Source: Steroidobacteraceae bacterium (GTDB lineage Bacteria > Pseudomonadota > Gammaproteobacteria > Steroidobacterales > Steroidobacteraceae). Taken from it: a DNA stretch of 64,000 bases. The notes under the pieces are model-generated. The model worked only from the letters and a program-made list of their open reading frames with translations, did no database searches and had not been told where the DNA came from. The translations under genes were made by a program, and so were the position numbers. The DNA lies in assembly GCA_025451845.1 (NCBI GenBank), contig JANWJS010000053.1, forward strand, positions 62,001 through 126,000, written 5' to 3'. The number at the start of each line of letters is the position of its first letter. The stretch's first letter is position 1. This document shows positions 1 to 64,000 of the stretch, one piece after another.

Positions 1-197
1 ACCGCCGCCTCGTCATCACCCGAGTTGTCGATGCTGGCCCCGACCACGGTGGCTTTGGGCGGCCAGTGTCCCTGCTTGTCTTCCAGCTCGATGAGGGCAT
101 CGACCAGGGTATCGAGGGGAAACTGCAGGCGACGGTTCTCGTGAATCAGTGTGTTCGCCACGGAGTTTGCTCTCGACTGCGCCGAGCACGCTACCAT
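1..197 (-). CDS. Partial hypothetical protein, N-terminal part only
   Basis: Only the first 65 codons are in the window; the gene runs off the left edge. The frame is open from ATG at 197, with a GTG alternative at 161 whose product would begin MANTLIHENRRLQF. Third codon positions are strongly G/C, as in the neighbours, which is why I take it as coding. The visible part is hydrophilic and acidic, with no signal peptide or membrane segment, and I do not recognise the family. It is divergent from the GH3 gene, with only 33 bp between the two starts, so any promoters must overlap. Confidence 0.45.
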   Translation of the reverse strand, partial: MVACSAQSRANSVANTLIHENRRLQFPLDTLVDALIELEDKQGHWPPKATVVGASIDNSGDDEAA

Positions 198-230
198 ATC
201 CGCGACCCCACTGTGTGGATTAAGAACACG

Positions 231-2489
231 ATGCGCCACCCGAGTGCTCTCCTGCTCGCCCTGACTTTCACCGTGCTGTCCCTGACCGCTCTGCCCGCCA
301 CCGCGGCGGCCCGCGAGACTGCGCAGCGCCCGTGGCTCGATCCGAGCCTGTCGTCCGACAGGCGGGCGGATCTCCTGCTGCGAGCCATGACCCGCAGCGA
401 AAAGCTGTCACTGGTCTTCGGTTATTTCGGCACCGTCATGCCGGGTTCGCATTACACCCGGCCGCCGCAGGCGCGGCCAGGCTCGGCTGGCTTCGTCCCT
501 GGGATCGCGCGCCTGGGCCTGCCGCCGCAATGGCTCACCGACGCGGGTCTCGGTGTCGCCACCCAGCGTGCCTCTCTTTATGCCTTCCGTGAAGCCACGG
601 CTCTACCGTCCGGGCTGGCGACGGCCGCTACCTGGAATGCGGCACTCGCCCAACAGAGTGGTGCGATGATCGGCGCGGAGGCACGGGCGTACGGCTTCAA
701 CGTACTTCTCGGCCCCGGTTTGGACCTCATGCGCGAGGTCCGTGGCGGACGGAGCTTCGAGTACGCCGGAGAAGATCCCCTGTTGGCGGGAGAGATCGCC
801 GCCGCCGAGATCCGCGGCATTCAGTCGCAACACGTCATCGCGGTCGCGAAGCACTATGCGCTGAATGATCAGGAGACGGGCCGCACCGTGCTGAGCGCCG
901 ACATTTCCGCGGCTGCAGCCCGAGAATCAGATCTGTTGGCGTTCGAGCTTGCGATCGAGCAGGGCCGGCCCGGGGCGGTGATGTGCGCCTACAATCGGGT
1001 GAACGGCGTACAGGCCTGCGAGAACGAGTGGCTCCTCGACCGCGTTCTCAAGGGAGACTGGGATTTTTCCGGGTATGTCATGTCCGATTGGGGAGCGGTC
1101 CATAGCACGGTGCGGTCCGCAATGGCCGGGCTCGATCAGGAATCGGGTTATGTGTTCGACAGCAGGCCTTATTTCGGCGCGGCGCTGCACGAGGCGGTGG
1201 CGGCCGGCCGGGTGCCTGCCGCACGCCTCGATGACATGGCACGGCGCATTCTGCGCTCGATGTTCGCGGTGGGCGTGGTGGATCATCCCGTTGCGCGTGA
1301 GCCCGCTGCGATCGATTTCGCAGCGGACGCGCGCGTTGCCGAAGCGGACGAGGAACAAGGCATCGTGCTGTTGAAAAATTCCGGCCGCGTCCTTCCGCTT
1401 CCCCGCGCGATGAAGGAGCTGCTGATCGTCGGCGGACACGCCGATCGGGGAGTGCTCTCCGGCGGCGGCTCCTCGACGGTCTTTCCCGTCGGAGGCGATG
1501 CCGTGCCCGGCGTGCCGCCCACCAGCTGGCCGGGACCCAAGGTTTATCTCCCGTCCGCGCCGCTCGGCGCCATCATGGGTGAGGCTCCGCAGGTCGACAT
1601 CCGTTATCTCGACGGAGATGATATTGCGGCCGCGGCGCGCGCAGCGCGGCACGCCGAGCGAGTCATCGTTTTCGCCACTCAGTGGGGGGCCGAGAGTCAG
1701 GATGTGCCGCTGAGCCTGGATGGCGACCAGGAACAGCTGATTGCAGCCGTGGCGGCAGCGAATCCGCACACCGTCGTGGTACTCGAGAGCGACGGACCGG
1801 TGCCGATGCCGTGGCTGGGCGAGGTCGCCGCAGTCCTCGAGGCCTGGTACCCCGGCAGCGGGGGCGGTGCCGCGATCGCCAAGGTGCTCTTCGGCGACGT
1901 CGACCCATCGGGCCGTCTGCCGGTGACTTTCCCAACCTCCCTCAGCCAGCTCCCGCACCCTGTGCTGCCGGGCGCCGGCGTGCCCGACGGGAAGCCTTTC
2001 AGCGTTGCCTACACCGCCGGAGCCGCGGTGGGGTACAAGTGGTTCCAACAGCGCGGCCTGGCACCTCTCTTTCCATTCGGCTACGGACTGACTTACACAC
2101 GGTTTCGCTACAGCGCCCTGCGCACGCAGGTCACTGATGGGCAATTGACTGTGTCGCTTACCGTCACCAACAGCGGAAATCGAGGCGGCGCGGCGGTCCC
2201 GGAGGTGTATGTGGGACCCGAGTCGGGCGGTTGGGAGGCACCGCGGCGGCTGGGGGGCTGGTCCAAGGTGACGCTGGCGCCGGGTGGCTCCGCCACGCTG
2301 TCCATTGCCATCGACCCGCGGCTGCTCGCGGTGTTCGATGAGGCTCACCATCGCTGGCAGCGGCCCGCAGGCAGGTATCGGGTGTGGGTGGGCGAGTCTT
2401 CCGCGAGCTACGAGCTCGCATCCGCGGTGCGGCTCCCGGCCTGGTCGCATGCCGCTCAGTGGCTACCGGCGGTACCGGCCGGGGGGTAG
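231..2489 (+). CDS. Secreted glycoside hydrolase family 3 (beta-glucosidase type)
   Basis: This 752-residue enzyme is predicted to release terminal beta-linked glucose or xylose from oligosaccharides in the periplasm or outside the cell. The start at ATG 231 is chosen because it is followed directly by a signal peptide (MRHPSALLLALTFTVLS, then an Ala-rich cleavage region); the frame is open further upstream but would bury it. GH3 hallmarks are present: KHYALND at residues 207-213 and the nucleophile in SDW at Asp286. A C-terminal fibronectin-III-like domain covers roughly residues 640-730. Order and length fit BglX-type enzymes. The exact substrate cannot be read from the sequence. Other plant-polymer hydrolases (GH31, GH9) lie within 15 kb. 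Confidence 0.92.
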   Translation: MRHPSALLLALTFTVLSLTALPATAAARETAQRPWLDPSLSSDRRADLLLRAMTRSEKLSLVFGYFGTVMPGSHYTRPPQARPGSAGFVPGIARLGLPPQWLTDAGLGVATQRASLYAFREATALPSGLATAATWNAALAQQSGAMIGAEARAYGFNVLLGPGLDLMREVRGGRSFEYAGEDPLLAGEIAAAEIRGIQSQHVIAVAKHYALNDQETGRTVLSADISAAAARESDLLAFELAIEQGRPGAVMCAYNRVNGVQACENEWLLDRVLKGDWDFSGYVMSDWGAVHSTVRSAMAGLDQESGYVFDSRPYFGAALHEAVAAGRVPAARLDDMARRILRSMFAVGVVDHPVAREPAAIDFAADARVAEADEEQGIVLLKNSGRVLPLPRAMKELLIVGGHADRGVLSGGGSSTVFPVGGDAVPGVPPTSWPGPKVYLPSAPLGAIMGEAPQVDIRYLDGDDIAAAARAARHAERVIVFATQWGAESQDVPLSLDGDQEQLIAAVAAANPHTVVVLESDGPVPMPWLGEVAAVLEAWYPGSGGGAAIAKVLFGDVDPSGRLPVTFPTSLSQLPHPVLPGAGVPDGKPFSVAYTAGAAVGYKWFQQRGLAPLFPFGYGLTYTRFRYSALRTQVTDGQLTVSLTVTNSGNRGGAAVPEVYVGPESGGWEAPRRLGGWSKVTLAPGGSATLSIAIDPRLLAVFDEAHHRWQRPAGRYRVWVGESSASYELASAVRLPAWSHAAQWLPAVPAGG

Positions 2490-2567
2490 TCCGCCCGCAG
2501 GGCTATATAAATTGCGGCACTTGCGCAAGCCTTGTTGTGCGGCGGAGGTTTGCGCATAGTGCGGCGC

Positions 2568-4946
2568 ATGATCCCAATCGAATCCCGCATCGCGGCCGAG
2601 CTCGCCGTCAAACCGCCGCAGGTCATCGCCGCCGTCGCTTTGCTCGACGGGGGCGCTACGGTTCCTTTCATCGCGCGCTATCGAAAGGAAGTCACGGGTG
2701 GGCTCGATGATACGCAGCTGCGCACGCTGCAAGAGCGGCTGACGTACCTGCGCGAGCTCGAGGAGCGGCGCGCCGCGATCCTGCAGAGCGTCGAAGAGCA
2801 GAGGAAGCTGACGCCGCAGCTGCGACAGAGCCTGGAGACGGCCGATACGAAGCAGCGGCTCGAGGATCTCTACCTGCCTTTTAGACCTAAGCGGCGCACC
2901 AAGGCGCAGATCGCGCGCGAGGCCGGTCTCGATGCGCTGGCTCTGGCGCTGCTTGCCGATCCAACGCTCGATCCGCAGAGTGAAGGGGCCCGATACCTGA
3001 AAGCGCCTTTCGCCACGGAGCAGGGCGAGAATCCAGGCGTTCCCGACGCGAAAGCGGCTCTCGAGGGCGCCCGGCACGTGCTGGTGGAGCAGTTCGCGGA
3101 GGATGCCGCGCTCGTCGGCGAGCTGCGAGAGCACTTGCGCGCCGGCGGGCGACTGGTATCGAAGGTTGCGCCGGGCAAGGAGGAGGCCGGCGCGAAGTTC
3201 CGCGATTACTTCGACTACCAGGAGCCGCTCGCGGCGATTCCGTCGCATCGGGCCTTGGCGCTCTTGCGCGGCCGCAAGGAAGAAATCCTGCAGATCGCCC
3301 TCGAGCTTCCCGAGGAGCTCGAAGCGGCGCCGCCATCGACTGCGGGCCCTGAGGCGCTCAACTCCTGCGAGCGCAAGATCGCAGCGCGCTTCGATATCGC
3401 CGGTCGGGGACGCCGCGCCGATGCGTGGTTGCTGCAGACGGCCCGCTGGACATGGCAGGTGAAGCTCGCCTGGCAGCTCGAAGGCGAGTTGCTGTCAGAG
3501 CTGCGCGAGCGCGCGGAAGAGGAGGCCATCCGCGTCTTTGCCCGAAATCTGCACGATCTGCTGCTCGCCGCGCCGGCGGGCCCCCGGGCCACCCTGGGAC
3601 TCGATCCGGGACTGCGCACCGGAGTCAAGGCGGCAGTCGTGGATCGCACGGGCAAGGTGTTGGAGACGGCGACGATCTATCCCCATGTGCCGCGCAAAGA
3701 GTGGGACGGGGCGCTGCATTTGCTCTGTGCCCTGGCGAAGAAGCACGCCGTCGATCTCATCAGTATCGGCAACGGCACCGCCTCGAGAGAAACCGACAAG
3801 CTGGCGGGTGATCTGATCAAGCGCCACCCGGATCTCAAGCTCACCAAGATCGTCGTCTCGGAGGCGGGTGCCTCGGTGTACTCGGCTTCGGAGCTCGCGT
3901 CCCGCGAGCTGCCGGCGCTCGATGTGACCTTGCGGGGTGCGGTCTCCATTGCGCGGCGCCTCCAGGATCCGCTCGCCGAGCTGGTGAAGATCGACCCGAA
4001 GTCGATTGGGGTGGGGCAGTACCAGCACGATGTCAACCAGACGAAGCTCGCGCGCTCGCTCGATGCGGTGGTGGAGGATTGCGTGAACGCCGTGGGTGTT
4101 GATGTGAACACCGCCTCACCGGCCTTGCTCGCCCGCATCTCCGGGCTGTCGGAATCGCTTGCCGGTGCGATTGTCCGCCACCGGGACGAGAAGGGCGCCT
4201 TCCGCAGCCGGGAAGCGCTGCGCGAAGTGCCGCGGCTGGGCGCCAAGACATTCGAACAGGCCGCGGGCTTTCTGCGCATCAATGATGGCGAGAATCCGCT
4301 CGACCGCTCGGCAGTGCACCCGGAGGCTTATCCGGTAGTGCAGCGCATTCTCGCGCAACTGCACAAGCCCCTTGCCGAGGTGATGGGGGACTCGCTCGTC
4401 CTGCGGCAGATCGATGCCGCTCGCTACACGGACGAGCGCTTTGGACTGCCGACCGTGCGGGACATTTTGCGCGAGTTGGAGAAGCCGGGGCGCGGCCCGC
4501 GTCCGGAGTTCAAATCCGCCGTATTCCAGGAAGGCGTCGAGGATCTGAAGGACCTGGCGGCGGGCATGGTCCTGGAAGGCGTAGTCACCAACGTTACCCA
4601 CTTCGGAGCTTTCGTCGATATCGGAGTGCATCAGGACGGGCTGGTGCACATCTCCATGATGTCGGAGCGATTCATCAAGGATCCGCGCGAGCTGGTCAAG
4701 ACGGGCGAGGTGGTGAAGGTGAAAGTGCTCGAGGTCGACCTGCAACGCCGGCGGATCGCCCTCACCCTGAGACTCGGGGACGCCGGACCGCGAGCTCGTC
4801 CCGAGGCCGGGCGGCAAGCGGTGGGCGAGCACGGCCGCAACCGGCCGCAGTCGCGCGGCTCATCCCGCCCGGACTCGCGGCCCAAGGGTGAGCCGCAAAG
4901 TAACGGCGTGATGGCCGACGCGCTGCGGCGGGCGATGAAGCGCTAG
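2568..4946 (+). CDS. tex: Tex family RNA-binding transcription accessory protein
   Basis: Tex is a conserved cytoplasmic nucleic-acid-binding protein linked to transcription and RNA processing. The 792-residue product shows the usual order: helical Tex N-domain (about 1-190), YqgF/RNase H-like domain opening at [10 protein letters not shown] (about 342), helix-hairpin-helix repeats (about 500-560) and an S1 domain (about 665-735, [10 protein letters not shown] to RIALTLRL). The tail after it is basic and low-complexity. I start at ATG 2568 ([12 protein letters not shown]), which matches the family N terminus; the open frame 12 codons upstream adds an unrelated Gly-rich stretch. It is a stand-alone gene, and no promoter is obvious in the 78 bp after the GH3 gene. 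Confidence 0.95.
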
Positions 4947-4989
4947 TGTGGCGGCATGAGGGGACTGTTGAGCCGCTGCGCCGACCGAT

Positions 4990-5024
4990 ATTTACTTAGT
5001 AAATGCAGGCGATATACTAAGTAT
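4990..5024 (+). promoter_or_regulatory. Promoter with two palindromic operators for the TetR gene
   Basis: Two perfect odd-length palindromes lie side by side: ATTTACTTAGTAAAT at 4990-5004 and ATACTAAGTAT at 5014-5024. They share the core TACTnAGTA. A -35 (TTTACT, 4991-4996) falls inside the first and a -10 (TATACT, 5013-5018) inside the second, 16 bp apart. A repressor bound to either would block polymerase, which fits autoregulation by the TetR protein encoded directly downstream. The predicted transcription start falls at or within a few bases of the ATG at 5027. Confidence 0.7.
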
Positions 5025-5026
5025 GT

Positions 5027-5605
5027 ATGAGCAGAGACCGCATATTTGCTGCCGCGAAAGCAGTGCTGGCACAAGAGGGCATTCCCGGGCTGACGATCCG
5101 CAAGGTGGCGCGGCACGCCGGGTTGTCTCCGATGGCGATGTACAACCATTTCGCCGACAAAGACGCACTCGTCAATGCGCTCATGGAAGATGGGATCGGC
5201 GCCTGGGAAGAGATCGTTGGCGCCATACGGGCGCGCGATCCGATCAAGTGGCTGGAGCGGCTCATCGACGCCTTTCTCGAGTTCGCGCTGACTCAGCCGC
5301 ACCGCTTTGATGCGGCATTCTTCCTGCCGGCATCCGAGGCGCGAAAGTACCCCGACGATTTCGCCTCGGGCCGCTCACGCATATTGACTGCGATGATGCG
5401 GCACATCGATCGAGCAAAGGAAGAGGGGCGGCTGGGTGAGCGGCCAACGTTGGAAGTGGCCCTGGCGCTGGCGGCGCTCGGACAGGGCTTCGTCTCTATG
5501 CACCGCGCCCGGCGATTCTCGGACGAAAGGAAGTTCATGGCGTCTTACCGCGTAGCGCTGCACCATTGCCTGGATTCGTTCGGACCTGCGGGGAAAGGCA
5601 GGTAG
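5027..5605 (+). CDS. TetR/AcrR family transcriptional repressor
   Basis: This 192-residue regulator has a typical TetR N-terminal helix-turn-helix (about residues 8-50, with LTIRKVARHAGLSPMAMYNHF as recognition segment) and a divergent ligand-binding C-terminal domain. The start at ATG 5027 places the HTH correctly; an ATG 4 bp upstream is in another frame. The two palindromes that overlap its promoter (4990-5024) make autorepression likely. Its stop lies only 5 bp before the start of the Lnt-like membrane enzyme, so the two are probably co-transcribed and that enzyme is the likely regulated target. The inducing ligand is unknown. Confidence 0.9.
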   Translation: MSRDRIFAAAKAVLAQEGIPGLTIRKVARHAGLSPMAMYNHFADKDALVNALMEDGIGAWEEIVGAIRARDPIKWLERLIDAFLEFALTQPHRFDAAFFLPASEARKYPDDFASGRSRILTAMMRHIDRAKEEGRLGERPTLEVALALAALGQGFVSMHRARRFSDERKFMASYRVALHHCLDSFGPAGKGR

Positions 5606-5610
5606 ATGTC

Positions 5611-7092
5611 GTGCCGGCTGTCTCACGACCTTCAACATCCGATCTCGGCTGGGCTCAGGTGCAGGCAAACGCGTGGCCACCGCTTTGCCTGGCGATCATT
5701 TTGCTGCCGGTCGCAAACGGCGTACATGCCCTGGGCCTTGCTGGCTGGCTCGCGCCACTCTTTTTGCTGCGCGTCGTGCGATTGCGGCGCCCAATCATTG
5801 GCCTGTCAGTCGCGTACGTTCTGCTTGCCGGAGCATTTGCCATCCAGTTCCGTGGTGCGATACCGCTGAGCGGGGCCGCCTACGGGGTTCTGGTTGCTGT
5901 CGAGGGAGCGGTTTCGCTCATCAGCTATGTGGTCGATCGCGTTGTCGTATCCAGGTTGAGTGGCACCGCAGCGACACTCGTGTTTCCCTGTACATGGGTG
6001 GCCGTTGAATATTTGAATTCCTTCTCGCCATTCGGCACTTGGGGCGCAGCGGCATATTCGCAGGCAGGAAACCTGCCCTTGATGCAGCTCCTGTCCGTGA
6101 CGGGCCTATGGGGAATCACGTTCCTGATGGCGTGGTTCGCCGCCGTCGCGAATGCTGTCTGGCAAAAGGGACTAAAGGAGACTCTGCCGGCGGTTTTGGC
6201 TTGTGGTGCGACGCTCGCCCTGGTCTTTCTGCTCGGCGGACTGCGCATTGTCGTATCCGTCCCTGTCGCGCCAAGCGTGCGCGTAGCATCCCTGTCCGAG
6301 ATGGATGTAGGAGGTCAGCGGTCGGGCGACGCCGATTACTGGCGCCGCGCGACGATCATCGATAACGACCTTCTCCAGCGCGCCGGACGCGAGATGGAGG
6401 CGGGCGCGAAGATTGTCTTCTGGGGGGAAGCCAATGCCCCGGTACTGAAATCGAACGAGGCTGCGTTTGTCGCTCGAGGACAGGCCCTCGCGGCCGTCCA
6501 TCACGCCTATTTTGCCATGAGCTTGTACGTGGTCCATGGCGGACATCCCTCTCCGTTTGACGACAATCTGGTGCTCATCGGTTCCGACGGTCGGATCGTA
6601 TGGGAGTACGAGAAGTCAAAACCGGTGCCCGGAACCGAGGCTGCGCTGATGGTTCGCGGCGATGGTCGTCTGAAGGCAGCACAGACACCGTACGGACGGA
6701 TCAGTGGAATCATCTGCTTCGACGGTGACTTCCCGCGACTCGTAGCACAAGCGGGGAAGCTGCGTGCCGACATCCTGCTCGATGCCTCGAATGACTGGCC
6801 GGCGATCGATCCGCTGCACACGCAGATGGCAAGTTTCCGGGCGGTAGAGCAGGGCGTGAATCTGGTGCGGCAGACGAGCCACGGGTTATCGGCAGCCTTC
6901 GACTATGAAGGGCGCGAACTTGCCGTGATGGACCACTACCATACGACCGATCACGTGATGGTAGCCGAGGTTCCAACCAGGGGAGTCCGGACGCTCTATG
7001 CTCGGTTCGGGGATTGGTTCGCTTGGGTGAGCGTTGCCGGCATTCTCCTGCTGTCGGCATTTGGCTGCGCGCGGCTTGAAACGAGCAGATAG
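5611..7092 (+). CDS. Lnt-like membrane protein with carbon-nitrogen hydrolase domain
   Basis: The 493-residue product has an N-terminal block of about six membrane segments, then a periplasmic nitrilase-superfamily domain, as in apolipoprotein N-acyltransferase. The catalytic triad is visible: Glu273 (in WGEANAP), Lys335 (in YEKSKPVPG) and Cys369 (in IICFDGDFP). The motifs depart from housekeeping Lnt (WPE, YxKxHLVPFGE, CYE), so I call it an Lnt relative, possibly an amidase or acyltransferase with another substrate. I favour GTG 5611, just after the TetR stop with AAAGGCAGG upstream, over an upstream frame that overlaps TetR. The last 97 bp overlap the convergent gene at 6996-7550. Confidence 0.75.
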   Translation: MPAVSRPSTSDLGWAQVQANAWPPLCLAIILLPVANGVHALGLAGWLAPLFLLRVVRLRRPIIGLSVAYVLLAGAFAIQFRGAIPLSGAAYGVLVAVEGAVSLISYVVDRVVVSRLSGTAATLVFPCTWVAVEYLNSFSPFGTWGAAAYSQAGNLPLMQLLSVTGLWGITFLMAWFAAVANAVWQKGLKETLPAVLACGATLALVFLLGGLRIVVSVPVAPSVRVASLSEMDVGGQRSGDADYWRRATIIDNDLLQRAGREMEAGAKIVFWGEANAPVLKSNEAAFVARGQALAAVHHAYFAMSLYVVHGGHPSPFDDNLVLIGSDGRIVWEYEKSKPVPGTEAALMVRGDGRLKAAQTPYGRISGIICFDGDFPRLVAQAGKLRADILLDASNDWPAIDPLHTQMASFRAVEQGVNLVRQTSHGLSAAFDYEGRELAVMDHYHTTDHVMVAEVPTRGVRTLYARFGDWFAWVSVAGILLLSAFGCARLETSR

Positions 7093-7550
7093 AATGCGGC
7101 AGCGTGAGTGATCATCAGCAGAGGCACGTAGATGATCACGATCGCATAGGTAGCAGCCAACTGCCCCGCCAACGGCGGAAGGTGCAGCAGGACGCCATGA
7201 TAATAGTCGACGATGATGTCGGTTGCTCCCACGAGATTGCAGGCAATCACGAGCGGCCAGAAAAGCGAGCGGATCCTCACCGTGAGAAGTGCCGCCATGG
7301 CCAACACGCCCGTGGCGAAGTCGCCGTAAGCGGCAAAGCCGGCGAAACCGGCAGGGAGCTCGGGACCGACCACTCCGGGGATGATAAAGACGAGCCCGAA
7401 GAAGCGGAAACTGTGCAGAGTGGCAATGGCGCGCTGCGCGGCCACTCGGTCCATCGACTTGAGCCTCGGCCAGATGTACGCGGCGAAGCAGAGCAGCCAT
7501 GCCACGTAGCCGAGGACGAGATGCGTGTCGAACACGATTGTCGGTGACAT
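6996..7550 (-). CDS. Hypothetical multi-pass membrane protein
   Basis: The 184-residue product begins MSPTIVFDTHLVLGYVAWLL and has about four hydrophobic segments (near residues 8-26, 48-68, 75-110 and 122-152), so it should sit in the inner membrane. It has no motif I can assign to a named family. Its polar C-terminal 25 residues are encoded on the strand opposite the end of the Lnt-like gene, an unusually long convergent overlap of 97 bp, so the true stop or the neighbour's extent deserves checking. On the minus strand it is followed by nothing; upstream lies the methyltransferase in the same direction, 12 bp away. Confidence 0.65.
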   Translation of the reverse strand: MSPTIVFDTHLVLGYVAWLLCFAAYIWPRLKSMDRVAAQRAIATLHSFRFFGLVFIIPGVVGPELPAGFAGFAAYGDFATGVLAMAALLTVRIRSLFWPLVIACNLVGATDIIVDYYHGVLLHLPPLAGQLAATYAIVIIYVPLLMITHAAAFYLLVSSRAQPNADSRRMPATLTQANQSPNRA

Positions 7551-7562
7551 TGGACCTCTCCA

Positions 7563-8393
7563 TCACTCATCGAGCGACGCACCCTCGAAGACGCCGGTCA
7601 CGGTGCCGAGCCGGCCCTCCATGAAGTTTCGCCCCAGGTTGGCCGCGAGCTGCGCGAACCCGGGCCCCATCACGATGCCGAGATTGGGCGCGGGCGGTGG
7701 CCCCGACGAGAGCCGCTCGGCGATCCACGCCTTGGCAGAATCCGTATCGTCTTGCCAGACGAGCGCGCGGAAACCGGCCGCGTCGATCGCCTCGCGCGTC
7801 GCGCCAGGTGTCAGGAGAAAGCTCGTTGCCGGGGTTGACGCCCACGGTACCGGGTAGTGTGGCTCGGCACCTTTCAACACAACGTCGAAGGTCGCAAACC
7901 TGCCGCCTGACTTGATGACTCGCCGGATCTCGCGGTAGAGCTGCGCGCGGTCGGCGATGTTCATGGCCACGTGTTGCAGCAGTACGACATCGAAGCTGCC
8001 GCCGTCGAAGGGAAGCTCCAGCGCACTGGCGGTCTGAAACGATACCTGCCCGCTCTGACCCGTCCGCTCGGTCAGGTAGCGCGCCGCCGCGACGAAGGGC
8101 TCACTGAGGTCGATGCCGGTGACCCGGCAGCCATGCGTCTCGGCCAGGAAGCGCGCGGGGCCTCCGATGCCTGAGCCGACGTCCAGAACCGACATCCCCG
8201 CCGTGATCCGGGCCAGCCTGGCCAGCTCGGCTGTCGCGGCGAGGCCGCGGGTGTGAAATTGGTCGAGGCCGGCCAGTTGCTGCGGGCTCAGCCGCTGATC
8301 ATCCGGCCCGAATGATCTCAGAGCCGTCCTCAGCCGCTCGGTCAGGCCGGTAGCGCGATAGTGGTCGCGCACGCCATCGAGTCCATCGCTCAT
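7563..8393 (-). CDS. Class I SAM-dependent methyltransferase (UbiE/methyltransferase-11 type)
   Basis: A 276-residue enzyme predicted to transfer a methyl group from S-adenosylmethionine to a small molecule. Motif I, VLDVGSGIGG, lies at residues 69-78, followed by the acidic motif II loop GIDLSE and the ELPFDGGSFDVV post-motif segment. The start at ATG 8393 (MSDGLDGVRDHYRATG) is chosen because the open frame further upstream would run through the divergent LysR gene. The substrate is not evident. It is divergent from that LysR regulator, with an inverted repeat in the 99-bp gap, so it is a good candidate for the regulator's target. Confidence 0.85.
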   Translation of the reverse strand: MSDGLDGVRDHYRATGLTERLRTALRSFGPDDQRLSPQQLAGLDQFHTRGLAATAELARLARITAGMSVLDVGSGIGGPARFLAETHGCRVTGIDLSEPFVAAARYLTERTGQSGQVSFQTASALELPFDGGSFDVVLLQHVAMNIADRAQLYREIRRVIKSGGRFATFDVVLKGAEPHYPVPWASTPATSFLLTPGATREAIDAAGFRALVWQDDTDSAKAWIAERLSSGPPPAPNLGIVMGPGFAQLAANLGRNFMEGRLGTVTGVFEGASLDE

Positions 8394-8458
8394 CACTGGG
8401 ATCCTCGCGCTCAGGGTGGATCGTGGGAGTCTGTGGGGAGAAATGTACGGCCACTTCC

Positions 8459-8476
8459 CGCGAATGACTATTCGCG
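8459..8476. promoter_or_regulatory. Inverted repeat between divergent methyltransferase and LysR genes
   Basis: The repeat CGCGAAT-N4-ATTCGCG has perfect 7-bp arms and lies 17 bp before the LysR start. It abuts a possible -10 (GATAAT, 8476-8481) for the LysR gene. Position and symmetry fit an operator for autoregulation and for control of the divergent methyltransferase. Function is inferred. Confidence 0.4.
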
Positions 8477-8492
8477 ATAATGTGGATGCACT

Positions 8493-9461
8493 ATGAAGAA
8501 GGGCTTTACAGTGAGGCGAGGAGCCCTCGACGGAGTGGAGGCGGCTCTCTGCGTTGCCCAGCACCGCAGCTTTCGCAAAGCGGCGGCGGAATTGGGCGTG
8601 ACCCCCTCGGCAATCGGCCAGGCCGTGCGCGCACTCGAAGGACGCCTCGGCGCGGCGTTGTTCCTGCGCACGACCCGTAGTGTTGGCCTGACCGAGGCCG
8701 GGGAACGATTTCTGGCGCGCGCCAAGCCCGCCTTCGAGGAGCTCGTCGCCGCGAGCGAGGTGGCCCGCGGACTCGGACAGCGGCCTGCCGGACTGTTGCG
8801 CCTCTCGGTGCCGCGCTCGGTGGTGCCTATTCTGCTGGAGCCGCTGATCGCCTCCTTCTGCCAGGCCTATCCCGAAGTCGAGGTGGAGATCGCCGTCAGC
8901 GAGCAGTTGGTCGATCTGGCGGCTCAGGGGTTTGACGCCGGCATCCGCATGGGGCAGTTCATTGCCGCCGACATGGTCGCGGTGCGGCTGACGCCCCCGA
9001 TCCGTTTCGTCATAGTGGGAAGCCCGGCTTATTTCACTCGGATCGGCCGGCCGCAGTGTCCCGAGGAATTGAGCCGGCATGCATGCGTGAGATGGCGCCG
9101 ATCCAACGGTGTGCTCGCGCCATGGTCGCTCAACGACCACGGGCGCGAAATCGAGATTGCCGTGTCAGGGCCCTTCATAGGCCATGACTTTCCCACCGTG
9201 CTTGGAGCGGCCATCAGGGGTGTGGGTCTCGCCCAAGTGCCGGCACCGGTCGCCGCCGAAGCGCTGGCCGCGGGGAAACTCGTGGAGGTGCTCGAGCCGT
9301 TCGCGCCGATGACACCGGGCGTGTTCCTTTACTACCCCAGCCGCCGGCAAATGCTACCGAAACTGCGCGCCTTCGTGGATCACGTGAAGAGCCGCCCGGA
9401 GGCGGCCAGGAGAAGCCGAAGCCCTGAGGATAAGCCGCCGCGGCCGCGCAAAGGACGGTGA
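8493..9461 (+). CDS. LysR family transcriptional regulator
   Basis: The 322-residue protein has the LysR N-terminal winged helix-turn-helix (about residues 13-72; FRKAAAELGVTPSAIGQAVR is the HTH core) and a periplasmic-binding-protein-like effector domain after about residue 100. It belongs by pattern to the CrgA/DsdC-like group of short-effector regulators. A basic tail rich in Arg and Pro follows the effector domain from about residue 305. ATG 8493 is kept, although GTG 8511 would also serve. It is divergent from the methyltransferase at 7563-8393, the usual layout for a LysR regulator and its target. The effector is unknown. Confidence 0.9.
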   Translation: MKKGFTVRRGALDGVEAALCVAQHRSFRKAAAELGVTPSAIGQAVRALEGRLGAALFLRTTRSVGLTEAGERFLARAKPAFEELVAASEVARGLGQRPAGLLRLSVPRSVVPILLEPLIASFCQAYPEVEVEIAVSEQLVDLAAQGFDAGIRMGQFIAADMVAVRLTPPIRFVIVGSPAYFTRIGRPQCPEELSRHACVRWRRSNGVLAPWSLNDHGREIEIAVSGPFIGHDFPTVLGAAIRGVGLAQVPAPVAAEALAAGKLVEVLEPFAPMTPGVFLYYPSRRQMLPKLRAFVDHVKSRPEAARRSRSPEDKPPRPRKGR

Positions 9462-9671
9462 TCTCGAGACCGCTCCCGCGACCCGAGCACGGCGCAACCC
9501 CTCCGTGTGACTCTCCGGACATTGCCGAGCTGGCTCAGGTCCGCGGGGCGGAGGGTCTCCCGGTGACCGAACTAAATAAAGCCCCGTATAGCGTCGCGCG
9601 GCAGGGCTATTTGTCTGCGGAGCCGATTGCACGAATACTAGTTTATGGCGGCGTGCAAAAAACGCGACTTT

Positions 9672-9698
9672 GCCCGCCGCTCGCCTTCTGCGGCGGGC
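9672..9698. other. Strong GC hairpin upstream of the GH31 gene
   Basis: GCCCGCCGC (9672-9680) and GCGGCGGGC (9690-9698) form a perfect 9-bp stem with a 9-base loop. No U-run follows on the plus strand. On the minus strand a T-run (six T) begins about 8 bases past the stem. It could be a weak terminator for leftward read-through or a leader structure of the GH31 transcript. Confidence 0.35.
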
Positions 9699-9748
9699 AC
9701 CCCATGTGTCCGTGTGCCAGACGTCGGTGCCATTTTTAGGGGGTCCCC

Positions 9749-12097
9749 TTGATCGAAAATCGCCGCGGTGCCATCGGGCCTACAAGTTTTATCATCTGGC
9801 TGGCCGCCCTGGTGCTCTGCGGGCCCTGTCTCGCTTCGCCGGTCGTGCTGAACCGGAACGGCGCTTACGTCGCCGTCGAGGCTTATGCGCCGAATATCGT
9901 GCGCATCACGATCGCCACGGAATACGCCACGGCGGCAGCGCCTCCAGGTTATGGATTCATCGGCAGCGCCGACTCGCACGGATTCGAGCACACCGCGGAC
10001 GCCGGCGGAGATGACTTCCGCTCGAGCGGGCTGCAACTGCACGTCGATGCGCCGCCGCCGCCGGCTGCCCCGTCGTTTGGCGAGCGCTACTTCGCGCCGT
10101 CCTTGCCGCCGGTAGCGCTCGAAATCCGCAATGCGCATGGCGAGACGGTGCTGTCCATGACCGGCTGGCAGATGGCGCCCCACACTGTCAACGGCGAGCG
10201 CACTTTCCAGGTAGGCGCGAGCTTCGCAGCGGCCGCCGGTGAGCACTTCTACGGCCTCGGCCAGAACCAGGACGGAATCCTCGATTTGCGGGGACGCACG
10301 ATCGACTGCAAGCACTTCTACGACGATCCGCACGGTGAGACCGTCTGCGTGCCGTTCATGGTCTCGAGCCGTGGTTATGGAGTCGTTTGGGACAACCCGT
10401 CGGATACCCACGTCTATCCGGGTGTCAATGGGCACACGCTCTGGCAATCGGAAGTGGGCGAGCGCGTATCGTTCTTCGTCATCGTCGGTGAAGATGCCGA
10501 TGCGCTCTACACCGGATATGCAAAGCTCACGGGCCGCACGCCCATTCCCCCCAGGGCAGCCTTCGGGCTCATCCAGTCGAAGGCGCGCTATGCGAGCCAA
10601 CAGGAAATTCTCGACGTCGCGCATACCTACCGCAGCAAGGGCTATCCGCTCGATATCATGGTGCTCGACTGGTTCTACTGGACGCGCATGGGCCAGCTCG
10701 ACATCGATCCGGCGCAGTTCCCCGATCCCGATGCGATGAACCGCGATCTGCACGCCCTCGGCATCGAGTCGCTGATCTCGGTGTGGCCCCGCTTCGAACG
10801 CGACTCCCGCTACTTCAATGAGCTCGACGCCAAGGGCTACTTCCTCGAGGACAAGGACGGCAAGACCCAGGACGGGCTGCCGTTCCGCGCCGATCGCGCC
10901 GGAGCCCTGATCGACGCCACCAACCCACGTGCGCTCGACTGGTTCTTCGCCCATGTCCGCGACAACATTCTCTCCCATGGGTTCGACTATCTGTGGCTCG
11001 ACGAGACGGAGCCGGACCTCGTCCCGGATGGCTTCTTCTTCAAGATCGGCTCGGGGGACCGCTATCACAATGTCTTTCCGCAGTTGTACGTGGATGGCGT
11101 ATCGCAGCGGTTTCGCCGCTATCGTCCCGACCGGCGTGTCCTCATTCTCGCGCGGGCGGCGTATCTCGGCTCGCAAAGGACGGGAGCGATATTCTGGTCT
11201 TCGGACATCGATCCTTCCTGGGAGGCGCTCAGGCACCAGATTCCAACGGGCCTCAACATGACTGCATCGGGAATCGCCTACTGGGGCAACGACATCGGCG
11301 GCTGGCAGCCGTTGCCGCAGACTTCCTCCGCGATCCGTCCCCTCTTGATCGACCCCTCCGATGCCCGCGACGTCGTCGGCCATGACGATGACTATCCGGA
11401 GCTCTTCACACGCTGGTTCGAGTACGGGACTTTTCTGCCGACCCTGCGCATCCACGGCGAGCGTAAGCACACCGAGATCTGGGCCTATGGCAGCCAGGCC
11501 GAGGCGATTCTCGCCCGGTACGATCGCCTGCGGTACCAGCTCATTCCCTACATCTACTCGCTCGCCCGCCACACCTACGAGAGCGGTGCGCCCTTCATGC
11601 GGGCGCTGTGGATGGACTTCCCCCGCGATCCGAAGGTTGCGGTCATCGGCGACGAGTACATGTTCGGGCCGGATTTCCTGGTGGCGCCGGTGACGAGCCA
11701 GGGACAGACGCACAAACGGGTCTACCTGCCTGCGGGCACCGACTGGTACAACTACTGGACCAACGAGCGGGTGTCGGGAGGGCGGACGATCATCGTCGCT
11801 GCTCCGATCGACCGCATCCCGGTATTCGTGCGTGCCGGCTCCATCCTGCCGTTGGGGGCGGTAGTGCCGAGCACGGCGACGCCACAGGCCATCGAGCGGA
11901 TCAAGGTCTATCCCGGGCGCGATGCGGATTTCGATCTATATGACGATGATGGCGTCAGCTACGACTACCAGCGCGGCGGCGGCCGTCTGACTCATCTGCA
12001 CTGGAACGATGCCGCTCACCGCCTCATCTCAAGCGGCAGCGGCAAGATTCTCAAGCGTCCGGTCAAGTCGCTGCTGGAGGTGGTGGGTGTGCACTGA
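9749..12097 (+). CDS. Secreted glycoside hydrolase family 31 (alpha-glucosidase/alpha-xylosidase type)
   Basis: The 782-residue enzyme should hydrolyse alpha-glucosidic or alpha-xylosidic bonds, the latter for example in xyloglucan fragments. It has a signal peptide (hydrophobic segment FIIWLAALVLCGP, then LASP), the GH31 N-terminal beta domain, and a TIM barrel with the nucleophile at Asp418 in WLDETEPD and the acid/base at Asp486 in WSSDIDPSW. The downstream GNDIGGW motif is also conserved. The best start is a TTG at 9749, with AGGGGG five bases upstream; no ATG occurs before the signal peptide. GH3 and GH9 enzymes nearby suggest plant cell-wall glycan degradation. Confidence 0.9.
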   Translation: MIENRRGAIGPTSFIIWLAALVLCGPCLASPVVLNRNGAYVAVEAYAPNIVRITIATEYATAAAPPGYGFIGSADSHGFEHTADAGGDDFRSSGLQLHVDAPPPPAAPSFGERYFAPSLPPVALEIRNAHGETVLSMTGWQMAPHTVNGERTFQVGASFAAAAGEHFYGLGQNQDGILDLRGRTIDCKHFYDDPHGETVCVPFMVSSRGYGVVWDNPSDTHVYPGVNGHTLWQSEVGERVSFFVIVGEDADALYTGYAKLTGRTPIPPRAAFGLIQSKARYASQQEILDVAHTYRSKGYPLDIMVLDWFYWTRMGQLDIDPAQFPDPDAMNRDLHALGIESLISVWPRFERDSRYFNELDAKGYFLEDKDGKTQDGLPFRADRAGALIDATNPRALDWFFAHVRDNILSHGFDYLWLDETEPDLVPDGFFFKIGSGDRYHNVFPQLYVDGVSQRFRRYRPDRRVLILARAAYLGSQRTGAIFWSSDIDPSWEALRHQIPTGLNMTASGIAYWGNDIGGWQPLPQTSSAIRPLLIDPSDARDVVGHDDDYPELFTRWFEYGTFLPTLRIHGERKHTEIWAYGSQAEAILARYDRLRYQLIPYIYSLARHTYESGAPFMRALWMDFPRDPKVAVIGDEYMFGPDFLVAPVTSQGQTHKRVYLPAGTDWYNYWTNERVSGGRTIIVAAPIDRIPVFVRAGSILPLGAVVPSTATPQAIERIKVYPGRDADFDLYDDDGVSYDYQRGGGRLTHLHWNDAAHRLISSGSGKILKRPVKSLLEVVGVH

Positions 12098-12176
12098 CGC
12101 AGGAGGTTGGCGGTGCGCCATCGCCGAAGCGTATGCCCGCCGCCGTGCAATATTTCGGCGAGTAAGATAGCTGGCC

Positions 12177-12884
12177 ATGAAGCCATACGTAGTCTGTCAC
12201 ATGGTGGCCAGTATCGATGGGCGCATCCTGCATAGCCGATGGCGGCCCCGAACTCGCGAAGGGGGAGATCTTTTCGAGCGTCTGCACGTGAGACTCGGCG
12301 GCGAGGCCTGGCTCGTCGGCCGGGTGACCGGTCAGGAGTTCGCGAAGGCGCGAGCCTACGGAGCTCACACGGACGGGATTTATCCGCGTGAGCCATGGCT
12401 CGCTCGCCGCGATGCGGATGCATACGGAATCGTGCTGGATGCTCACGGGAAGATCGCCTGGGGTCGCTCGGATATCGGCGGCGACCCGATCGTCGTCATC
12501 CTGACCGACCAAGTCGCCGACTCGCATCTCGCCGGGCTGCGTGCGGACGGTGTCTCGTACTTCTTCGCCGGCAAACACGAGCTGGACCTGGCCTACGCGC
12601 TCGAGTTTCTCAACCGCGAGCTCGGCGTGAAGCGGCTGTTGGTAGAGGGGGGCGGCGGCAACAATGGCGCGTTCCTGCGCGCCGGTCTCATCGACGAGAT
12701 CAGCCTGGCCGTCTGTCCGGTAGTCGACGGGGCGAATGGAGCGCCGAGCGTTTTCGATTCGCCCGCGAGCGATGCCGAGCTGCGGGCACCGGTCGCGCAG
12801 ATGTCGCTCGAGAGCTGCGAGGTGCTGGAGGGCGGCGCCGTGTGGCTGCGCTATCGGCTGCGCAACGACGCCGCAACCACCTGA
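12177..12884 (+). CDS. RibD C-terminal/dihydrofolate reductase-fold reductase
   Basis: The 235-residue cytoplasmic protein has the fold of the RibD reductase domain: the substrate-binding start VVCHMVASIDGRI (about residues 5-17) and the NADPH-binding VEGGGGNNGAFL (about 157-168). Members reduce pyrimidine or pteridine-like substrates with NADPH. The deaminase half of bifunctional RibD is absent and no other riboflavin gene is near, so this is more likely a stand-alone oxidoreductase than the riboflavin enzyme. It starts at ATG 12177 and is followed after 10 bp by the cupin gene, probably in the same transcript. Confidence 0.82.
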   Translation: MKPYVVCHMVASIDGRILHSRWRPRTREGGDLFERLHVRLGGEAWLVGRVTGQEFAKARAYGAHTDGIYPREPWLARRDADAYGIVLDAHGKIAWGRSDIGGDPIVVILTDQVADSHLAGLRADGVSYFFAGKHELDLAYALEFLNRELGVKRLLVEGGGGNNGAFLRAGLIDEISLAVCPVVDGANGAPSVFDSPASDAELRAPVAQMSLESCEVLEGGAVWLRYRLRNDAATT

Positions 12885-12894
12885 GTCCCTTATC

Positions 12895-13251
12895 ATGACA
12901 GCACCGATCGTCCCTCTGGATGGCCCCATCTCCTGGGAAGCAAGTGGCCCGGCACCGGATCGCATCCTGCAGGGTCAACCGGCCCACCGCGTGTGGAACG
13001 CCTTCACCGATACGAGCAGCCAGTTCTTCTGCGGCCGCTGGTCCTCGGCTCCCGGGAAATGGCGTGTGCGTTACACCGAGAACGAGCTCTGCGTCATCAC
13101 GGCAGGTCGCGTGACCATCGAGAGCGTTGCGGGGGAGCGTCAGTCCTTTGCGGCGGGCGATGCTTTCGTGGTGCCGGCGGGATTCGAAGGGACCTGGACC
13201 GTGCACGAGGAATGCAGCAAGTTTTACGCGATTTTCGAGGCCCGGACGTAA
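12895..13251 (+). CDS. Small cupin protein (cupin_3/COG3450 type)
   Basis: This 118-residue single-domain cupin has the barrel motif G-KWRVRYTENELCVITAG at about residues 48-65 and the second motif GDAFVVPAGFEGTW at about 82-95. Proteins of this group bind a metal or a small ligand, and many have no proven activity. The first motif lacks the usual HxH histidine pair, so metal binding is doubtful. ATG 12895 is chosen because it gives the canonical cupin length; the open frame upstream lies inside the preceding reductase gene. It probably forms a two-gene unit with that reductase. Confidence 0.8.
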   Translation: MTAPIVPLDGPISWEASGPAPDRILQGQPAHRVWNAFTDTSSQFFCGRWSSAPGKWRVRYTENELCVITAGRVTIESVAGERQSFAAGDAFVVPAGFEGTWTVHEECSKFYAIFEART

Positions 13252-13347
13252 CCGAGCTCCCCGTGGAGCCAAACAACGCAAACCGGCGAGCGGCGGCCGA
13301 GTGGGCAGGCGCGCAACCGCTGAGCCGAGTTGCTTGGAGCCGAAGAC

Positions 13348-15891
13348 TCAGGTCTGCGGTCCCGGTCCCTGCGTTCCTTGGTTCACGATCGCCTCCGCCG
13401 CATTCGCCGCGAGAACCCATGTGGCTGCCGCATCGACGGTATATTCGTCCTCGAACCAGAGGAATCCGAAGTCGGTGATGCACTCCGGAAAGTCCGGCTT
13501 GATGACGACATAGCCCGGAATCATGCCGCCGGGTATGAAGGTGTTGTCGGCGCGATTGTTCCCGTACGCCTGCAGCTTTGAGGCCGTGCCGATCCCCGAG
13601 ATGTATGACTCACTGGAAGCCGGATGCATCCCGAGGAGGTAATCGGCGGCTCGGAGAGTGTATTCGGGGCCGATGAGACCTGGGAATGCCGCGTGGAGGA
13701 AGTACATCTGCACGCCGAATTCCGCGACCTCGGCCGAGCCGCCCCACGAGCCGACGGAGGGAGGCACGCCGAAGGGCGTGGCGGCCAGATAACGATGCAA
13801 CTGCGGCAGGGAGGCCTTGACCGCCGTTTCGAGGCGGGTACGGTAACCGCGGTCCAGATAGGGAAGAACGCGTACAGCCGCCCAGCCGCCGAAAGCGATC
13901 TGTTGCGGCGTTGCAGGAAACAGCTTCTCGACCCGTTGCTTGTAGGGCGCAGCGCCGTGGGTCGCTATCGTCAGCTCGACTGCGGCCGTCCACTCCGGCG
14001 AGCCCAGGCCGAACTCGCGGTAACCGCGTCCGCCCTCGCGGGAGCTCAAGTGGTGTTCCTGCGCAGGATGAGCCGCGACGTCATTCCAGAGCTTGATGGC
14101 CGTAGCGAGGCATTGCCGCGACAGCGGATCGTTCCAGCCCTTCAGGGTCCGGGAAGCGGCCGCCAACGATGCCGCGGCGCCGTATTCCATGCTCGGGGAC
14201 GTCATGGTCCAGGCCCAGCGAGCGTCCGGGTTGTTGGAGTAGGATCCGGTCTGCGATGCGCCATCGCCGATGAACGTGTACCACCTCAGGTAGGGTGATT
14301 GGATGCCGGTGAAAGGATGTCCCACGGCGCGAACTTGCGCGAGCGTTTGCAGGACGCCGTGCTCGACTTGCTCGACGATATCCGGAATGCCGTCCGGCCG
14401 GTGCATCTCGACCGAGCGGCCCTTCTCGTTGACCGAGAGCTCATCCCACTTCACATGGAAAGTTTCGTACGCCAACGCCAGGCTCAGGATGGTTCCGTAC
14501 TGGCCGAAGGAATCGTTGTCGAAGTCCCCCGCATCGAACCAGCCGCCGACATTCAAGCCCGGGATGTGCTGTCCGGGCTTGTAGGGCGACTCGGTGGTCG
14601 GGCCCATCCAATAGCCGTCGAAGTGAGTCATGTTCGGCGGTGCTTGCAGAGCGTCAGTCATATGCGCAATGCCATGCCATACGCGGTAGGCATCGCGCAC
14701 CGATACGTGATCCATTTGCACGGCAAGGTAGCCATCCAGCGTGGTTTGCCACGTGTCGCCATACACATCTGCGGCAATGGGGAACACGTCCGTGCGCCGG
14801 CCTGCGTATTCGACCACGTACAGGCCGGGCTCCTCGACGGACGAGAAATCGAACTTCGCATACTTATAGCGCAGCCACGCTTTCGGGGTCGACACCGGAC
14901 CCTCGAAGACCTTCCGGTACGTACCGTCGTCCGCAAGCCGCAGCAGCGCAGCGGTCGTGGGGGCCTTGAACCTTGGGTCGAGCTCGATCACGGCGACTTT
15001 CGGGAAGGCGGCGGCGTAGCCGGCCTGGCTGTGCGCGATCATGGGTGGCCGGGTCCAGTCGGGGATGTAGCTCGGGCGAATGTGCCAGACCACGGCGCCC
15101 TCTGTCTTGCCCGCCGGAATCTGCGTGCGCAACACGAACCAGCCGTTCTGCGCCTCGTTGCGCCCATCATAAAGGAGAAGCGGGCCGGTCTCCGAGGTCA
15201 CGCTGATCCGATCGAGCGGGTCTTCCACGGCCATCGTCATGCTTTTGCCCGTCGCGAACGGAAGAGGCTGGGTGTAGCCCTTGGCTTTGTGCCATTGCTC
15301 CACGTACCACAGACTCTTCGGCTCCCCCGGCTTGGGTGGCACGGCCGTCATCTGCTCCTCGGGGCTGCGAGGGAACACACCAAACACCTTGCCGTCGACT
15401 GAGTACGCCTTGTCGATGTACAGGGAAGGCAGGAGCTCCAGATTGAACCCCGCGCGGCCAACCAGCGCCGCCGGCAGCGGCTTGTCCAGGTTGACGCTCA
15501 CCCGTACTCCGCCGGGCTCCGCCGCGACCACGACGTGATAATGCAGGTTGTACGCCGGATAGGAGACTGAGGCAGCGAGGCGGTCATGCTCCCTGTCGGC
15601 TTGGCGCGTGATGAGGTGCGGAATCGCGTCCCATTGCTCCGGCGTCGGCGAGAGACGCACGCTGCCGTTGGTGGCAATGCGATGACCGTGCAGAATGATC
15701 TGCATGGCCGCATCCTTCTGGTCGAAGAAAATGGGGCTGTAGTTGTCGTCGTACAGCATCACACTGACGCCCGGCCCGTCGAGGTAGCCGCTGTCCGTGA
15801 CTTTCATGTCGAGAGCGCCGGGCGCGCCGAGGCACTGCAGGGGGGCAGCGAGCAGGGCCATTGCCAGGACGGTTCGCAATCGAGAGCGCAT
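13348..15891 (-). CDS. Secreted glycoside hydrolase family 9 with N-terminal Ig-like domain (endoglucanase type)
   Basis: The 847-residue enzyme resembles CelD-type GH9 cellulases: signal peptide (LRTVLAMALLAAPLQCLG), an N-terminal beta-sandwich region, an immunoglobulin-like CelD_N domain (about 290-380, PTTAALLRLADDGTYRKVFEG) and an alpha-toroid catalytic domain. The catalytic Asp pair is in GGWFDAGDFDND and the C-terminal acid Glu in WFEDEYTVDAAATWV. The N-terminal 280 residues beyond the usual domains are long for the family. ATG 15891 is favoured because GGAG lies 9 bases upstream; ATG 15924 adds 11 residues. It likely cleaves beta-1,4-glucan or mixed-linkage glucan and is convergent with the cupin gene. 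Confidence 0.88.
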   Translation of the reverse strand: MRSRLRTVLAMALLAAPLQCLGAPGALDMKVTDSGYLDGPGVSVMLYDDNYSPIFFDQKDAAMQIILHGHRIATNGSVRLSPTPEQWDAIPHLITRQADREHDRLAASVSYPAYNLHYHVVVAAEPGGVRVSVNLDKPLPAALVGRAGFNLELLPSLYIDKAYSVDGKVFGVFPRSPEEQMTAVPPKPGEPKSLWYVEQWHKAKGYTQPLPFATGKSMTMAVEDPLDRISVTSETGPLLLYDGRNEAQNGWFVLRTQIPAGKTEGAVVWHIRPSYIPDWTRPPMIAHSQAGYAAAFPKVAVIELDPRFKAPTTAALLRLADDGTYRKVFEGPVSTPKAWLRYKYAKFDFSSVEEPGLYVVEYAGRRTDVFPIAADVYGDTWQTTLDGYLAVQMDHVSVRDAYRVWHGIAHMTDALQAPPNMTHFDGYWMGPTTESPYKPGQHIPGLNVGGWFDAGDFDNDSFGQYGTILSLALAYETFHVKWDELSVNEKGRSVEMHRPDGIPDIVEQVEHGVLQTLAQVRAVGHPFTGIQSPYLRWYTFIGDGASQTGSYSNNPDARWAWTMTSPSMEYGAAASLAAASRTLKGWNDPLSRQCLATAIKLWNDVAAHPAQEHHLSSREGGRGYREFGLGSPEWTAAVELTIATHGAAPYKQRVEKLFPATPQQIAFGGWAAVRVLPYLDRGYRTRLETAVKASLPQLHRYLAATPFGVPPSVGSWGGSAEVAEFGVQMYFLHAAFPGLIGPEYTLRAADYLLGMHPASSESYISGIGTASKLQAYGNNRADNTFIPGGMIPGYVVIKPDFPECITDFGFLWFEDEYTVDAAATWVLAANAAEAIVNQGTQGPGPQT

Positions 15892-16070
15892 GCAGCGACT
15901 CCAGCCGTAGATGTTGCTGAGCATTGGGAACGGTACCGTAAAACTGGTACCGCACCATCGTAAGATGCGGCGGGCCTTTTGCGCAAGGATGGCAAAACCC
16001 CGGCGGGGCGGCCACCGAGGAGACGTTTCTGGCCATCTGCGCTATCCTCCCGCTCAAACAGTCCGGAGTC

Positions 16071-16847
16071 ATGAGCATGAGATCCCAGATCAAAGGCACC
16101 ACGATGCCCGTGCTCGAGATCGGCCTCGAGCCGAACGATCGTATCGTCGCCGAGCCTGGCGAATTCTCGTGGATGACCGACGGTGTGCAGATGCGCACGA
16201 CGGCCTATACGGCCGGTGCACGCGGCGTCTGGGGCGCGATCGGGCGCGCCTTCTCTGGCGGCGGTCTCTTCATGACCGAGTACTCGGCGCCCGCGGGCCG
16301 CGGAGTAGTGGCCTTCGCCGCAAAGGTCCCGGGTGCGATCATGCAGGTCGATGTGCCCGCCGGCCATTCGTATCTCATTCATCGGCATGGCTTCCTCTGC
16401 GGCAGCGAAGGTCTGCAGCTGACGACCGGGTTCCAGCGCTCCCTCGGCGCCGGGATCTTCGGCGGCGACGGGTTCCTGTTGCAGCGTCTGACCGGGCCTT
16501 GCACCGCGTGGGTGGAGCTGGGCGGAGAGGTGGTGACGTACGACCTCGCTCCCGGTGAGACGCTGCAGGTGCATCCTGGCCACATCGGCATGTTCCAGGA
16601 CAGCGTGAATTTCGACATCGCCTTCATGCGCGGCATTGCCAATGCGCTCTTCGGCGGCGATGGTCTCTTCGTGGCGCGCCTGACCGGACCCGGCAAGGTC
16701 TGGCTGCAGACCCTGACGGTGCCCAATCTCGCGCATGCGATCGCGCCTTACCTGGGGGGCGATCGCGGATCGCAGAATATCCAGAGCGGCGTCGCAGGCG
16801 GAGTCGCCGGCGCCGTATTGCGCGACCTCTTCGGCGGCAACCGCTGA
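16071..16847 (+). CDS. AIM24/TIGR00266 family protein
   Basis: The 258-residue product matches the AIM24 family of double-stranded beta-helix proteins, whose biochemical role is unknown in bacteria. Repeating segments are visible, such as IFGGDGFLLQRLTGPC and LFGGDGLFVARLTGPG, about 70 residues apart, which fits the internal pseudo-repeat of this fold. There is no signal peptide or membrane segment. ATG 16071 and ATG 16077 are both possible starts; the family match begins about residue 7. It stands alone between the GH9 gene and a pseudogene. Confidence 0.88.
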   Translation: MSMRSQIKGTTMPVLEIGLEPNDRIVAEPGEFSWMTDGVQMRTTAYTAGARGVWGAIGRAFSGGGLFMTEYSAPAGRGVVAFAAKVPGAIMQVDVPAGHSYLIHRHGFLCGSEGLQLTTGFQRSLGAGIFGGDGFLLQRLTGPCTAWVELGGEVVTYDLAPGETLQVHPGHIGMFQDSVNFDIAFMRGIANALFGGDGLFVARLTGPGKVWLQTLTVPNLAHAIAPYLGGDRGSQNIQSGVAGGVAGAVLRDLFGGNR

Positions 16848-16860
16848 GGCCCCGCGGCGC

Positions 16861-17076
16861 ACCGATACATTTATCGGCGACTGGTATCGGCTCACTCCTG
16901 ATCAGAGCGGCAGCTACGTCAATGGCACGTGGAGGCAAATCGCGCTTGCGCCTTACAACCCTCTTTACCACTCCACCGAGGTGCTACCCGACGGTCGGAT
17001 GGTCATCGAGGGGGGTGAGGATCTGTGCATCAACTACGGTAACGTCAATACGGATGGCCGTGCGGCCGAGGAATGA
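16861..17076 (+). pseudogene. Fragment of a kelch-repeat protein gene
   Basis: The translated segment contains WYRLTPDQSGSYVNGTW, then PLYHSTEVLPDGRMVIEGGE. This is the characteristic opening of bacterial kelch-repeat proteins, in which each blade pairs a LPDGRVIVEGGE motif with the next. Only about one blade is left: no start codon or signal peptide precedes it, and the match stops after EGGE, before a stop at 17076. I see it as a truncated remnant. The frame begins inside the end of the AIM24 gene only by chance. From 17077 to 17265 I recognise nothing further. Confidence 0.5.
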
Positions 17077-17265
17077 CGGAGCCGCGCGGCCGTCCTCATC
17101 GGAAGGATTGACACGGCCGATTTGCGGCGATCCTCGCCGGCGAGGGTGTGCTGCGGGCAGATCGGCTGCGATTTCGCCACGATGAGCAACGCGCTTTCCG
17201 GGACCCGGTTCATGGATCCCAGCCAGCTGATACCCCGACGCTGAGCCGGCCGATGGCATCCGGGC

Positions 17266-17295
17266 TTGCCTGGCCGGCGCCTGCCATGCTATCAA
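17266..17295 (+). promoter_or_regulatory. Candidate promoter of the DAHP synthase leader
   Basis: TTGCCT (17266-17271) and TATCAA (17290-17295) are separated by 18 bp. A start of transcription about 7 bases later would fall next to the leader ATG at 17303. The -35 matches consensus at four of six positions. It is assigned because of its place before the leader peptide and attenuator. Confidence 0.4.
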
Positions 17296-17302
17296 TAGGG
17301 CC

Positions 17303-17392
17303 ATGTCCGAGTCTCGTTGCACCCGCCGTTCGTACTTTCGATACTACTGGCCGCATTCGCGGGCGGTTGGCGGGCTGTCATCGAATCCATGA
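17303..17392 (+). CDS. Aromatic amino acid leader peptide (attenuation control of DAHP synthase)
   Basis: This short frame encodes 29 residues with a cluster SYFRYYWPH at positions 10-18: three Tyr, one Phe and one Trp within six codons. Such clusters are the sensor of classical ribosome-mediated attenuators, as in trpL and pheL. It ends 26 bp before an intrinsic terminator (17419-17446), and the next gene makes DAHP, the first committed metabolite of aromatic amino acid synthesis. CCCGCC (17322-17327) in the leader can pair with GGCGGG (17369-17374). GGCGGTT (17362-17368) can instead pair with AACCGCC (17419-17425), the left arm of the terminator. AGGG lies only 2 bases before the ATG, so initiation may be leaderless. 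Confidence 0.75.
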   Translation: MSESRCTRRSYFRYYWPHSRAVGGLSSNP

Positions 17393-17418
17393 TGTAGTCG
17401 AGACGAGATACCCGAGAA

Positions 17419-17446
17419 AACCGCCAGTCCTCTGGCGGTTTTTTTT
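17419..17446 (+). terminator. Intrinsic terminator acting as attenuator before DAHP synthase
   Basis: AACCGCCAG (17419-17427), loop TCCT and CTGGCGGTT (17432-17440) form a perfect 9-bp stem. With the two T that end the stem, a run of eight T closes at 17446. It lies 31 bp before the DAHP synthase start and downstream of an aromatic leader peptide, so it would end transcription unless the ribosome stalls. The left arm can pair with an upstream antiterminator segment at 17362-17368. Confidence 0.85.
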
Positions 17447-17477
17447 GCCCCGGGGACTCGCAAACCCGGAGCCGAGC

Positions 17478-18587
17478 ATGCATTCCCAGACCGACGACCT
17501 CCGCATCCGCGGAATGACCGAGCTCGCGACGCCCGAGCAGGTGATCCGCGAGCTTCCTTGCACCGACCGGGCGGCAGCCACCGTGAGCGCTACCCGCCGC
17601 GCAGTGCAGCAGATTGTGCATGGCCGCGACGATCGGCTCGCCGTGGTGATCGGGCCATGCTCGATACACGACGCGCACGCCGCGCGCGAATATGCGCAGC
17701 GCCTCGCACATGAGCGCGCCCGGCTCAGCGGCGAGCTCGAGCTGGTGATGCGCGTGTACTTCGAGAAACCCAGGACGACGGTAGGTTGGAAAGGCCTCAT
17801 CAACGATCCGAATCTCGATGGCAGCTTCCGGATCAACCACGGTCTGCGGCTCGCCCGCGGACTGCTGGTCGACATCGACGAGCTCGGCGTGCCGGCCGGA
17901 TGCGAGTTCCTGGACATCATCACGCCGCAGTACATCGCGGACCTGGTCGCTTGGGGCGCAGTCGGCGCCCGCACGACGGAAAGCCAGGTGCACCGCGAGC
18001 TCGCCTCCGGTCTCTCCTGTCCGATCGGTTTCAAGAATGGAACGGACGGTAACGTGCGGGTGGCCGTGGATGCCGTAAGGGCCGCCGCGCAGCCGCATCA
18101 CTTCCTTGCCGTGACCAAACAGGGCCGCAGCGCCATTGCGGCGACCTCGGGCAACGCGGACTGCCATGTCATCCTGCGGGGCGGCAGAACACCCAACTAT
18201 GATGCGGCGAACGTCGAGGCAGCCTGCCGCGAGATGGCAGCTGCAGGTGTCGACACCCGGCTGATGGTCGATGCGAGCCACGGCAACAGCGGGAAGCGTC
18301 CTGAGCAGCAGCCCCTTGTCGTCGAGGATATCGCTGCGCAAATCGAAGGGGGCGACCGGCGCATCGGCGGTGTCATGATCGAGAGCAATCTCGTGGCGGG
18401 ACGCCAGGACCTGGTGCCCGGTCATCCTCTCCTCTACGGCCAGAGCGTCACGGACGGGTGCATCGATTGGCCGACATCGGTGAAGGTGCTCGAGCGGCTC
18501 GCGGCAGCCGTCGCCCGGCGCCGCGGCAGCATCCGTCCCGCCCGAAACGGCCGGCCGGCGCTGCGATCGTCGGCGACGATCTCGTGA
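17478..18587 (+). CDS. aroG: 3-deoxy-7-phosphoheptulonate (DAHP) synthase, class I AroFGH type
   Basis: The enzyme condenses phosphoenolpyruvate and erythrose 4-phosphate to DAHP, the entry step of the shikimate pathway. The 369-residue product has the class I motifs VVIGPCSIHD (about 55-64), YFEKPRTTVGWKGLINDP (about 94-111) and DASHGNSGK (about 264-272). It starts at ATG 17478 (MHSQTDDLRIRG) with GGAG upstream; the frame is open upstream through the attenuator but that region is not translated as this gene. Which aromatic amino acid inhibits it cannot be told, so the AroG label is a family name. Expression is probably controlled by the leader peptide and terminator just upstream. Confidence 0.92.
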   Translation: MHSQTDDLRIRGMTELATPEQVIRELPCTDRAAATVSATRRAVQQIVHGRDDRLAVVIGPCSIHDAHAAREYAQRLAHERARLSGELELVMRVYFEKPRTTVGWKGLINDPNLDGSFRINHGLRLARGLLVDIDELGVPAGCEFLDIITPQYIADLVAWGAVGARTTESQVHRELASGLSCPIGFKNGTDGNVRVAVDAVRAAAQPHHFLAVTKQGRSAIAATSGNADCHVILRGGRTPNYDAANVEAACREMAAAGVDTRLMVDASHGNSGKRPEQQPLVVEDIAAQIEGGDRRIGGVMIESNLVAGRQDLVPGHPLLYGQSVTDGCIDWPTSVKVLERLAAAVARRRGSIRPARNGRPALRSSATIS

Positions 18588-18630
18588 CGAGCCGAGGTCC
18601 GGCGGCCTGCCGCTGCCGTATGCTGTGCTG

Positions 18631-20832
18631 ATGAAATCATCGATCCCCGCGGTGGTCCTGCTCCTTGCAGCGGGCACCTGGGCGTTGCCGTCCGCAGCGC
18701 GATCGGCGGCTACCGGCAATGTCTCCCGCTGGGAGCGCGAGGCGCAGAACGTCACGATCTACCGCGACAACTGGGGCATTGCCCACGTTTACGGCAAGAC
18801 CGACGCCGACGCGGTGTTTGGCATGGAGTATGCGCAGGCGCAGGACGACTTCAACCGGGTCGAGTCGAATTACATCGACGCGCTCGGTTGGCGCTCGCAA
18901 GCGCAAGGCGAGTCCGCGATCTACCGCGATCTGCGCAGTCAGCTGTTCGTCGATGGCCAAGCGGTCCGGGCGGAGTACGAGCGAAGCCCGCAATGGCTCA
19001 AAAAGCTCATGAACGCCTTCGCCGATGGCTTGAACTACTATCTCTACAGACATCCTGAGGTGAAGCCGCGGGTCATCGGTCATTTCGAGCCCTGGATGGC
19101 GCTCGCCTTCAGTGAAGGCAGCATTGGCGGTGACATCGAGACGGGGGTGAGCGTCCCGCAGCTCGCCGCCTTCTACGGCGGGCCGCCGGTCCCCGCCGAT
19201 GCCACCGCGAGCATCGCACCGCTGCCGCCGGAGCCTCAAGGCTCAAACGGCATCGCCATCTCCCCAGCCATCACCCTGGACCATCGCGCGCTGCTCTGGA
19301 TCAATCCGCACACTTCTTTCTACTTCCGCTCCGAGCTGCAAATGGTGAGCGGGGAGGGACTCGACGCATACGGCGCCGTCACCTGGGGTCAGTTCTTCAT
19401 CTATCAGGGATTCAACGCGACCGCCGGATGGATGCACACCTCGAGCGGGGTGGAGAACATCTCCTGGTTCCTGGAGACGGTTACCAGAAAGAACGGCCGT
19501 TACTACTACCGATACGGAGACCGGGAGCTACCCGTCAAGACGCGGCGAATCGTGGTGCGTTTCAGGACGCCGACCGGGATGGCGGAAAAAGCGTTTACGG
19601 CTTACTACACGCAGCATGGCCCGGTCATTGCGCGGATCGGCGACAAGTGGGAAACCGTGAACCTGATGCAGAGCCCCCTACGCGCGCTCGTCCAGGATTT
19701 CAGCCGGACCAAGGCCGCGGATTATGCGCAGTTTCGCAGGGCAATGCAGCTGCATACCGACTCATCGAACAACACCATCTTCGCTGACGCCGAGGGCAAC
19801 ATCGCCTACTGGCACTCGGACTGGATCCCGCGGCGCAGCGACGCGTTCGACTGGAGCAAGCCGGTCGACGGCAGCAATCCGGCCACTACCTTCCACGGCC
19901 TGCTCACCCTCGACCAGACCCCGCATCTGCTGAATCCCCCGAATGGCTGGCTCTACAACTCCAACAACTGGCCCTGGTCCGCGGCGGGTCCATACAGCCC
20001 GAAGCGGCAGGACTTTCCGAAGTACGTGGAGCGGGGTAGTGAGGAGACCGCGCGCGGCCATCACGTCCTGAGACTGCTCAGCGGTGGGAAGAACTGGACC
20101 ATGGCATCGTTGACCGCGGCGGCATTTGACAGCTACCTCCCTGCGTTCGCGACCATGATCCCGGTCCTCGTGAAGGCCTACGATGCCACGCCCGGGTCCG
20201 ATCCGCTCAAGGCGCGCCTCGCCGCGCAGATCATCGTGCTCCGCGCCTGGAATTACCGCTGGGGGATCAATTCGGTCGCGACCTCCCTCGCCGTGTTCTG
20301 GGGCCGGGACATCTTCGGGCACGTACTGGCTGCAACGCAGGCATTGGGCATCTCGCCCGAGGACTACGTGGTGCAGCGTGCGACGCGCCAGCAGCTGCTG
20401 TCGTCCCTGGCTGTGGCATCCGGCCAGCTGGAGGCGAATTTCGGCAGCTGGGACACTCCTTGGGGCCGCATCAATCGCTTCCAACGGATCAATGATGACA
20501 TCGAACCGGGTTTCGACGACTCGAAGCCGAGCATTCCGGTGCCCTTTACCTCCTCGCTCTGGGGCTCCCTGGCCGCTTTCGGCGCACATTCGTACCCCAA
20601 CACCAGGAAGTGGTACGGTGACGTGGGCAATAGCTTCGTCGCGGTCGTGGAACTCGGTCCCCAGGTGCGCGCCTGGGCCATCACCGCCGGTGGCGAGAGC
20701 GGCAACCCGGCCTCGCCGCATTTCGATGACGAGGCGGCTCAGTACGCCATGGGTGAGCTGCGGCCGGTTTACTACTACAAATCGCAGCTCGCGGGCCACA
20801 TCGAACGGCAATACCATCCGGGCCAGGATTAG
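18631..20832 (+). CDS. Penicillin acylase (S45) family amidohydrolase
   Basis: The 733-residue secreted N-terminal-nucleophile hydrolase carries a signal peptide (VVLLLAAGTWALPSAAR). Precursor layout is typical: alpha-chain motif RDNWGIAHVYG (about 46-56), spacer, then the autocleavage site before Ser205 in PQGSNGIAIS, which becomes the catalytic N terminus of the beta chain. WLYNSNNWPW and the Arg/Asn-rich C-terminal region also fit. The family cleaves amide bonds of acylated small molecules, including beta-lactams, acyl-homoserine lactones and lipopeptides; the natural substrate here is unknown. ATG 18631 is preferred over GTG 18625. It ends 18 bp before the convergent GGDEF gene. Confidence 0.9.
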   Translation: MKSSIPAVVLLLAAGTWALPSAARSAATGNVSRWEREAQNVTIYRDNWGIAHVYGKTDADAVFGMEYAQAQDDFNRVESNYIDALGWRSQAQGESAIYRDLRSQLFVDGQAVRAEYERSPQWLKKLMNAFADGLNYYLYRHPEVKPRVIGHFEPWMALAFSEGSIGGDIETGVSVPQLAAFYGGPPVPADATASIAPLPPEPQGSNGIAISPAITLDHRALLWINPHTSFYFRSELQMVSGEGLDAYGAVTWGQFFIYQGFNATAGWMHTSSGVENISWFLETVTRKNGRYYYRYGDRELPVKTRRIVVRFRTPTGMAEKAFTAYYTQHGPVIARIGDKWETVNLMQSPLRALVQDFSRTKAADYAQFRRAMQLHTDSSNNTIFADAEGNIAYWHSDWIPRRSDAFDWSKPVDGSNPATTFHGLLTLDQTPHLLNPPNGWLYNSNNWPWSAAGPYSPKRQDFPKYVERGSEETARGHHVLRLLSGGKNWTMASLTAAAFDSYLPAFATMIPVLVKAYDATPGSDPLKARLAAQIIVLRAWNYRWGINSVATSLAVFWGRDIFGHVLAATQALGISPEDYVVQRATRQQLLSSLAVASGQLEANFGSWDTPWGRINRFQRINDDIEPGFDDSKPSIPVPFTSSLWGSLAAFGAHSYPNTRKWYGDVGNSFVAVVELGPQVRAWAITAGGESGNPASPHFDDEAAQYAMGELRPVYYYKSQLAGHIERQYHPGQD

Positions 20833-20850
20833 CTCATGGCGGGGCGAGCC

Positions 20851-22269
20851 TTACGCAACGCTCACGCGATTGCGGCCTGCGCGCTTGCTCTCGTAGAGCG
20901 CGGCGTCGGCGGCCCTGATCAGGATGCGCGGGGAGACGTGCTCGTCGCCTCGATGGGGCGCAAATCCCGATATGCCAAAGCTTCCCGTGATGCGCAGCGG
21001 CCCAGCCGTCGTGTCGCATGGGGTGAGTCCGATGCGCTCGCACAGGCGCCGCGCGACGAGCAGCGCTTTGGGGATGGTCACTTCCGGCAGGACGACCGCA
21101 AACTCTTCGCCGCCGATGCGTGCGACCCAGTCCTCTCCCAAACGCAGCCCATGAGTGAGCCTGGCGGCGAACTCGCGCAGCACCTGATCGCCGACCTCGT
21201 GACCGTGAGAGTCATTCACCGCCTTGAAGTGATCGATGTCGCACATCAAGAGTGAGAGCGGCCGGCGCAGCCGCATCGCGCGCTCAACTTCGCGCGGAAA
21301 CTCGTGCTCGAAGAAGCGGCGGCTGCCGCAGCGAGTGAGCTCATCGATCGTCGATAGGATGCGGTTGTCGGTGAGCGCGAGCTGCAATGCAGCCGAGAGA
21401 CTCGCGATGCGGCGGGCGGTCGTCAGATGTCCCCAGAACTCCTCGCCGCCGGCTTCGGGCGGCATGCAATCATTGGCGCCTCGGCGCAGGGCCTCGCGCG
21501 TGCCGACCGTGCCGTCGACATCGACATAAACGACGTGGGTCGCCGAGCCCGTATGGAGCTGGCGCATTGCCTGGACGAGATTGAGCTGGTCCGTGAAGAG
21601 CAGGGCATACGTGCGCGCCTCGAGGCTTGCGAGTGCTTCCGTCGCCGAGGTGAGAGGCTCGACTTCAATATTGGCGTTCAGAAGCCACTTCACGAAGCGC
21701 TCGCGTATCTCTTCGTGCCCGAGGACGAGCAAGGCGATCGGAACGGGTGGATGGCGTCGCAGGACGTTCGACAGTGCTGACTGGTCTTCATGCTGCAGAG
21801 CGCGATCGAGAATCCCCTGACGCTCTATGAGATAGGTGGCCGTGCTGCTCGCCTCGGCATCCGTCTCGGTCTTGCGACGATCGGAGCGGCTTTCCTGCAC
21901 CAGCTCCGTGCGCTCATCGAGCGCTGAGCGGACGACGCCCGCTAGCCTGCCCAGATTCGCCTTGGCCACGAATCCCGCGGCACCCCGCTCCCTGGCCACT
22001 TCCCCGGCCGCCGGATCGGAATTGCCAGTGACGAAAATGAATGGCGTGCGGGGACACTCCGTCCGCGCGATGGCGAGCGCCGCGAGGCCGTCGAAGCCGG
22101 GAACGCTCGAATCGGAGAGGATGATGTCGGGAGAGTGCTGCAGTCCCTGGCGGAACTCGGCCTCGCTCTCCGCGCGTTCGAACGAGCAGGCGACACCTGC
22201 CTGCGACAGGGTTCGGCAGGATGACTCCGCTGCCGCACCATCGTCCTCGAGCACCAGCATCCGAATCAT
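20851..22269 (-). CDS. PleD-like diguanylate cyclase with two receiver domains
   Basis: The 472-residue protein has a receiver domain (1-120: acidic VLEDDG, phospho-Asp in ILSDSSVPG, Thr in FVTGN, Lys in FVAKA), a second receiver-like domain (about 170-290) without a clear acceptor Asp, and a C-terminal GGDEF domain (about 310-470). The active-site motif is intact as RIGGEEFAV. The inhibitory RxxD site expected five residues before it reads LGED, so product inhibition may be lost. This architecture matches PleD, which makes cyclic di-GMP when phosphorylated. No histidine kinase is adjacent. It starts at ATG 22269 and is convergent with the acylase. Confidence 0.9.
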   Translation of the reverse strand: MIRMLVLEDDGAAAESSCRTLSQAGVACSFERAESEAEFRQGLQHSPDIILSDSSVPGFDGLAALAIARTECPRTPFIFVTGNSDPAAGEVARERGAAGFVAKANLGRLAGVVRSALDERTELVQESRSDRRKTETDAEASSTATYLIERQGILDRALQHEDQSALSNVLRRHPPVPIALLVLGHEEIRERFVKWLLNANIEVEPLTSATEALASLEARTYALLFTDQLNLVQAMRQLHTGSATHVVYVDVDGTVGTREALRRGANDCMPPEAGGEEFWGHLTTARRIASLSAALQLALTDNRILSTIDELTRCGSRRFFEHEFPREVERAMRLRRPLSLLMCDIDHFKAVNDSHGHEVGDQVLREFAARLTHGLRLGEDWVARIGGEEFAVVLPEVTIPKALLVARRLCERIGLTPCDTTAGPLRITGSFGISGFAPHRGDEHVSPRILIRAADAALYESKRAGRNRVSVA

Positions 22270-22717
22270 TTCATTCCCATCCCTTCACGAAGACGAGTAA
22301 CGTTTACCCGGTCTTCGCGTGCACGAGCGTCCAGACAACGATAAGTAAAGCAGGCCTTTTGCGTGCTGGGGATGACCTCACGGCCTCAGAATCCAAGGAT
22401 AGCAACTCAATGGCATGCCTCCCGGTCGCAGGGGCCCAGGCCCAATGCCGTGCCCCAGCCCCGCGCCTGCATCAACTGTGCCTGACCCTCATGTCTGGAA
22501 CAGCGCAGGTGACTCGCGCTGACTGGAGATCATCATCGCAGGTTCCCGCGGTGCCTGGGCGGTAGCGGCGAAAGGCCGTGGCACACGTGATCCAGCGAAA
22601 AGGCGGTGCCGGTCTGGAAGCCGGTAGCGACGGTTGCATGGGCGGGCACCTGCTAACATCCTACCGATACCGCCTCGGACGCAATTATAATTTACTTGCA
22701 TAATAAGGCGTAACTAT
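22270..22717. other. 448-bp intergenic region before dusA
   Basis: No convincing gene is visible. The right end (about 22680-22717) is much richer in A/T than the surroundings and continues into the first 45 bp of dusA. It contains ATTATAATTTACTTGCATAAT, where CATAAT could serve as a -10. The same kind of A/T-rich entry precedes the dusA scrap at 62541, which suggests that the left flank of this dusA came from an inserted element. Confidence 0.5.
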
Positions 22718-23764
22718 TTGGAATTAAATAGAAAATTATCCGTTGCTCCGATGATGGGGCGGACGGACCGGCACTGTCGCTATTTTCTTCGCGGCTTCTC
22801 GGCGCGGATGCTCCTCTACACGGAGATGATCCCCGCCGCGGATCTGACGCAGGGCGACTCCACGCGGCTCCTCGAGTTCGATCCCGAGGAACACCCGGTC
22901 GCGCTGCAGCTCGGCGGCGGTGACCCGCAGGAGCTGGCGGCGGCCGCGCGCAAAGGCGAGCAGGCGGGTTACGACGAGATCAACCTGAACTGCGGTTGCC
23001 CGAGCGACCGGGCCACGGGCGGTGTGTTTGGCGCGTATCTCATGCAGCGGCCGGAAACCGTTGTGGCTTGCGTTGCCGCCATCCGCGCGGCCGTTCGTGT
23101 GCCGGTGACAGTCAAAATGCGGATCGGAGTCATCGCGGGCCGGGGCAGGGCCGCCATCGAGGCCAGCCATCGCTTCGACGAGGCGGAGCAAGCCGCCCTC
23201 AGCCAATTCGTGGGCGCCGTCCGCGATGCCGGCTGCGACGCTGCGATCGTTCACGCGCGCAAGGCGGTGCTCGGCGGACTGTCGGCGCAGGACAACAGGG
23301 AGATACCTCCGCTGCAGTACGATGTCGTGAGGCAGGTAAAAGAGGCCTTTCCCGATTTGCACGTGATCGTCAACGGCGGGCTGCGCGAGCCGGACGCGAT
23401 CCTCAGCCTGCTCGATGGCCTCGACGGCATCATGCTGGGGCGCGAGGCGTATCACCGCCCCGTAGTTCTTGCGCGGCTCGATGCCCTCCTGTTCGGTGCC
23501 GAGCCGAACCCGGGCCCCTCTCACTCGAGCCGGGAAGCGCCAGACGCGGTTGCGCGCGCGCAAGCCATCGTGCGTATGCAGTGCTACATCGAGCGGCAGC
23601 TGGCGCGCGGTGAAAGGCTGTCCGCCATCGTCCGTCACATGCAGGGCTTGTACGCGGGCGAGCCCGGCATGCATGAGTTCCGGCGCACATTGGCCGAAGG
23701 CGCTCGGCGCCCGGGTGCGGGCGCGGAAGTGTTGGCGCAAGCCGCCGCGAGTGCTCGAGTCTGA
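22718..23764 (+). CDS. dusA: tRNA-dihydrouridine synthase A
   Basis: DusA reduces uridines 20 and 20a in the D-loop of tRNA with FMN and NADPH. The 348-residue product is full length, with SVAPMM at 8-13, CGCPSD with the catalytic Cys94, VKMRIG at about 134, and HARKAVLGGLS at about 187-197. The start is a TTG at 22718. Its first 15 codons are A/T-rich (MELNRKLSVAPMM) unlike the rest, and the scrap at 62541 opens nearly identically. The usual MMDWTDRH reads MMGRTDRH here. A second, more canonical dusA begins at 63705. Both features point to replacement of the 5' end by an integrating element. Confidence 0.88.
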   Translation: MELNRKLSVAPMMGRTDRHCRYFLRGFSARMLLYTEMIPAADLTQGDSTRLLEFDPEEHPVALQLGGGDPQELAAAARKGEQAGYDEINLNCGCPSDRATGGVFGAYLMQRPETVVACVAAIRAAVRVPVTVKMRIGVIAGRGRAAIEASHRFDEAEQAALSQFVGAVRDAGCDAAIVHARKAVLGGLSAQDNREIPPLQYDVVRQVKEAFPDLHVIVNGGLREPDAILSLLDGLDGIMLGREAYHRPVVLARLDALLFGAEPNPGPSHSSREAPDAVARAQAIVRMQCYIERQLARGERLSAIVRHMQGLYAGEPGMHEFRRTLAEGARRPGAGAEVLAQAAASARV

Positions 23765-23856
23765 TGAGATCATGGGGAGCACTGTCGCGGAGATCGTGAG
23801 CCCTGGTGGGCCAAGAAGACAACCAGGCCATGGCAGGCGCGTGATTCGCCGGAGCC

Positions 23857-25281
23857 TCATTTCCAGGCGCTGAGGGTCAGCGGACTCTCCACAGCGTCCT
23901 CGAGTTGCCCCAGCGTTTGCTGCGCGCGCACCAGCGCGTCGAGCCGGTCCTGTGCACCGGCCTCATAGGCCAAGCGGGCGTTGGCCTGGTCGAGCGGCTG
24001 CAGCTCCCCAGCGGCGACCTGCGCATGGACGGAGCTGAGCTGCCGGTCGAGATTGCGCAGCAGGGCGTTGGCCGTCATGAGCTGTGCGCGGGCGGAGTCG
24101 TACCCGGCGAGGGAACTATCGATCTGGGTCACTGCGCACGTCTGGACCGTGAGGAAGTGAGCAGCCGCAAGTCCCCGTTGCGCCTTTGCCTCGGCGATCG
24201 GGCCCTGATTGTGGTTGCGCACGGGCAGGGGAAGCGAGAGCCCGAGCTCCCATTCCCTGTCGTCGGCGAGCTGCTCGTTCCAGGCAAAGCCGGGTCCGAG
24301 ACTGATGTCCGGCCATTGGCGCGCGATTTGCAGCTGCAGCGCCGACTGGCTGGCCGCGTAACGCTCCAGGGCGGCCCGGACATCGGCGCGGTCGAGCAGG
24401 GCGCGTTGCCTCACCTGCGGGCGGGTGAGCTCCAGGGGAACGGTCTGCAGCTCGGCGAACGAAAATCGTGCGCCGTCGAGGGCACGCAGCGGCACGCCGA
24501 GGGCGCCAGCGAGCGCGACGCGCGCTCGCTGCAACTGACCTGTTGCGGCCTGGCGCGCGAGGGTCGTACGGTCCACGGCAATACCAGCCTGCGTCGCTTC
24601 GTAGCTCGAGACGTTGCCCGCTTTGAGCTGACCTTCAAGCAACGCGAGGACTCTCTGGCGTGTCGACTCTTCCCGCTCGAGCTGCAACTCGGATTGGCGT
24701 GCCGCGTAGAGCGCGAGGAGGGCGGCTCGCAATCTACTGCGGACGCGCCACACGGTGGCGACCAGATCCCAGCGTGCTGCTGCGGCGAGATGCCGTGCCT
24801 CGGCGAGACGATAGCCGCGCTTTCCCGCGGTCTCGAACGGCCAGTCGAAGGAGAGGGGCACGATCCAAGGGTGGACCGTACCGGGAACACCGGTGTCGTA
24901 GCCGGGTGTGAAGGAGATCGTCGGGTTGGGGCGCTCTCCGGCCGAGATTTCGGCAGCCTGTGCGGCGAGCAGCTTGCCGCGCGCCTCGGCGAGGGCCGGC
25001 TGGTAATACAGCGCCGCCAGTGTCAGCGTCCTCAGGCTCCACGCGGCTCCACCTGCCGGTGCAGGGACGTGATTGGCCGCCAGAAAGGTGCGCAGGCCGG
25101 GTGTCTCGAGGGAGCGCGTTTCGAAGCTCGTGATGCTCGCTGCTGCGGACAGGGGCTTCGCCTGAAAGTGGGCGCAGGCGGCGAGCTGGCCGGCACAAGC
25201 CAGGATCAGGAAGCCGCGGGTGTGCCAGCTGCGTGACACAGCCAACTTCGACCGCACGGCCGTCCTCGCTCGGATGACCAT
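23857..25281 (-). CDS. TolC/CusC-type outer membrane efflux lipoprotein
   Basis: The 474-residue product has a lipobox (GQLAACAHF, Cys36) after a hydrophobic signal, so it is probably lipid-anchored in the outer membrane. The rest is the twofold OEP repeat: long helical segments such as ALYYQPALAEARGKLLAAQA (about 90-110) and a second copy around 300-430. It would form the exit duct of an RND pump. It is divergent from the adaptor and pump genes with only 39 bp between starts, so one control region serves all three. The basic N terminus is long and an internal start is possible. Confidence 0.88.
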   Translation of the reverse strand: MVIRARTAVRSKLAVSRSWHTRGFLILACAGQLAACAHFQAKPLSAAASITSFETRSLETPGLRTFLAANHVPAPAGGAAWSLRTLTLAALYYQPALAEARGKLLAAQAAEISAGERPNPTISFTPGYDTGVPGTVHPWIVPLSFDWPFETAGKRGYRLAEARHLAAAARWDLVATVWRVRSRLRAALLALYAARQSELQLEREESTRQRVLALLEGQLKAGNVSSYEATQAGIAVDRTTLARQAATGQLQRARVALAGALGVPLRALDGARFSFAELQTVPLELTRPQVRQRALLDRADVRAALERYAASQSALQLQIARQWPDISLGPGFAWNEQLADDREWELGLSLPLPVRNHNQGPIAEAKAQRGLAAAHFLTVQTCAVTQIDSSLAGYDSARAQLMTANALLRNLDRQLSSVHAQVAAGELQPLDQANARLAYEAGAQDRLDALVRAQQTLGQLEDAVESPLTLSAWK

Positions 25282-25320
25282 TCAGGAACTATACTGGAAG
25301 TAGCTTGGGGATGTTAAGTC

Positions 25321-26304
25321 GTGCTGTCGATGACACCGCTGAAGTACCTGCTGTTGCCGGCTTGCGCCGTGCTGCTGCTGTCCGGCCCGCTGTACGCCGA
25401 CAGCGGCGATGACGAGCCACCTGCCGCAGTCGGCCAGGGTAACACGCTGCCGGCTCTCAGCACCGAACAGCAGCGCGCGGTCGGCATCGTCGTCGCGCCG
25501 GCGCCTGCGGCAAATCTGCCGCAGCGCATTGACGCCTATGGTCGGGTGCTCGACTCGTCGCAACTGGTCGGCGATGCCGGCCGGCTCGATTCCTCGCGGG
25601 CTGCGCAGCGGGCCGCCGCCGCGCAAACCGCTCGGCTGCACGGGCTCTACCGCGGTGCCAATGCATCACTGAAGGCTTTGCAGGCGGCCGAGGCGCAGCA
25701 AACCGAGGCGCAGGTCCGCCTACGACAGGCGCAGACGGAGTTCCTGCTGCACTGGGGACCGCTGGCGCTGCTCGGCGATGCGCGGCGCGCAGCTCTGATC
25801 AAACAACTCGCCGCCGGCCGTCAGTTGCTGCTACGCGCCGACCTGCCGGGTCGCCACAGCTTGGGGCTGGGCACGATGCCGACGCAAGCCTTGGTCGATG
25901 TCGACGGCGTGAAGGTGGAGGCGCGTGTGCTCGGCCCCCTGCCGCAGTCGGCGGCACAGATGCAGAGCGCCGGCCTGCTGCTGCAAATCCCGCATCCGCC
26001 GGCCGGCCTGGGGCCGGGCGCAGAGCTGCCGGTCATGCTCCAAGGAGGTGACCGCAACGGACGCCTGGTGCCGGATGGAGCCCTGCTCTATGGGGAACAC
26101 GGCGCCTATGTCTATCACCTACTACCGGACAAGAGGAAGGACGGCGATAGTCAGTTCGCACCCGCCCCGGTGACGTTGCTGCAACCCGTCGGTGAGGACT
26201 GGCTGGTGACCGGGCTCCACGCCGATGAGCGCATCGTCGTGCATGGCGCCGGCGTGCTGTGGTCGCTCCAGGGGCTGGGCAATATCTCCGACGAAGACGA
26301 CTAA
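25321..26304 (+). CDS. Periplasmic adaptor of an RND efflux pump (compact form)
   Basis: The 327-residue protein has a signal peptide (KYLLLPACAVLLLSGPLYADS) and matches RND membrane-fusion proteins in its N-terminal QQRAVGIVVAPAPA strand, a short helical hairpin (about 85-150) and C-terminal beta domains ending in GLHADERIVVHGAGVL. It should link the inner-membrane pump to the outer-membrane duct. It is short, and I do not see the second lipoyl half-motif that normally follows the hairpin. GTG 25321 fits GGGGA 9 bases upstream; ATG 25330 is an alternative. Its stop codon overlaps the pump start (TAATG), so the two are translationally coupled. Confidence 0.8.
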   Translation: MLSMTPLKYLLLPACAVLLLSGPLYADSGDDEPPAAVGQGNTLPALSTEQQRAVGIVVAPAPAANLPQRIDAYGRVLDSSQLVGDAGRLDSSRAAQRAAAAQTARLHGLYRGANASLKALQAAEAQQTEAQVRLRQAQTEFLLHWGPLALLGDARRAALIKQLAAGRQLLLRADLPGRHSLGLGTMPTQALVDVDGVKVEARVLGPLPQSAAQMQSAGLLLQIPHPPAGLGPGAELPVMLQGGDRNGRLVPDGALLYGEHGAYVYHLLPDKRKDGDSQFAPAPVTLLQPVGEDWLVTGLHADERIVVHGAGVLWSLQGLGNISDEDD

Positions 26305-29300
26305 TGCTCAGCGCCATCGTCCGCGCCTCATTGGCGCACCCGCGCATCGTCACTGCACTATCGATCCTGATCGCGTCCTTGAGTTTCGGAGCGCTCCTCA
26401 ACGCACGTTTCGACGTATTCCCGGACTTTGCGCCTCCGCACGTGCTGGTACAAACCGAGGCGCCGGGACTCGACGCAGAGCAAGTCGAAGCGCTGGTGAC
26501 GCGGCCGCTGGAAGGGCTGCTGGCGGGCACGCAGGACGTCGCGGCAGTGCGCTCGACCTCGAGCCAGGGGCTGTCGGCCATTCAGGTGGTGTTCGACCGC
26601 CGCGGCGATCCGTACCGGCAGCGTCAGGTAGTCACGGAGCGGTTGGCGGAAGCTGCCGGCATTCTGCCCGCAGGCGTTGGGCCGCCGCTGTTGTCGCCGC
26701 TCTCATCGTCGATGGAGTATCTCGTGCACTTCGGCTTCACCAGCAACCGGCTGACCCCGGTGCAGCTGCGCGGGCTGGTGCGGTGGGTGATCGAGCCGCA
26801 GATTCTTGCGGTGCCCGGCGTGGCGCAGGTGCAGCTGTTCGGCGGCGCCGAGCGTGAGCGGCAGATCATGGTCGATCCGCAGAAGCTGCTCGCCGATGGA
26901 TTGACCTTGGAAGACGTGTTCCGCGCCACCCAGCGCGCAACCGAGCTGGTTGGCGGCGGCTACATCGAGACGCCGTCGCAGCGCATCGTGTTACGCGCTC
27001 AAGCCGCCGGCGCGACGCCTCAGGCCTTGTCGCAGGCGGTGCTCGCGACACGCCACGGCCTGCCCATCCGTCTGCGCGATGTCGCGACAGTGCGTGACGC
27101 CGCGGCGCCGCGATTTGGTGCCGCGATCATCGGTGATCAGCCCGGCATCCTGGTCGAGACCTCCACACAGTACGGTGCCAACACGCTGACCGTGACCCGG
27201 GCGTTGGAGCAGCGCCTGAGCCAGCTGGCCCCGGAGCTGCGCCGGGAGGGCGTTGTCTACCACCCGGCACTGCTGCGGCCGGCGAGCTTCATCGAGAGCG
27301 CGCTGAGCAGGCTGCGCGCCTCGCTGCTCATCGGCGCGGTGCTGGTGGTGATCCTGCTGCTGGTGACTTTGCGCGACTGGCGCGGCGCGCTGATCTCATT
27401 CTCTTCCATACCGCTGTCGCTGCTTGCGACCGCGTGGATCCTGGAGGCGTTCGGGCTGTCGCTGAATACGATGAGCATCGGCGGCCTGGTGGTAGCGCTC
27501 GGTGTGGTTGTGGACGATGCGGTGATCGATGTCGAGAACATCACGCGTAGACGCCGCAACGCCGGTGCGGAACTCGATTCCCGCCAGCTGTTCGTCGGCG
27601 CCTCGCTGGAAGTACGGCTGCCGGTTTTCTATGCCACCTCCGCGGTGGCGGTGGCGTTGCTGCCCATCTTCATGCTCACGGGTATTCAGGGCACTTTCTT
27701 TCGGCCGCTGTCCCTCGCCTTTCTGCTCGCTGTCGGCATCTCGCTGGTGGTGGCGATGAGCGCCACGCCGGCACTGTGCGCCGTGCTGATGAGCAAACAC
27801 GCACCGCCGGCCGAAGCTCGCTTCCTGCTCGCCTGCAAGCGCTTGCAGCGGCGCGTCATCGATAGACTCTACCGCCGCCCGAGCACGGTGCTCGCGGTGC
27901 TGGTCGGCACCGGCCTCGCCGGCGCGCTGCTGCTGCCATTGTTCGGCCAGCGGCTGCTGCCGGATTTCCGTGAAAACTACCTGATTGCCCACGCCAGTTT
28001 GCGACCGGGCATCTCGCTGGGCGAGACCACCCGCGTCGGTGAGCAGATCACGAAGCGGTTAGGCGCAATTCCGGGGGTCGCGAGCGTCGCCGAACAGATC
28101 GGCCGCGCCGTGAACGGCCAGGATCCGGACGCACCGAACGAGGGCGAGTTCGATATCCACATCAACCCGGCGAAAGGCTATACACCGAACCAGATCGCAG
28201 CGGCGATCCGGGAGGTGTTCGATGACTTCCCGAATCAGCTCACCGAGATTTATTCGGTGCTCGCCGAGCGCATCGGCGAGACACTGTCGGGCGAGACGTC
28301 GCCGTTTTTCGTCAGCGTCTTCGGCAACAACCTGGACACGGACGACGCGGTGGCCGCCCGGATCGCCGCGGTGCTGCAGAAGCTGCCGGACGCCGGCGAG
28401 GTGCGCCTGCAGGTGCCGCCGCGCGAGCCGGAGTTGCAAGTACGACTGCGCCCTGACCGACTGGCCCTCTACGGACTGCAGGCGAGCGAGGTGCTGCAGG
28501 CGGTCAACGCGGCTTATCAGGGCGCCGTCGTCGGCCAGCTCGCCCAGTCCGATCGCAGCATTCCCGTGGCGGTGCGCATCGCCGGCGTCGGGTCGTCACC
28601 CCGTGCAGTAGGGGCGTTGCTGCTGCGCAGCCCTGCCGGCGTGGTGGTGCCGCTGTCGGCCGTTGCGAGTCTCGAGGTGGAGTCCGGGCGGAGCCTCATC
28701 GACCATGAGGACGGGCTGCGCCGCCAGGTGGTGACCGCGAATCCGACTACGTCCGACCAGACCGGCTTCGCCGCGGCGGCGCGCGGGGCGCTCGCCGCAC
28801 GGGTCAAACTGCCGCCCGGCGTGTACCTTCGCTACGGCGGCGCGGCCGCGGAGCAGGTGGCCGCGGCGCATCAGCTCTACCTGCACGCCGCTGCGGCGCT
28901 GGTGCTGATCGTGCTGCTGATGGCCCTGGCCTTCGGCCACGCGCGCCAGGTCGTGTTGGTGCTGTTGGTGCTGCCGAGCACTCTCATTGGCGGCGTCGCC
29001 GCCGCGGCGATGACCGGCGCGACGTTGACACTGGGCGCGATGGTGGGCTTCGTCGCGCTATTCGGCATGGCGGCACGCAACACCATCCTGCTGGTGTCGC
29101 ACTACGACCACCTGGTGCGCGCCGAAGGCTGTGCCTGGGGGCTGGAAACCGCACTGCGCGGCTCCGAGGAACGGCTGACTCCGGTGCTGTTGACCGCGCT
29201 GATGACCGCGCTCGCACTGCTGCCGGTAGCGATCCAACTGCATCAGCCTGGCCACGAGATCGAAGGGCCCATGGCGGTGGTGATCCTGGGTGGGCTGGTG

Positions 29301-29381
29301 TCCTCGACGATCGTCAGCCTGTTATTGGTACCGCCACTGGCGGCGCGCTGGCTGTCGACTGCGCAATTCAGAGGTCCGTGA
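26304..29381 (+). CDS. RND efflux pump, heavy-metal (HME) type
   Basis: The 1025-residue inner-membrane antiporter begins with the usual first helix (LAHPRIVTALSILIASLSFG) and shows two sets of six membrane segments (about 340-540 and 860-1015). The fourth segment has GVVVDDAVIDVEN with Asp404-Asp405, the HME signature that includes the proton-relay Asp of CusA. This suggests export of metal ions such as Cu, Zn, Co or Cd, but the metal-site methionines of CusA could not be confirmed by eye. ATG 26304 overlaps the adaptor stop. No metal-responsive regulator lies beside it. Confidence 0.9.
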   Translation: MLSAIVRASLAHPRIVTALSILIASLSFGALLNARFDVFPDFAPPHVLVQTEAPGLDAEQVEALVTRPLEGLLAGTQDVAAVRSTSSQGLSAIQVVFDRRGDPYRQRQVVTERLAEAAGILPAGVGPPLLSPLSSSMEYLVHFGFTSNRLTPVQLRGLVRWVIEPQILAVPGVAQVQLFGGAERERQIMVDPQKLLADGLTLEDVFRATQRATELVGGGYIETPSQRIVLRAQAAGATPQALSQAVLATRHGLPIRLRDVATVRDAAAPRFGAAIIGDQPGILVETSTQYGANTLTVTRALEQRLSQLAPELRREGVVYHPALLRPASFIESALSRLRASLLIGAVLVVILLLVTLRDWRGALISFSSIPLSLLATAWILEAFGLSLNTMSIGGLVVALGVVVDDAVIDVENITRRRRNAGAELDSRQLFVGASLEVRLPVFYATSAVAVALLPIFMLTGIQGTFFRPLSLAFLLAVGISLVVAMSATPALCAVLMSKHAPPAEARFLLACKRLQRRVIDRLYRRPSTVLAVLVGTGLAGALLLPLFGQRLLPDFRENYLIAHASLRPGISLGETTRVGEQITKRLGAIPGVASVAEQIGRAVNGQDPDAPNEGEFDIHINPAKGYTPNQIAAAIREVFDDFPNQLTEIYSVLAERIGETLSGETSPFFVSVFGNNLDTDDAVAARIAAVLQKLPDAGEVRLQVPPREPELQVRLRPDRLALYGLQASEVLQAVNAAYQGAVVGQLAQSDRSIPVAVRIAGVGSSPRAVGALLLRSPAGVVVPLSAVASLEVESGRSLIDHEDGLRRQVVTANPTTSDQTGFAAAARGALAARVKLPPGVYLRYGGAAAEQVAAAHQLYLHAAAALVLIVLLMALAFGHARQVVLVLLVLPSTLIGGVAAAAMTGATLTLGAMVGFVALFGMAARNTILLVSHYDHLVRAEGCAWGLETALRGSEERLTPVLLTALMTALALLPVAIQLHQPGHEIEGPMAVVILGGLVSSTIVSLLLVPPLAARWLSTAQFRGP

Positions 29382-29602
29382 ATCCGGCGGACTTCGCCTT
29401 GGCCAGAGCCCATTCAAGGCGGAAATGCAATTCGACCGGACGCCTGCCGAGCTCGGTTGGTCGCTGTCCGGTACGAAAATCGCCATCGGCAGGGATTGGA
29501 ATCGAGACTCCGGTCCTGTCCGATGCGTTGAGGCAGGATCGGTTAGGATGGCGATCGGGGTCCGCGGGTTCGCGGGGATTTGGAATGGGAGATGAGCTGA
29601 AC

Positions 29603-31513
29603 ATGCGATTGCCCAACTTGCGGGTGAGTGCCGTTGTTGCCGCTGCATGCGCTCTCACATCGCCTCTCATTGCCCAGGCCGCGCCCAAGCACGCTTTCGG
29701 AGTCGATGACATTGCCAGTCTGCGCACCGCGCACGGGATAGCCATAGATCCCGCCGGGAAGCATCTCCTCTATGTCGTGAACTATTTCGGGCCGACGGGT
29801 CCCGAGAAACACGAGGTGCACGAGATAGGAACCGCAGGCGACGGGGATCGCGTGCTGGCACTGCCGGAGCAGTTCACTCCCGCGGGCTTCATGGCGGACG
29901 GAAACACCCTGTATGGAGGCTATGCGCTCGACGGCAACCAGCAGCTCGCGCTCGTGCCGCTGGATGACACGAAACCCACGCGCCTCCTCATCTTCCCGGC
30001 CGGCATGCACGATCCGGTGATTTCGCCTGATGGAAAGCACCTGGCGATGCTGCGCGATCCCAAACCCAAGGACTCGCTGCAGCAGGTGCGTGAGGTCGTC
30101 CAGAACGGCGAATCGCGCCTGTATGTATGGGATGCCGATGGCTCGCGCGGGAGCTGGTGGTGCCCAGATCTGAATTACGTCGGAGAGGTGGCGTGGTCGC
30201 CGGACGGCAGACATTTGGCGGCCGTGAGTGAGATGCCCAGGATCGGGCACCACGACGTCCACGATTCAATTGAAGTCTGTGACGCCTCGGGCACGAAGCA
30301 CGTCGCGGATCTACCGGCTCCCATCAGCGGCATAGCATGGACGGATGGCGGCAAGACGCTTGCGTTTACCAGCACCCACACGCAGGTGCTCACGCCCGAC
30401 CACGTTTGGACAGTGCCGGCCGACGGTGGCACCCCCCGGGATCGTACCCCGAAGCTGGAGGGCTCCGTGCTGGGCCTGGTGGGCGACCCGCACGGGACAG
30501 TTTGGGTAGAGTTCCACAAGGGTGTTTCCGTCGAGGCCGATCGCTTCCGTGACGGAAAGCTCGCGACCGCCTACACGTGGCCTGGCGGGTTCGCGGTACA
30601 ACCCGTATTTCCCATGCTCGCTGGTGCGCCGCAAGCTATGGCGCTCAACGTTGGCGACCCGTCTCACGCGGGAAACGTTGCCGTTGCGCACGGCGGGCAG
30701 CTAAGGCGGATCACTCACGAGTCGGACGAGCTCATCTCGCGCCTGAGCCTGGGCGAGGTTCGCGTAGTCAATTGGACGTCCAAGGACGGCACACACCTCC
30801 AGGGAATCGTCACGTTTCCAGCCGACTACAAGTCAGGCACACCAGGGCCGTTCCTCGTACTGCCCCACGGCGGCCCGGAGGGGAACGACTTTCTGGCCTT
30901 CGATTGGCTCGCGCGATATGTCGCCGGTCTTGGTTATGTGGTCCTCCAGCCCGAGTATCGCGGCTCGACCGGCTACGGCTCGGCGTTCATGGACGCCATA
31001 TACCAGCACTTCGGCGACCGTGCATCCAGCGATGTCGACAGCGCGACCGATTATGCCATCTCACAAGGATGGGCCGATCCCAAACGACTCGCGATCTTCG
31101 GCTGGAGCGCAGGCGGTTTCATGACGGCGTGGACGGTGACACAGACGCATCGCTACCGCGTCGCGGTGGAGGGTGCAGGAATTACCGACTGGCTCAGCTT
31201 TCTCCCGGAGAGTGACATCGCGCAAGTCGACTACGATGCGCGCTCTGAGGAGCACGACCCGGAGGCCTTCCTCAAGTTCTCGCCTGTCATGTATGCCGAC
31301 CGGGTGACGACTCCCTTACTGATCCTGGATGGGGAGGCCGACCGGCGCGTCCCGATGCTTCAGGGTCGCGAGCTGTTCGTGCTCATGGCCGAACGGCATG
31401 AGACCGTCCGCATGGTGACGTATCCCGGCTCGCCGCACTTTCCCGCATTGATCGAGCAGCGCCGCAACGTCTTGCAGGAAGTCGCCCACTGGCTGGCCAA
31501 ATTCAACCCTTGA
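29603..31513 (+). CDS. Secreted S9 family peptidase (prolyl oligopeptidase superfamily)
   Basis: The 636-residue serine peptidase has a signal peptide (LRVSAVVAAACALTSPLIAQA), an N-terminal WD40-like beta-propeller (about 30-370; blades such as DPVISPDGKHLAML and VAWSPDGRHLAAV) and a C-terminal alpha/beta-hydrolase domain. The nucleophile is Ser502 in FGWSAGGF; the acid is in DGEADRRVP and the His in GSPHFPAL. It is likely periplasmic, trimming short peptides as DPP-IV or acylaminoacyl peptidases do. ATG 29603 is chosen because GGGAG lies 10 bases upstream; ATG 29585 would overlap that site. An aminotransferase gene follows after 10 bp. Confidence 0.9.
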   Translation: MRLPNLRVSAVVAAACALTSPLIAQAAPKHAFGVDDIASLRTAHGIAIDPAGKHLLYVVNYFGPTGPEKHEVHEIGTAGDGDRVLALPEQFTPAGFMADGNTLYGGYALDGNQQLALVPLDDTKPTRLLIFPAGMHDPVISPDGKHLAMLRDPKPKDSLQQVREVVQNGESRLYVWDADGSRGSWWCPDLNYVGEVAWSPDGRHLAAVSEMPRIGHHDVHDSIEVCDASGTKHVADLPAPISGIAWTDGGKTLAFTSTHTQVLTPDHVWTVPADGGTPRDRTPKLEGSVLGLVGDPHGTVWVEFHKGVSVEADRFRDGKLATAYTWPGGFAVQPVFPMLAGAPQAMALNVGDPSHAGNVAVAHGGQLRRITHESDELISRLSLGEVRVVNWTSKDGTHLQGIVTFPADYKSGTPGPFLVLPHGGPEGNDFLAFDWLARYVAGLGYVVLQPEYRGSTGYGSAFMDAIYQHFGDRASSDVDSATDYAISQGWADPKRLAIFGWSAGGFMTAWTVTQTHRYRVAVEGAGITDWLSFLPESDIAQVDYDARSEEHDPEAFLKFSPVMYADRVTTPLLILDGEADRRVPMLQGRELFVLMAERHETVRMVTYPGSPHFPALIEQRRNVLQEVAHWLAKFNP

Positions 31514-31523
31514 AGTCTGAGTC

Positions 31524-32687
31524 ATGCCGTACCTAGAGGGCCGTCCACAGATTCGTGCACTGCGGAACCAGCAGATTCGAGAAGTGGCCAACGCGGCCAT
31601 GGGCTCCAAGGATCTCCTGGCATTTTGGTTCGGCGAAGCCCATCTTCCGACTCCGGAGGCCATTCGTGCGGCAGGCGCCGCCTCCCTCATGAGGGGCGAC
31701 ACGTTCTACACGCCCAATCTCGGCCTGCCGGAACTGCGGCAGGATCTCGCCTCCTATCTTTCACGCTGGCATCGGCCGGTCGCAGCCGACCGCATTGCGG
31801 TCACGAGCTCGGGGGTATCGGCGCTGATGATCTCGGTGCAAGCCGTGGTCGAGCCGGGAGCTTCGGTGGTGGCCGTTACTCCCGTATGGCCGAATCTCTG
31901 CGAAATGCCAAAGATACTGGGCGCCGAGGTGATTTCGGTGCCGTTGCAATTTGGTTCGAATGGATGGGCGCTCGACCTCGATCGCCTCGTCGCGGCCATT
32001 CAGCCGGGCGTAGGCGCGGTGATCATCAATAGCCCGAACAATCCTACCGGGTGGACGTTGAGCCGGCCGGAACAGGAAGCCATCCTGGCTCGTTGCCGGG
32101 CACTGGGAACCTGGCTGATTGCGGATGAGGTGTACGAGCGTTTGTACTTTCGTGCGCCGTGCGCGCCGTCCTTCCTGGATATCGCCGATCCTTCCGATCG
32201 CTTCATTTCCTGCAATTCGTTCTCGAAGGCCTGGCGCATGACGGGCTGGCGGATTGGATGGGCGGTCATTCCCCAAGCGTTGGCAGCCGATTGCAGCAAG
32301 CTGCTCGAGTACAACACCTCGTGCGTGCCTGGCTTCGTGCAGAACGCGGCACGCGTGGCGTTGACCGAGTGCGAAGCCGACGTCTCGCGCCTGGTTACGG
32401 AGGTCAAGGCCAACCAGCAGCGGTTGTACGAGCGCCTGGCCACCCTGAGCCAACTGGAGCTGGGTGCACCCGCGCCCGGTGGGATGTATGCCTTCTTTCG
32501 GGTCAGAGGCCTGAGCGACAGCCTGTCATTCTGCAAGCGTCTCGTTGAGGAGGCGCGGCTGGGACTCGCACCTGGATCGGCATTTGGCGATGATTCGCGG
32601 GAGTTCGTGCGCTGGTGCATTGCCGCGGATCCGGCGAAGCTCGAGGCCGGACTGGATCGATTCGTGTCCGACCAGCGAGCGCGCTAG
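31524..32687 (+). CDS. PLP-dependent class I/II aminotransferase
   Basis: The 387-residue cytoplasmic enzyme has fold-type I aminotransferase motifs: NSPNNPTGW (about 172-180), ADEVYERLYF (about 199-208), the Schiff-base Lys235 in SFSKAWRMTGWR and the C-terminal Arg in EFVRWCIA. It should move amino groups between an amino acid and 2-oxoglutarate or pyruvate; which amino acid is not evident. It starts 10 bp after the S9 peptidase stop, so peptide breakdown and amino acid use may be linked in one transcript. Its stop overlaps by 4 bp the end of the convergent VOC-family gene. Confidence 0.88.
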   Translation: MPYLEGRPQIRALRNQQIREVANAAMGSKDLLAFWFGEAHLPTPEAIRAAGAASLMRGDTFYTPNLGLPELRQDLASYLSRWHRPVAADRIAVTSSGVSALMISVQAVVEPGASVVAVTPVWPNLCEMPKILGAEVISVPLQFGSNGWALDLDRLVAAIQPGVGAVIINSPNNPTGWTLSRPEQEAILARCRALGTWLIADEVYERLYFRAPCAPSFLDIADPSDRFISCNSFSKAWRMTGWRIGWAVIPQALAADCSKLLEYNTSCVPGFVQNAARVALTECEADVSRLVTEVKANQQRLYERLATLSQLELGAPAPGGMYAFFRVRGLSDSLSFCKRLVEEARLGLAPGSAFGDDSREFVRWCIAADPAKLEAGLDRFVSDQRAR

Positions 32688-33172
32688 CGCCCAGCCGCTC
32701 CGTGTCGCGCTGCTTCGATCGCCGCGATATCGATCTTTTTCATTTCCATCATCGCTTCGAACGCACGCTTGGCTGCCGCGCGGTCGGAGCCGGTGATCGC
32801 ATCCAGGAGTGCCTGCGGGGTGATCTGCCAGGACAAGCCCCATTTGTCCTTGCACCATCCGCATGCGCTCTCGGTGCCGCCATTGGCGAGGATGGCATTC
32901 CAGTAGTGATCTGTCTCCGCCTGATCCTCGGTCAGGATCTGAAACGAAAATGCTTCACTGTGCTTGAAAGCCGGGCCGCCATTGAGGCCGAGGCAGGGCA
33001 CGCCCACCACCGTGAACTCGACCGTGAGCACTTGTCCCTGCTTTCCATCCGGATAATCGCCGGGGGAGTGGTGCACCGCCGTGACGCTGCTGTTCGGAAA
33101 AGTCCGGGCATAGAACCTGGCAGCTTCTTCGGCAGCGCCGTTGTACCAGAGACAGATCACGTTCTTGGCCAT
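32684..33172 (-). CDS. PhnB-like VOC superfamily protein
   Basis: The 162-residue product belongs to the PhnB/3-demethylubiquinone-methyltransferase-like branch of the glyoxalase (VOC) superfamily. It has the ICLWYNGAAEEAARFY opening (about 5-20), the strand GVPCLGLNGGPAFK (about 56-69) and the Trp-rich GWCKDKWGLSWQI segment (about 105-117). Many members have no proven catalytic role. ATG 33172 (MAKNVICLW) is preferred because GGAG sits just before it; that GGAG overlaps the alternative ATG at 33184. Nothing in the neighbourhood hints at its substrate. Confidence 0.85.
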   Translation of the reverse strand: MAKNVICLWYNGAAEEAARFYARTFPNSSVTAVHHSPGDYPDGKQGQVLTVEFTVVGVPCLGLNGGPAFKHSEAFSFQILTEDQAETDHYWNAILANGGTESACGWCKDKWGLSWQITPQALLDAITGSDRAAAKRAFEAMMEMKKIDIAAIEAARHGAAGR

Positions 33173-33541
33173 GGTCAACTCCATTGAGTCAGCAGTCGGG
33201 CGAGCCTACCACGTGGTCTTCCGTCGAGAAATAATATAGGGAAGCCTCGCACTGATGCGGGTCGCGGCCGGACGGAAACGAGCATGAATACGGTATTACA
33301 GCGGTCTCCGGAGGCGAGGTTGGCACGCCTGCCTGCGATGCCGTTGGGACTGGCGGCAAAGAGTCAGCTTAATCTTGCCGTGGCGTGCATGACAAGCGGG
33401 GGCGGCCGGCTTCAGGAGGCCTGGACGCGCTGGCGCAAATGACCGTATTGAAGGCGGGTATGCCACACCATTCGTAGAGACCGGCGGGCTAAGCTGCAAT
33501 CATGAAGCGCTACCCGTTGGCACCATCGCAAGGAGTCAATC
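33173..33541. other. Intergenic region of 369 bp, no gene recognised
   Basis: Both flanking genes point away from this stretch, so it should hold two promoters. A/T-rich GAAATAATATAGGG at about 33228-33241 is the only promoter-like patch. A 52-codon open frame at 33284-33442 has no recognisable product and no ribosome-binding site, and I do not call it. AAGGAG at 33530 is the ribosome-binding site of the next gene. Confidence 0.5.
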
Positions 33542-34021
33542 ATGTCCAGTCCGCTAGTGCGCATTCAGGAGCCGATCACCGGTCGGGAGCAAATCGATGA
33601 CGTCGAGCAGCCCCTGTACGCGCTCGTGCAGTTCTACAGGGCGCTGCACTCGCGTGACCTCGTGCTGATCGAGCAAAACTGGGACGCCTCGCCCGAGGCG
33701 GCGATGGACAACCCGTTGGGTGGGATCAAACGCGGATGGTCCGAAATCCGTGCTACTTACGAGCGGTTGTTCGCCTCGCCGTGGGAATACTCGTTTCCCT
33801 TCTGGGACTACACGCTCCATGCTGCCGGCGCCGTGTTCTGGGTAGTAGGGCGCGAACGGGGCCGCCTGACGAGAGGCGAGCAGGTGATCGAAGTCCCCAT
33901 ACGGACGACACGCCTCTTTCGAAGAGCCGATGGGCGCTGGCGGCAGATCCATCACCACGGTTCGGTTGAGGAGCCATCTGTACTCGCCCGGTACCTGGAG
34001 GCCGTGAGCCAGGCCCGCTGA
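33542..34021 (+). CDS. SnoaL/DUF4440-type NTF2-like protein
   Basis: The 159-residue product has the cone-shaped NTF2-like pattern: an N-terminal helix pair (PLYALVQFYRALHSRDLVLI, about 24-43), the strand-loop WDASPEAAMDNPLGGIKRGW, and alternating strands ending in RTTRLFRRADGRWRQIHHHGS (about 125-145), a classic DUF4440 end. Such proteins are small-molecule isomerases or hydrolases, or have no known activity. AAGGAG lies upstream of ATG 33542. It stands alone, so no function can be assigned. Confidence 0.8.
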   Translation: MSSPLVRIQEPITGREQIDDVEQPLYALVQFYRALHSRDLVLIEQNWDASPEAAMDNPLGGIKRGWSEIRATYERLFASPWEYSFPFWDYTLHAAGAVFWVVGRERGRLTRGEQVIEVPIRTTRLFRRADGRWRQIHHHGSVEEPSVLARYLEAVSQAR

Positions 34022-34239
34022 CACCCCGCTGGCCGGCATATCGACCGCTGCGATCAACAGTGCGCTGCAGCGTCGCATGGGTGGCGCGATCCATCCACGT
34101 GCTGACGCTCGAGCAGGGCGGTATTGCCACGATATGTTCGTTTGGACTGCCTTTGCAGCTGCCGCGTGAGGCCGCAGTGTCCGTTTGAACCGCGTGCTAC
34201 AGTGCGACGACTCCCGCAGGATCTCGAATCGAACCACAC

Positions 34240-34827
34240 ATGGGTAAGTCGCCTTCGCGTGCCGCGCCGCAACCGCGGAGTTTCCGGTCAGCGGAAGAAC
34301 TACGTGCATGGCTGGCGAAGGAACACACCCGAGCCGACGGACTGCTGCTGCGGATTTACAAGAAAGACTCCGGTGTCGCATCGGTTACACACGCCGAGGC
34401 GCTGCAGCAGGCGCTTTGTTTTGGCTGGATCGATGCGCAGAAGATGTCTTTCGACGCAAACTCCTGGGTCCAGAGATTCACGCGGCGCAAGGCCAAAAGC
34501 CGTTGGTCAAAGATAAATGTCGGGCACGTGGGTCGGCTCATCCAGGAGGGCCGGATGATGCCTGCTGGTCTACAGGAGGTGGACGCGGCCAAAGCGGACG
34601 GACGCTGGGCCGCCGCGTACGATTCTCCGGCTAATGCAACCGTGCCTCGCGAGTTCGTCAGGCAGCTCGCACGTAACGCCAAGGCAAAGCAATTTTACTC
34701 GACCCTTAACAGGGCCAATCTGTACGCGATTGCCTACCGGCTGCAAACAGCAAAGCGCCCGGAGACCCAGATCAGGCGCATGAAGCTGATCATCGAGATG
34801 CTCGCGCGCGGCGAGAAATTTCACTGA
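34240..34827 (+). CDS. YdeI/OmdA (OmpD-associated) family protein
   Basis: The 195-residue protein matches the YdeI/OmdA family: N-terminal FRSAEELRAWLAKEH (about 15-29), the conserved core ALCFGWIDAQKMSFD (about 63-77), QRFTRRKAKSRWSKIN (about 83-98) and the C-terminal helical block with FYSTLNRANLYAIAYRLQTA. Enterobacterial YdeI has been linked to resistance to cationic peptides, but the activity is unresolved. It has no signal peptide. ATG 34240 is the first start in frame with the family match. The 218 bp before it hold no recognisable gene. Confidence 0.85.
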   Translation: MGKSPSRAAPQPRSFRSAEELRAWLAKEHTRADGLLLRIYKKDSGVASVTHAEALQQALCFGWIDAQKMSFDANSWVQRFTRRKAKSRWSKINVGHVGRLIQEGRMMPAGLQEVDAAKADGRWAAAYDSPANATVPREFVRQLARNAKAKQFYSTLNRANLYAIAYRLQTAKRPETQIRRMKLIIEMLARGEKFH

Positions 34828-34839
34828 CCGTCGGGTAGG

Positions 34840-35151
34840 TCATCCCGCGCTCGTCAGGGTGTACTTGTGTTCACCGCGGGTGCTCCAGCGATACAGATTC
34901 TCATCCCCGCAATGCGGGCACTTGATCACGATCTGGTCCTCGCCCCCGGGTGAGCCCGGCTTGCTTCCCGCCTGGGAGGGTGCAATGGCGATGACCAGCC
35001 CGCAGGGCTTGTTCTTACATAGCCAGCCGGAGTAGAGGTCCGCTGGAACCATTTGACGCGGCGCCACCACATCGACGTGGCGCACGCCGGATGCCGTCAC
35101 TGGCTTGCGTGCGGCGGTTCCAATGCTCTTGGAAGTACGTTTGATCGACAT
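34840..35151 (-). CDS. Hypothetical protein with zinc-ribbon-like cysteine pairs
   Basis: The 103-residue product has two Cys pairs, CKNKPC (about 46-51) and CPHCGDE (about 79-85), spaced as in a small zinc ribbon, with basic N-terminal residues. I do not recognise a named family. The frame is convergent with the YdeI-like gene (12 bp between stops), and composition and start (MSIKRTSKSIG) look genuine. It could bind nucleic acid or a protein partner, but nothing in the sequence proves it. Confidence 0.6.
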   Translation of the reverse strand: MSIKRTSKSIGTAARKPVTASGVRHVDVVAPRQMVPADLYSGWLCKNKPCGLVIAIAPSQAGSKPGSPGGEDQIVIKCPHCGDENLYRWSTRGEHKYTLTSAG

Positions 35152-35583
35152 TGGCGCCTCTTTGGGATGAATGCCGATGAAAGCCTACCGCGGCGGCTCG
35201 AACACTGCCAGTGTATCAACCGCCTGCAGCCCAATTCGAGCCTGCCATGAGACAGCCGATTCGATTAGCTCACTGCGCCTGAGACAATCCGCCACCCGTC
35301 TCGGAAGGGCCCTTACCGGCGAACCTGGTTGGGACGTCTCACGTGACTCTCGCGCGGGCTTTCATGTGGCAATCCCGAACCAACCCGCGATAAGCCGCAC
35401 GGATTCGTATGGCTTCTTAGGAATTCAAGGTGGGGATTTCGCGGGGCACCGACCCGGACGCTGGCAACCGAGGAGAAACGGGGTGGATGAGTCTCCACCG
35501 CATAATCTCAGTGGAAATCCGAGTGGCTCGGGAGCAAACTGCCGCCACGCTGTCGACTTCGCTCGGTTTCAGGGGATCGCGTC
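35152..35583. other. 432-bp region before aqpZ with hairpins, no gene
   Basis: No coding frame is convincing. The right half holds two short perfect hairpins in the likely aqpZ leader: GGTGGA-TGAGTC-TCCACC at about 35484 and CCGAG-TGG-CTCGG at about 35529. They do not match a riboswitch class I can name. The left half presumably carries the promoter of the leftward zinc-ribbon-like gene. Confidence 0.4.
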
Positions 35584-36321
35584 ATGTACTCGAAGATTGC
35601 CGCTGAGTGCCTTGGCACATTCTGGCTCGTCCTCGGAGGCTGCGGGAGCGCAGTGCTGGCCGCGGCCTTCCCCCAGCTCGGCATCGGCTTTGTCGGCGTG
35701 GCGCTCGCATTCGGGCTCACCGTGCTCACCGGCGTGTACGCGCTCGGGCCCATCTCCGGCGGACACTTCAATCCCGCCGTCTCGGTCGGGCTATGGGCCG
35801 GCGGGCGCTTTCCCGGCTCCCACATCGTTCCTTACGTGGTGGCTCAGGTGATCGGCGGGATCGTCGGTGCCGCAGTGCTCTATGTCATCGCGAGCGGCAA
35901 AGCCGGTTTCAGCCTTGCCGCTGGTTTTGCCTCGAACGGTTACGGCGCGCACTCGCCGGGCGCGTATTCGATACTGTCCTGCGCGGTCTGCGAGCTGGTC
36001 ATGACATTCCTATTCGTGATCGTCATTCTCGGCGCCACGCACAAGCGCGCTCCCGTTGGCTTTGCCGGCATCGCGATCGGGCTCGCCCTCACGCTGATTC
36101 ACCTCATCAGCATTCCCGTGACCAACACGTCGGTCAATCCGGCGCGCAGTACCGGACCTGCCGTGTTCGCGGGCGGCTGGGCGATCGCGCAACTCTGGTT
36201 TTTCTGGGTTTTCCCGCTCCTCGGGGGAGCCCTCGCGGGCCTTTTTTACCGCACGTTCTTCGAGGCGGCTCTTCTCGAGCCGCCGATCAGTGGGCGCCCG
36301 ACCGAGACCGCGCTGGGCTGA
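35584..36321 (+). CDS. aqpZ: Aquaporin Z-type water channel
   Basis: The 245-residue inner-membrane channel has the six-helix MIP fold with both NPA boxes: GGHFNPAVS at about residues 59-67 and TSVNPARS at about 179-186. The Arg after the second NPA and the small residues around the filter fit a water-selective aquaporin of the AqpZ type rather than a glycerol facilitator. The start ATG 35584 gives the canonical [17 protein letters not shown] terminus. The C-terminal tail of about 15 residues is slightly longer than usual. It is convergent with gene fragments downstream. Confidence 0.93.
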
Positions 36322-36357
36322 TCCCGCCGCAGTGGCCGGCGCGCCGCCCCAGCGGCG

Positions 36358-36846
36358 GCGGATGGGCGGCAAACCGACAAGGCTACCGTACAGCGGAGAG
36401 GCCAGAGGATCCGTCGGGTCGTGCCCGTTGAGATCATCCGGCACCAAGCCCTCGGCCTGCTCCTTGACAAAATAGGGATCAGCCTCTGCACGGTTCTCCC
36501 AACTCGATCCGGTGAGTGTGAGATCGGTAACCGGTGAAAACACGGCGGCGCCCGCGGGCCGTACGAGGCGCTCGGGCTCGGCGGTTGCAAGCGACAAGAC
36601 GACCAGCGCCAGATTGGCGCCTGCCGAGTCTCCCGTCACCGCGATCCTGCGGATGCCTCGCTCAGTGAGCCCGCGGAGAGCGACCCGGGCATCCTCTATT
36701 GCTGCCGGGAACGGATGCTCCGGCGCAAGACGATAGTCCGGGACAAAGGCCGCCGCTCCGGCGCTGCGCGCAATGTGTCCGACCACATGGCGGAACGCCG
36801 CGGCCGAGCCCCAGTAGGTCGTCTTACAGCAGAATCGGATGGATCG
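36358..36846 (-). pseudogene. Internal fragment of a hormone-sensitive-lipase-like alpha/beta hydrolase
   Basis: The translated stretch runs from GSAAAFRHVVGHIA through the nucleophile motif VTGDSAGANLAL to SLVGLPPIR. This is the middle of an HSL-family esterase. The N-terminal oxyanion HGGG motif is missing, as is everything after GLPPIR, including the catalytic Asp and His. It is therefore inactive. It is fused in frame to the tail of an unrelated oxidoreductase fragment on its N-terminal side, and on the other side the frame simply runs on antisense to aqpZ. Confidence 0.7.
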
Positions 36847-37047
36847 GTCGAACTTGGCTAAGTCTTGGAAAATCAGCTGGCCCCAGGTCCGGCCCCGTGC
36901 CTGGATGAGCAGGCCGCCCTCGTTGATTGTCCCCAGCTCGATCGGGGCGAAGCCGAGCCGGTCGACGAGGCCCGCTACCGAGGCGCTCGCCGGGGCGTCG
37001 TCGCTGGAGATGAACACGACCCGCCGGCCTCCCTGGGGCGTCCTCGG
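36847..37047 (-). pseudogene. C-terminal fragment of a COG2085-type NAD(P)-binding reductase
   Basis: GGRRVVFISSDDAPASASV, LVDRLGFAPIELG and GRTWGQLIFQDLAKFD match the C-terminal third of NADPH-dependent F420-reductase-like proteins, found widely in bacteria without F420. The Rossmann N-terminal two thirds are absent. The frame passes without a stop into the hydrolase fragment at 36846, forming a meaningless chimera. I infer a deletion that joined two neighbouring leftward genes. Confidence 0.6.
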
Positions 37048-37249
37048 CCCTTGGGCCAAGGTCGCCGATCGCGATTACGCCGGACCCGGTGCGCTGCGTC
37101 TGGCGGACATCATCCGCGAGCATGTTCGGAGTGGGTGCGACGCAGCCCGTGCCGGCGCGGGCACTGAGGCCACCAACCGGAAGCCGTCTGCTACTCAAAC
37201 ATAGCAGGAACTCGACCTGTTGCTCGGCGACCGCCGACATCCCTCTTAC

Positions 37250-37670
37250 TGGAGATCACCTCGCGATTCAGGTGCATCGGCGTCATCGGGCGAAGGAGTT
37301 CCTCGCCTTCCTGCGCACGATCGACGAGGCGACGCCCGCGAAGCTCGACGTACACTTGGTGATGGCCAACTATGGCACCCACAAGACCCCGTCGGTCAAA
37401 TCTTGGATGGCTCGCCACCCGCGCTTCCATGTGCACTTCACCCCGACATCCTCGTGGCTCAATCAGGTCGAGCGCTGGTTCGCCACGCTCACCGAGCGAC
37501 AGATTCGCCGAGGCATTCATCGCAGCACCGGCGAGCTCGAGCAGGCCATCCACGATTACCTCGCCGCCAACAACCGCCATGCCAAACCGTTCGTATGGAC
37601 CAAGACCGCAGACCAGATCCTCGAGAGCATCAAGAGATTCTGCATGCGAACTTCTAACTCAGAACACTAG
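37250..37670 (+). pseudogene. Truncated IS630-family transposase
   Basis: The last 140 or so residues of an IS630-type DDE transposase are readable: HRRHRAKEFLAFL, DVHLVMANYGTHKTPSVK, PTSSWLNQVERWFATLTERQ, and WTKTADQILESIKRF at the end. The N-terminal helix-turn-helix and first catalytic Asp are missing. The second catalytic Asp, normally LVMDNY, is Ala here, and one residue of TPTSASWLNQ is lost. The third catalytic residue (Glu in NQVERWF) remains. It is a dead remnant, and no inverted repeats could be placed. It sits next to the fused gene fragments and may have caused them. Confidence 0.75.
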
Positions 37671-37707
37671 AAACCCAGCTGAATCAGTGGCTTGGCGCCG
37701 TAATCAG

Positions 37708-37899
37708 GTGGTGCGTGCGGACTACTCCACAGCGCCCGCGGCTCTCATCGAGAGCGCTGAGACCCGCGGCTCCGCAAACGTCGCCATCAATGACGACGCT
37801 GCGTGCAAGGCCATGGGCAACACGATTATGCGTGGCGCGTGGACTGCCTGCAGCTGGGACCCCGACAGGCATCTGTATTTAGTGACGGTTCAGTACTAA
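37708..37899 (+). pseudogene. Possible fragment of an unknown protein
   Basis: After the transposase remnant an open frame ends in GNTIMRGAWTACSWDPDRHLYLVTVQY. The composition looks like the real C terminus of a small protein, but I recognise no family. A GTG at 37708 could start a 63-residue product, yet no ribosome-binding site is clear and the frame continues upstream. It could also be a fragment joined by the insertion. From 37900 to 38020 I see nothing. Confidence 0.25.
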
Positions 37900-38020
37900 G
37901 AGCTGACCGGCCAATCATCCCAGGAAAATAGTCAGGCGGGAATAAATTCGAGGATTGACCGATGTGTTTTCCGATAGCGTGTGCCGGTGTTCAATGGCGT
38001 GCGACAGTGCGCGCTCGAAG

Positions 38021-38049
38021 TCGAGAAATGAAGCGGGGCGCGCTATACT
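38021..38049 (+). promoter_or_regulatory. Candidate sigma-70 promoter of the PLP lyase gene
   Basis: TCGAGA (38021-38026) and TATACT (38044-38049) are spaced 17 bp apart. The predicted start of transcription is about 40 bp before the ATG at 38098. The -10 matches consensus at five of six positions and the -35 at four. Confidence 0.5.
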
Positions 38050-38097
38050 CCGCTGGCCGATGCGGAACTCAAACAGATAAAGACCTGTAACAGAGCC

Positions 38098-39102
38098 ATG
38101 TCGCTCGAACCTGTTCGAGCCATAACGCTCGAAGATATTGAGCGCGCTGGCGCCAGGATCGCACGGACGATCGTTCGCACACCATTGCTTCGCCTCGAAG
38201 CGGGACCCGGCTTACCTGAGATCCGTCTGAAGCTTGAGAACCTGCAGCCGACTAACTCATATAAGCTGCGGGGGGCAGTGAATGCAGTAGCTATGCTGCC
38301 CGAGTCGGCGCGCAGACAGGGGGTATGGACGATCAGCGCAGGTAACGCCGGACAGGGTGTTGCATACGCCGCCCGGCAAGCCGGGGTGGACTGCTCGGTG
38401 GTCGTGATCGAGACTGCTCCGAGCGCGAAGATCGAGCGAATGAAGGCGCTCGGCGCGAAGCTGATTCCGGTTCCCTATGAAGTCGCCTGGAAGGCGCTCG
38501 ATGAGCGCGCGTTTCCGGGAATGCAGGGCACGTTTGTGCACCCCTTCGACGATCACAACTTCATTGCCGGCCACGCGACCATGGGACTCGAGATACTGGA
38601 GGACGCTCCCGAGACGACCGCGGTCATTGCGGCCATCGGTGGCGGCGGGCTGATCACGGGCGTAGCCAGCGCCGTCAAGGCACGCAAGCCGCATATCAAG
38701 GTATGGGGAGCCGAACCGGAAACAGCCTCCCCGGCGGCACTGTCTTTTGCGCAGGGCGCCCCCCAAGCCTTTTCGGGCTGGCAGGCATCCTTCGTTGATG
38801 GCGCCGGCGGCAAGAGTGTCTTCCCACGCATGTGGGAACGCATGAAGCCGGTCGTAGACGGGTCCATCGTCGTTAGTCTCGAGCAAACGAGGCTGGCTGT
38901 GCGCATGCTGGCAGAGAACGCGCGGGTTATTGCCGAAGGTGCAGGCGCACTCGCGCTGGCGGCAGCGATTACCGGTAAGGCAGGCCCGGGCCCGATCGTC
39001 GTCATTGTCTCTGGCGGGAATATCGATTTGAGCAAGCTCTGCGAGATTCTCGAAGCGACAGGCCAGGCTCAGCGCCGAAGCGGATATCACCCGCCGGCCT
39101 AG
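38098..39102 (+). CDS. PLP-dependent threonine/serine dehydratase family protein
   Basis: The 334-residue enzyme is of PLP fold-type II, like catabolic threonine dehydratase or serine racemase. It has the Schiff-base Lys56 in PTNSYKLRGA, the substrate loop SAGNAGQGVA (about 79-88) and the phosphate-binding IGGGGLITG (about 180-188). It lacks the C-terminal ACT-like regulatory domain of biosynthetic IlvA. The loop reads SAGNAGQG rather than the usual S-SGNHAQG, so the substrate may differ. It starts at ATG 38098 behind a good promoter and is monocistronic. Confidence 0.85.
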   Translation: MSLEPVRAITLEDIERAGARIARTIVRTPLLRLEAGPGLPEIRLKLENLQPTNSYKLRGAVNAVAMLPESARRQGVWTISAGNAGQGVAYAARQAGVDCSVVVIETAPSAKIERMKALGAKLIPVPYEVAWKALDERAFPGMQGTFVHPFDDHNFIAGHATMGLEILEDAPETTAVIAAIGGGGLITGVASAVKARKPHIKVWGAEPETASPAALSFAQGAPQAFSGWQASFVDGAGGKSVFPRMWERMKPVVDGSIVVSLEQTRLAVRMLAENARVIAEGAGALALAAAITGKAGPGPIVVIVSGGNIDLSKLCEILEATGQAQRRSGYHPPA

Positions 39103-39221
39103 GGTAATGGTGGGGCCTTAGTCGATCTGTGAAGCACGCAAGAGCACAGTGATTCAGGGCGGGTGTAATAGTAGAGGCTCACCCATAGCGAGATCTGCCT
39201 GGAGCACGCGAGACCACCTCG

Positions 39222-39992
39222 ATGTGGCGAGCCTTACGAATCAGCTTCCTTTTGCTCGTGCTCGTGGTCGTGGCTGCTCAGGCGTGGATTGACCGGTTCA
39301 GCACCACTCGCTGGCAGCGAACGGTCTTCGTGGGCGCATTCCCAGTCAGTGCCGATGCGAGCCCCGTGACCGCGGATTATCTCACGCACCTCGATCAGGG
39401 AAAGATCGACGAGGTCAGCGATTTCGTGGAGGCCGAGGCCCGGCGCTACGGAGTAGATGTCGATGAGCCGATTGAGCTGCGACTTTACCCGACGCTGGCC
39501 TCGGCGCCCCCGGCACTCAATGCAGGCGCTGGCGTCCTCACGCGCATCGTCTGGAGCCTCAGATTGCGCTACTACCGCCACCGCATGGTCGCTGCGGCTT
39601 CCCCCCGCCCTCAGATTGCTCTGTTCCTGCTTTACCATGACCCGGCGCTGGCCTCGAGTCTCCCGCACTCGGCGGGGTTGCAGCGCGGGTTGACGGCTGT
39701 AGTACACCTGTTTGCCAGCCGCTCGCAAGAGTCTCAGAACCGCATCGTAATCGCCCACGAGCTGCTGCATACCTTCGGCGCCACAGACAAATACGACCTG
39801 GCCACCGGTCTGCCGAAGTATCCGGACGGTTTCGCCGACCCGCGGCTCTCGCCGCTCTATCCCCAGCAGCTCGCAGAGATCATGGCCGTAAAGACGCCAC
39901 TCAGCGCTACCGACGCGCGCATGCCCGATAGTCTCGCGGATGAGCGCGTCGGGCCGGCGACGGCCCGGGAGATCGGTTGGGTCAGGCGCTGA
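39222..39992 (+). CDS. Membrane-anchored protein with HExxH zinc-peptidase motif
   Basis: The 256-residue product has one N-terminal membrane anchor (RISFLLLVLVVVAAQAWI) and a periplasmic domain. The motif IAHELLHTFGATDKYD has His179-Glu180-x-x-His183, and the Asp of TDKYD eleven residues beyond could complete a zinc site, as in several small metallopeptidases. I do not recognise a characterised family. The gene is followed 48 bp later by an orphan GspF-like gene, but nothing shows a functional link. An alternative is a catalytically silent protein that keeps the motif. Confidence 0.7.
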   Translation: MWRALRISFLLLVLVVVAAQAWIDRFSTTRWQRTVFVGAFPVSADASPVTADYLTHLDQGKIDEVSDFVEAEARRYGVDVDEPIELRLYPTLASAPPALNAGAGVLTRIVWSLRLRYYRHRMVAAASPRPQIALFLLYHDPALASSLPHSAGLQRGLTAVVHLFASRSQESQNRIVIAHELLHTFGATDKYDLATGLPKYPDGFADPRLSPLYPQQLAEIMAVKTPLSATDARMPDSLADERVGPATAREIGWVRR

Positions 39993-40040
39993 AATGGCGC
40001 CCGACGAAATAATTTGGCAGACGGCGAGACGTAGACGGCC

Positions 40041-41042
40041 ATGCTGAACGGCCCGCCAATGCCCATGAAGTTCAACGTTAGGGCCGATCTCTTCGGTCAA
40101 TTGGCGGCAATGGAAGAGGCTGGCCTTCCCTTTGACAGAGTCCTTGCTATCGTTCATCTGCCGCCGAACGAACGCGGGCGTCTCGAGGGAATCCGTAAAT
40201 GGATCAGGCTCGGTTTGGGTATCGCCGACGCCGGGCAAAGGAGCGGCTTGTTCACACCTCTGGAAGCGACCTTGGTGCGCACGGCGACGTTGTCCGGCAG
40301 TCCGGCGCGTACCTATCGTCTCATAGCGGATCAGTGCTCGCGGCGCGCGGCACGCGTGAGGGCGATAAAATCACGCGCGGCTCTTCCGGCGGTGATGATC
40401 GCGATCTCGATCATTCTGGGACCGGTACCGAATCTCGTCACAGGAGGCCTGACATTGACGAGCTATCTGACAAAGCACCTGCTGCCGTGGGTGGGCGTGG
40501 GAGTGATCGCATATCTGCTGTTCGAAGTGTTACGCCGGCGGCAGAGGGGTGCCTACTCATCCTGGCGAATTCGGCTCGATGGAGTCTTGCCGTTCGTGCC
40601 GATGTTCGGCCCGATGGAGGTGCGGCGCAACCTCCGAGACTTCTTTGACGGTATGGCGCTGTTGCTGGAGGCCGGTGTCCCGATACTGCAAGCCTTACCT
40701 ATAGCGCTGGACGCCGTTCGAAACCAGGCGCTCAAATCTCAACTTGCTCAGATCAAACCGCGGATCGAGGCGGGGATGTCTTTCTGGCAGGCAATCGCAG
40801 AGTTGGCGCTCTTTGGCTGTACCCAGGCGTTTGGACTGATTCGGACGGGTGAGGCCAGCGGCACGTTACCGCGCATGTTGTTGCGATACTCCGAGGCTGA
40901 AACGGCGGCGATTGATCGATTCGATGATCTGGTTGCGGAATGGATGCCACGACTTGCCTACACGTCGGCAGCTTTGCTCGTCGCCTACTCGGTGATCCAT
41001 AGCGGTGCATTCATGCCGTCGCTGCCGCAAGAGCTGCGCTAG
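40041..41042 (+). CDS. Orphan GspF/PilC-like type II secretion/type IV pilus platform protein
   Basis: The 333-residue membrane protein has two T2SF domains (about 10-120 and 200-310, the second with FFDGMALLLEAGVPILQAL, the classical GspF signature) and three membrane segments (about 115-135, 150-170, 300-320). GspF/PilC is the inner-membrane platform of type II secretion or type IV pilus machines. No ATPase, pseudopilin or secretin gene is nearby, so it is an orphan that either serves a distant machine or has been re-used. ATG 40041 is the first start; ATG 40065 (MKFNVRADLF) is equally plausible. Confidence 0.8.
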   Translation: MLNGPPMPMKFNVRADLFGQLAAMEEAGLPFDRVLAIVHLPPNERGRLEGIRKWIRLGLGIADAGQRSGLFTPLEATLVRTATLSGSPARTYRLIADQCSRRAARVRAIKSRAALPAVMIAISIILGPVPNLVTGGLTLTSYLTKHLLPWVGVGVIAYLLFEVLRRRQRGAYSSWRIRLDGVLPFVPMFGPMEVRRNLRDFFDGMALLLEAGVPILQALPIALDAVRNQALKSQLAQIKPRIEAGMSFWQAIAELALFGCTQAFGLIRTGEASGTLPRMLLRYSEAETAAIDRFDDLVAEWMPRLAYTSAALLVAYSVIHSGAFMPSLPQELR

Positions 41043-41249
41043 CGAAGGAGGGTGATGGGTGGATCGAGATATCCGACGACCACGGTCGAATCGGGGGCCT
41101 CATGGTCGGACGGTGGGCCCTTGGCAACGCGACAGCTGCAGCAGGTTGCGCCGGCCGAGACGCTCGATGCTTGTCGGGTCGCCTGGCAGTTGATCCGTCA
41201 TCCAAGGCCGGGTCGCGCCGCCACGCGCAGCGTCTCCAGCAGCCCGGTG

Positions 41250-41522
41250 CTAGGTCCGGCCGAACCGTACTGCAGCCCTAGCTCGTGCCCGAGCCGCTTC
41301 CGTCTCGCGGTCGCGCGGGTCGGCTGTAGTGACCAAGGCATCGATGAGAGCCCGCGCGGTAGCGGCAACTTCCTCGATGGCGCGATCAAACGCTTCGCTG
41401 TTAGCCTTGGACGGGCCGTTGAACCCGCTGAGTTTCCTGACAAACTGGAGGGACGCGGCTCGAATCTCTTCGTCCGTCGCGGGTGGCTGAAAATTAAACA
41501 GCGTCTTGATGTTTCTGCACAT
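41250..41522 (-). CDS. DUF2277 family protein
   Basis: The 90-residue product begins MCRNIKTLFNFQPPATDEEI, the invariant opening of DUF2277, and continues with LQFVRKLSGFNGPSKANSEAF. The family is a small helical protein of unknown function, common in proteobacteria and actinobacteria. It is complete. Downstream (41043-41249) I see no gene. Upstream on the same strand lies a broken nucleotidyltransferase gene, 25 bp away. Confidence 0.88.
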   Translation of the reverse strand: MCRNIKTLFNFQPPATDEEIRAASLQFVRKLSGFNGPSKANSEAFDRAIEEVAATARALIDALVTTADPRDRETEAARARARAAVRFGRT

Positions 41523-41547
41523 GATTTGAAGCTCCGGTTGGGTGCGT

Positions 41548-41783
41548 TCAGCCTGCTAGGATCTCTTCCAGTCTGTCCGCTGCCTCACGCCCGAATCGAC
41601 GGGTCACGGTACGCAATAGATCCAGGTCAATGGGACCTGGAGCCGCATGGTAGCCCGAGCGGGCGTCAACGAGGTCTGGGGGCTGCCTGAAAAGCACTTC
41701 ATCGCAATGAAATCCTCGCGTCCGACGACCCGAAGCGCCTCGAACCATCGAGCGCGCCAGAGGTGATCAGTGAAACGAGGCAT
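41548..41783 (-). pseudogene. Frameshifted C-terminal remnant of a nucleotidyltransferase-like protein
   Basis: Two frames join to give one recognisable tail: ALRVVGREDFIAMKCFSGSPQ in the first, then PDLVDARSGYHAAPGPIDLDLL and FGREAADRLEEIL in the second. Together they match the end of minimal nucleotidyltransferases (the FIAMKxFAGGPxDLxDA pattern) associated with toxin-antitoxin and antibiotic-modifying proteins. The change of frame falls near 41680, so a single base has been gained or lost. Nothing upstream encodes the catalytic GS...DxD region, so the gene is both truncated and frameshifted. Confidence 0.6.
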
Positions 41784-41918
41784 GGGTGCAACTTTATCGC
41801 AGTGTCGAGAGGCAAGCCACATGTCAGGAGCATCCGGCATGGGTACTGCATGCCGAGCACTCGATGGCGGAGCATGCACTGAGCGACAGCCCAAAGTCGC
41901 GGTGCCGGGCGTGCCGCT

Positions 41919-42644
41919 TTAGGACGACCGCGTCAGCTCGTACTGGCAGATGTTCACAGTCGTTGCGACATTCAGCGATTCAATCGCCCCCGTTCCCGCA
42001 ATCGTGAACAGCGTTGCGTTCATCCCGCTCAGGGCCTCACGCGGCAAACCTCGAGCTTCATTGCCGAAGATGTAGCAATCGAAGTCGCGAAACTCCGGCG
42101 CAGAGATTGGCGTACCCTGCAGATCGAGACTGGCGATCCGACCGAAGCGCCCGGGCAGCGCCTGCAACGGCACCTCGAGTTCCACCGGCACATGAAAGAT
42201 GGCTCCCATGCTAGCGCGCACCGACTTGCCGTTATGCACGTCCACACTATTGGGGCTGAGCAGACAGCGGAAGCGACCGAACCAGGCGAGCGAGCGCAGG
42301 ATCGTGCCGAGATTTCCCGGGTCCTGAATCTCGTGCAGATAGATGGCGCGCTCACCGGGCTGTTGCGCGGGTGCCGCCAGTAACGGCGCGATCGCGGCAA
42401 TTCCCTGTGGCGAGCGCGTCTCACTGAGCTGCGCCATGTGGCGGGAATTGAGTACGTGAATCGGCAGCTCGCTTGTCCAGTGCGCATATTCCCGCGTGAG
42501 ATAGATTTCGCTGGCGCGCAGCCGTGCATCATGAATCGCAGCCTTCTGCAGCTCCTGTACGAGATGCTCGCCTTCCACCAGGAAACAACCGAACTGCTCG
42601 CGGAACTTCCTCTGATGAAGTTTTTTCATGTCTTCGAATTTCAC
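41919..42644 (-). CDS. SpoU/TrmH-family RNA 2'-O-methyltransferase
   Basis: The 241-residue SPOUT methyltransferase shows the three knot motifs: QDPGNLGTILRSLAWFG (about 107-123), IFGNEARGLPREAL (about 191-204) and AIESLNVATTVNICQYE (about 219-235). It has the short N-terminal substrate-binding extension EQFGCFLVEGEHLVQEL typical of rRNA-methylating TrmH homologues such as those like RlmB. It should methylate a ribose in tRNA or rRNA; the target is not evident. Its ATG overlaps the stop of the upstream FAD oxidoreductase by 4 bp, so they form an operon. Confidence 0.9.
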   Translation of the reverse strand: MKFEDMKKLHQRKFREQFGCFLVEGEHLVQELQKAAIHDARLRASEIYLTREYAHWTSELPIHVLNSRHMAQLSETRSPQGIAAIAPLLAAPAQQPGERAIYLHEIQDPGNLGTILRSLAWFGRFRCLLSPNSVDVHNGKSVRASMGAIFHVPVELEVPLQALPGRFGRIASLDLQGTPISAPEFRDFDCYIFGNEARGLPREALSGMNATLFTIAGTGAIESLNVATTVNICQYELTRSS

Positions 42645-44245
42645 GACAGGCTCCGCGCGACCGCTTCGGCGGCCTTGATGCCATCGATACTTGCCGAGAG
42701 GATGCCACCGGCATAACCCGCACCTTCACCGCAAGGATAGAGCCCGCGCACGTTGAGACTCTGCAGCGATTCAGCGTCGCGCGTAATGCGCACGGGCGAA
42801 GAGGTGCGGCTTTCTACGGCGGTGAGCACGGCGTCGTGTCGATCGAAGCCGCGGAACTGCTTACCGAATGCGGGCAATGCCTCGCGTATGGCGCTGATAG
42901 CATAGTCCGGCAGGGCCTGTGAAAGATCACCCAGCCGCACGCCCGGTGTGTATGAAGGGACGATCTCGCCGAGCTGCGTGGAGCCGACACCCCGTAGGAA
43001 ATCGCCAACCAGCTGTCCCGGCGCGCAGTAATCGCTACCGCCTGCAAGATAGGCCTTGGATTCCCACACCTCCTGGAGTTCAACGCCCGCGAGCGGTCCG
43101 CCGGGGAAGTCCGGTTCGGGATTGATTGCGACCACGATGCCCGCGTTGGCATTGCGCTCGTTGCGTGAATACTGGCTCATGCCATTGGTGACCACGCGCT
43201 CCGGCTCGGAAGTGGCGGCAACCACCGTGCCGCCGGGGCACATGCAGAAGCTGTAGACGGAACGCCCATTGCGGGCGTGATGAACCAGTTTGTAGTCGGC
43301 GGCCCCCAGTTGCGGATGGCCGGCAAAACGCCCGAGGCGGGCGACGTCGATCAGCGACTGCGGATGCTCGATACGCAGGCCGATGGCGAAGGGTTTGGCT
43401 TCGAGATAGACGCGCCGGTGCTCCAGCATGCGGAAGGTGTCGCGGGAGCTGTGCCCCAGCGCGAGTACTACATGGCGGCTATAGAGAGTCTCCCCGCTCG
43501 CCAGCACGACAGCTTCGATCTGTCCCCGTTCGATGAGCAGATCGGTAACCTTGCTCTCGAAGCGTACTTCACCGCCGAGCGAGATGATCTCCTCGCGCAT
43601 CTTCGATACGACGCCCGTCAGGCGAAACGTGCCGATGTGCGGCTTGCCGACATAGAGAATTTCAGCTGGCGCACCGGCACGCACGAGCTCCCGCATCACC
43701 TTGCGGCCATAGAATTTAGGGTCTTTGATCTGGCTGTAGAGCTTGCCGTCGGAAAACAGTCCAGCGCCGCCCTCGCCAAACTGGACATTGGATTCGGGTG
43801 TCAGGGTATTTTCCCGCCACAGGGCCCAGGTGTCGCGCGTTCGGCGTCGTACATCACGTCCGCGTTCCAGCACGATGGGCATGAAGCCCATTTGCGCGAG
43901 CAGGAGCGCCGCGAATAGTCCGCAGGGGCCGAACCCGACGACCAGCGGCCGTTCCTTGAGTTGCGCGGGGGCTCGCGCAACCGGGTGATAGCTCGTGTCC
44001 GGTGAGACGCCGACCCGACGATCCCGCACCACGCGCTTCAGCACAGCGGCTTCGTCACGCACCGTGACATCGACGATACAGATGAAGAAGATGCCGCTGT
44101 TCTTCTTGCGCGCATCGTAACTGCGCTTGAACAGATTGAAATCGAGCAACTCGGCCGCGGGGATGGCAAGACGCTGCAAAATGGCGTGACGTAGCGCCTC
44201 AGGCGTGTAATCGAGCGGCAACGGCAGCTCGGTAATGCGGATCAC
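42641..44245 (-). CDS. FAD-dependent oxidoreductase, COG2509 type
   Basis: The 534-residue flavoprotein begins with an N-terminal FDX-ACB-like region (about 1-85, ITELPLPLDYTPEALRHAIL), followed by the FAD-binding VVGFGPCGLFAALLLAQMG (about 103-121), then ENTLTPESNVQFGEGGAGLFSDGKLYSQ. The C-terminal signature GLYPCGEGAGYAGGILSASIDG is also conserved. The family is annotated as uncharacterised dehydrogenases. It overlaps the downstream SpoU gene by 4 bp and is divergent from rlmE, with which it shares a 73-bp promoter region containing TATAAC at 44295. Confidence 0.9.
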   Translation of the reverse strand: MIRITELPLPLDYTPEALRHAILQRLAIPAAELLDFNLFKRSYDARKKNSGIFFICIVDVTVRDEAAVLKRVVRDRRVGVSPDTSYHPVARAPAQLKERPLVVGFGPCGLFAALLLAQMGFMPIVLERGRDVRRRTRDTWALWRENTLTPESNVQFGEGGAGLFSDGKLYSQIKDPKFYGRKVMRELVRAGAPAEILYVGKPHIGTFRLTGVVSKMREEIISLGGEVRFESKVTDLLIERGQIEAVVLASGETLYSRHVVLALGHSSRDTFRMLEHRRVYLEAKPFAIGLRIEHPQSLIDVARLGRFAGHPQLGAADYKLVHHARNGRSVYSFCMCPGGTVVAATSEPERVVTNGMSQYSRNERNANAGIVVAINPEPDFPGGPLAGVELQEVWESKAYLAGGSDYCAPGQLVGDFLRGVGSTQLGEIVPSYTPGVRLGDLSQALPDYAISAIREALPAFGKQFRGFDRHDAVLTAVESRTSSPVRITRDAESLQSLNVRGLYPCGEGAGYAGGILSASIDGIKAAEAVARSLS

Positions 44246-44318
44246 CGGCGTATTCCTGGCCGGTAAATCCGGCAGAGGAGTAGAATCCGGCGATTATAAC
44301 CCGTAGTTCCCTGGGAAG

Positions 44319-44939
44319 ATGCCCCGAACGAAAAGCAGCGCCAGCTGGCTCTCCCGCCACCTCAGTGATCCTTTCGTCAAGCAGGCACAGAGGGATGGTT
44401 ATCGTTCGCGTTCGGCCTACAAGCTGATCGAGCTCAATGAAAAGGACAAACTGATTTGCGCGGGCATGCGGATCATGGATCTCGGCTCCGCGCCCGGCGG
44501 TTGGTCGCAGGTGGCTGGCAAGCTCGTCGGCGAGAGCGGACGCGTGCTCGCGACAGACATTCTGCCGATGGACGAGCTGAAGAATGTCGATTTCATCCAG
44601 GGCGATTTCACTGAAGAGGTCATCGTGCAGCAGGTGCTCGAGTGGCTGCGCGGCACAAAGTTCGATCTGATCATTTCCGATATCGCGCCGAACATCAGCG
44701 GAATCGATTCTGCCGATCAGGCGAGGTCAATCCATTTCCTGGAGCTGGCGCTCGACACAGTGTGCAAGACCCTGAAGCCTGGTGCGGGCTTCGCCGCCAA
44801 GATGTTTCAAGGCTCGGGGTCGGATCAGTATTTGAAGGAGCTGCGGGCACACTTCGCGAAGGTGCTCATCCGCAAGCCCGCGGCCTCGCGCAAGGAATCG
44901 CGCGAGGTCTATCTGGTGGCGAAGGGGTTCACGGGATGA
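44319..44939 (+). CDS. rlmE: 23S rRNA 2'-O-ribose U2552 methyltransferase
   Basis: RlmE (FtsJ/RrmJ) methylates U2552 of 23S rRNA on the large subunit. The 206-residue product carries the family features: DPFVKQAQRDGYRSRSAYKL with the catalytic Lys, the SAM site DLGSAPGGWSQ (about 54-64), the catalytic Asp in ISDIAPN, Lys in AAKMFQG, and Glu in SREVYLVA. The K-D-K-E tetrad is complete. ATG 44319 gives the expected length. In many bacteria ftsH follows rlmE, but here it does not. Confidence 0.95.
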   Translation: MPRTKSSASWLSRHLSDPFVKQAQRDGYRSRSAYKLIELNEKDKLICAGMRIMDLGSAPGGWSQVAGKLVGESGRVLATDILPMDELKNVDFIQGDFTEEVIVQQVLEWLRGTKFDLIISDIAPNISGIDSADQARSIHFLELALDTVCKTLKPGAGFAAKMFQGSGSDQYLKELRAHFAKVLIRKPAASRKESREVYLVAKGFTG

Positions 44940-45012
44940 AGTGATTCGTGTTACACCACGCGTGTCGGGCGGGCCCTGCGTACGGAGCCTCCACGCAGAA
45001 GGCGGTCGTCGA

Positions 45013-46086
45013 CTAGGGCCCGAGGACCACCACAGTGCGCTCTGCGGCTGAGCGCTGTGCGGCCTCGATAATTTCGAGCCCGGCCAATGCATCCTCAGGC
45101 GCTACCGGTGGCGGTGCTCCGTCTCGCAGCATCGCTACCAGCTCGGCGTAGAAGCGCTGGTAAGCGCCGGGCTCGCTCCGCACCGATTCCTCATGCGCAC
45201 CATCAGTCAAGATTCCCCAAGCTTTGGGCGGGTCTCGGCCCCAGTCGGGCGAGGTGGGCCGCTTTCCGCTGCGCAGAGCGGACTCTTGCCGATCGGCGTG
45301 CTGTTTCACGAACGCGCCGCGTTCTCCGAGCACGCGCATTCGCGGTCCGTGGTGTGCCGCAACGGAGCTCGTCCAAAGGTGGGAGCGGACCCCATTGACA
45401 TGTGTGAGCGCGAGAAATACTTCATCGTCCGTTTCGGCGCCGGCGCGTCGCTGGTCGAGCTCGGCATAAACCCCCTGAACGGGGCCAAAGAGCGTCAAGG
45501 CCTGATCGACCAGATGGCTGCCCAAGTCGTACAGCAGACCACCGGCTTCCTCCACCGCACCACGCTCGCGCCAGCCGCCCTTCAATTCGGGCCGCCATCG
45601 CTCGAGACGGGCCTCGAAGCGCGAGATACGCCCCAGCACACCCTCGTCCAAGAGGCGGCGCAGCGTCAGGAGCTCACTGTCCCAGCGACGGTTGTGATAA
45701 GGAATTACCGGCAACCGTTTCTCACGCGCCATTTGAATGACTTGTCGGGCCTCTGAAGCGGTGCGTGCAAACGGCTTGTCGATGACCACCGGCAGCCCGG
45801 CAGTCAAGCCCGCCATGGCCAGGCTGGCATGAACGCGATTGGGAGTTGTGATTACCACCAGATCGTGATCGGCCGCGCGGTCCCACAGCCACTCCACCGT
45901 AGTGGCCACGTGTATCCCTGGATAGTCTCGCCGCGCTTGAGAGCCGCGCACTTCATTCGATGTGACCACGGTGACCAACTTCATGCCGGGCGTAACCGCT
46001 ATGAGCGGGCCATGGAAGCATGATCCCCCAAGGCCGAACCCGACCAGAGCGACGCGGACGTCTCGTTTTGTGTTTCGTCCCTGCAT
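45013..46086 (-). CDS. Gfo/Idh/MocA family NAD(P)-dependent oxidoreductase
   Basis: The 357-residue dehydrogenase has an N-terminal Rossmann fold (VRVALVGFGLGGSCFHGPLI, about 9-28) and the MocA C-terminal domain. The catalytic dyad region is visible in VIDKPFART (the EKP-like Lys) and LYDLGSHLVDQAL (the DxGxHxxD motif). It resembles YdgJ/scyllo-inositol-type dehydrogenases acting on sugars or cyclitols. ATG 46086 is chosen because the Rossmann fold follows directly; 43 basic residues would precede it from the upstream start. It lies downstream of the LysR gene in the same direction and may belong to the sugar-acid locus, but no shared operator was found. Confidence 0.87.
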   Translation of the reverse strand: MQGRNTKRDVRVALVGFGLGGSCFHGPLIAVTPGMKLVTVVTSNEVRGSQARRDYPGIHVATTVEWLWDRAADHDLVVITTPNRVHASLAMAGLTAGLPVVIDKPFARTASEARQVIQMAREKRLPVIPYHNRRWDSELLTLRRLLDEGVLGRISRFEARLERWRPELKGGWRERGAVEEAGGLLYDLGSHLVDQALTLFGPVQGVYAELDQRRAGAETDDEVFLALTHVNGVRSHLWTSSVAAHHGPRMRVLGERGAFVKQHADRQESALRSGKRPTSPDWGRDPPKAWGILTDGAHEESVRSEPGAYQRFYAELVAMLRDGAPPPVAPEDALAGLEIIEAAQRSAAERTVVVLGP

Positions 46087-46270
46087 GGCGATTAGCGCTC
46101 GAAGTCCTTCTTTTTTGTTGGTTGCTCTTGCCTGCGGTCTTCGTTGAGTCAGACGCCGACGGGGATTGCGCCTCCGGTAAAGTTTGATCCGTGAACAAAC
46201 CACAAATGAATGCACGCCTTATCACGGGATACTAGGACGCCACCACGGCTCGCGACGTTCGCAATCCACG

Positions 46271-47203
46271 TCACGGGCGGCTGGCAGTTTGAATTCGCTT
46301 CATCCTGATTGCGCGCGTGTACTCGAGGCATGCCTCGAGTACACTCTCCCTGGCGGGATTGTCTTTATCGGGTTTCCAGGCGACATACAGCTCGACCGGC
46401 TGCATCGAGCGCACCCTGCGTATCGGGCGGAATATCACACCTTCGAAATGCAGGCTGGTTGCGGCTTCTGGAACGAGCGCTGCGCCTATCCCTGCGGCCA
46501 CCAGCGCTATGATGGAATGGATCTGGCTCGTGTATTGCGTGTAATCCGGCCTTACCCCGGCGGTCGCGAAGACACCGGCGACGAGGTCATGAAAGTACCG
46601 CGCTTCGATCGGGGAATACATGACGAGTGGCGTTCCCTCAAAATCGGAGATCGCAGGATCGCGCCGACCGCGTGCCAGAGGATGCGAAGCCGGCAGGGCA
46701 GCGACCAGTGGCTCCCGGATCAGGCGCATGGAGTCGAATTCTTCCAGCGATGTATGCGGCCGAAGCAACGCCAAGTCGAGAACTCCGGCGGCGAGCGCCT
46801 CGATCTGCTCCATCGTGACCATCTCCCTCAGATTGATTTCGACATCCGGCACACGGGCCCGGCACTGCGCAATCATTCCGGGCATCACCCCGTAGCCTGA
46901 GGCAGCCGTAAAGCCAATCGTCACGCTACCGGATTCCCCTCGGGCCGCGCGCCGCACGGCCAGCGTTGCGCTTTCCGCCAGTCGCAAGATTTGCCTCGTA
47001 TCAGCCAGAAAACTCCGCCCGGCGCTCGTCAAGCGCACGCTTCGGCTGGTCCGATCGAGTAGGGTGACTCCCAGGCGCTGCTCCAGCAGCTGCACTTGGC
47101 GGCTGAGCGGCGGCTGAGTCATATGCAGACGAATGGCGGCGTGGCCGAAGTGCAGTTCCTCGGCAACGGCGGCGAAGCAACGGAGCTGATTCAACTCGAA
47201 CAT
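46271..47203 (-). CDS. LysR family regulator of the glucarate locus
   Basis: The 310-residue regulator has the LysR winged HTH (about 1-60: QLRCFAAVAEELHFGHAAIRLHMTQPPLSRQVQLLE) and an effector domain resembling those of BenM/CatM-like and sugar-acid-responsive regulators. ATG 47203 (MFELNQL) is preferred to a TTG three codons upstream. It is divergent from the TonB receptor operon. The palindrome GCCAATATTGGC, 26 bp upstream of its own start, recurs before the second operon at 57.0 kb, so it probably controls both and itself. A 28-bp perfect palindrome lies within its last codons. Confidence 0.9.
   Translation of the reverse strand: MFELNQLRCFAAVAEELHFGHAAIRLHMTQPPLSRQVQLLEQRLGVTLLDRTSRSVRLTSAGRSFLADTRQILRLAESATLAVRRAARGESGSVTIGFTAASGYGVMPGMIAQCRARVPDVEINLREMVTMEQIEALAAGVLDLALLRPHTSLEEFDSMRLIREPLVAALPASHPLARGRRDPAISDFEGTPLVMYSPIEARYFHDLVAGVFATAGVRPDYTQYTSQIHSIIALVAAGIGAALVPEAATSLHFEGVIFRPIRRVRSMQPVELYVAWKPDKDNPARESVLEACLEYTRAIRMKRIQTASRP
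46317..46344. repeat. 28-bp perfect palindrome inside the LysR coding region
   Basis: Each 14-base half is the exact reverse complement of the other; the first half is GTGTACTCGAGGCA. The palindrome encodes VLEACLEY near the C terminus of the LysR protein on the minus strand. In RNA it could form a 12-bp stem with a 4-base loop; in DNA it could be bound by a dimeric protein. Confidence 0.8.
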
Positions 47204-47218
47204 CGATGCCAAACCTGA

Positions 47219-47270
47219 ATTGATTCATGCCAATATTGGCTTGGACTTACATCATTGCACTTCCTAGACT
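47219..47270 (+). promoter_or_regulatory. LysR operator and promoter of the TonB receptor/glucarate operon
   Basis: ATTGAT (47219-47224), the perfect palindrome GCCAATATTGGC (47229-47240) and TTGGACT (47241-47247) form a 29-bp block. TTGGAC (47241-47246) is a fair -35; TAGACT (47265-47270) lies 18 bp further as the -10. The same block with the same spacing occurs at 57033-57084. The palindrome abuts the -35, where LysR activators commonly contact polymerase. Confidence 0.75.
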
Positions 47271-47316
47271 TCCCCTCAACCGGTACTTTCCCATAAGCCC
47301 GGTCGAGGGGAATTCC

Positions 47317-50300
47317 ATGAAGAAGTCGTCCCAAAGACACGTCATCGCGCCGACGCTCGCAGCGCTTCTCGGTCTTGCGCTGACCGGCCTGGGCTCGCCC
47401 GCGGACGCTCAACAGCGTCCGACCACTGGATCGAATGCCACGGGCGCGAATGGGCCGCCCGATCCCGCCGCAGCCGGTAACAACTCCTCGCAGCTGGCGG
47501 TGATCGTCGTAACCGGCAGCCGTATAGCGAGCCGCAGTTACACCTCCGACAGCCCGCTGGTCACAGTAGACACGGCTCAGATTGCCGCTACGGGGCAGGT
47601 CTCACTCGATTCCGCCCTTGGACAGTTGCCGCAATTCGCAGCCGCACAGGGTCGGACCATAGTCGGCGACGTGGAGGGGTCCACAGGCTTCAGCGGCGGG
47701 CAGTCATATTCTGACCTGCGCGGACTCGGCCCCGAGCGCACGCTGGTGCTGCTCGATGGGCAGCGCCTCGTGCCGACCAATCCAAACGGATCGGTTGACC
47801 TGAACCAGATTCCCATGGCGCTCCTCCAGAGTGTGGACGTGATCACCGGCGGCGCCTCGGCGGTCTACGGCTCGGATGCCATGGCGGGCGTGGTCAACTT
47901 TCGATTGCGCGAGCACTTCCATGGCATTCAGCTCTCCTATCGGCATGGCGCGAGTACCCACGGGGACGGAGCGGAGAACACCCTGAGCATACTGATGGGG
48001 GGGAACTTCAATAACAACCGTGGCAACGCCGTCGTTGATCTCGAATACAACGAGCGCGGCGAGATCGCGGGCGTGAACCGGCCGTCCTTTTCGGAGCAAG
48101 GGGGCGATTACCCCGCCGGATTTGCGGCAGGTAACTTCAACGCCGGTGATATTGGGGGCAACATTCCCATCTCGGCGGTCAACGCGGTGCTCGCCCAGTA
48201 CCCAGGCACCACGCCCATCCCCGGCACGGGCGATTACGGCGGTTATATAGGAATCAACCACGACGGTACCCTGTTCACCGCGCGTAATCCGGGGAGCTGC
48301 GTGCAGAACTACCGCGGCCCGCTGGGCAGGCAAGCGACGGGCCCGTTCCTGGGCGACTTTGTCTCTCAGGACTGCAGCAGTATCCAAGTCCCTGAAGAGA
48401 TCGGGCGGTTGCTCCAGGAGCCGATGCGGCGATACAACCTATTCTCTCGGGTAACGTACGACATAACCGACAACATGCAGGGATACGGGCAGGTGAACTT
48501 CATGCACACCAGCGCCCGTGACTACAGGAGTTACGATGGCACAAGCGAGGGACACCCTCTCCGCGTTCCGCTGAACAATCCATACGTCACCGGCAATTCC
48601 GCGCTGGAATCCCTTTTGAACGCGCGCACCGGCCTGACGCCCGGCCAGCCCCCGAGCACGGAAGCGCTGGTAGTTGATACCTCTTTGGCCCCGTTCGGCA
48701 AGACATTCCAGGATTTCATATACAACGACTATCAGCTTGCCATGGGGCTGAAGGGTGGAATCGGCTCGACGGACATTGCCTGGAACGTATTTGGGTCCTA
48801 TGGCCAAACCTCGTTCGACAACTATCAGCACGGATACGCCTCTTTTCCGGCGCTCGATGCGATGATGTTCGGAACGGCGAACTACCAAGGGGCTGACGGT
48901 AGCAGCTGCGTTGGCTACGCCTGGAATCCGTTCGGCAACCAGCCGATGAGCGCGGGCTGTGTGGAATATGCCAGCAGCACGCCGAAAAACACCAATCAGA
49001 TGACGCAGAAGTACGCGGAGGGCGATCTCACCGGTACTCTGTGGAGGCTGCCGGAGGGTGACCTCAAGTTTGCATTGGGTGTCGATTATCGCGGGGATAG
49101 CTTTTCCTACCTCGCCGACCCTGAGCTCAATCCTGCGTTCAATGTGATGCCGGCGGAGTATCCGCCTGAGATAATCTCGGGGACGTTCGACCTGGTCGGA
49201 TCGGCCAGCGGCACGCAGAATGTTCGCGAGGGGTATGTAGAGTTGCGGGCCCCGATCTTGAAGCAGAAGCCGTTCGCCAAGGACGTATCCGTGGACGTGG
49301 CGGGACGCCATTCGCAGTATGACCTTTTCGGAGCCACTAACACCTGGAAGGCGGACTTGCATTGGCAGGCGAATGACACCCTCATGTTCCGCGGCGGCTT
49401 TGAGCGCGCGATCCGGGCTCCGAGTCTCCAGGAACTCTACAGTCCGTTCGTAAACGCTGGCGCCACCGTTTCTTTGGACCCATGCTCCTACAGCGGCATC
49501 TATCGTACGGGTTCAAACGCCGCGCAAGTGGCGGCGCTGTGTCAGGCGCAGGGAGTGCCGGCCGGCGCTCTGCCGAGTTTTACCTCGCCGGCGTTGGACG
49601 TGCCAGGCACTCTCAGGGGAAATCCGACGCTGAAACCTGAGGTAGCGAGCACGTACTCGGTTGGCTTTGTGTTTACGCCGCATTTCGGCGGGGCTATGAC
49701 CCGCGAGCTGGGTGCCTCGGTGGACTACTTCCACATCAAGATCGATGGAGCGATTGCGGGCGTGGGGGCCCAGCAGATTCTGGAGAACTGCTTCAATGCG
49801 ACCGGAGGCAATCCTGGCTACTCTGATAGCAACTTCTATTGCCAGCAGATCACGCGCAATCCATCGACAGGTTATATCACGCTCGCCAAGCAGTTCTCGG
49901 AGAACATCGGCGCGTTCGTTACGGACGGGGTGGATGTCGAGGGGCATTGGGGCTTCGCGCTGCATGACCTTGGCCTGCCGGAACGAGCCGGAGGGATCAT
50001 GATCCAGTCGTACCTCACCTACCTGCGCTCGATCATCGTCTCGGGGGTGCCGGGCGTTCCGACGCTGGACTACTCTGGTGCGATCGGCGATACCACGACT
50101 GCGTTCGCGATGGACGGTTCGAGCCTCTCGGACCTGTCCCACCCGAGGTGGAAGGCTAACACGACGCTCGGTTACGCAGTGGGGCCGATTTCGGCTGCAC
50201 TGCACTGGCGATATATCGATGCCCAGCAGGACTGGATTAATGGACCGGGTAGCGGTCCCGGAATTCCAGCCTATAGCTATTTCGACTTCGATGCGAGTTG

Positions 50301-50457
50301 GCAGGCAACATCGCAGATCCAGGTTACAGCAGGGATGACCAATATGTTCGACAAGGCGCCGCCGCTGGTAGTGGGGTATAACTTCGTTACCGATGCCGCG
50401 ACCTATGACATCGTGGGACGGACCTACTATGTCGGCCTGAAGGCTGACCTCGACTGA
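47317..50457 (+). CDS. TonB-dependent outer membrane receptor
   Basis: The 1046-residue receptor has a signal peptide (IAPTLAALLGLALTGLGSPADA), a TonB-box-like VIVVTGSRI (about 61-69), a plug domain (ERTLVLLDGQRLVP, GGASAVYGSDAMAGVVNF) and a long beta-barrel ending GRTYYVGLKADLD. There is no N-terminal STN signalling domain, so it is a transporter rather than a transducer. As the first gene of a glucarate-degrading operon it probably imports a glucarate-containing or uronate-derived compound across the outer membrane. ATG 47317 has GAGGGG upstream. The promoter carries the LysR operator at 47219-47247. Confidence 0.93.
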   Translation: MKKSSQRHVIAPTLAALLGLALTGLGSPADAQQRPTTGSNATGANGPPDPAAAGNNSSQLAVIVVTGSRIASRSYTSDSPLVTVDTAQIAATGQVSLDSALGQLPQFAAAQGRTIVGDVEGSTGFSGGQSYSDLRGLGPERTLVLLDGQRLVPTNPNGSVDLNQIPMALLQSVDVITGGASAVYGSDAMAGVVNFRLREHFHGIQLSYRHGASTHGDGAENTLSILMGGNFNNNRGNAVVDLEYNERGEIAGVNRPSFSEQGGDYPAGFAAGNFNAGDIGGNIPISAVNAVLAQYPGTTPIPGTGDYGGYIGINHDGTLFTARNPGSCVQNYRGPLGRQATGPFLGDFVSQDCSSIQVPEEIGRLLQEPMRRYNLFSRVTYDITDNMQGYGQVNFMHTSARDYRSYDGTSEGHPLRVPLNNPYVTGNSALESLLNARTGLTPGQPPSTEALVVDTSLAPFGKTFQDFIYNDYQLAMGLKGGIGSTDIAWNVFGSYGQTSFDNYQHGYASFPALDAMMFGTANYQGADGSSCVGYAWNPFGNQPMSAGCVEYASSTPKNTNQMTQKYAEGDLTGTLWRLPEGDLKFALGVDYRGDSFSYLADPELNPAFNVMPAEYPPEIISGTFDLVGSASGTQNVREGYVELRAPILKQKPFAKDVSVDVAGRHSQYDLFGATNTWKADLHWQANDTLMFRGGFERAIRAPSLQELYSPFVNAGATVSLDPCSYSGIYRTGSNAAQVAALCQAQGVPAGALPSFTSPALDVPGTLRGNPTLKPEVASTYSVGFVFTPHFGGAMTRELGASVDYFHIKIDGAIAGVGAQQILENCFNATGGNPGYSDSNFYCQQITRNPSTGYITLAKQFSENIGAFVTDGVDVEGHWGFALHDLGLPERAGGIMIQSYLTYLRSIIVSGVPGVPTLDYSGAIGDTTTAFAMDGSSLSDLSHPRWKANTTLGYAVGPISAALHWRYIDAQQDWINGPGSGPGIPAYSYFDFDASWQATSQIQVTAGMTNMFDKAPPLVVGYNFVTDAATYDIVGRTYYVGLKADLD

Positions 50458-50603
50458 GGATTTGCGGATGAGCATTTCTGCAGGTCGGGCAGCTGCCCGC
50501 GGCAGGGCGATCATGCAGGCATGCAGCGTAGCGCGACAGAAGTGTATGGCCGATCAGGTGTCCGCAGCGGCCAGGCGGCCGGCAGGTGGCGGTGGGAATA
50601 GCC

Positions 50604-51629
50604 ATGAAGCATAAAATACTTTCCTTTATCCTGGGCTTTGCAGGACTCGCCCCCTTGGGCGCATGGGCAGCTCCCCCGGCGCCGCTCGTGCTCGTCCACC
50701 GCTACGATCTGCCGGCATCGATCAAGGGCCATTTCGACCATTTCGAGCTGGATCCTGCCGGCAAACGGCTCTTCGGCACCGCCGTGGATTCCCACTATCT
50801 GGTGGTCTTCAATTTCGGGACCGGCAAGGTCATCAAGCTGATTCCCTTGGAAATTCCGCGCGGAGTGGTGTACCGAGCGGACCTCGAGCGGTTGTATGTC
50901 ACCGACGGGGCCGGATGGTTGCGCATCTATGACTCGCGAACTTATATGCTGCTCAAGTCGCTGAAGATGGAAGTCGATGCAGACCCGATCGCGTACGACC
51001 CTGACACGGGGCGCATCTTCGCGGTGAATGGCGGCGAAAAGGCAGGGCATCCATATTCACACGTTACCGTATTCGACTCTGTCAACGAGCGTCAGATTGG
51101 TAATGTCGAGCTGCCAGGAAACGACCTCGAGGATTTCGGGATCGAGGACCATGGCTCTCGGCTGTTCGTGAACGACGAGGCGCTGAACCAGATCGATGTC
51201 ATCAATATGCGGACCCTGAAGCCTACGACGGTGTGGACGCTGACGCTCGCTTCGGAGAATTTCGGCGCCGCGATCGATGAGCGCACCCATAGGCTATTCG
51301 TGGCATGTCGTAAGGGAGGTCTGCTGGTGCTCGACAGCGATACCGGTAGGCAGCTCCAGACGCTGCCCATTGGCGGGGACACCGACTACATCGCGTTCGA
51401 TGCTGCTTCCCGCAGGATTTACGTCTCGGGAGGAAGCGGTCACGGGTGGGTGGATGTGTACAAGGAGGAGGATGCGAATCACTACCGCTTGCTCGGCGAG
51501 GTGACCACTGAGCCGCATGCTGCCACGTCGCACCTCGCCGCGCCCCTCGGCGAGTACATCGTGATGACGCCTTCGGCCCCCAGCGCGCCGGCGCAGGTGT
51601 GGGTCTACAAGATTGCCTCGGCCGACTGA
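50604..51629 (+). CDS. Secreted YncE-like beta-propeller protein
   Basis: The 341-residue product has a signal peptide (KHKILSFILGFAGLAPLGAWA) and repeated blades of the YVTN/YncE type, for example HFELDPAGKRLFGTAVDSH, IAYDPDTGRIFAVNGG and AAIDERTHRLFVACRKGG. The fold is a seven-bladed propeller in the periplasm. It lies between the TonB receptor and the cytoplasmic enzymes, so it may bind the incoming substrate, or open a sugar-acid lactone as propeller lactonases do; this is inference. ATG 50604 is chosen because GGTGGGA precedes it and the signal peptide follows directly. Confidence 0.82.
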   Translation: MKHKILSFILGFAGLAPLGAWAAPPAPLVLVHRYDLPASIKGHFDHFELDPAGKRLFGTAVDSHYLVVFNFGTGKVIKLIPLEIPRGVVYRADLERLYVTDGAGWLRIYDSRTYMLLKSLKMEVDADPIAYDPDTGRIFAVNGGEKAGHPYSHVTVFDSVNERQIGNVELPGNDLEDFGIEDHGSRLFVNDEALNQIDVINMRTLKPTTVWTLTLASENFGAAIDERTHRLFVACRKGGLLVLDSDTGRQLQTLPIGGDTDYIAFDAASRRIYVSGGSGHGWVDVYKEEDANHYRLLGEVTTEPHAATSHLAAPLGEYIVMTPSAPSAPAQVWVYKIASAD

Positions 51630-51662
51630 GAGAGGGTTGCGAGCGGCGTCCCGACTCTATCC

Positions 51663-52601
51663 ATGAATCAAAGGAATCTCGTCCACATGAAGGGTATGTC
51701 TCCTACCGAGATGGCGTCCGCTCTGGGCAAGGGACTTCTTTCGTTCCCCGTCACGACGTTCCGCGCTGACGGCTCTTTCGACCCCGGGGCGTACCGCGAC
51801 AACATTGCCTGGGCATGCAGCCACGGACCGGCCGGCCTATTCGCGGCCGGAGGTACCGGCGAGTTCTTCTCGCTCACGGCCGCTGAGGTTGCCGAGGTAG
51901 TCAAGATCGCGGTGGACGAGGTCAAGGGCCGCTTGCCGCTGCTCGCTCCGTGCGGCTACGGCACGGAGATGGCAAAGCAGCTGGCGGCAAACGCGGAGGC
52001 GTCCGGTGCCGACGGACTGCTGCTCATGCCGCCGTATCTGACGGAGAGCGAGCGTGACGGTATTGCGGCGCACGTCGAGGCCGTTTGCCGGGCGACCCGC
52101 CTCGGGGTCATCTTTTATAGCCGTGCCAATGCGACCATCGATGATGTGACGCTCGAACGCCTCTGCGAGCGCTGCCCGAATCTCGTGGGGTTCAAGGACG
52201 GCGTTGGCGACGTCGAGATGATGACTCGAATTTACACCCGAATCGGCGAACGGCTCACTTACCTCGGCGGCCTCCCGACGGCGGAGACGTTCGCTCTGCC
52301 GTATCTCGAGCTCGGCGTGAACACATACTCCTCGGCCATCTACAACTTTATGCCGAAGTTCGCGCTGGACTTCTACGCCGCAGTACGGCGCCGCGATCGG
52401 GTGGCGGTGTACACGGCGCTGCGTGAGTTCGTGCTTCCCTATATCAGCATCCGACGCCGCCGCAACGGCTATGCGGTCTCGATCGTGAAGGCCGGGATGA
52501 GACTGATCGGCCGCGACTGCGGTCCCGTGCGCCCACCGCTCACCGATCTGACGCAGCAGGAAATGGACGAGTTGGCCGCGCTGGTCGCGGGCCGCAAGTG
52601 A
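51663..52601 (+). CDS. kdgD: 5-dehydro-4-deoxyglucarate dehydratase
   Basis: KdgD dehydrates and decarboxylates 5-keto-4-deoxy-D-glucarate to 2-oxoglutarate semialdehyde. The 312-residue protein is a DapA-superfamily TIM barrel with the KdgD-specific motif [13 protein letters not shown] (about 60-72), the Tyr in [11 protein letters not shown] (about 150) and the Schiff-base Lys178 in VGFKDGVGD. The start at ATG 51663 adds eight residues before the alternative ATG 51687 ([10 protein letters not shown]), which matches homologues equally well. It follows the propeller gene after 33 bp and precedes the next pathway enzyme by 10 bp. Confidence 0.92.
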
Positions 52602-52611
52602 GTCCCGCGCC

Positions 52612-54189
52612 GTGCCAGTGACCGGTTGCATGTTGATTGGCCAGGAGCGGGTTGCGGGCACGGCGGGGTCCTTCCAGGCGATGGATCCGGCGAGCGGTAC
52701 TGGGCTTGCGCCGCCATTTGGCGGTGCGACGCCGCAGATGCTCCATCGGGCCTGCGTGCTCGCGGAGGAATCGTTCGATACCTACCGCGAAACTGCGCTA
52801 GCGACGCGTGGCGCGTTCCTGGAGACAATTGCCGGAAACATCCTCGATCTCGGTGATGCGCTCACGGAGCGCGGGGTCGCCGAGACCGGGCTCCCGCGTG
52901 CGCGGCTCGAGGGCGAGCGACAGCGCACCGCGGATCAACTGCGACTCTTTGCGCAGGTCGTGCGCGAGGGAAGTTTTATCGAGCCCCGGCTGGAGACCCT
53001 TCTGTCCAGCCGCCGGCCGCTGCCCCGGCCGGACCTGCGGTTGCGACATGTGCCGGTCGGGCCGGTGGCAGTGTTTGGCGCCAGCAATTTTCCGCTGGCC
53101 TTTTCCGTCGCCGGCGGCGATACCGCCTCGGCGCTAGCCGCCGGTTGTCCCGTGATCGTCAAGGCGCACAACGCTCATCCAGGTGTCTCGGAGCTCGTGG
53201 GAACTGCCGTGCAGCGGGCAGTCCGTGACTGCGGCTTGCCGGAGGGGGTGTTCTCGATGCTGTTCGGCGTCGACACCGCCCTCGGTGCCGCTCTCGTGGC
53301 CGACCCGCGGATCAAGGCGGTTGGATTCACCGGGTCGCGGGTTGGCGGAACGGCGCTGATGAGGATTGCGGCAGAGCGTTCCGAGCCGATTTCCATCCAT
53401 GCCGAGATGAGCAGCGTCAATCCGGTCTTTCTCCTGCCCGGCGCCCTGGCGGCGCGCGGTGCCGCGATCGCCAAAGCCTTTCTCGCCTCGCTAAATCTCG
53501 GGGCAGGCCAATTCTGCACCAATCCCGGATTGCTCATCGCGCTCGAGGGACCGCAGCTCGAGGCGTTCATCTCTGCCGCCGCGGCGGAGGTGCGCGGCTC
53601 GGCCGCCGCGACCATGCTCGTCAGCCACATCCACCGCGCCTACGAGGCCGGGCTGAGCCAGCTCTGCGCGATGGCGGGGGTTACTGTGGCGGCGCGCGGC
53701 GAGCGGGCGTCTGGCTGCAAGAGCCAGACGGCGCTGCTGATTGCACACGCCGAGACCGTGCTTGCCGATAAGCGCCTGCAAGAGGAGCTGTTTGGCCCGG
53801 CATCGCTCCTCGTCCGCTGTCGCGACATGGCGCAGCTGCGCGAGCTTGCCGAGAGTTTGGAGGGACAGCTGACGGCCGCCGTGCACATGGAGGCAGCGGA
53901 CCTCGGGATGGCTCGTCAGCTGCTGCCGGTGCTCGAGCGGAAGGCGGGGCGCGTGCTGTTCAACGGGTTCCCGACCGGGGTCGAAGTCTCTCATGCCATG
54001 GTGCATGGAGGACCTTACCCCGCGACCTCGGACCCGCGATTCACGTCCGTCGGTACGCTCGCCATCCGAAGGTTCCTGCGCCCGGTATGCTATCAGGACA
54101 CGCCACCCGAGCTGCTGCCGCAATCGTTGCAGGACGGAAATCCACTCGGCCTGTGGCGGGTCAAGGATGGCCGGCCCGGCTTGAGTTGA
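52612..54189 (+). CDS. 2-oxoglutarate semialdehyde (2,5-dioxovalerate) dehydrogenase
   Basis: The 525-residue aldehyde dehydrogenase oxidises 2-oxoglutarate semialdehyde to 2-oxoglutarate with NAD(P). It shows the family pattern: [18 protein letters not shown] (about 161-178), Lys in [11 protein letters not shown], catalytic Glu265 in [10 protein letters not shown] and Cys302 in [10 protein letters not shown]. The [16 protein letters not shown] signature distinguishes semialdehyde dehydrogenases of the glucarate and pentose routes. The start is GTG 52612, 10 bp after kdgD. The product enters the TCA cycle, completing the pathway from glucarate. Confidence 0.9.
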
Positions 54190-54214
54190 GCGGCTTGCCT
54201 CCGATGAAAGCTTC

Positions 54215-55585
54215 ATGACCCGCGAGCAGAATTCCGGCGCGCTTGGCCGCGGCCACGTGCGCTATCTCATGGTGTTCATGCTGTTCGCCGCGACCACGGT
54301 CAACTACGCAGATCGGGCGAGCCTCTCGATCGTGGGACCGGCGATGCAGGCGCAGCTGCACATCGCCCCGATCACTCTCGGCTACATATTCTCCGCGTTC
54401 GGCTGGGCCTATGCGATTGCTCAGCTGCCGGGCGGCTGGCTGCTGGATCGCTTCGGCTCGCGCGTCATCTATGCGGGAAGCATCCTGCTCTGGTCGCTGT
54501 TCACGCTGCTGCAGGGGGCGGCGGGGCTGCTCGCCGGAGCCCTGGCCGTGGCGGCACTCTTCGCGCTGCGCCTGCTCGTGGGGCTTGCCGAGGCGCCGGC
54601 CTTCCCGGGCAACAGCCGGATCGTCGCCGCGTGGTTTCCCGGGGGCGAACGCGCCACCGCCGCCGCCATCTTCAATTCGGGGCAGTACTTCGCCACCGTG
54701 ATGTTTGCGCCTGTGATGGCCTGGCTCACCCACAGGTTCGGCTGGCCGTCCGTGTTCGTCTTTCTCGGCGGCGCAGGGCTACTACTGTTCGTGGCCTGGC
54801 TGATGACGGTGTACGCACCGAGCCAACACTCCCGCGTGGGACGAGCCGAGCTCGACTATATTGCCGCCGGCGGCGGCCTCATCGACATGGACCAGGGACG
54901 CGGCGCCCCCCAGTCGGTGAGCTGGCAGCACTTGAAGGTGCTGCTCAGCCGGCGGATGCTGATCGGTATTTACATCGGGCAATACTGCGTCAATGTGCTG
55001 ACCTACTTCTTTCTTACCTGGTTTCCGGTGTACCTGGTCGAGCAGCGAGGCATGTCGATCCTCAAGGCCGGCGTGGTGATCGTACTGCCGGCGATCTGCG
55101 GATTCGCGGGCGGGGTGCTCGGGGGCATCATGTCCGATGCGCTGCTGCGTCGCGGCGTTTCGCTCTCGCTGGCGCGCAAAATCCCGATTGTCGGCGGCCT
55201 GCTCCTCTCGACCAGCATGATCCTCTGCAATTTCGTCCAGGCCAACTGGATCGTGGTGCTCATCATGTCGCTCGCCTTCTTCGGCAAGGGCGTAGGTTCG
55301 CTCGGCTGGGCCGTCGTCGCCGATACGGCACCCAAGGAGATGACGGGGCTCTACGGGGGGCTCTTCAATACCTTCGGCAACGTGGGTGCGATCACCACCC
55401 CGATCGTCATCGGCTACATCGTCGCGGTGACCGGATCGTTCTCCGGGGCGCTGGTCTACGTCGGTGCGAACGCGTTGCTCGCTGTCCTCGGCTACACTGT
55501 GATCGCCGGGCGCTTCGAGCGCGTTCACCTGACGGAGTCTGTCGCCAGGCCGCGGCAGCCATCGCGGATGGAGACCCGCACTTGA
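54215..55585 (+). CDS. MFS sugar-acid permease (GudP/ACS family type)
   Basis: The 456-residue permease has 12 membrane segments and the ACS-family hallmark [16 protein letters not shown] in the first loop. It also has [14 protein letters not shown] and [13 protein letters not shown], as in GudP and GarP, which import D-glucarate and D-galactarate with protons. Its place between kdgD-dehydrogenase and gudD fits inner-membrane uptake of glucarate. ATG 54215 is the start. The stop codon overlaps the TTG start of gudD, so translation is probably coupled. Confidence 0.92.
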
Positions 55586-56949
55586 GAGAGTCGAAGCGCG
55601 ACACTGCCGCCCAATCCGAGCAGTCATGCGGCTCGACGCCCAAGGTGGTCGAGATGGAAGTCGTACCGGTGGCCGGACACGATAGCATGCTGCTCAATCT
55701 GAGCGGCGCCCACGGCCCGTACTTCACGCGTAACGTCGTCATACTCACGGACGAGCGGGGCTGCCTCGGACTCGGGGAAGTGCCGGGCGGTGAGGCGATC
55801 CGCAAGACTCTGGAGGACGCAAGGTCCCTCATCGTAGGGCAATCGATCGGCCGCTACCGCGCACTGCTCAGCCTAGTTGCGCGTAAGTTTGCAGAGCGTG
55901 ACCGCGGCGGGCGCGGTCTGCAGACGTTCGATCAACGCACGACGATCCATGCGGTGGCCGCGCTCGAGTCGGCGCTGCTCGATCTTCTCGGGCAGTACCT
56001 CGGTGTGCCCGTGGCCGATCTTCTGGGAGAGGGCCAGCAGCGCCCGAGCGTCCCCGTACTGGGCTATCTCTTCTACATCGGAAACCGCCTTAACACCGAC
56101 CTTGCCTACCGCGCCGGGACGGGCGAGGGTTGGTTGCGGCTGCGAGACGAGCCCGCCCTGACGCCACACGCCATCGTCGCGCTCGCGGAGGCGGCGCGCG
56201 AGCGCTACGGGTTCGAAGACTTCAAGCTCAAAGGGGGCGTTCTCGCCGGCGAGGCCGAGATGGAAGCGGTCGAAGCGCTTTCGCGACGCTTTCCAGAGGC
56301 CCGCATCACCCTCGATCCAAACGGCGCCTGGTCGCTGGAACAGGCGCTTGCGCTCTGTCGCGGCAGGCAGCACGTTCTCGCCTATGCCGAGGATCCGTGC
56401 GGGGCCGAGAACGGATATTCGGGCCGCGAGATCCTCGCCGAGTTCCGCCGGGCGAGCGGCGTTCCGACCGCCACCAACATGGTGGCGACCGACTGGAGGC
56501 AACTCGCCCACGCCGTGCAATTGCGGGCCATCGACATTCCGCTCGCCGATCCGCATTTCTGGACGATGGCCGGCTCGGTGCGCGTCGCGCAACTGTGCCG
56601 TGAATGGGGCCTTACCTGGGGCTCGCACTCCAACAGCCACTTCGACATCTCGCTCGCGATGTTCACGCACGTGGCGGCCGCCGCTCCGGGGGAGATCACG
56701 GCCATCGATACCCACTGGATCTGGCAGGATGGCGAGCGGCTCACGCGCGAGCCGCTCAGGATCGAGGCGGGCAGCGTGCGGGTTCCGCAGCAGCCCGGTC
56801 TGGGGATCGAGCTCGACCGGGTGGAGCTCGAGAAGGCGCACGAGCTCTGTCGCCGATTGAGACTCGGGGCACGTGACGACAGCATCGCCATGCGTCAGCT
56901 CGTTCCTGGATGGCACTTCGATCCGAAGCGGCCTGCGCTCGTGAGCTAG
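55582..56949 (+). CDS. gudD: D-glucarate dehydratase
   Basis: GudD removes water from D-glucarate to give 5-keto-4-deoxy-D-glucarate, the substrate of KdgD. The 455-residue enolase-superfamily enzyme matches characterised GudD along its length: [32 protein letters not shown], the base [11 protein letters not shown], metal ligands in TLDPNGAW and [22 protein letters not shown], and the His-Asp base in [10 protein letters not shown]. The TTG at 55582 overlaps the permease stop (TTGA); a GTG about 20 codons later is an alternative closer to the E. coli start. It is the last gene of the operon. Confidence 0.93.
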
Positions 56950-57032
56950 GCGATGAGCGCACCCGGCGCGGAATGTGTCAGATAGGGTGCCGAAGGCTAC
57001 GCCCAAGGCGGCCCAATTGAGTCAAATCCTGC

Positions 57033-57084
57033 ATTGATCGATAGCCAATTTGGCTTGGACTCAGACAGATCAGCCATTTAGTCT
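57033..57084 (+). promoter_or_regulatory. Second LysR-type operator and promoter, before the UxuA-like operon
   Basis: ATTGAT (57033-57038), GCCAATTTGGC (57044-57054) and TTGGACT (57055-57061) repeat the 29-bp block at 47219-47247, with the same length. A -10, TAGTCT (57079-57084), lies 18 bp after the -35 TTGGAC, as in the first copy. This strongly suggests one regulator for both operons. Confidence 0.75.
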
Positions 57085-57168
57085 TCAACACGACAACGGG
57101 ATTCGCCAGGTGAGTTCACACGGCGATGGGCGATTTTCAGAGAATTGCGTAGCAGCAGGGGGGGAACG

Positions 57169-58359
57169 ATGAGTCCGATCAGTCGTCGCGGCTTCATCAG
57201 TGCATCGGGCAGTGGCCTCGCCGCAGCCGGTTTCGCGTCCGTGGGAGAAGTGGCGGCACCATCGCCGGCGCGAGCCGAGGATCGCAAGCCAGTCTATATG
57301 ACGCTCGGCTGCCAGAGCGGACCCACTTCTGACGCGCACTTCGCTTTTCTGGCGCGTTACGGTATCGCCAACGTGGTGGCACAACCCATACAGTCCGATC
57401 CATCGCGGTTATATGCTACGGTGGACGAGCTGGTCGCTTTGCGTGCGCTTGGCGAGAAGCACGGTCTCAGCGTCGACATGACAAGCGCCGGGTTCATGAG
57501 CTCGGGCGGCCATCCTTCGAATATCATTCTCGGCCGCGACGGTCGCGACCGTGAGATCGAGGCGTTCCAGACGCTCCTCAAAAATTGCGCGGCCGCCGGG
57601 ATCCCGGCATTGAAATACAACCTGGCGCTGATGCCCATCTTGCGCAGCGCGGTCGTCCAGGGTCGGGGCGACAGTCTGCACCATCGGTGGCGTGTCAGCG
57701 ACATGAAAGATAGTCCGCTGATGACGATATGGGACGGGAAGTCGATGATGACCGACCCCGAAATCCATACGGCACCATACGATCAGGTGGCCTATTTCAC
57801 GAAGTTGGCGGGGCACGTTACGGCCGATGAGCTGTGGGAGAGGATAACGTACTTTCTCGATCGGGTTGTGCCGCTCGCCAATCAATATAAGGTTCGCATG
57901 GCGCTGCATCCCGAGGACCCCGGCGTGCCGCCCGGCGGCTATCACGGCGTGCCGCGCGTTCTGGGTACGGTCGAGGGGCTCAAGAAGTTCGTCGGAATCC
58001 AGGAAAGCCCTTATCACGGCATGACCTTCTGCCAGGGCACGATCTCGGAGGATTTGGAGGACCCGGGGCATCAGATTTACGACGTGATCCGCTGGTTTGG
58101 CGAACGCAAGAAGATATTCCTGGTTCATTTCCGCAATGTGCGCGGTGGTCGCGACAATGTGGAGCTCGAGATCTTCCCGGACGAAGGCTCCGTGGACATG
58201 GTGAAGGCGCTCCGGGTCTATCGTGATGTTGGCTATGGCGGCATGCTGGTGCCCGACCATGTTCCGTTTGGCCCGCCGGGCGCCGAGGCGGAGAACTTCG
58301 CCTTTTGCTATGGCTACATCCGCGGATTGCTGCAATCTGCCGATTATCTGGAAACCTAA
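57169..58359 (+). CDS. Tat-exported UxuA-like (mannonate dehydratase family) protein
   Basis: The 396-residue product has a twin-arginine signal (SRRGFISASG, then hydrophobic region and SPARA cleavage site), followed by a xylose-isomerase-like TIM barrel. KVRMALHPEDPGVPPGGYHG and KKIFLVHFRNVRGG match mannonate dehydratase UxuA, which is cytoplasmic and converts D-mannonate to 2-keto-3-deoxygluconate. Export through Tat suggests a metal-loaded periplasmic enzyme acting on a sugar acid. AGGGGGGGAACG precedes ATG 57169. The second LysR operator lies 108 bp upstream. The activity of the exported form is inference; an isomerase or epimerase is possible. Confidence 0.8.
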   Translation: MSPISRRGFISASGSGLAAAGFASVGEVAAPSPARAEDRKPVYMTLGCQSGPTSDAHFAFLARYGIANVVAQPIQSDPSRLYATVDELVALRALGEKHGLSVDMTSAGFMSSGGHPSNIILGRDGRDREIEAFQTLLKNCAAAGIPALKYNLALMPILRSAVVQGRGDSLHHRWRVSDMKDSPLMTIWDGKSMMTDPEIHTAPYDQVAYFTKLAGHVTADELWERITYFLDRVVPLANQYKVRMALHPEDPGVPPGGYHGVPRVLGTVEGLKKFVGIQESPYHGMTFCQGTISEDLEDPGHQIYDVIRWFGERKKIFLVHFRNVRGGRDNVELEIFPDEGSVDMVKALRVYRDVGYGGMLVPDHVPFGPPGAEAENFAFCYGYIRGLLQSADYLET

Positions 58360-58386
58360 CTGGTATCAGAACAAAGGGTGCCGTCG

Positions 58387-59391
58387 ATGAAACTGGTCAG
58401 CAAACGCGAATTCCTTGCCGGTGGAAGCCTGGGGGCCCTGGGCTTGGGGGTAGGCTCAGCCTTGGCCGCGGCTCTGAAGAACCCCGCCGAGGTCGCCGTT
58501 GTCGGCCGCAAGCCGGGAACCGATGCGCTGGGCCGTACCCTGAAAGCCATGCAGGAAGCCAGCACGCAGCCGCCGCCCAATCGACTGGCGAAATTCACCA
58601 AGCTGTTTCTGACGCCGCCGGGCTATCCCAACGCCATCGCTACCGATCCCGAGGGGCGAGGCTTTTGGGTTGCTGAGCAGCGTCATGACGGCCGTAAGGA
58701 AGCAGTATGGCTGCTCGACTTCAAGGGCAAGCTGCTGGATACGATTTACCAGAACACCAAGGATTGCACAGGTATGACGATTGGCGACGGTTGCATCTGG
58801 AGCGCGTGCGAAGGCGCGGCCGAGTTCAACCATCCCGATCCGCCGATCGACGGCGTGTTCCAGACCGACATCAAATCCGGCCAGCAAGTCAGCCGGCGTC
58901 AGATTCCGTTCGGCCCTGCCAATGATGGCGGCTCTTCGCACGGTATGGCATGGGAAAATGGCAAGCTGTGGCTCGCCGCCGATCGCATGGGATGTCTGAT
59001 GAAGATCGATCCCAACACGTGGCAGGTCGAGTATATGTTTCGTGAAACCCGCCTGCCTCAATTCGCGACGCGCGTGCACGGCATAGAATATGACAACGGC
59101 TATATCTGGCAGGTTGGTGGTCTGCAGAAGCCGGGAACGTATGACTATAGAGGCTACACGGCGGGGTTGGTGAAGTATGACATCAAGACCGGCCAAGTGG
59201 TCGAAACCATCACGCTTCCGCAGGGCATAGTCGATATGCACGACGTTGCGGTCCATAACGGGGAGCTCTATGGGGTGGATGCCGGCGAGCATCCAGGTTG
59301 GTCGATTGACATTCCACAGTTTCAACATAAGGCTTTCCCGCCGGAAAACAGTCCGACGGGTGGCTACGTGTTTAGGATTGATTTGGTTTGA
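58387..59391 (+). CDS. Exported beta-propeller protein (SMP-30/virginiamycin-B-lyase-like)
   Basis: The 334-residue protein has a Tat-like N terminus (VSKREFLAGGSLG, then a Gly/Ala/Leu-rich region) and a propeller of NHL/SMP-30 type with blades such as PNAIATDPEGRGFWVAEQ, GMTIGDGCIWSA, HGMAWENGKLWLAADRMG and GIEYDNGYIWQVGG. Members include gluconolactonases and virginiamycin B lyase. It is the second gene of the UxuA-like operon, 27 bp after it. A role as a lactonase or binding protein for the same sugar acid is plausible but not shown. ATG 58387 has AAGGG nine bases upstream. Confidence 0.75.
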   Translation: MKLVSKREFLAGGSLGALGLGVGSALAAALKNPAEVAVVGRKPGTDALGRTLKAMQEASTQPPPNRLAKFTKLFLTPPGYPNAIATDPEGRGFWVAEQRHDGRKEAVWLLDFKGKLLDTIYQNTKDCTGMTIGDGCIWSACEGAAEFNHPDPPIDGVFQTDIKSGQQVSRRQIPFGPANDGGSSHGMAWENGKLWLAADRMGCLMKIDPNTWQVEYMFRETRLPQFATRVHGIEYDNGYIWQVGGLQKPGTYDYRGYTAGLVKYDIKTGQVVETITLPQGIVDMHDVAVHNGELYGVDAGEHPGWSIDIPQFQHKAFPPENSPTGGYVFRIDLV

Positions 59392-59797
59392 AACGTTGTG
59401 CGAATGCCCACTGAGTATGGTCTTGATCTGTTCCAAAATATGGGGATGTAGTTAGCAACTGCGTACCCGGCGCCGACCGGAATTCCCCAGCTGCGCCCGC
59501 CTGACGACCGGCACCAGCGCCGCTAGTCGATGGAACCCAGGCCCCATAGGGACGTCGCATTGGAGCCCATCGTCAGACCGCCTACTCGCCGTCCAACGCA
59601 CGGAAATCGAAGCCGGCGGCCTACCTTGTCGAAGGGCAGATCATGGGGCCGCTTCTGGGCCAGATCCGGCCAGCTGCAGCGCGGAATCAGCGCCCCGAAG
59701 CGGACGTATTCCGGTAGGCTACCTGACTCCTCGGGCGTAAGCGCCAGGGCCTGCGTACCGCTGGACGATGGCGTTGAGGTGCATGAAGGAGCTCGAT
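59392..59797. other. 406-bp region without a clear gene
   Basis: On the minus strand a frame at 59523-59700 reads as YVRFGALIPRCSWPDLAQ and then LPFDKVGRRLRFPCVGRRVG. This vaguely resembles small zinc-ribbon proteins in which LRCxxCG is expected, so it may be a decayed remnant; confidence in that is low. No terminator follows the propeller gene. AAGGAG at about 59786 serves the lipoprotein gene. Confidence 0.3.
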
Positions 59798-60847
59798 ATG
59801 CGGTCTGGAGAATTGCGATGTTCTCTTGCATTGCTTTGCATGCTCACGCTTGCCGGGTGTGCGTATGCGCGACGAAGCGGCGCAGATGCCCAGTCCTTTC
59901 GAGCCGAGCAAAATCGAGAGGCCGGAGTCCTCCTTGCACACGCAACAGCAAGCGATCTGGCCGCGGCCGCCCTGCTGCTGGCGCTGAACGACCCCAACGT
60001 CCGGCAGCCATCCGATTTGATCGAACGGGCGCAGACACTCGCGCCGCAGCGTCCGGAGCTCGTCTGGGTTCATCTCGCTATCTGTGGATGGTTGAAGTGT
60101 GAGGCGAGGGCGCAGATCGCGGCCCATCTGCAAGCTCTTGATCCAGACAACGGGTTCGCATGGACCCCGGATCTCGAAACGCTGCCACTATCTGATTCCG
60201 ATGCAGTCACGGCGGTGATCGCGCGCATTGGCGCCGCCCGGAGAATCACGATCTACTGGAATCAGCTCGAGGTCATGATGGTGGATGCTCTGGCTGTGGC
60301 GAGTCCATCACAGGATCTCGCCACACGAGGCATCGATGCCATTGGCATTCTGGCGGCCGAGGTGATCCCACCGCTCCAGGCGATCTCCCGAGCCTGTCGA
60401 CCCGAGCAGCTTGATCTCCGGGGCCGTCGCGCAGCATGCGAGGCTATGGTAGCGCACCTGGAACAGTCGGACACGCTGCTCACTCAGGGTTTAGCCCTCA
60501 GCCTGCAAGAGCGCTGGTGGCCGGCCGGTAGTCCACAGCGTGACGTCTTGCACGCGAAGCGCCGGCAACTCGACTACCTCATGACGGTGTCCGGTCGCAT
60601 CCGGCGGTGGCGCACGAACCATGACATGGCCGTACGCATTGAGGCTGCGCGAAGTACTGCACGGGAAGAAGACGTAGCGCGCGCGGTAATAATGTCGCTG
60701 GGCTTGCCTCTGGAGCCTCCAGTAGCTTGGAGGGATCCCGTGCATCCTGACCAAAAGACCCCCATGGCCTCCCGCCACATTCCAGTGCTCGATCAGGCCG
60801 GCTCCCGAAAGCCGGTTCGATCGGAGGACACCCTGCGGCCGGGATAA
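59798..60847 (+). CDS. Hypothetical lipoprotein
   Basis: The 349-residue product begins with a lipoprotein signal (SLALLCMLTLAGCAYA, lipobox Cys21), so it should be anchored in a membrane facing the periplasm. The mature part is almost all helical, with several Leu/Ala-rich helices. The N-terminal ALNDPNVRQPSDLIERAQ and PELVWVHLAICGW segments suggest TPR-like packing, but no motif is decisive. ATG 59798 is chosen because AAGGAG lies 7 bases upstream; an ATG at 59783 overlaps that site. I do not recognise the family and the neighbours give no clue. Confidence 0.65.
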   Translation: MRSGELRCSLALLCMLTLAGCAYARRSGADAQSFRAEQNREAGVLLAHATASDLAAAALLLALNDPNVRQPSDLIERAQTLAPQRPELVWVHLAICGWLKCEARAQIAAHLQALDPDNGFAWTPDLETLPLSDSDAVTAVIARIGAARRITIYWNQLEVMMVDALAVASPSQDLATRGIDAIGILAAEVIPPLQAISRACRPEQLDLRGRRAACEAMVAHLEQSDTLLTQGLALSLQERWWPAGSPQRDVLHAKRRQLDYLMTVSGRIRRWRTNHDMAVRIEAARSTAREEDVARAVIMSLGLPLEPPVAWRDPVHPDQKTPMASRHIPVLDQAGSRKPVRSEDTLRPG

Positions 60848-60892
60848 TGACGGCGCCACTTACAGCCCTGAAGCCGCCACTGGCCAGCCGCG

Positions 60893-61504
60893 TCAAGTAC
60901 CCTGAGAGGGGATCGACATCGGCCACACAAACCGACCGTAGGAGCGTTTCATCACCTCCACCATACCCTCGCGCTGTACTCCAAAGCGTTGGGCCACCCG
61001 CAAGGAACGCACGTTGTCAGGGTGAATGAGCGATACCACGCGGGGGAGCTTTAGTTTGTCGCATGCATAGTCGAATACGCACCGCGTGGCCTCACTGGCG
61101 TAGCCCTGTCCCCAACTGGTGCGGTGGAATGTATATCCGAGCTCCGGCTCCAATACGATCTCGGCGGCATCGGGTACCTCGGCACGCTGATACCACCCCC
61201 GTGGAACCGCGGCTGCGGCTCTGGCTTCCACGGCCAAGTAGCTCAATCCGCAGCGGCCGATCAGCATGCCATCACGCTTGCGTAGCACAGCCAGTTGCCC
61301 CAGCGCGGATTCCTCGTAAGTCCTGAGGACTGACTGGATCCAAGCGAGCGACTCCTGCGACGAGCGGGGCCGCCCGTGCGGGAGATATCGCGCTACCTCT
61401 GGATCAGCGTGCAGGTCAGTGAAGAATCCGAGATCGGCGTAGTCAATCCTCCGCAAGATGAGTCGCTCTGATTCGATCCGGTCCGTACCACGCGCGAGAG
61501 TCAT
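60893..61504 (-). CDS. GNAT family N-acetyltransferase (RimJ/RimL type)
   Basis: The 203-residue enzyme has the RimJ/RimL-like GNAT fold: RIESERLILRRIDYADLGFF (about 9-28), LGYTFHRTSWGQGYASEA with the acetyl-CoA-binding GQGYA loop (about 121-138) and HPDNVRSLRVAQRFGVQREG (about 161-180). Members acetylate the N terminus of ribosomal proteins or small molecules such as antibiotics; the substrate is unknown. It is convergent with the lipoprotein gene, 45 bp from it. From 61505 to 61694 I see no gene. Confidence 0.88.
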   Translation of the reverse strand: MTLARGTDRIESERLILRRIDYADLGFFTDLHADPEVARYLPHGRPRSSQESLAWIQSVLRTYEESALGQLAVLRKRDGMLIGRCGLSYLAVEARAAAAVPRGWYQRAEVPDAAEIVLEPELGYTFHRTSWGQGYASEATRCVFDYACDKLKLPRVVSLIHPDNVRSLRVAQRFGVQREGMVEVMKRSYGRFVWPMSIPSQGT

Positions 61505-61694
61505 AAAGGAATGTCCGGTCTGGTGGGTATCCTTCGTCCGAGTCTACACGGTACCAGTGTGCGTGCCGTCCACTGACAGTCATTTGGAGCCAAGATGCCA
61601 TCGCGGTCAGCATCGCGTTAGGTCGCAGGGGCGCAGAATCGAGGCCGAACCCTCGCCCCTGAAGCGGATCGTATACGCGATACGCTGGCGGGTA

Positions 61695-62036
61695 TCAGAG
61701 GGTTGCCGTTAGCTCGATCGCGCCAGCGACTCTCTCGACCAGCGTTCTACTTCCGTGCCCTGGATTTGCTACTTTACGCGTCCGGACGAGATGCTTACTC
61801 TCGAGCAGCGCCACGTCGCGTCGGACAGCTGAAGGATCGCGCGAGAGGGCAGCGGCGAGCGCGAAGATCGCCACCGTTCTTCCATCGATCTCCTTCAATA
61901 TCCGGACACGAGCCGGCGTAATCACTTCAAGGAAGTCAGCCGGATCCTCGAACGATACGGTCAGTCCCGGCTCCAGCTTCTCTTCGCGATCGAGCCGTCG
62001 AGCCTTCACCCGCATGCGGGAGAAAAAGCGATCCAT
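61695..62036 (-). CDS. Winged-helix antitoxin-like DNA-binding protein (TumA/HVO_A0114 type)
   Basis: The 113-residue protein has a C-terminal winged helix (about 42-100: EVITPARVRILKEI, IFALAAALSRDPSAVRRDVALLE), typical of the small DNA-binding partners of TumE-type toxins. It would neutralise the toxin and repress the operon. ATG 62036 is chosen because GGAG lies 8 bases upstream; the frame is open farther upstream but that part overlaps the toxin gene and is basic and unstructured. It follows the toxin gene by 34 bp, giving a toxin-first order. Confidence 0.7.
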   Translation of the reverse strand: MDRFFSRMRVKARRLDREEKLEPGLTVSFEDPADFLEVITPARVRILKEIDGRTVAIFALAAALSRDPSAVRRDVALLESKHLVRTRKVANPGHGSRTLVERVAGAIELTATL

Positions 62037-62070
62037 CGACTCGACTCCGATGCGAATCTTGCTTACCGGG

Positions 62071-62406
62071 CTAGCCCTTCCGGCTTTCGAGGTACTCGCG
62101 AACTTCCGCTTCGAAGCGCTTTTCGATGCTTTCATATGATTCGAACTCAACGGTTTCGATCTTGCCGTCACAATGGCGATGGTTCTGTCCATGCGCGTTG
62201 TCGTAACCGAGAACCCTACCGCTGTCGCCGCCGCTCCTATGGGTATCGATCAGCGCGAGCGAATACCTCAGCAAACGGCCACCGCGCGAGTAGTCAGTCT
62301 GGATTCTCACCACCCCGCCGCCTTTGCGGCCCTTGGGATAGAGCTCGTCGCGGCTCGAGCGTGCGAGATCAAGCTCGTCCTCGGAATCACGCCTGCGCCG
62401 CGCCAT
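62071..62406 (-). CDS. TumE-like (DUF6516) toxin of a toxin-antitoxin pair
   Basis: The 111-residue basic protein has the DUF6516/TumE pattern: GGGVVRIQTDYSRGGRLLRYSLALID (two early strands), VLGYDNAHGQNHRHCDGKIE with conserved Asp and His residues (about 66-85), and an acidic C-terminal helix ESIEKRFEAEVREYLES. Such proteins are presumed toxins of a type II system; the mode of action is not established to my knowledge. A -10-like TATGCT lies about 7 bp upstream of the ATG, so the mRNA may be leaderless. The winged-helix partner follows immediately. Confidence 0.72.
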   Translation of the reverse strand: MARRRRDSEDELDLARSSRDELYPKGRKGGGVVRIQTDYSRGGRLLRYSLALIDTHRSGGDSGRVLGYDNAHGQNHRHCDGKIETVEFESYESIEKRFEAEVREYLESRKG

Positions 62407-62540
62407 TGGGTCAGCATAACAGGAAGGATGTTGAATGTCCTATCTGACAGGGCTGCGGTCCGGGCAGCGGCAATCTGATAAATTCGCAGAAATCTCGCAG
62501 AGATACGCTAATATATTTTTGAAGATCACAGGATAAGTAA

Positions 62541-62593
62541 TTGGAATTAAACATAAAAATAAGCGTTGCCCCGATGATGGACTGGACCGTCTG
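62541..62593 (+). pseudogene. Truncated 5' end of dusA (possible attachment-site scar)
   Basis: The reading is TTG GAA TTA AAC ATA AAA ATA AGC, then GTTGCCCCGATGATGG, encoding [16 protein letters not shown]. It closely matches the start of dusA at 22718 (MELNRKLSVAPMM) in DNA, including the rare TTG start and TTGGAATTAAA. After GACTGGACCG the homology to dusA ends abruptly and a stop follows at 62622. A complete dusA start lies 1.1 kb downstream. Elements that integrate into the 5' end of dusA are known, and this fits a leftover junction. Confidence 0.75.
62580..62589 (+). repeat. GACTGGACCG direct repeat, copy 1
   Basis: This 10-bp word from the dusA MMDWT motif ends the dusA scrap. It recurs at 63671-63680, between vapC and dusA, and again inside dusA at 63747-63756. 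Copies 1 and 2 flank the vapBC pair exactly. Confidence 0.4.
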
Positions 62594-62675
62594 GGAAAAT
62601 AAGGGCGGCAGAACAATCACTTAGGCAACGCGGCAGACATTGGTCGCCTATATGTCGCCTGCATATTTGCCGTCA

Positions 62676-62704
62676 TTGAATGGTATGCATTACCCTGGTA
62701 ATGT
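62676..62704 (+). promoter_or_regulatory. vapBC promoter with palindromic operator
   Basis: TTGAAT (62676-62681) and TAATGT (62699-62704) are spaced 17 bp apart. The palindrome CATTACC-CT-GGTAATG (62688-62703, 7-bp perfect arms) covers the -10. Start of transcription would fall at or within 2 bases of ATG 62710, giving a leaderless mRNA. Autorepression by the VapB-VapC complex is the usual control. Confidence 0.65.
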
Positions 62705-62709
62705 GGCCC

Positions 62710-62970
62710 ATGACCATCGCGAAATCCAAGCTCACTGCCCAAGGGCAGATCTCCGTTCCTGCCGAGATTCGGCAGCGGTTGGGCGTCGGTCCTGGGTCCG
62801 TTCTGGAGTGGGACGAGCAGAATGATCAAGTCATCGTTCGCCGCGCTGGGCGGAATACTTCGGAGGAAATACACCAAGCCGTTTTTCCGCAAGGCGTCTC
62901 ACCTGGCCGTTCAGGTGATGTGAAAGACGCGATCCGGAAGTATGCGCGGAAGAAGCATGCGCGCCGTTGA
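62710..62970 (+). CDS. vapB: AbrB/SpoVT-fold antitoxin VapB
   Basis: The 86-residue antitoxin has a swapped-hairpin AbrB DNA-binding domain (KSKLTAQGQISVPAEIRQRLGV, about 5-26, then GSVLEWDEQNDQVIVRRA) and a C-terminal toxin-binding tail. It binds VapC and represses the operon. ATG 62710 is preferred to ATG 62701 because the predicted transcription start coincides with it. Its 3' end overlaps vapC by 14 bp, so translation is coupled and antitoxin comes first. Confidence 0.88.
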   Translation: MTIAKSKLTAQGQISVPAEIRQRLGVGPGSVLEWDEQNDQVIVRRAGRNTSEEIHQAVFPQGVSPGRSGDVKDAIRKYARKKHARR

Positions 62971-63337
62971 CACCAATGTCCTGATCCGTCTCTTAGTGAG
63001 AGACGACATCAAGCAGGTGCAAGCAGCGGAGAAGTTCATCGCTCCCGGCGCCTGGGTATCTCATCTGGTGTTGGCCGAAGCGATGTGGGTGCTCGATGCA
63101 GTATACGAGCGGACGCCCGAACAGATCGCTACCGCGATCGATATGCTGCTCAGTCACAAGAATTTGACGATTCACGACGCTGAGGTCGTAGGTGCGGCCG
63201 TCGCGTACTTCAGGAGGCGCCCTACGTTGGGTTTCTCTGATTGTCTGGTTGTTGAGATTGCCCGTAAAGCCGGCCATGTGCCGCTCGGAACATTTGACCG
63301 AAATCTGGCAAAGACTGCAGGTGCTACGCTCCTGTAG
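62957..63337 (+). CDS. vapC: PIN-domain ribonuclease toxin VapC
   Basis: The 126-residue PIN-domain toxin has the acidic active site: Asp5 in RAVDTNVLIRLL, Glu in LVLAEAMWVL (about 43), Asp in LGFSDCLVVEIAR (about 96) and Asp in GTFDRNLAK (about 114). VapC enzymes cut tRNA or rRNA when freed from VapB. ATG 62957 overlaps the vapB end by 14 bp, the usual coupling; an upstream ATG at 62942 would add five residues. The pair lies between the dusA scrap and dusA. Confidence 0.9.
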   Translation: MRAVDTNVLIRLLVRDDIKQVQAAEKFIAPGAWVSHLVLAEAMWVLDAVYERTPEQIATAIDMLLSHKNLTIHDAEVVGAAVAYFRRRPTLGFSDCLVVEIARKAGHVPLGTFDRNLAKTAGATLL

Positions 63338-63477
63338 ATCAGGAAGGCCGAGAGGTGCCGAGCGAAATCCTCGTGCCGAGCCGACTACTCACCGGATGGT
63401 AGGCTTGCCATTGAAATGCTAAGTTCTGCAAGAATGAGACGCTGCATTTGGTCTCGATCTGTGCCAGCGATAGAGTA

Positions 63478-64000
<523 letters not shown>

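Follow-up and report, generated by a model that had tools for sequence, protein, structure and literature searches.

The aroG locus and its upstream region

The window, meaning the whole analysed stretch of 64,000 nucleotides from a Steroidobacteraceae bacterium, contains a DAHP synthase gene, aroG, preceded by a short leader ORF rich in aromatic codons and by an intrinsic terminator (Table 1). The gene product matches TIGR00034 with 522 bits against a cut-off of 173, in agreement with the original prediction that a DAHP synthase lies downstream of the leader. The name aroG is used loosely because the score with the AroG-specific model NF006723 (532) falls under the cut-off of 568. At DAHP synthase, carbon becomes committed to the whole set of aromatic amino acids, and the textbook control of this enzyme in enterobacteria combines TyrR/TrpR repression with feedback inhibition. 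Among the 11 matches in the window genome (G000) to NF008085, which we take to be the TyrR model, none scores over the cut-off and all start at model position 197 or later; aroG is therefore not classed with the TyrR-controlled DAHP synthases of the E. coli type, which presuppose TyrR in the genome. Control at the first step of the pathway, as originally proposed, fits a DAHP synthase gene, but aroG does not encode the sole enzyme of that step: a class II DAHP synthase (PF01474) is also present in this genome (G000:C8:40020-41327; L216, L229), as it is in the other eight genus members with aroG. The upstream region of the class II gene in the window genome contains no aromatic leader.

Table 1. 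Positions of the leader and aroG features within the window.
Feature	Position	Strand	Basis or remark
Putative -35 promoter element, TTGCCT	17266..17271	+	Read from the sequence; CTTGCC in the genus alignment, L001-L007
Putative extended -10 element, TG C TATCAA, 7 nt before the leader start codon	17287..17295	+	Genus alignment
Leader peptide ORF, 29 aa, MSESRCTRRSYFRYYWPHSRAVGGLSSNP, stop included	17303..17392	+	Counterpart in 8/8 genus relatives
Possible protector arm, CCCGCC	17322..17327	+	Partner GGCGGG 17369-17374; weakly conserved
Aromatic codon run TAC TTT CGA TAC TAC TGG (Y F R Y Y W), putative sensing stretch	17333..17350	+	
Candidate antiterminator, GGCGGTTGGCGGG, two copies of the terminator right-arm core	17362..17374	+	Can pair with the terminator left arm
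Intrinsic terminator: left arm to 17427, loop TCCT 17428-17431, right arm from 17432, T-run 17439-17446	17414..17446	+	
aroG, type I DAHP synthase, 369 aa	17478..18587	+	TIGR00034

Reading of the sequence confirmed the leader ORF of 29 residues, which opens with ATG at 17303, ends with a TGA stop at 17390-17392 and encodes a peptide containing SYFRYYWP. The candidate antiterminator is composed of GGCGGTT (17362-17368) and GGCGGG (17369-17374), and its target in the left arm of the terminator is AACCGCC (17419-17425); these elements and CCCGCC all lie where they had been placed. The terminator had been described as a perfect 9-bp hairpin. It is present and its 9-bp left arm begins 26 nt past the leader stop, but the hairpin is longer than described, with AAAACCGCCAG/CTGGCGGTTTT forming 11 perfect pairs (17417-17427 with 17432-17442) and RNA folding predicting a stem of 14 bp. 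The T-run is separated from aroG by 31 nt. Folding of the 144-nt leader RNA, proposed earlier as a check, yields -61.3 kcal/mol, compared with -44.1 (sd 3.5) for shuffled sequences (z -4.9). A simple pattern scanner applied to 17000-17600 reported neither a terminator nor a promoter; it probably missed the terminator because its rules cannot handle a stem extending into the T-run. Further upstream, a mechanically called ORF in the same direction as the leader occupies 16735-17076. The arrangement of leader and terminator before the DAHP synthase gene is confirmed as real.

Among 5000 dinucleotide shuffles of 17077-17420, two produced an ORF with five aromatic codons in eight. The combined feature, defined as at least five aromatic codons in eight followed by an intrinsic terminator, was counted 55 times in aroG upstream regions and a single time elsewhere across 1,522,718 strand-bases, a background made up of the window and the DNA around aroG genes rather than of a whole genome. 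The same strand-bases hold 131 terminators and 94 aromatic-rich ORFs in all, and the single occurrence elsewhere (L096) is itself an aroG leader. A chance origin of the leader arrangement was rejected on the shuffles together with these background counts.

Conservation of the leader

A DNA search of 40 relatives returned eight long, strong matches besides the window (L002-L009). All eight genus relatives with aroG carry an aromatic-rich leader ORF ending 85-93 nt before the gene, together with a GGCGG-type terminator, and leader and terminator are thus found in 9/9 genus members having aroG (the window and eight others). Relatives that keep the DAHP synthase gene and lose both the codons and the terminator would have spoken against the original prediction; 8/8 genus relatives keep both. 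The leader peptides include RAYYRIYWP, RAYYWFYWP, ASYRFYWP and GYYRFYWP, while those of more distant members, NYRFTYFYRP (L008) and SYRFAYYF (L009), are without the YWP motif, the latter also without Trp. Across six window-genus leaders, the aromatic block shows replacement in four codons and synonymous change in one. In the genus alignment, the GGCGG, CCGCC, GGCGG and T-run columns are invariant, the GGCGG at 17362 among them. Both the antiterminator, predicted to pair through GGCGGTT with the left arm AACCGCC, and its spacing are conserved. RNAalifold found two-sided changes in 0/37 pairs of this alignment, and covariation was set aside as a line of support because there is too little variation. 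A TAGTCGAGAC block just after the leader stop (17394-17405 region) is invariant in seven genus members, the window included; it can pair partially with the 5' end of the leader and has no clear role in the attenuation model.

A promoter-like pair precedes the leader start in the genus alignment, with CTTGCC in L001-L007, absent from L008-L009, and TGnTA in most rows. In the nine genus leaders, 6-8 nt separate the end of the best -10 hexamer from the start codon, a spacing that would place the transcription start at the AUG or a few bases from it; the leader mRNA is therefore probably leaderless or almost so. A comparable position, 6-9 nt before the start codon, is found in 33/64 leaders, mostly gamma- and alphaproteobacterial, and the best hexamer in the Burkholderia group ends about 36-39 nt upstream.

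Beyond the genus, the upstream regions of AroG homologues from the order and from named genomes were examined. After three duplicate loci had been left out, an automatic rule identified 65 loci with leader and terminator; L088, nearly identical to L085, was subsequently dropped, and L021 (its leader broken by two unread bases), L092, L096 and L103 (the weakest) were added as positive by eye. According to these labels, 116 distinct homologous proteins divide into 68 with a leader, 47 without and one that is not assessable (L097), and aromatic codons and terminator are accordingly retained in 68/116 homologues of this wider set as well. The named-genome loci are the best 80 of at least 589 by similarity, and 54 of these best 80 are positive (same labels, L088 and L103 included). 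Carriers belong to the gamma-, beta- and alphaproteobacteria and include Xanthomonas, Stenotrophomonas, Dyella, Rhodanobacter, Burkholderia, Paraburkholderia, Caballeronia, Cupriavidus, Massilia, Janthinobacterium, Bradyrhizobium, Mesorhizobium, Devosia, Methylosinus and Leisingera. Homologues labelled as being without a leader include those of three enterobacterial, two Chromatiaceae, three Methylophilaceae, three Polynucleobacter and two Zoogloeaceae representatives. On the AroG tree the leader label requires nine changes, compared with a mean of 36.7 when labels are shuffled. A phylum draw of 199 genomes contained 114 with an AroG homologue; in a sample consisting of the best-scoring copy from 89 homologue-bearing genomes besides the window, taken mostly from the top of the list down, the automatic rule detected a leader in 18/29 and 4/60, and 67/89 were without one.

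The order of residues in the peptide differs across the homologues, and the order and number of Y, F and W vary between clades while the codon cluster stays. In eight Burkholderia-group leaders, the aromatic block varies synonymously only in four codons and by replacement in one. Several individual loci depart from the common layout. An aromatic leader and terminator in Undibacterium (L096, from L096:2364) lie about 625 nt upstream of aroG, either as a long leader or as a displaced one. An Anaerolineae bin (L103) has the leader MSRYFSFFSWYGYF upstream of its DAHP synthase gene, with a hairpin and a weak T-run, and may represent an independent case or a binning error. In Entomohabitans (L108), a short ORF, MACFFWFSGLF, lies 142-76 nt before the DAHP synthase gene with no GGCGG-type terminator, and the locus is labelled as being without a leader. 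A similar gene occurs in 73 plasmid records. Four of these were examined: two Paracoccus plasmids (L226, L227) have a DAHP synthase gene with an F/Y/W leader (SFYWFRY, SFYWFRC) and a terminator, and the copies from Caballeronia and Burkholderia are without the aromatic leader and terminator.

Predicted attenuation and its alternatives

The position of GGCGG relative to the aromatic codons is central to the proposed mechanism. This motif is present in 61/64 leaders, where its start lies 11-23 nt downstream of the first nucleotide of the final aromatic codon, the distance being exactly 14 nt in 32 leaders. A ribosome with its A site on a codon covers about 14 nt ahead, so that GGCGG begins about where a stalled ribosome would end; a stalled ribosome would leave the motif free and an advancing one would cover it. 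The antiterminator is a near copy of the right arm of the terminator, and the same left arm is contested by both. Duplexes of each antiterminator with its own left arm average -16.0 kcal/mol, compared with -15.2 kcal/mol for cross-locus combinations (0/2000 permutations; the loci are related and not independent).

Folding was carried out with the ribosome footprint masked and the right arm of the terminator not yet made, and differences were counted if greater than 0.05. Across 64 loci, the mean probability that the left arm pairs upstream is 0.72 with the ribosome on the aromatic codons, 0.35 two to five codons later (a value lowered in part by the mask, which hides GGCGG itself), 0.53 with the ribosome at the stop codon and 0.57 without a ribosome. 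The stalled state exceeds the later position in 61 loci and falls below it in none, exceeds the stop-codon state in 40 (lower in 2) and exceeds the free RNA in 32 (lower in 6); by the last two comparisons, the reset step is not explained at every locus. With three footprint sizes, the drop in pairing is located around the end of the aromatic run. In the window, pairing to GGCGG has a probability of 0.00 in free RNA, 0.57-0.79 with the ribosome on Tyr/Phe codons, 0.28 on the Trp codon and 0.06 at the stop. At equilibrium, the full-length terminator of the window wins in every ribosome state, and control must therefore be kinetic, as in known attenuators.

The protector pairing of CCCGCC (17322) with GGCGGG (17369) fared less well than the other elements of the original prediction, since the CCCGCC arm varies even within the genus. 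A protector effect is apparent in the window, where the left arm is paired upstream with a probability of only 0.04 in free RNA. The antiterminator is still favoured in the free RNA of L002, L004-L007 and L009 and with the ribosome at the stop codon in L002-L007. This reset hairpin would act in the window and is not conserved, in sequence or in effect, in most relatives; as a conserved part of the leader it is unsupported outside the window.

In the proposed mechanism, RNA polymerase would start at the leader AUG or within a few bases of it. A shortage of charged Tyr-, Phe- or, in the window, Trp-tRNA would cause the ribosome to stall in 17333-17350 with its leading edge halted just before the GGCGG at 17362. 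The free GGCGG could then pair with the left arm (17419-17425) once this had been made, and transcription would continue into aroG. When aromatic tRNAs are charged, the ribosome would instead advance and cover GGCGG, allowing the terminator to form and transcription to stop before aroG. The locus has a short translatable leader ORF with codons for end products of the pathway, an intrinsic terminator between leader and gene and, as modelled, an antiterminator that would exclude the terminator and be exposed by a stalled ribosome. The leader is therefore highly likely to be a ribosome-mediated transcription attenuator of aroG, a reading based on its parts, conservation, spacing, pairing potential and near-exclusive association with aroG. 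The attenuator interpretation advanced originally thus appears largely right in the light of the conservation and pairing analyses. The arrangement very probably turns DAHP synthase on when aromatic amino acids run short.

Tyr and Phe codons occur in 64/64 measured leaders each. The sensing of general aromatic supply that had been suggested fits the codons of the window, but Trp codons, counted anywhere in the peptide, are present in only 48/64 leaders, and Tyr and Phe form the core. A leader of this kind may respond to one, two or three amino acids. Phe is encoded by TTT 142 times and by TTC 57 times in the 64 leaders, a bias that may keep the run unstructured or slow.

Three other explanations were weighed against attenuation. 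The terminated leader RNA or its peptide might act in trans as a small regulator, with or besides attenuation, as do rnTrpL and peTrpL. In Sinorhizobium meliloti, the trpL attenuator transcript starts at the leader AUG, and both RNA and peptide act in trans (PMC7298713, PMC10117765); the predicted terminated RNA of the window, about 144 nt and probably leaderless, resembles rnTrpL as described there, although S. meliloti trpL is a Trp leader of trpE with documented trans functions. The invariant TAGTCGAGAC block would also suit a role in trans, but on visual inspection different clades share no sequence beyond the attenuator parts, and regulation in trans is considered unlikely. Alternatively, the leader peptide within the exit tunnel could sense a free aromatic amino acid and thereby stall the ribosome, in the manner of TnaC. 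Such nascent-peptide arrest would agree with the strong conservation of peptides within clades, exemplified by KFYFYFFW(H/Y)L(K/R)PLADREG in eight Burkholderia-group leaders and by FYWP...AVGG in most window-genus leaders. However, the aromatic residues are rearranged between clades with the codon cluster retained, the conserved C-terminal residues are those encoded by the GGCGG antiterminator, and the run at residues 5-11 in Burkholderia would be early for sensing in the tunnel; arrest by the peptide is thus very unlikely.

It could also be argued that the terminator merely ends transcription arriving from upstream, with the leader ORF as a passenger and the aroG promoter located after the terminator. 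The same-direction ORF at 16735-17076 could supply such transcription, yet in the genus aroG keeps its leader, antiterminator and terminator despite differing flanks, a promoter-like pair is aligned before the leader, and the interval from T-run to gene is short; this explanation is extremely improbable. Attenuation by a translating ribosome is accordingly retained as the preferred reading of the locus.

Known systems and relocation within the genus

The enterobacterial trpL and pheL attenuators (Trp_leader; Phe_leader, RF01859) comprise a leader peptide and mutually exclusive antiterminator and terminator structures; compared with the aroG leader, they sense a single amino acid and control other genes. 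The window scores 18.3 bits with Phe_leader, for which the gathering score is 55, and Rfam release 15 yielded no family at gathering score for the window and 16 related loci. Membership in an Rfam family was rejected, as the weak matches (E up to 10) were all far under threshold.

Attenuation of DAHP synthase genes is itself already known. The aroR leader of the Corynebacterium glutamicum aroF operon is described as a ribosome-mediated attenuator with a Phe-Tyr-Phe leader, and aroF transcription rises under Phe limitation, the reported response being to Phe and not to Tyr (PMC11802643, citing Neshat et al. 2014); a predicted leader is also given in PMC4046766. It resembles the present leaders in placing an F/Y leader and a ribosome-mediated attenuator before a DAHP synthase gene, but as described it differs in belonging to another phylum and in having FYF only, with no Trp named. 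By the same description, the present family is distinguished by longer F/Y/W runs and by a GGCGG antiterminator that copies the right arm of the terminator. In Acholeplasma, the uORFC-13-1 motif before aroF is a proposed attenuator with 24 representatives, all from Acholeplasma and environmental sequences (PMC8632094). It likewise places an upstream ORF containing one or more Phe codons immediately ahead of the intrinsic terminator of a DAHP synthase gene and differs, by its description, in having a run of U that codes for Phe. For E. coli aroF, attenuation was put forward as a hypothesis in 1980 (cited in PMC8632094), and candidate RNA motifs listed for Shewanella include an "Attenuator sensing tyr-tRNA" at aroF, citing the 1980 E. 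coli aroF work, and a "Possible transcription termination" at aroH (PMC2659441). These motifs also concern proteobacterial DAHP synthase genes, but the candidate list, as far as its description goes, gives no leader peptide for aroF or aroH. In the literature covered, mostly without subscription papers and in part by excerpts, no proteobacterial aroG leader peptide of this kind is described, and the Shewanella list is the nearest. The aroG leaders are accordingly predicted to constitute a widespread proteobacterial attenuator family reading Phe and Tyr and usually also Trp.

Within the window genus, the surroundings of the leader and aroG differ from genome to genome. The gene is found in 9/25 genus genomes, many of them incomplete, a patchy presence compatible with loss as well as with transfer; two further genus genomes gave no match in the AroG homologue search of the order. 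Window positions 11001-24000 were compared with stretches of 8.5-9 kb from each of the eight relatives (L217-L224). In each comparison, the detected DNA similarity is a single block that ends at 18511-18525 and starts at window position 17255-17261 in four relatives, at 17335-17339 in two and at 17417 and 17487 in the two most distant. None of the flanking ORF products of the eight relatives is shared with the window. Among the nine genomes, pairs sharing any flanking ORF product within about 4 kb number 2/36 for aroG and 33/36 for the class II gene (on one side, three of the class II stretches and several of those around aroG did not reach 4 kb); the class II neighbourhood is common to most genus members examined. 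No transposase families were found in 10 flanking ORFs of five relatives, of which 5/10 had no Pfam match.

AroG and class II identities correlate (Spearman 0.68 for 36 non-independent pairs from nine genomes), which gives long-standing presence combined with relocation no less probability than repeated recent transfer; for this reason, horizontal transfer in recent times is not favoured as the sole cause of relocation. Relocation as a general trait of the leader-aroG unit is unsupported, since flanks are mostly common within other clades: flank-sharing pairs amount to 36/36 in the Burkholderia group, 10/10 in Bradyrhizobium, 3/3 in Mesorhizobium, 6/6 in Devosia, 3/3 in Dyella/Rhodanobacter, 1/1 in Leisingera, 23/36 in Oxalobacteraceae and 4/6 in Xanthomonas/Stenotrophomonas. 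For the window genus, it is tentatively suggested that promoter, tRNA-charging sensor and aroG may form a self-regulating, portable unit able to move from site to site, by which a starvation-inducible type I enzyme is added to a resident class II enzyme without a leader of this type. Such a unit would work wherever it is placed because the sensor needs only the ribosome and RNA polymerase of the host.

If the attenuator reading is true, many members of the alpha-, beta- and gammaproteobacteria would monitor the charging of aromatic tRNAs directly where the pathway begins. Metabolic engineering would then have a naturally occurring sensor of several amino acids at its disposal, and the leaders would provide a clear way to test how signals from two or three tRNAs are combined by a single leader. 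That the whole unit has changed place in one genus would further illustrate how a metabolic gene could become portable through a sensor acting in cis.
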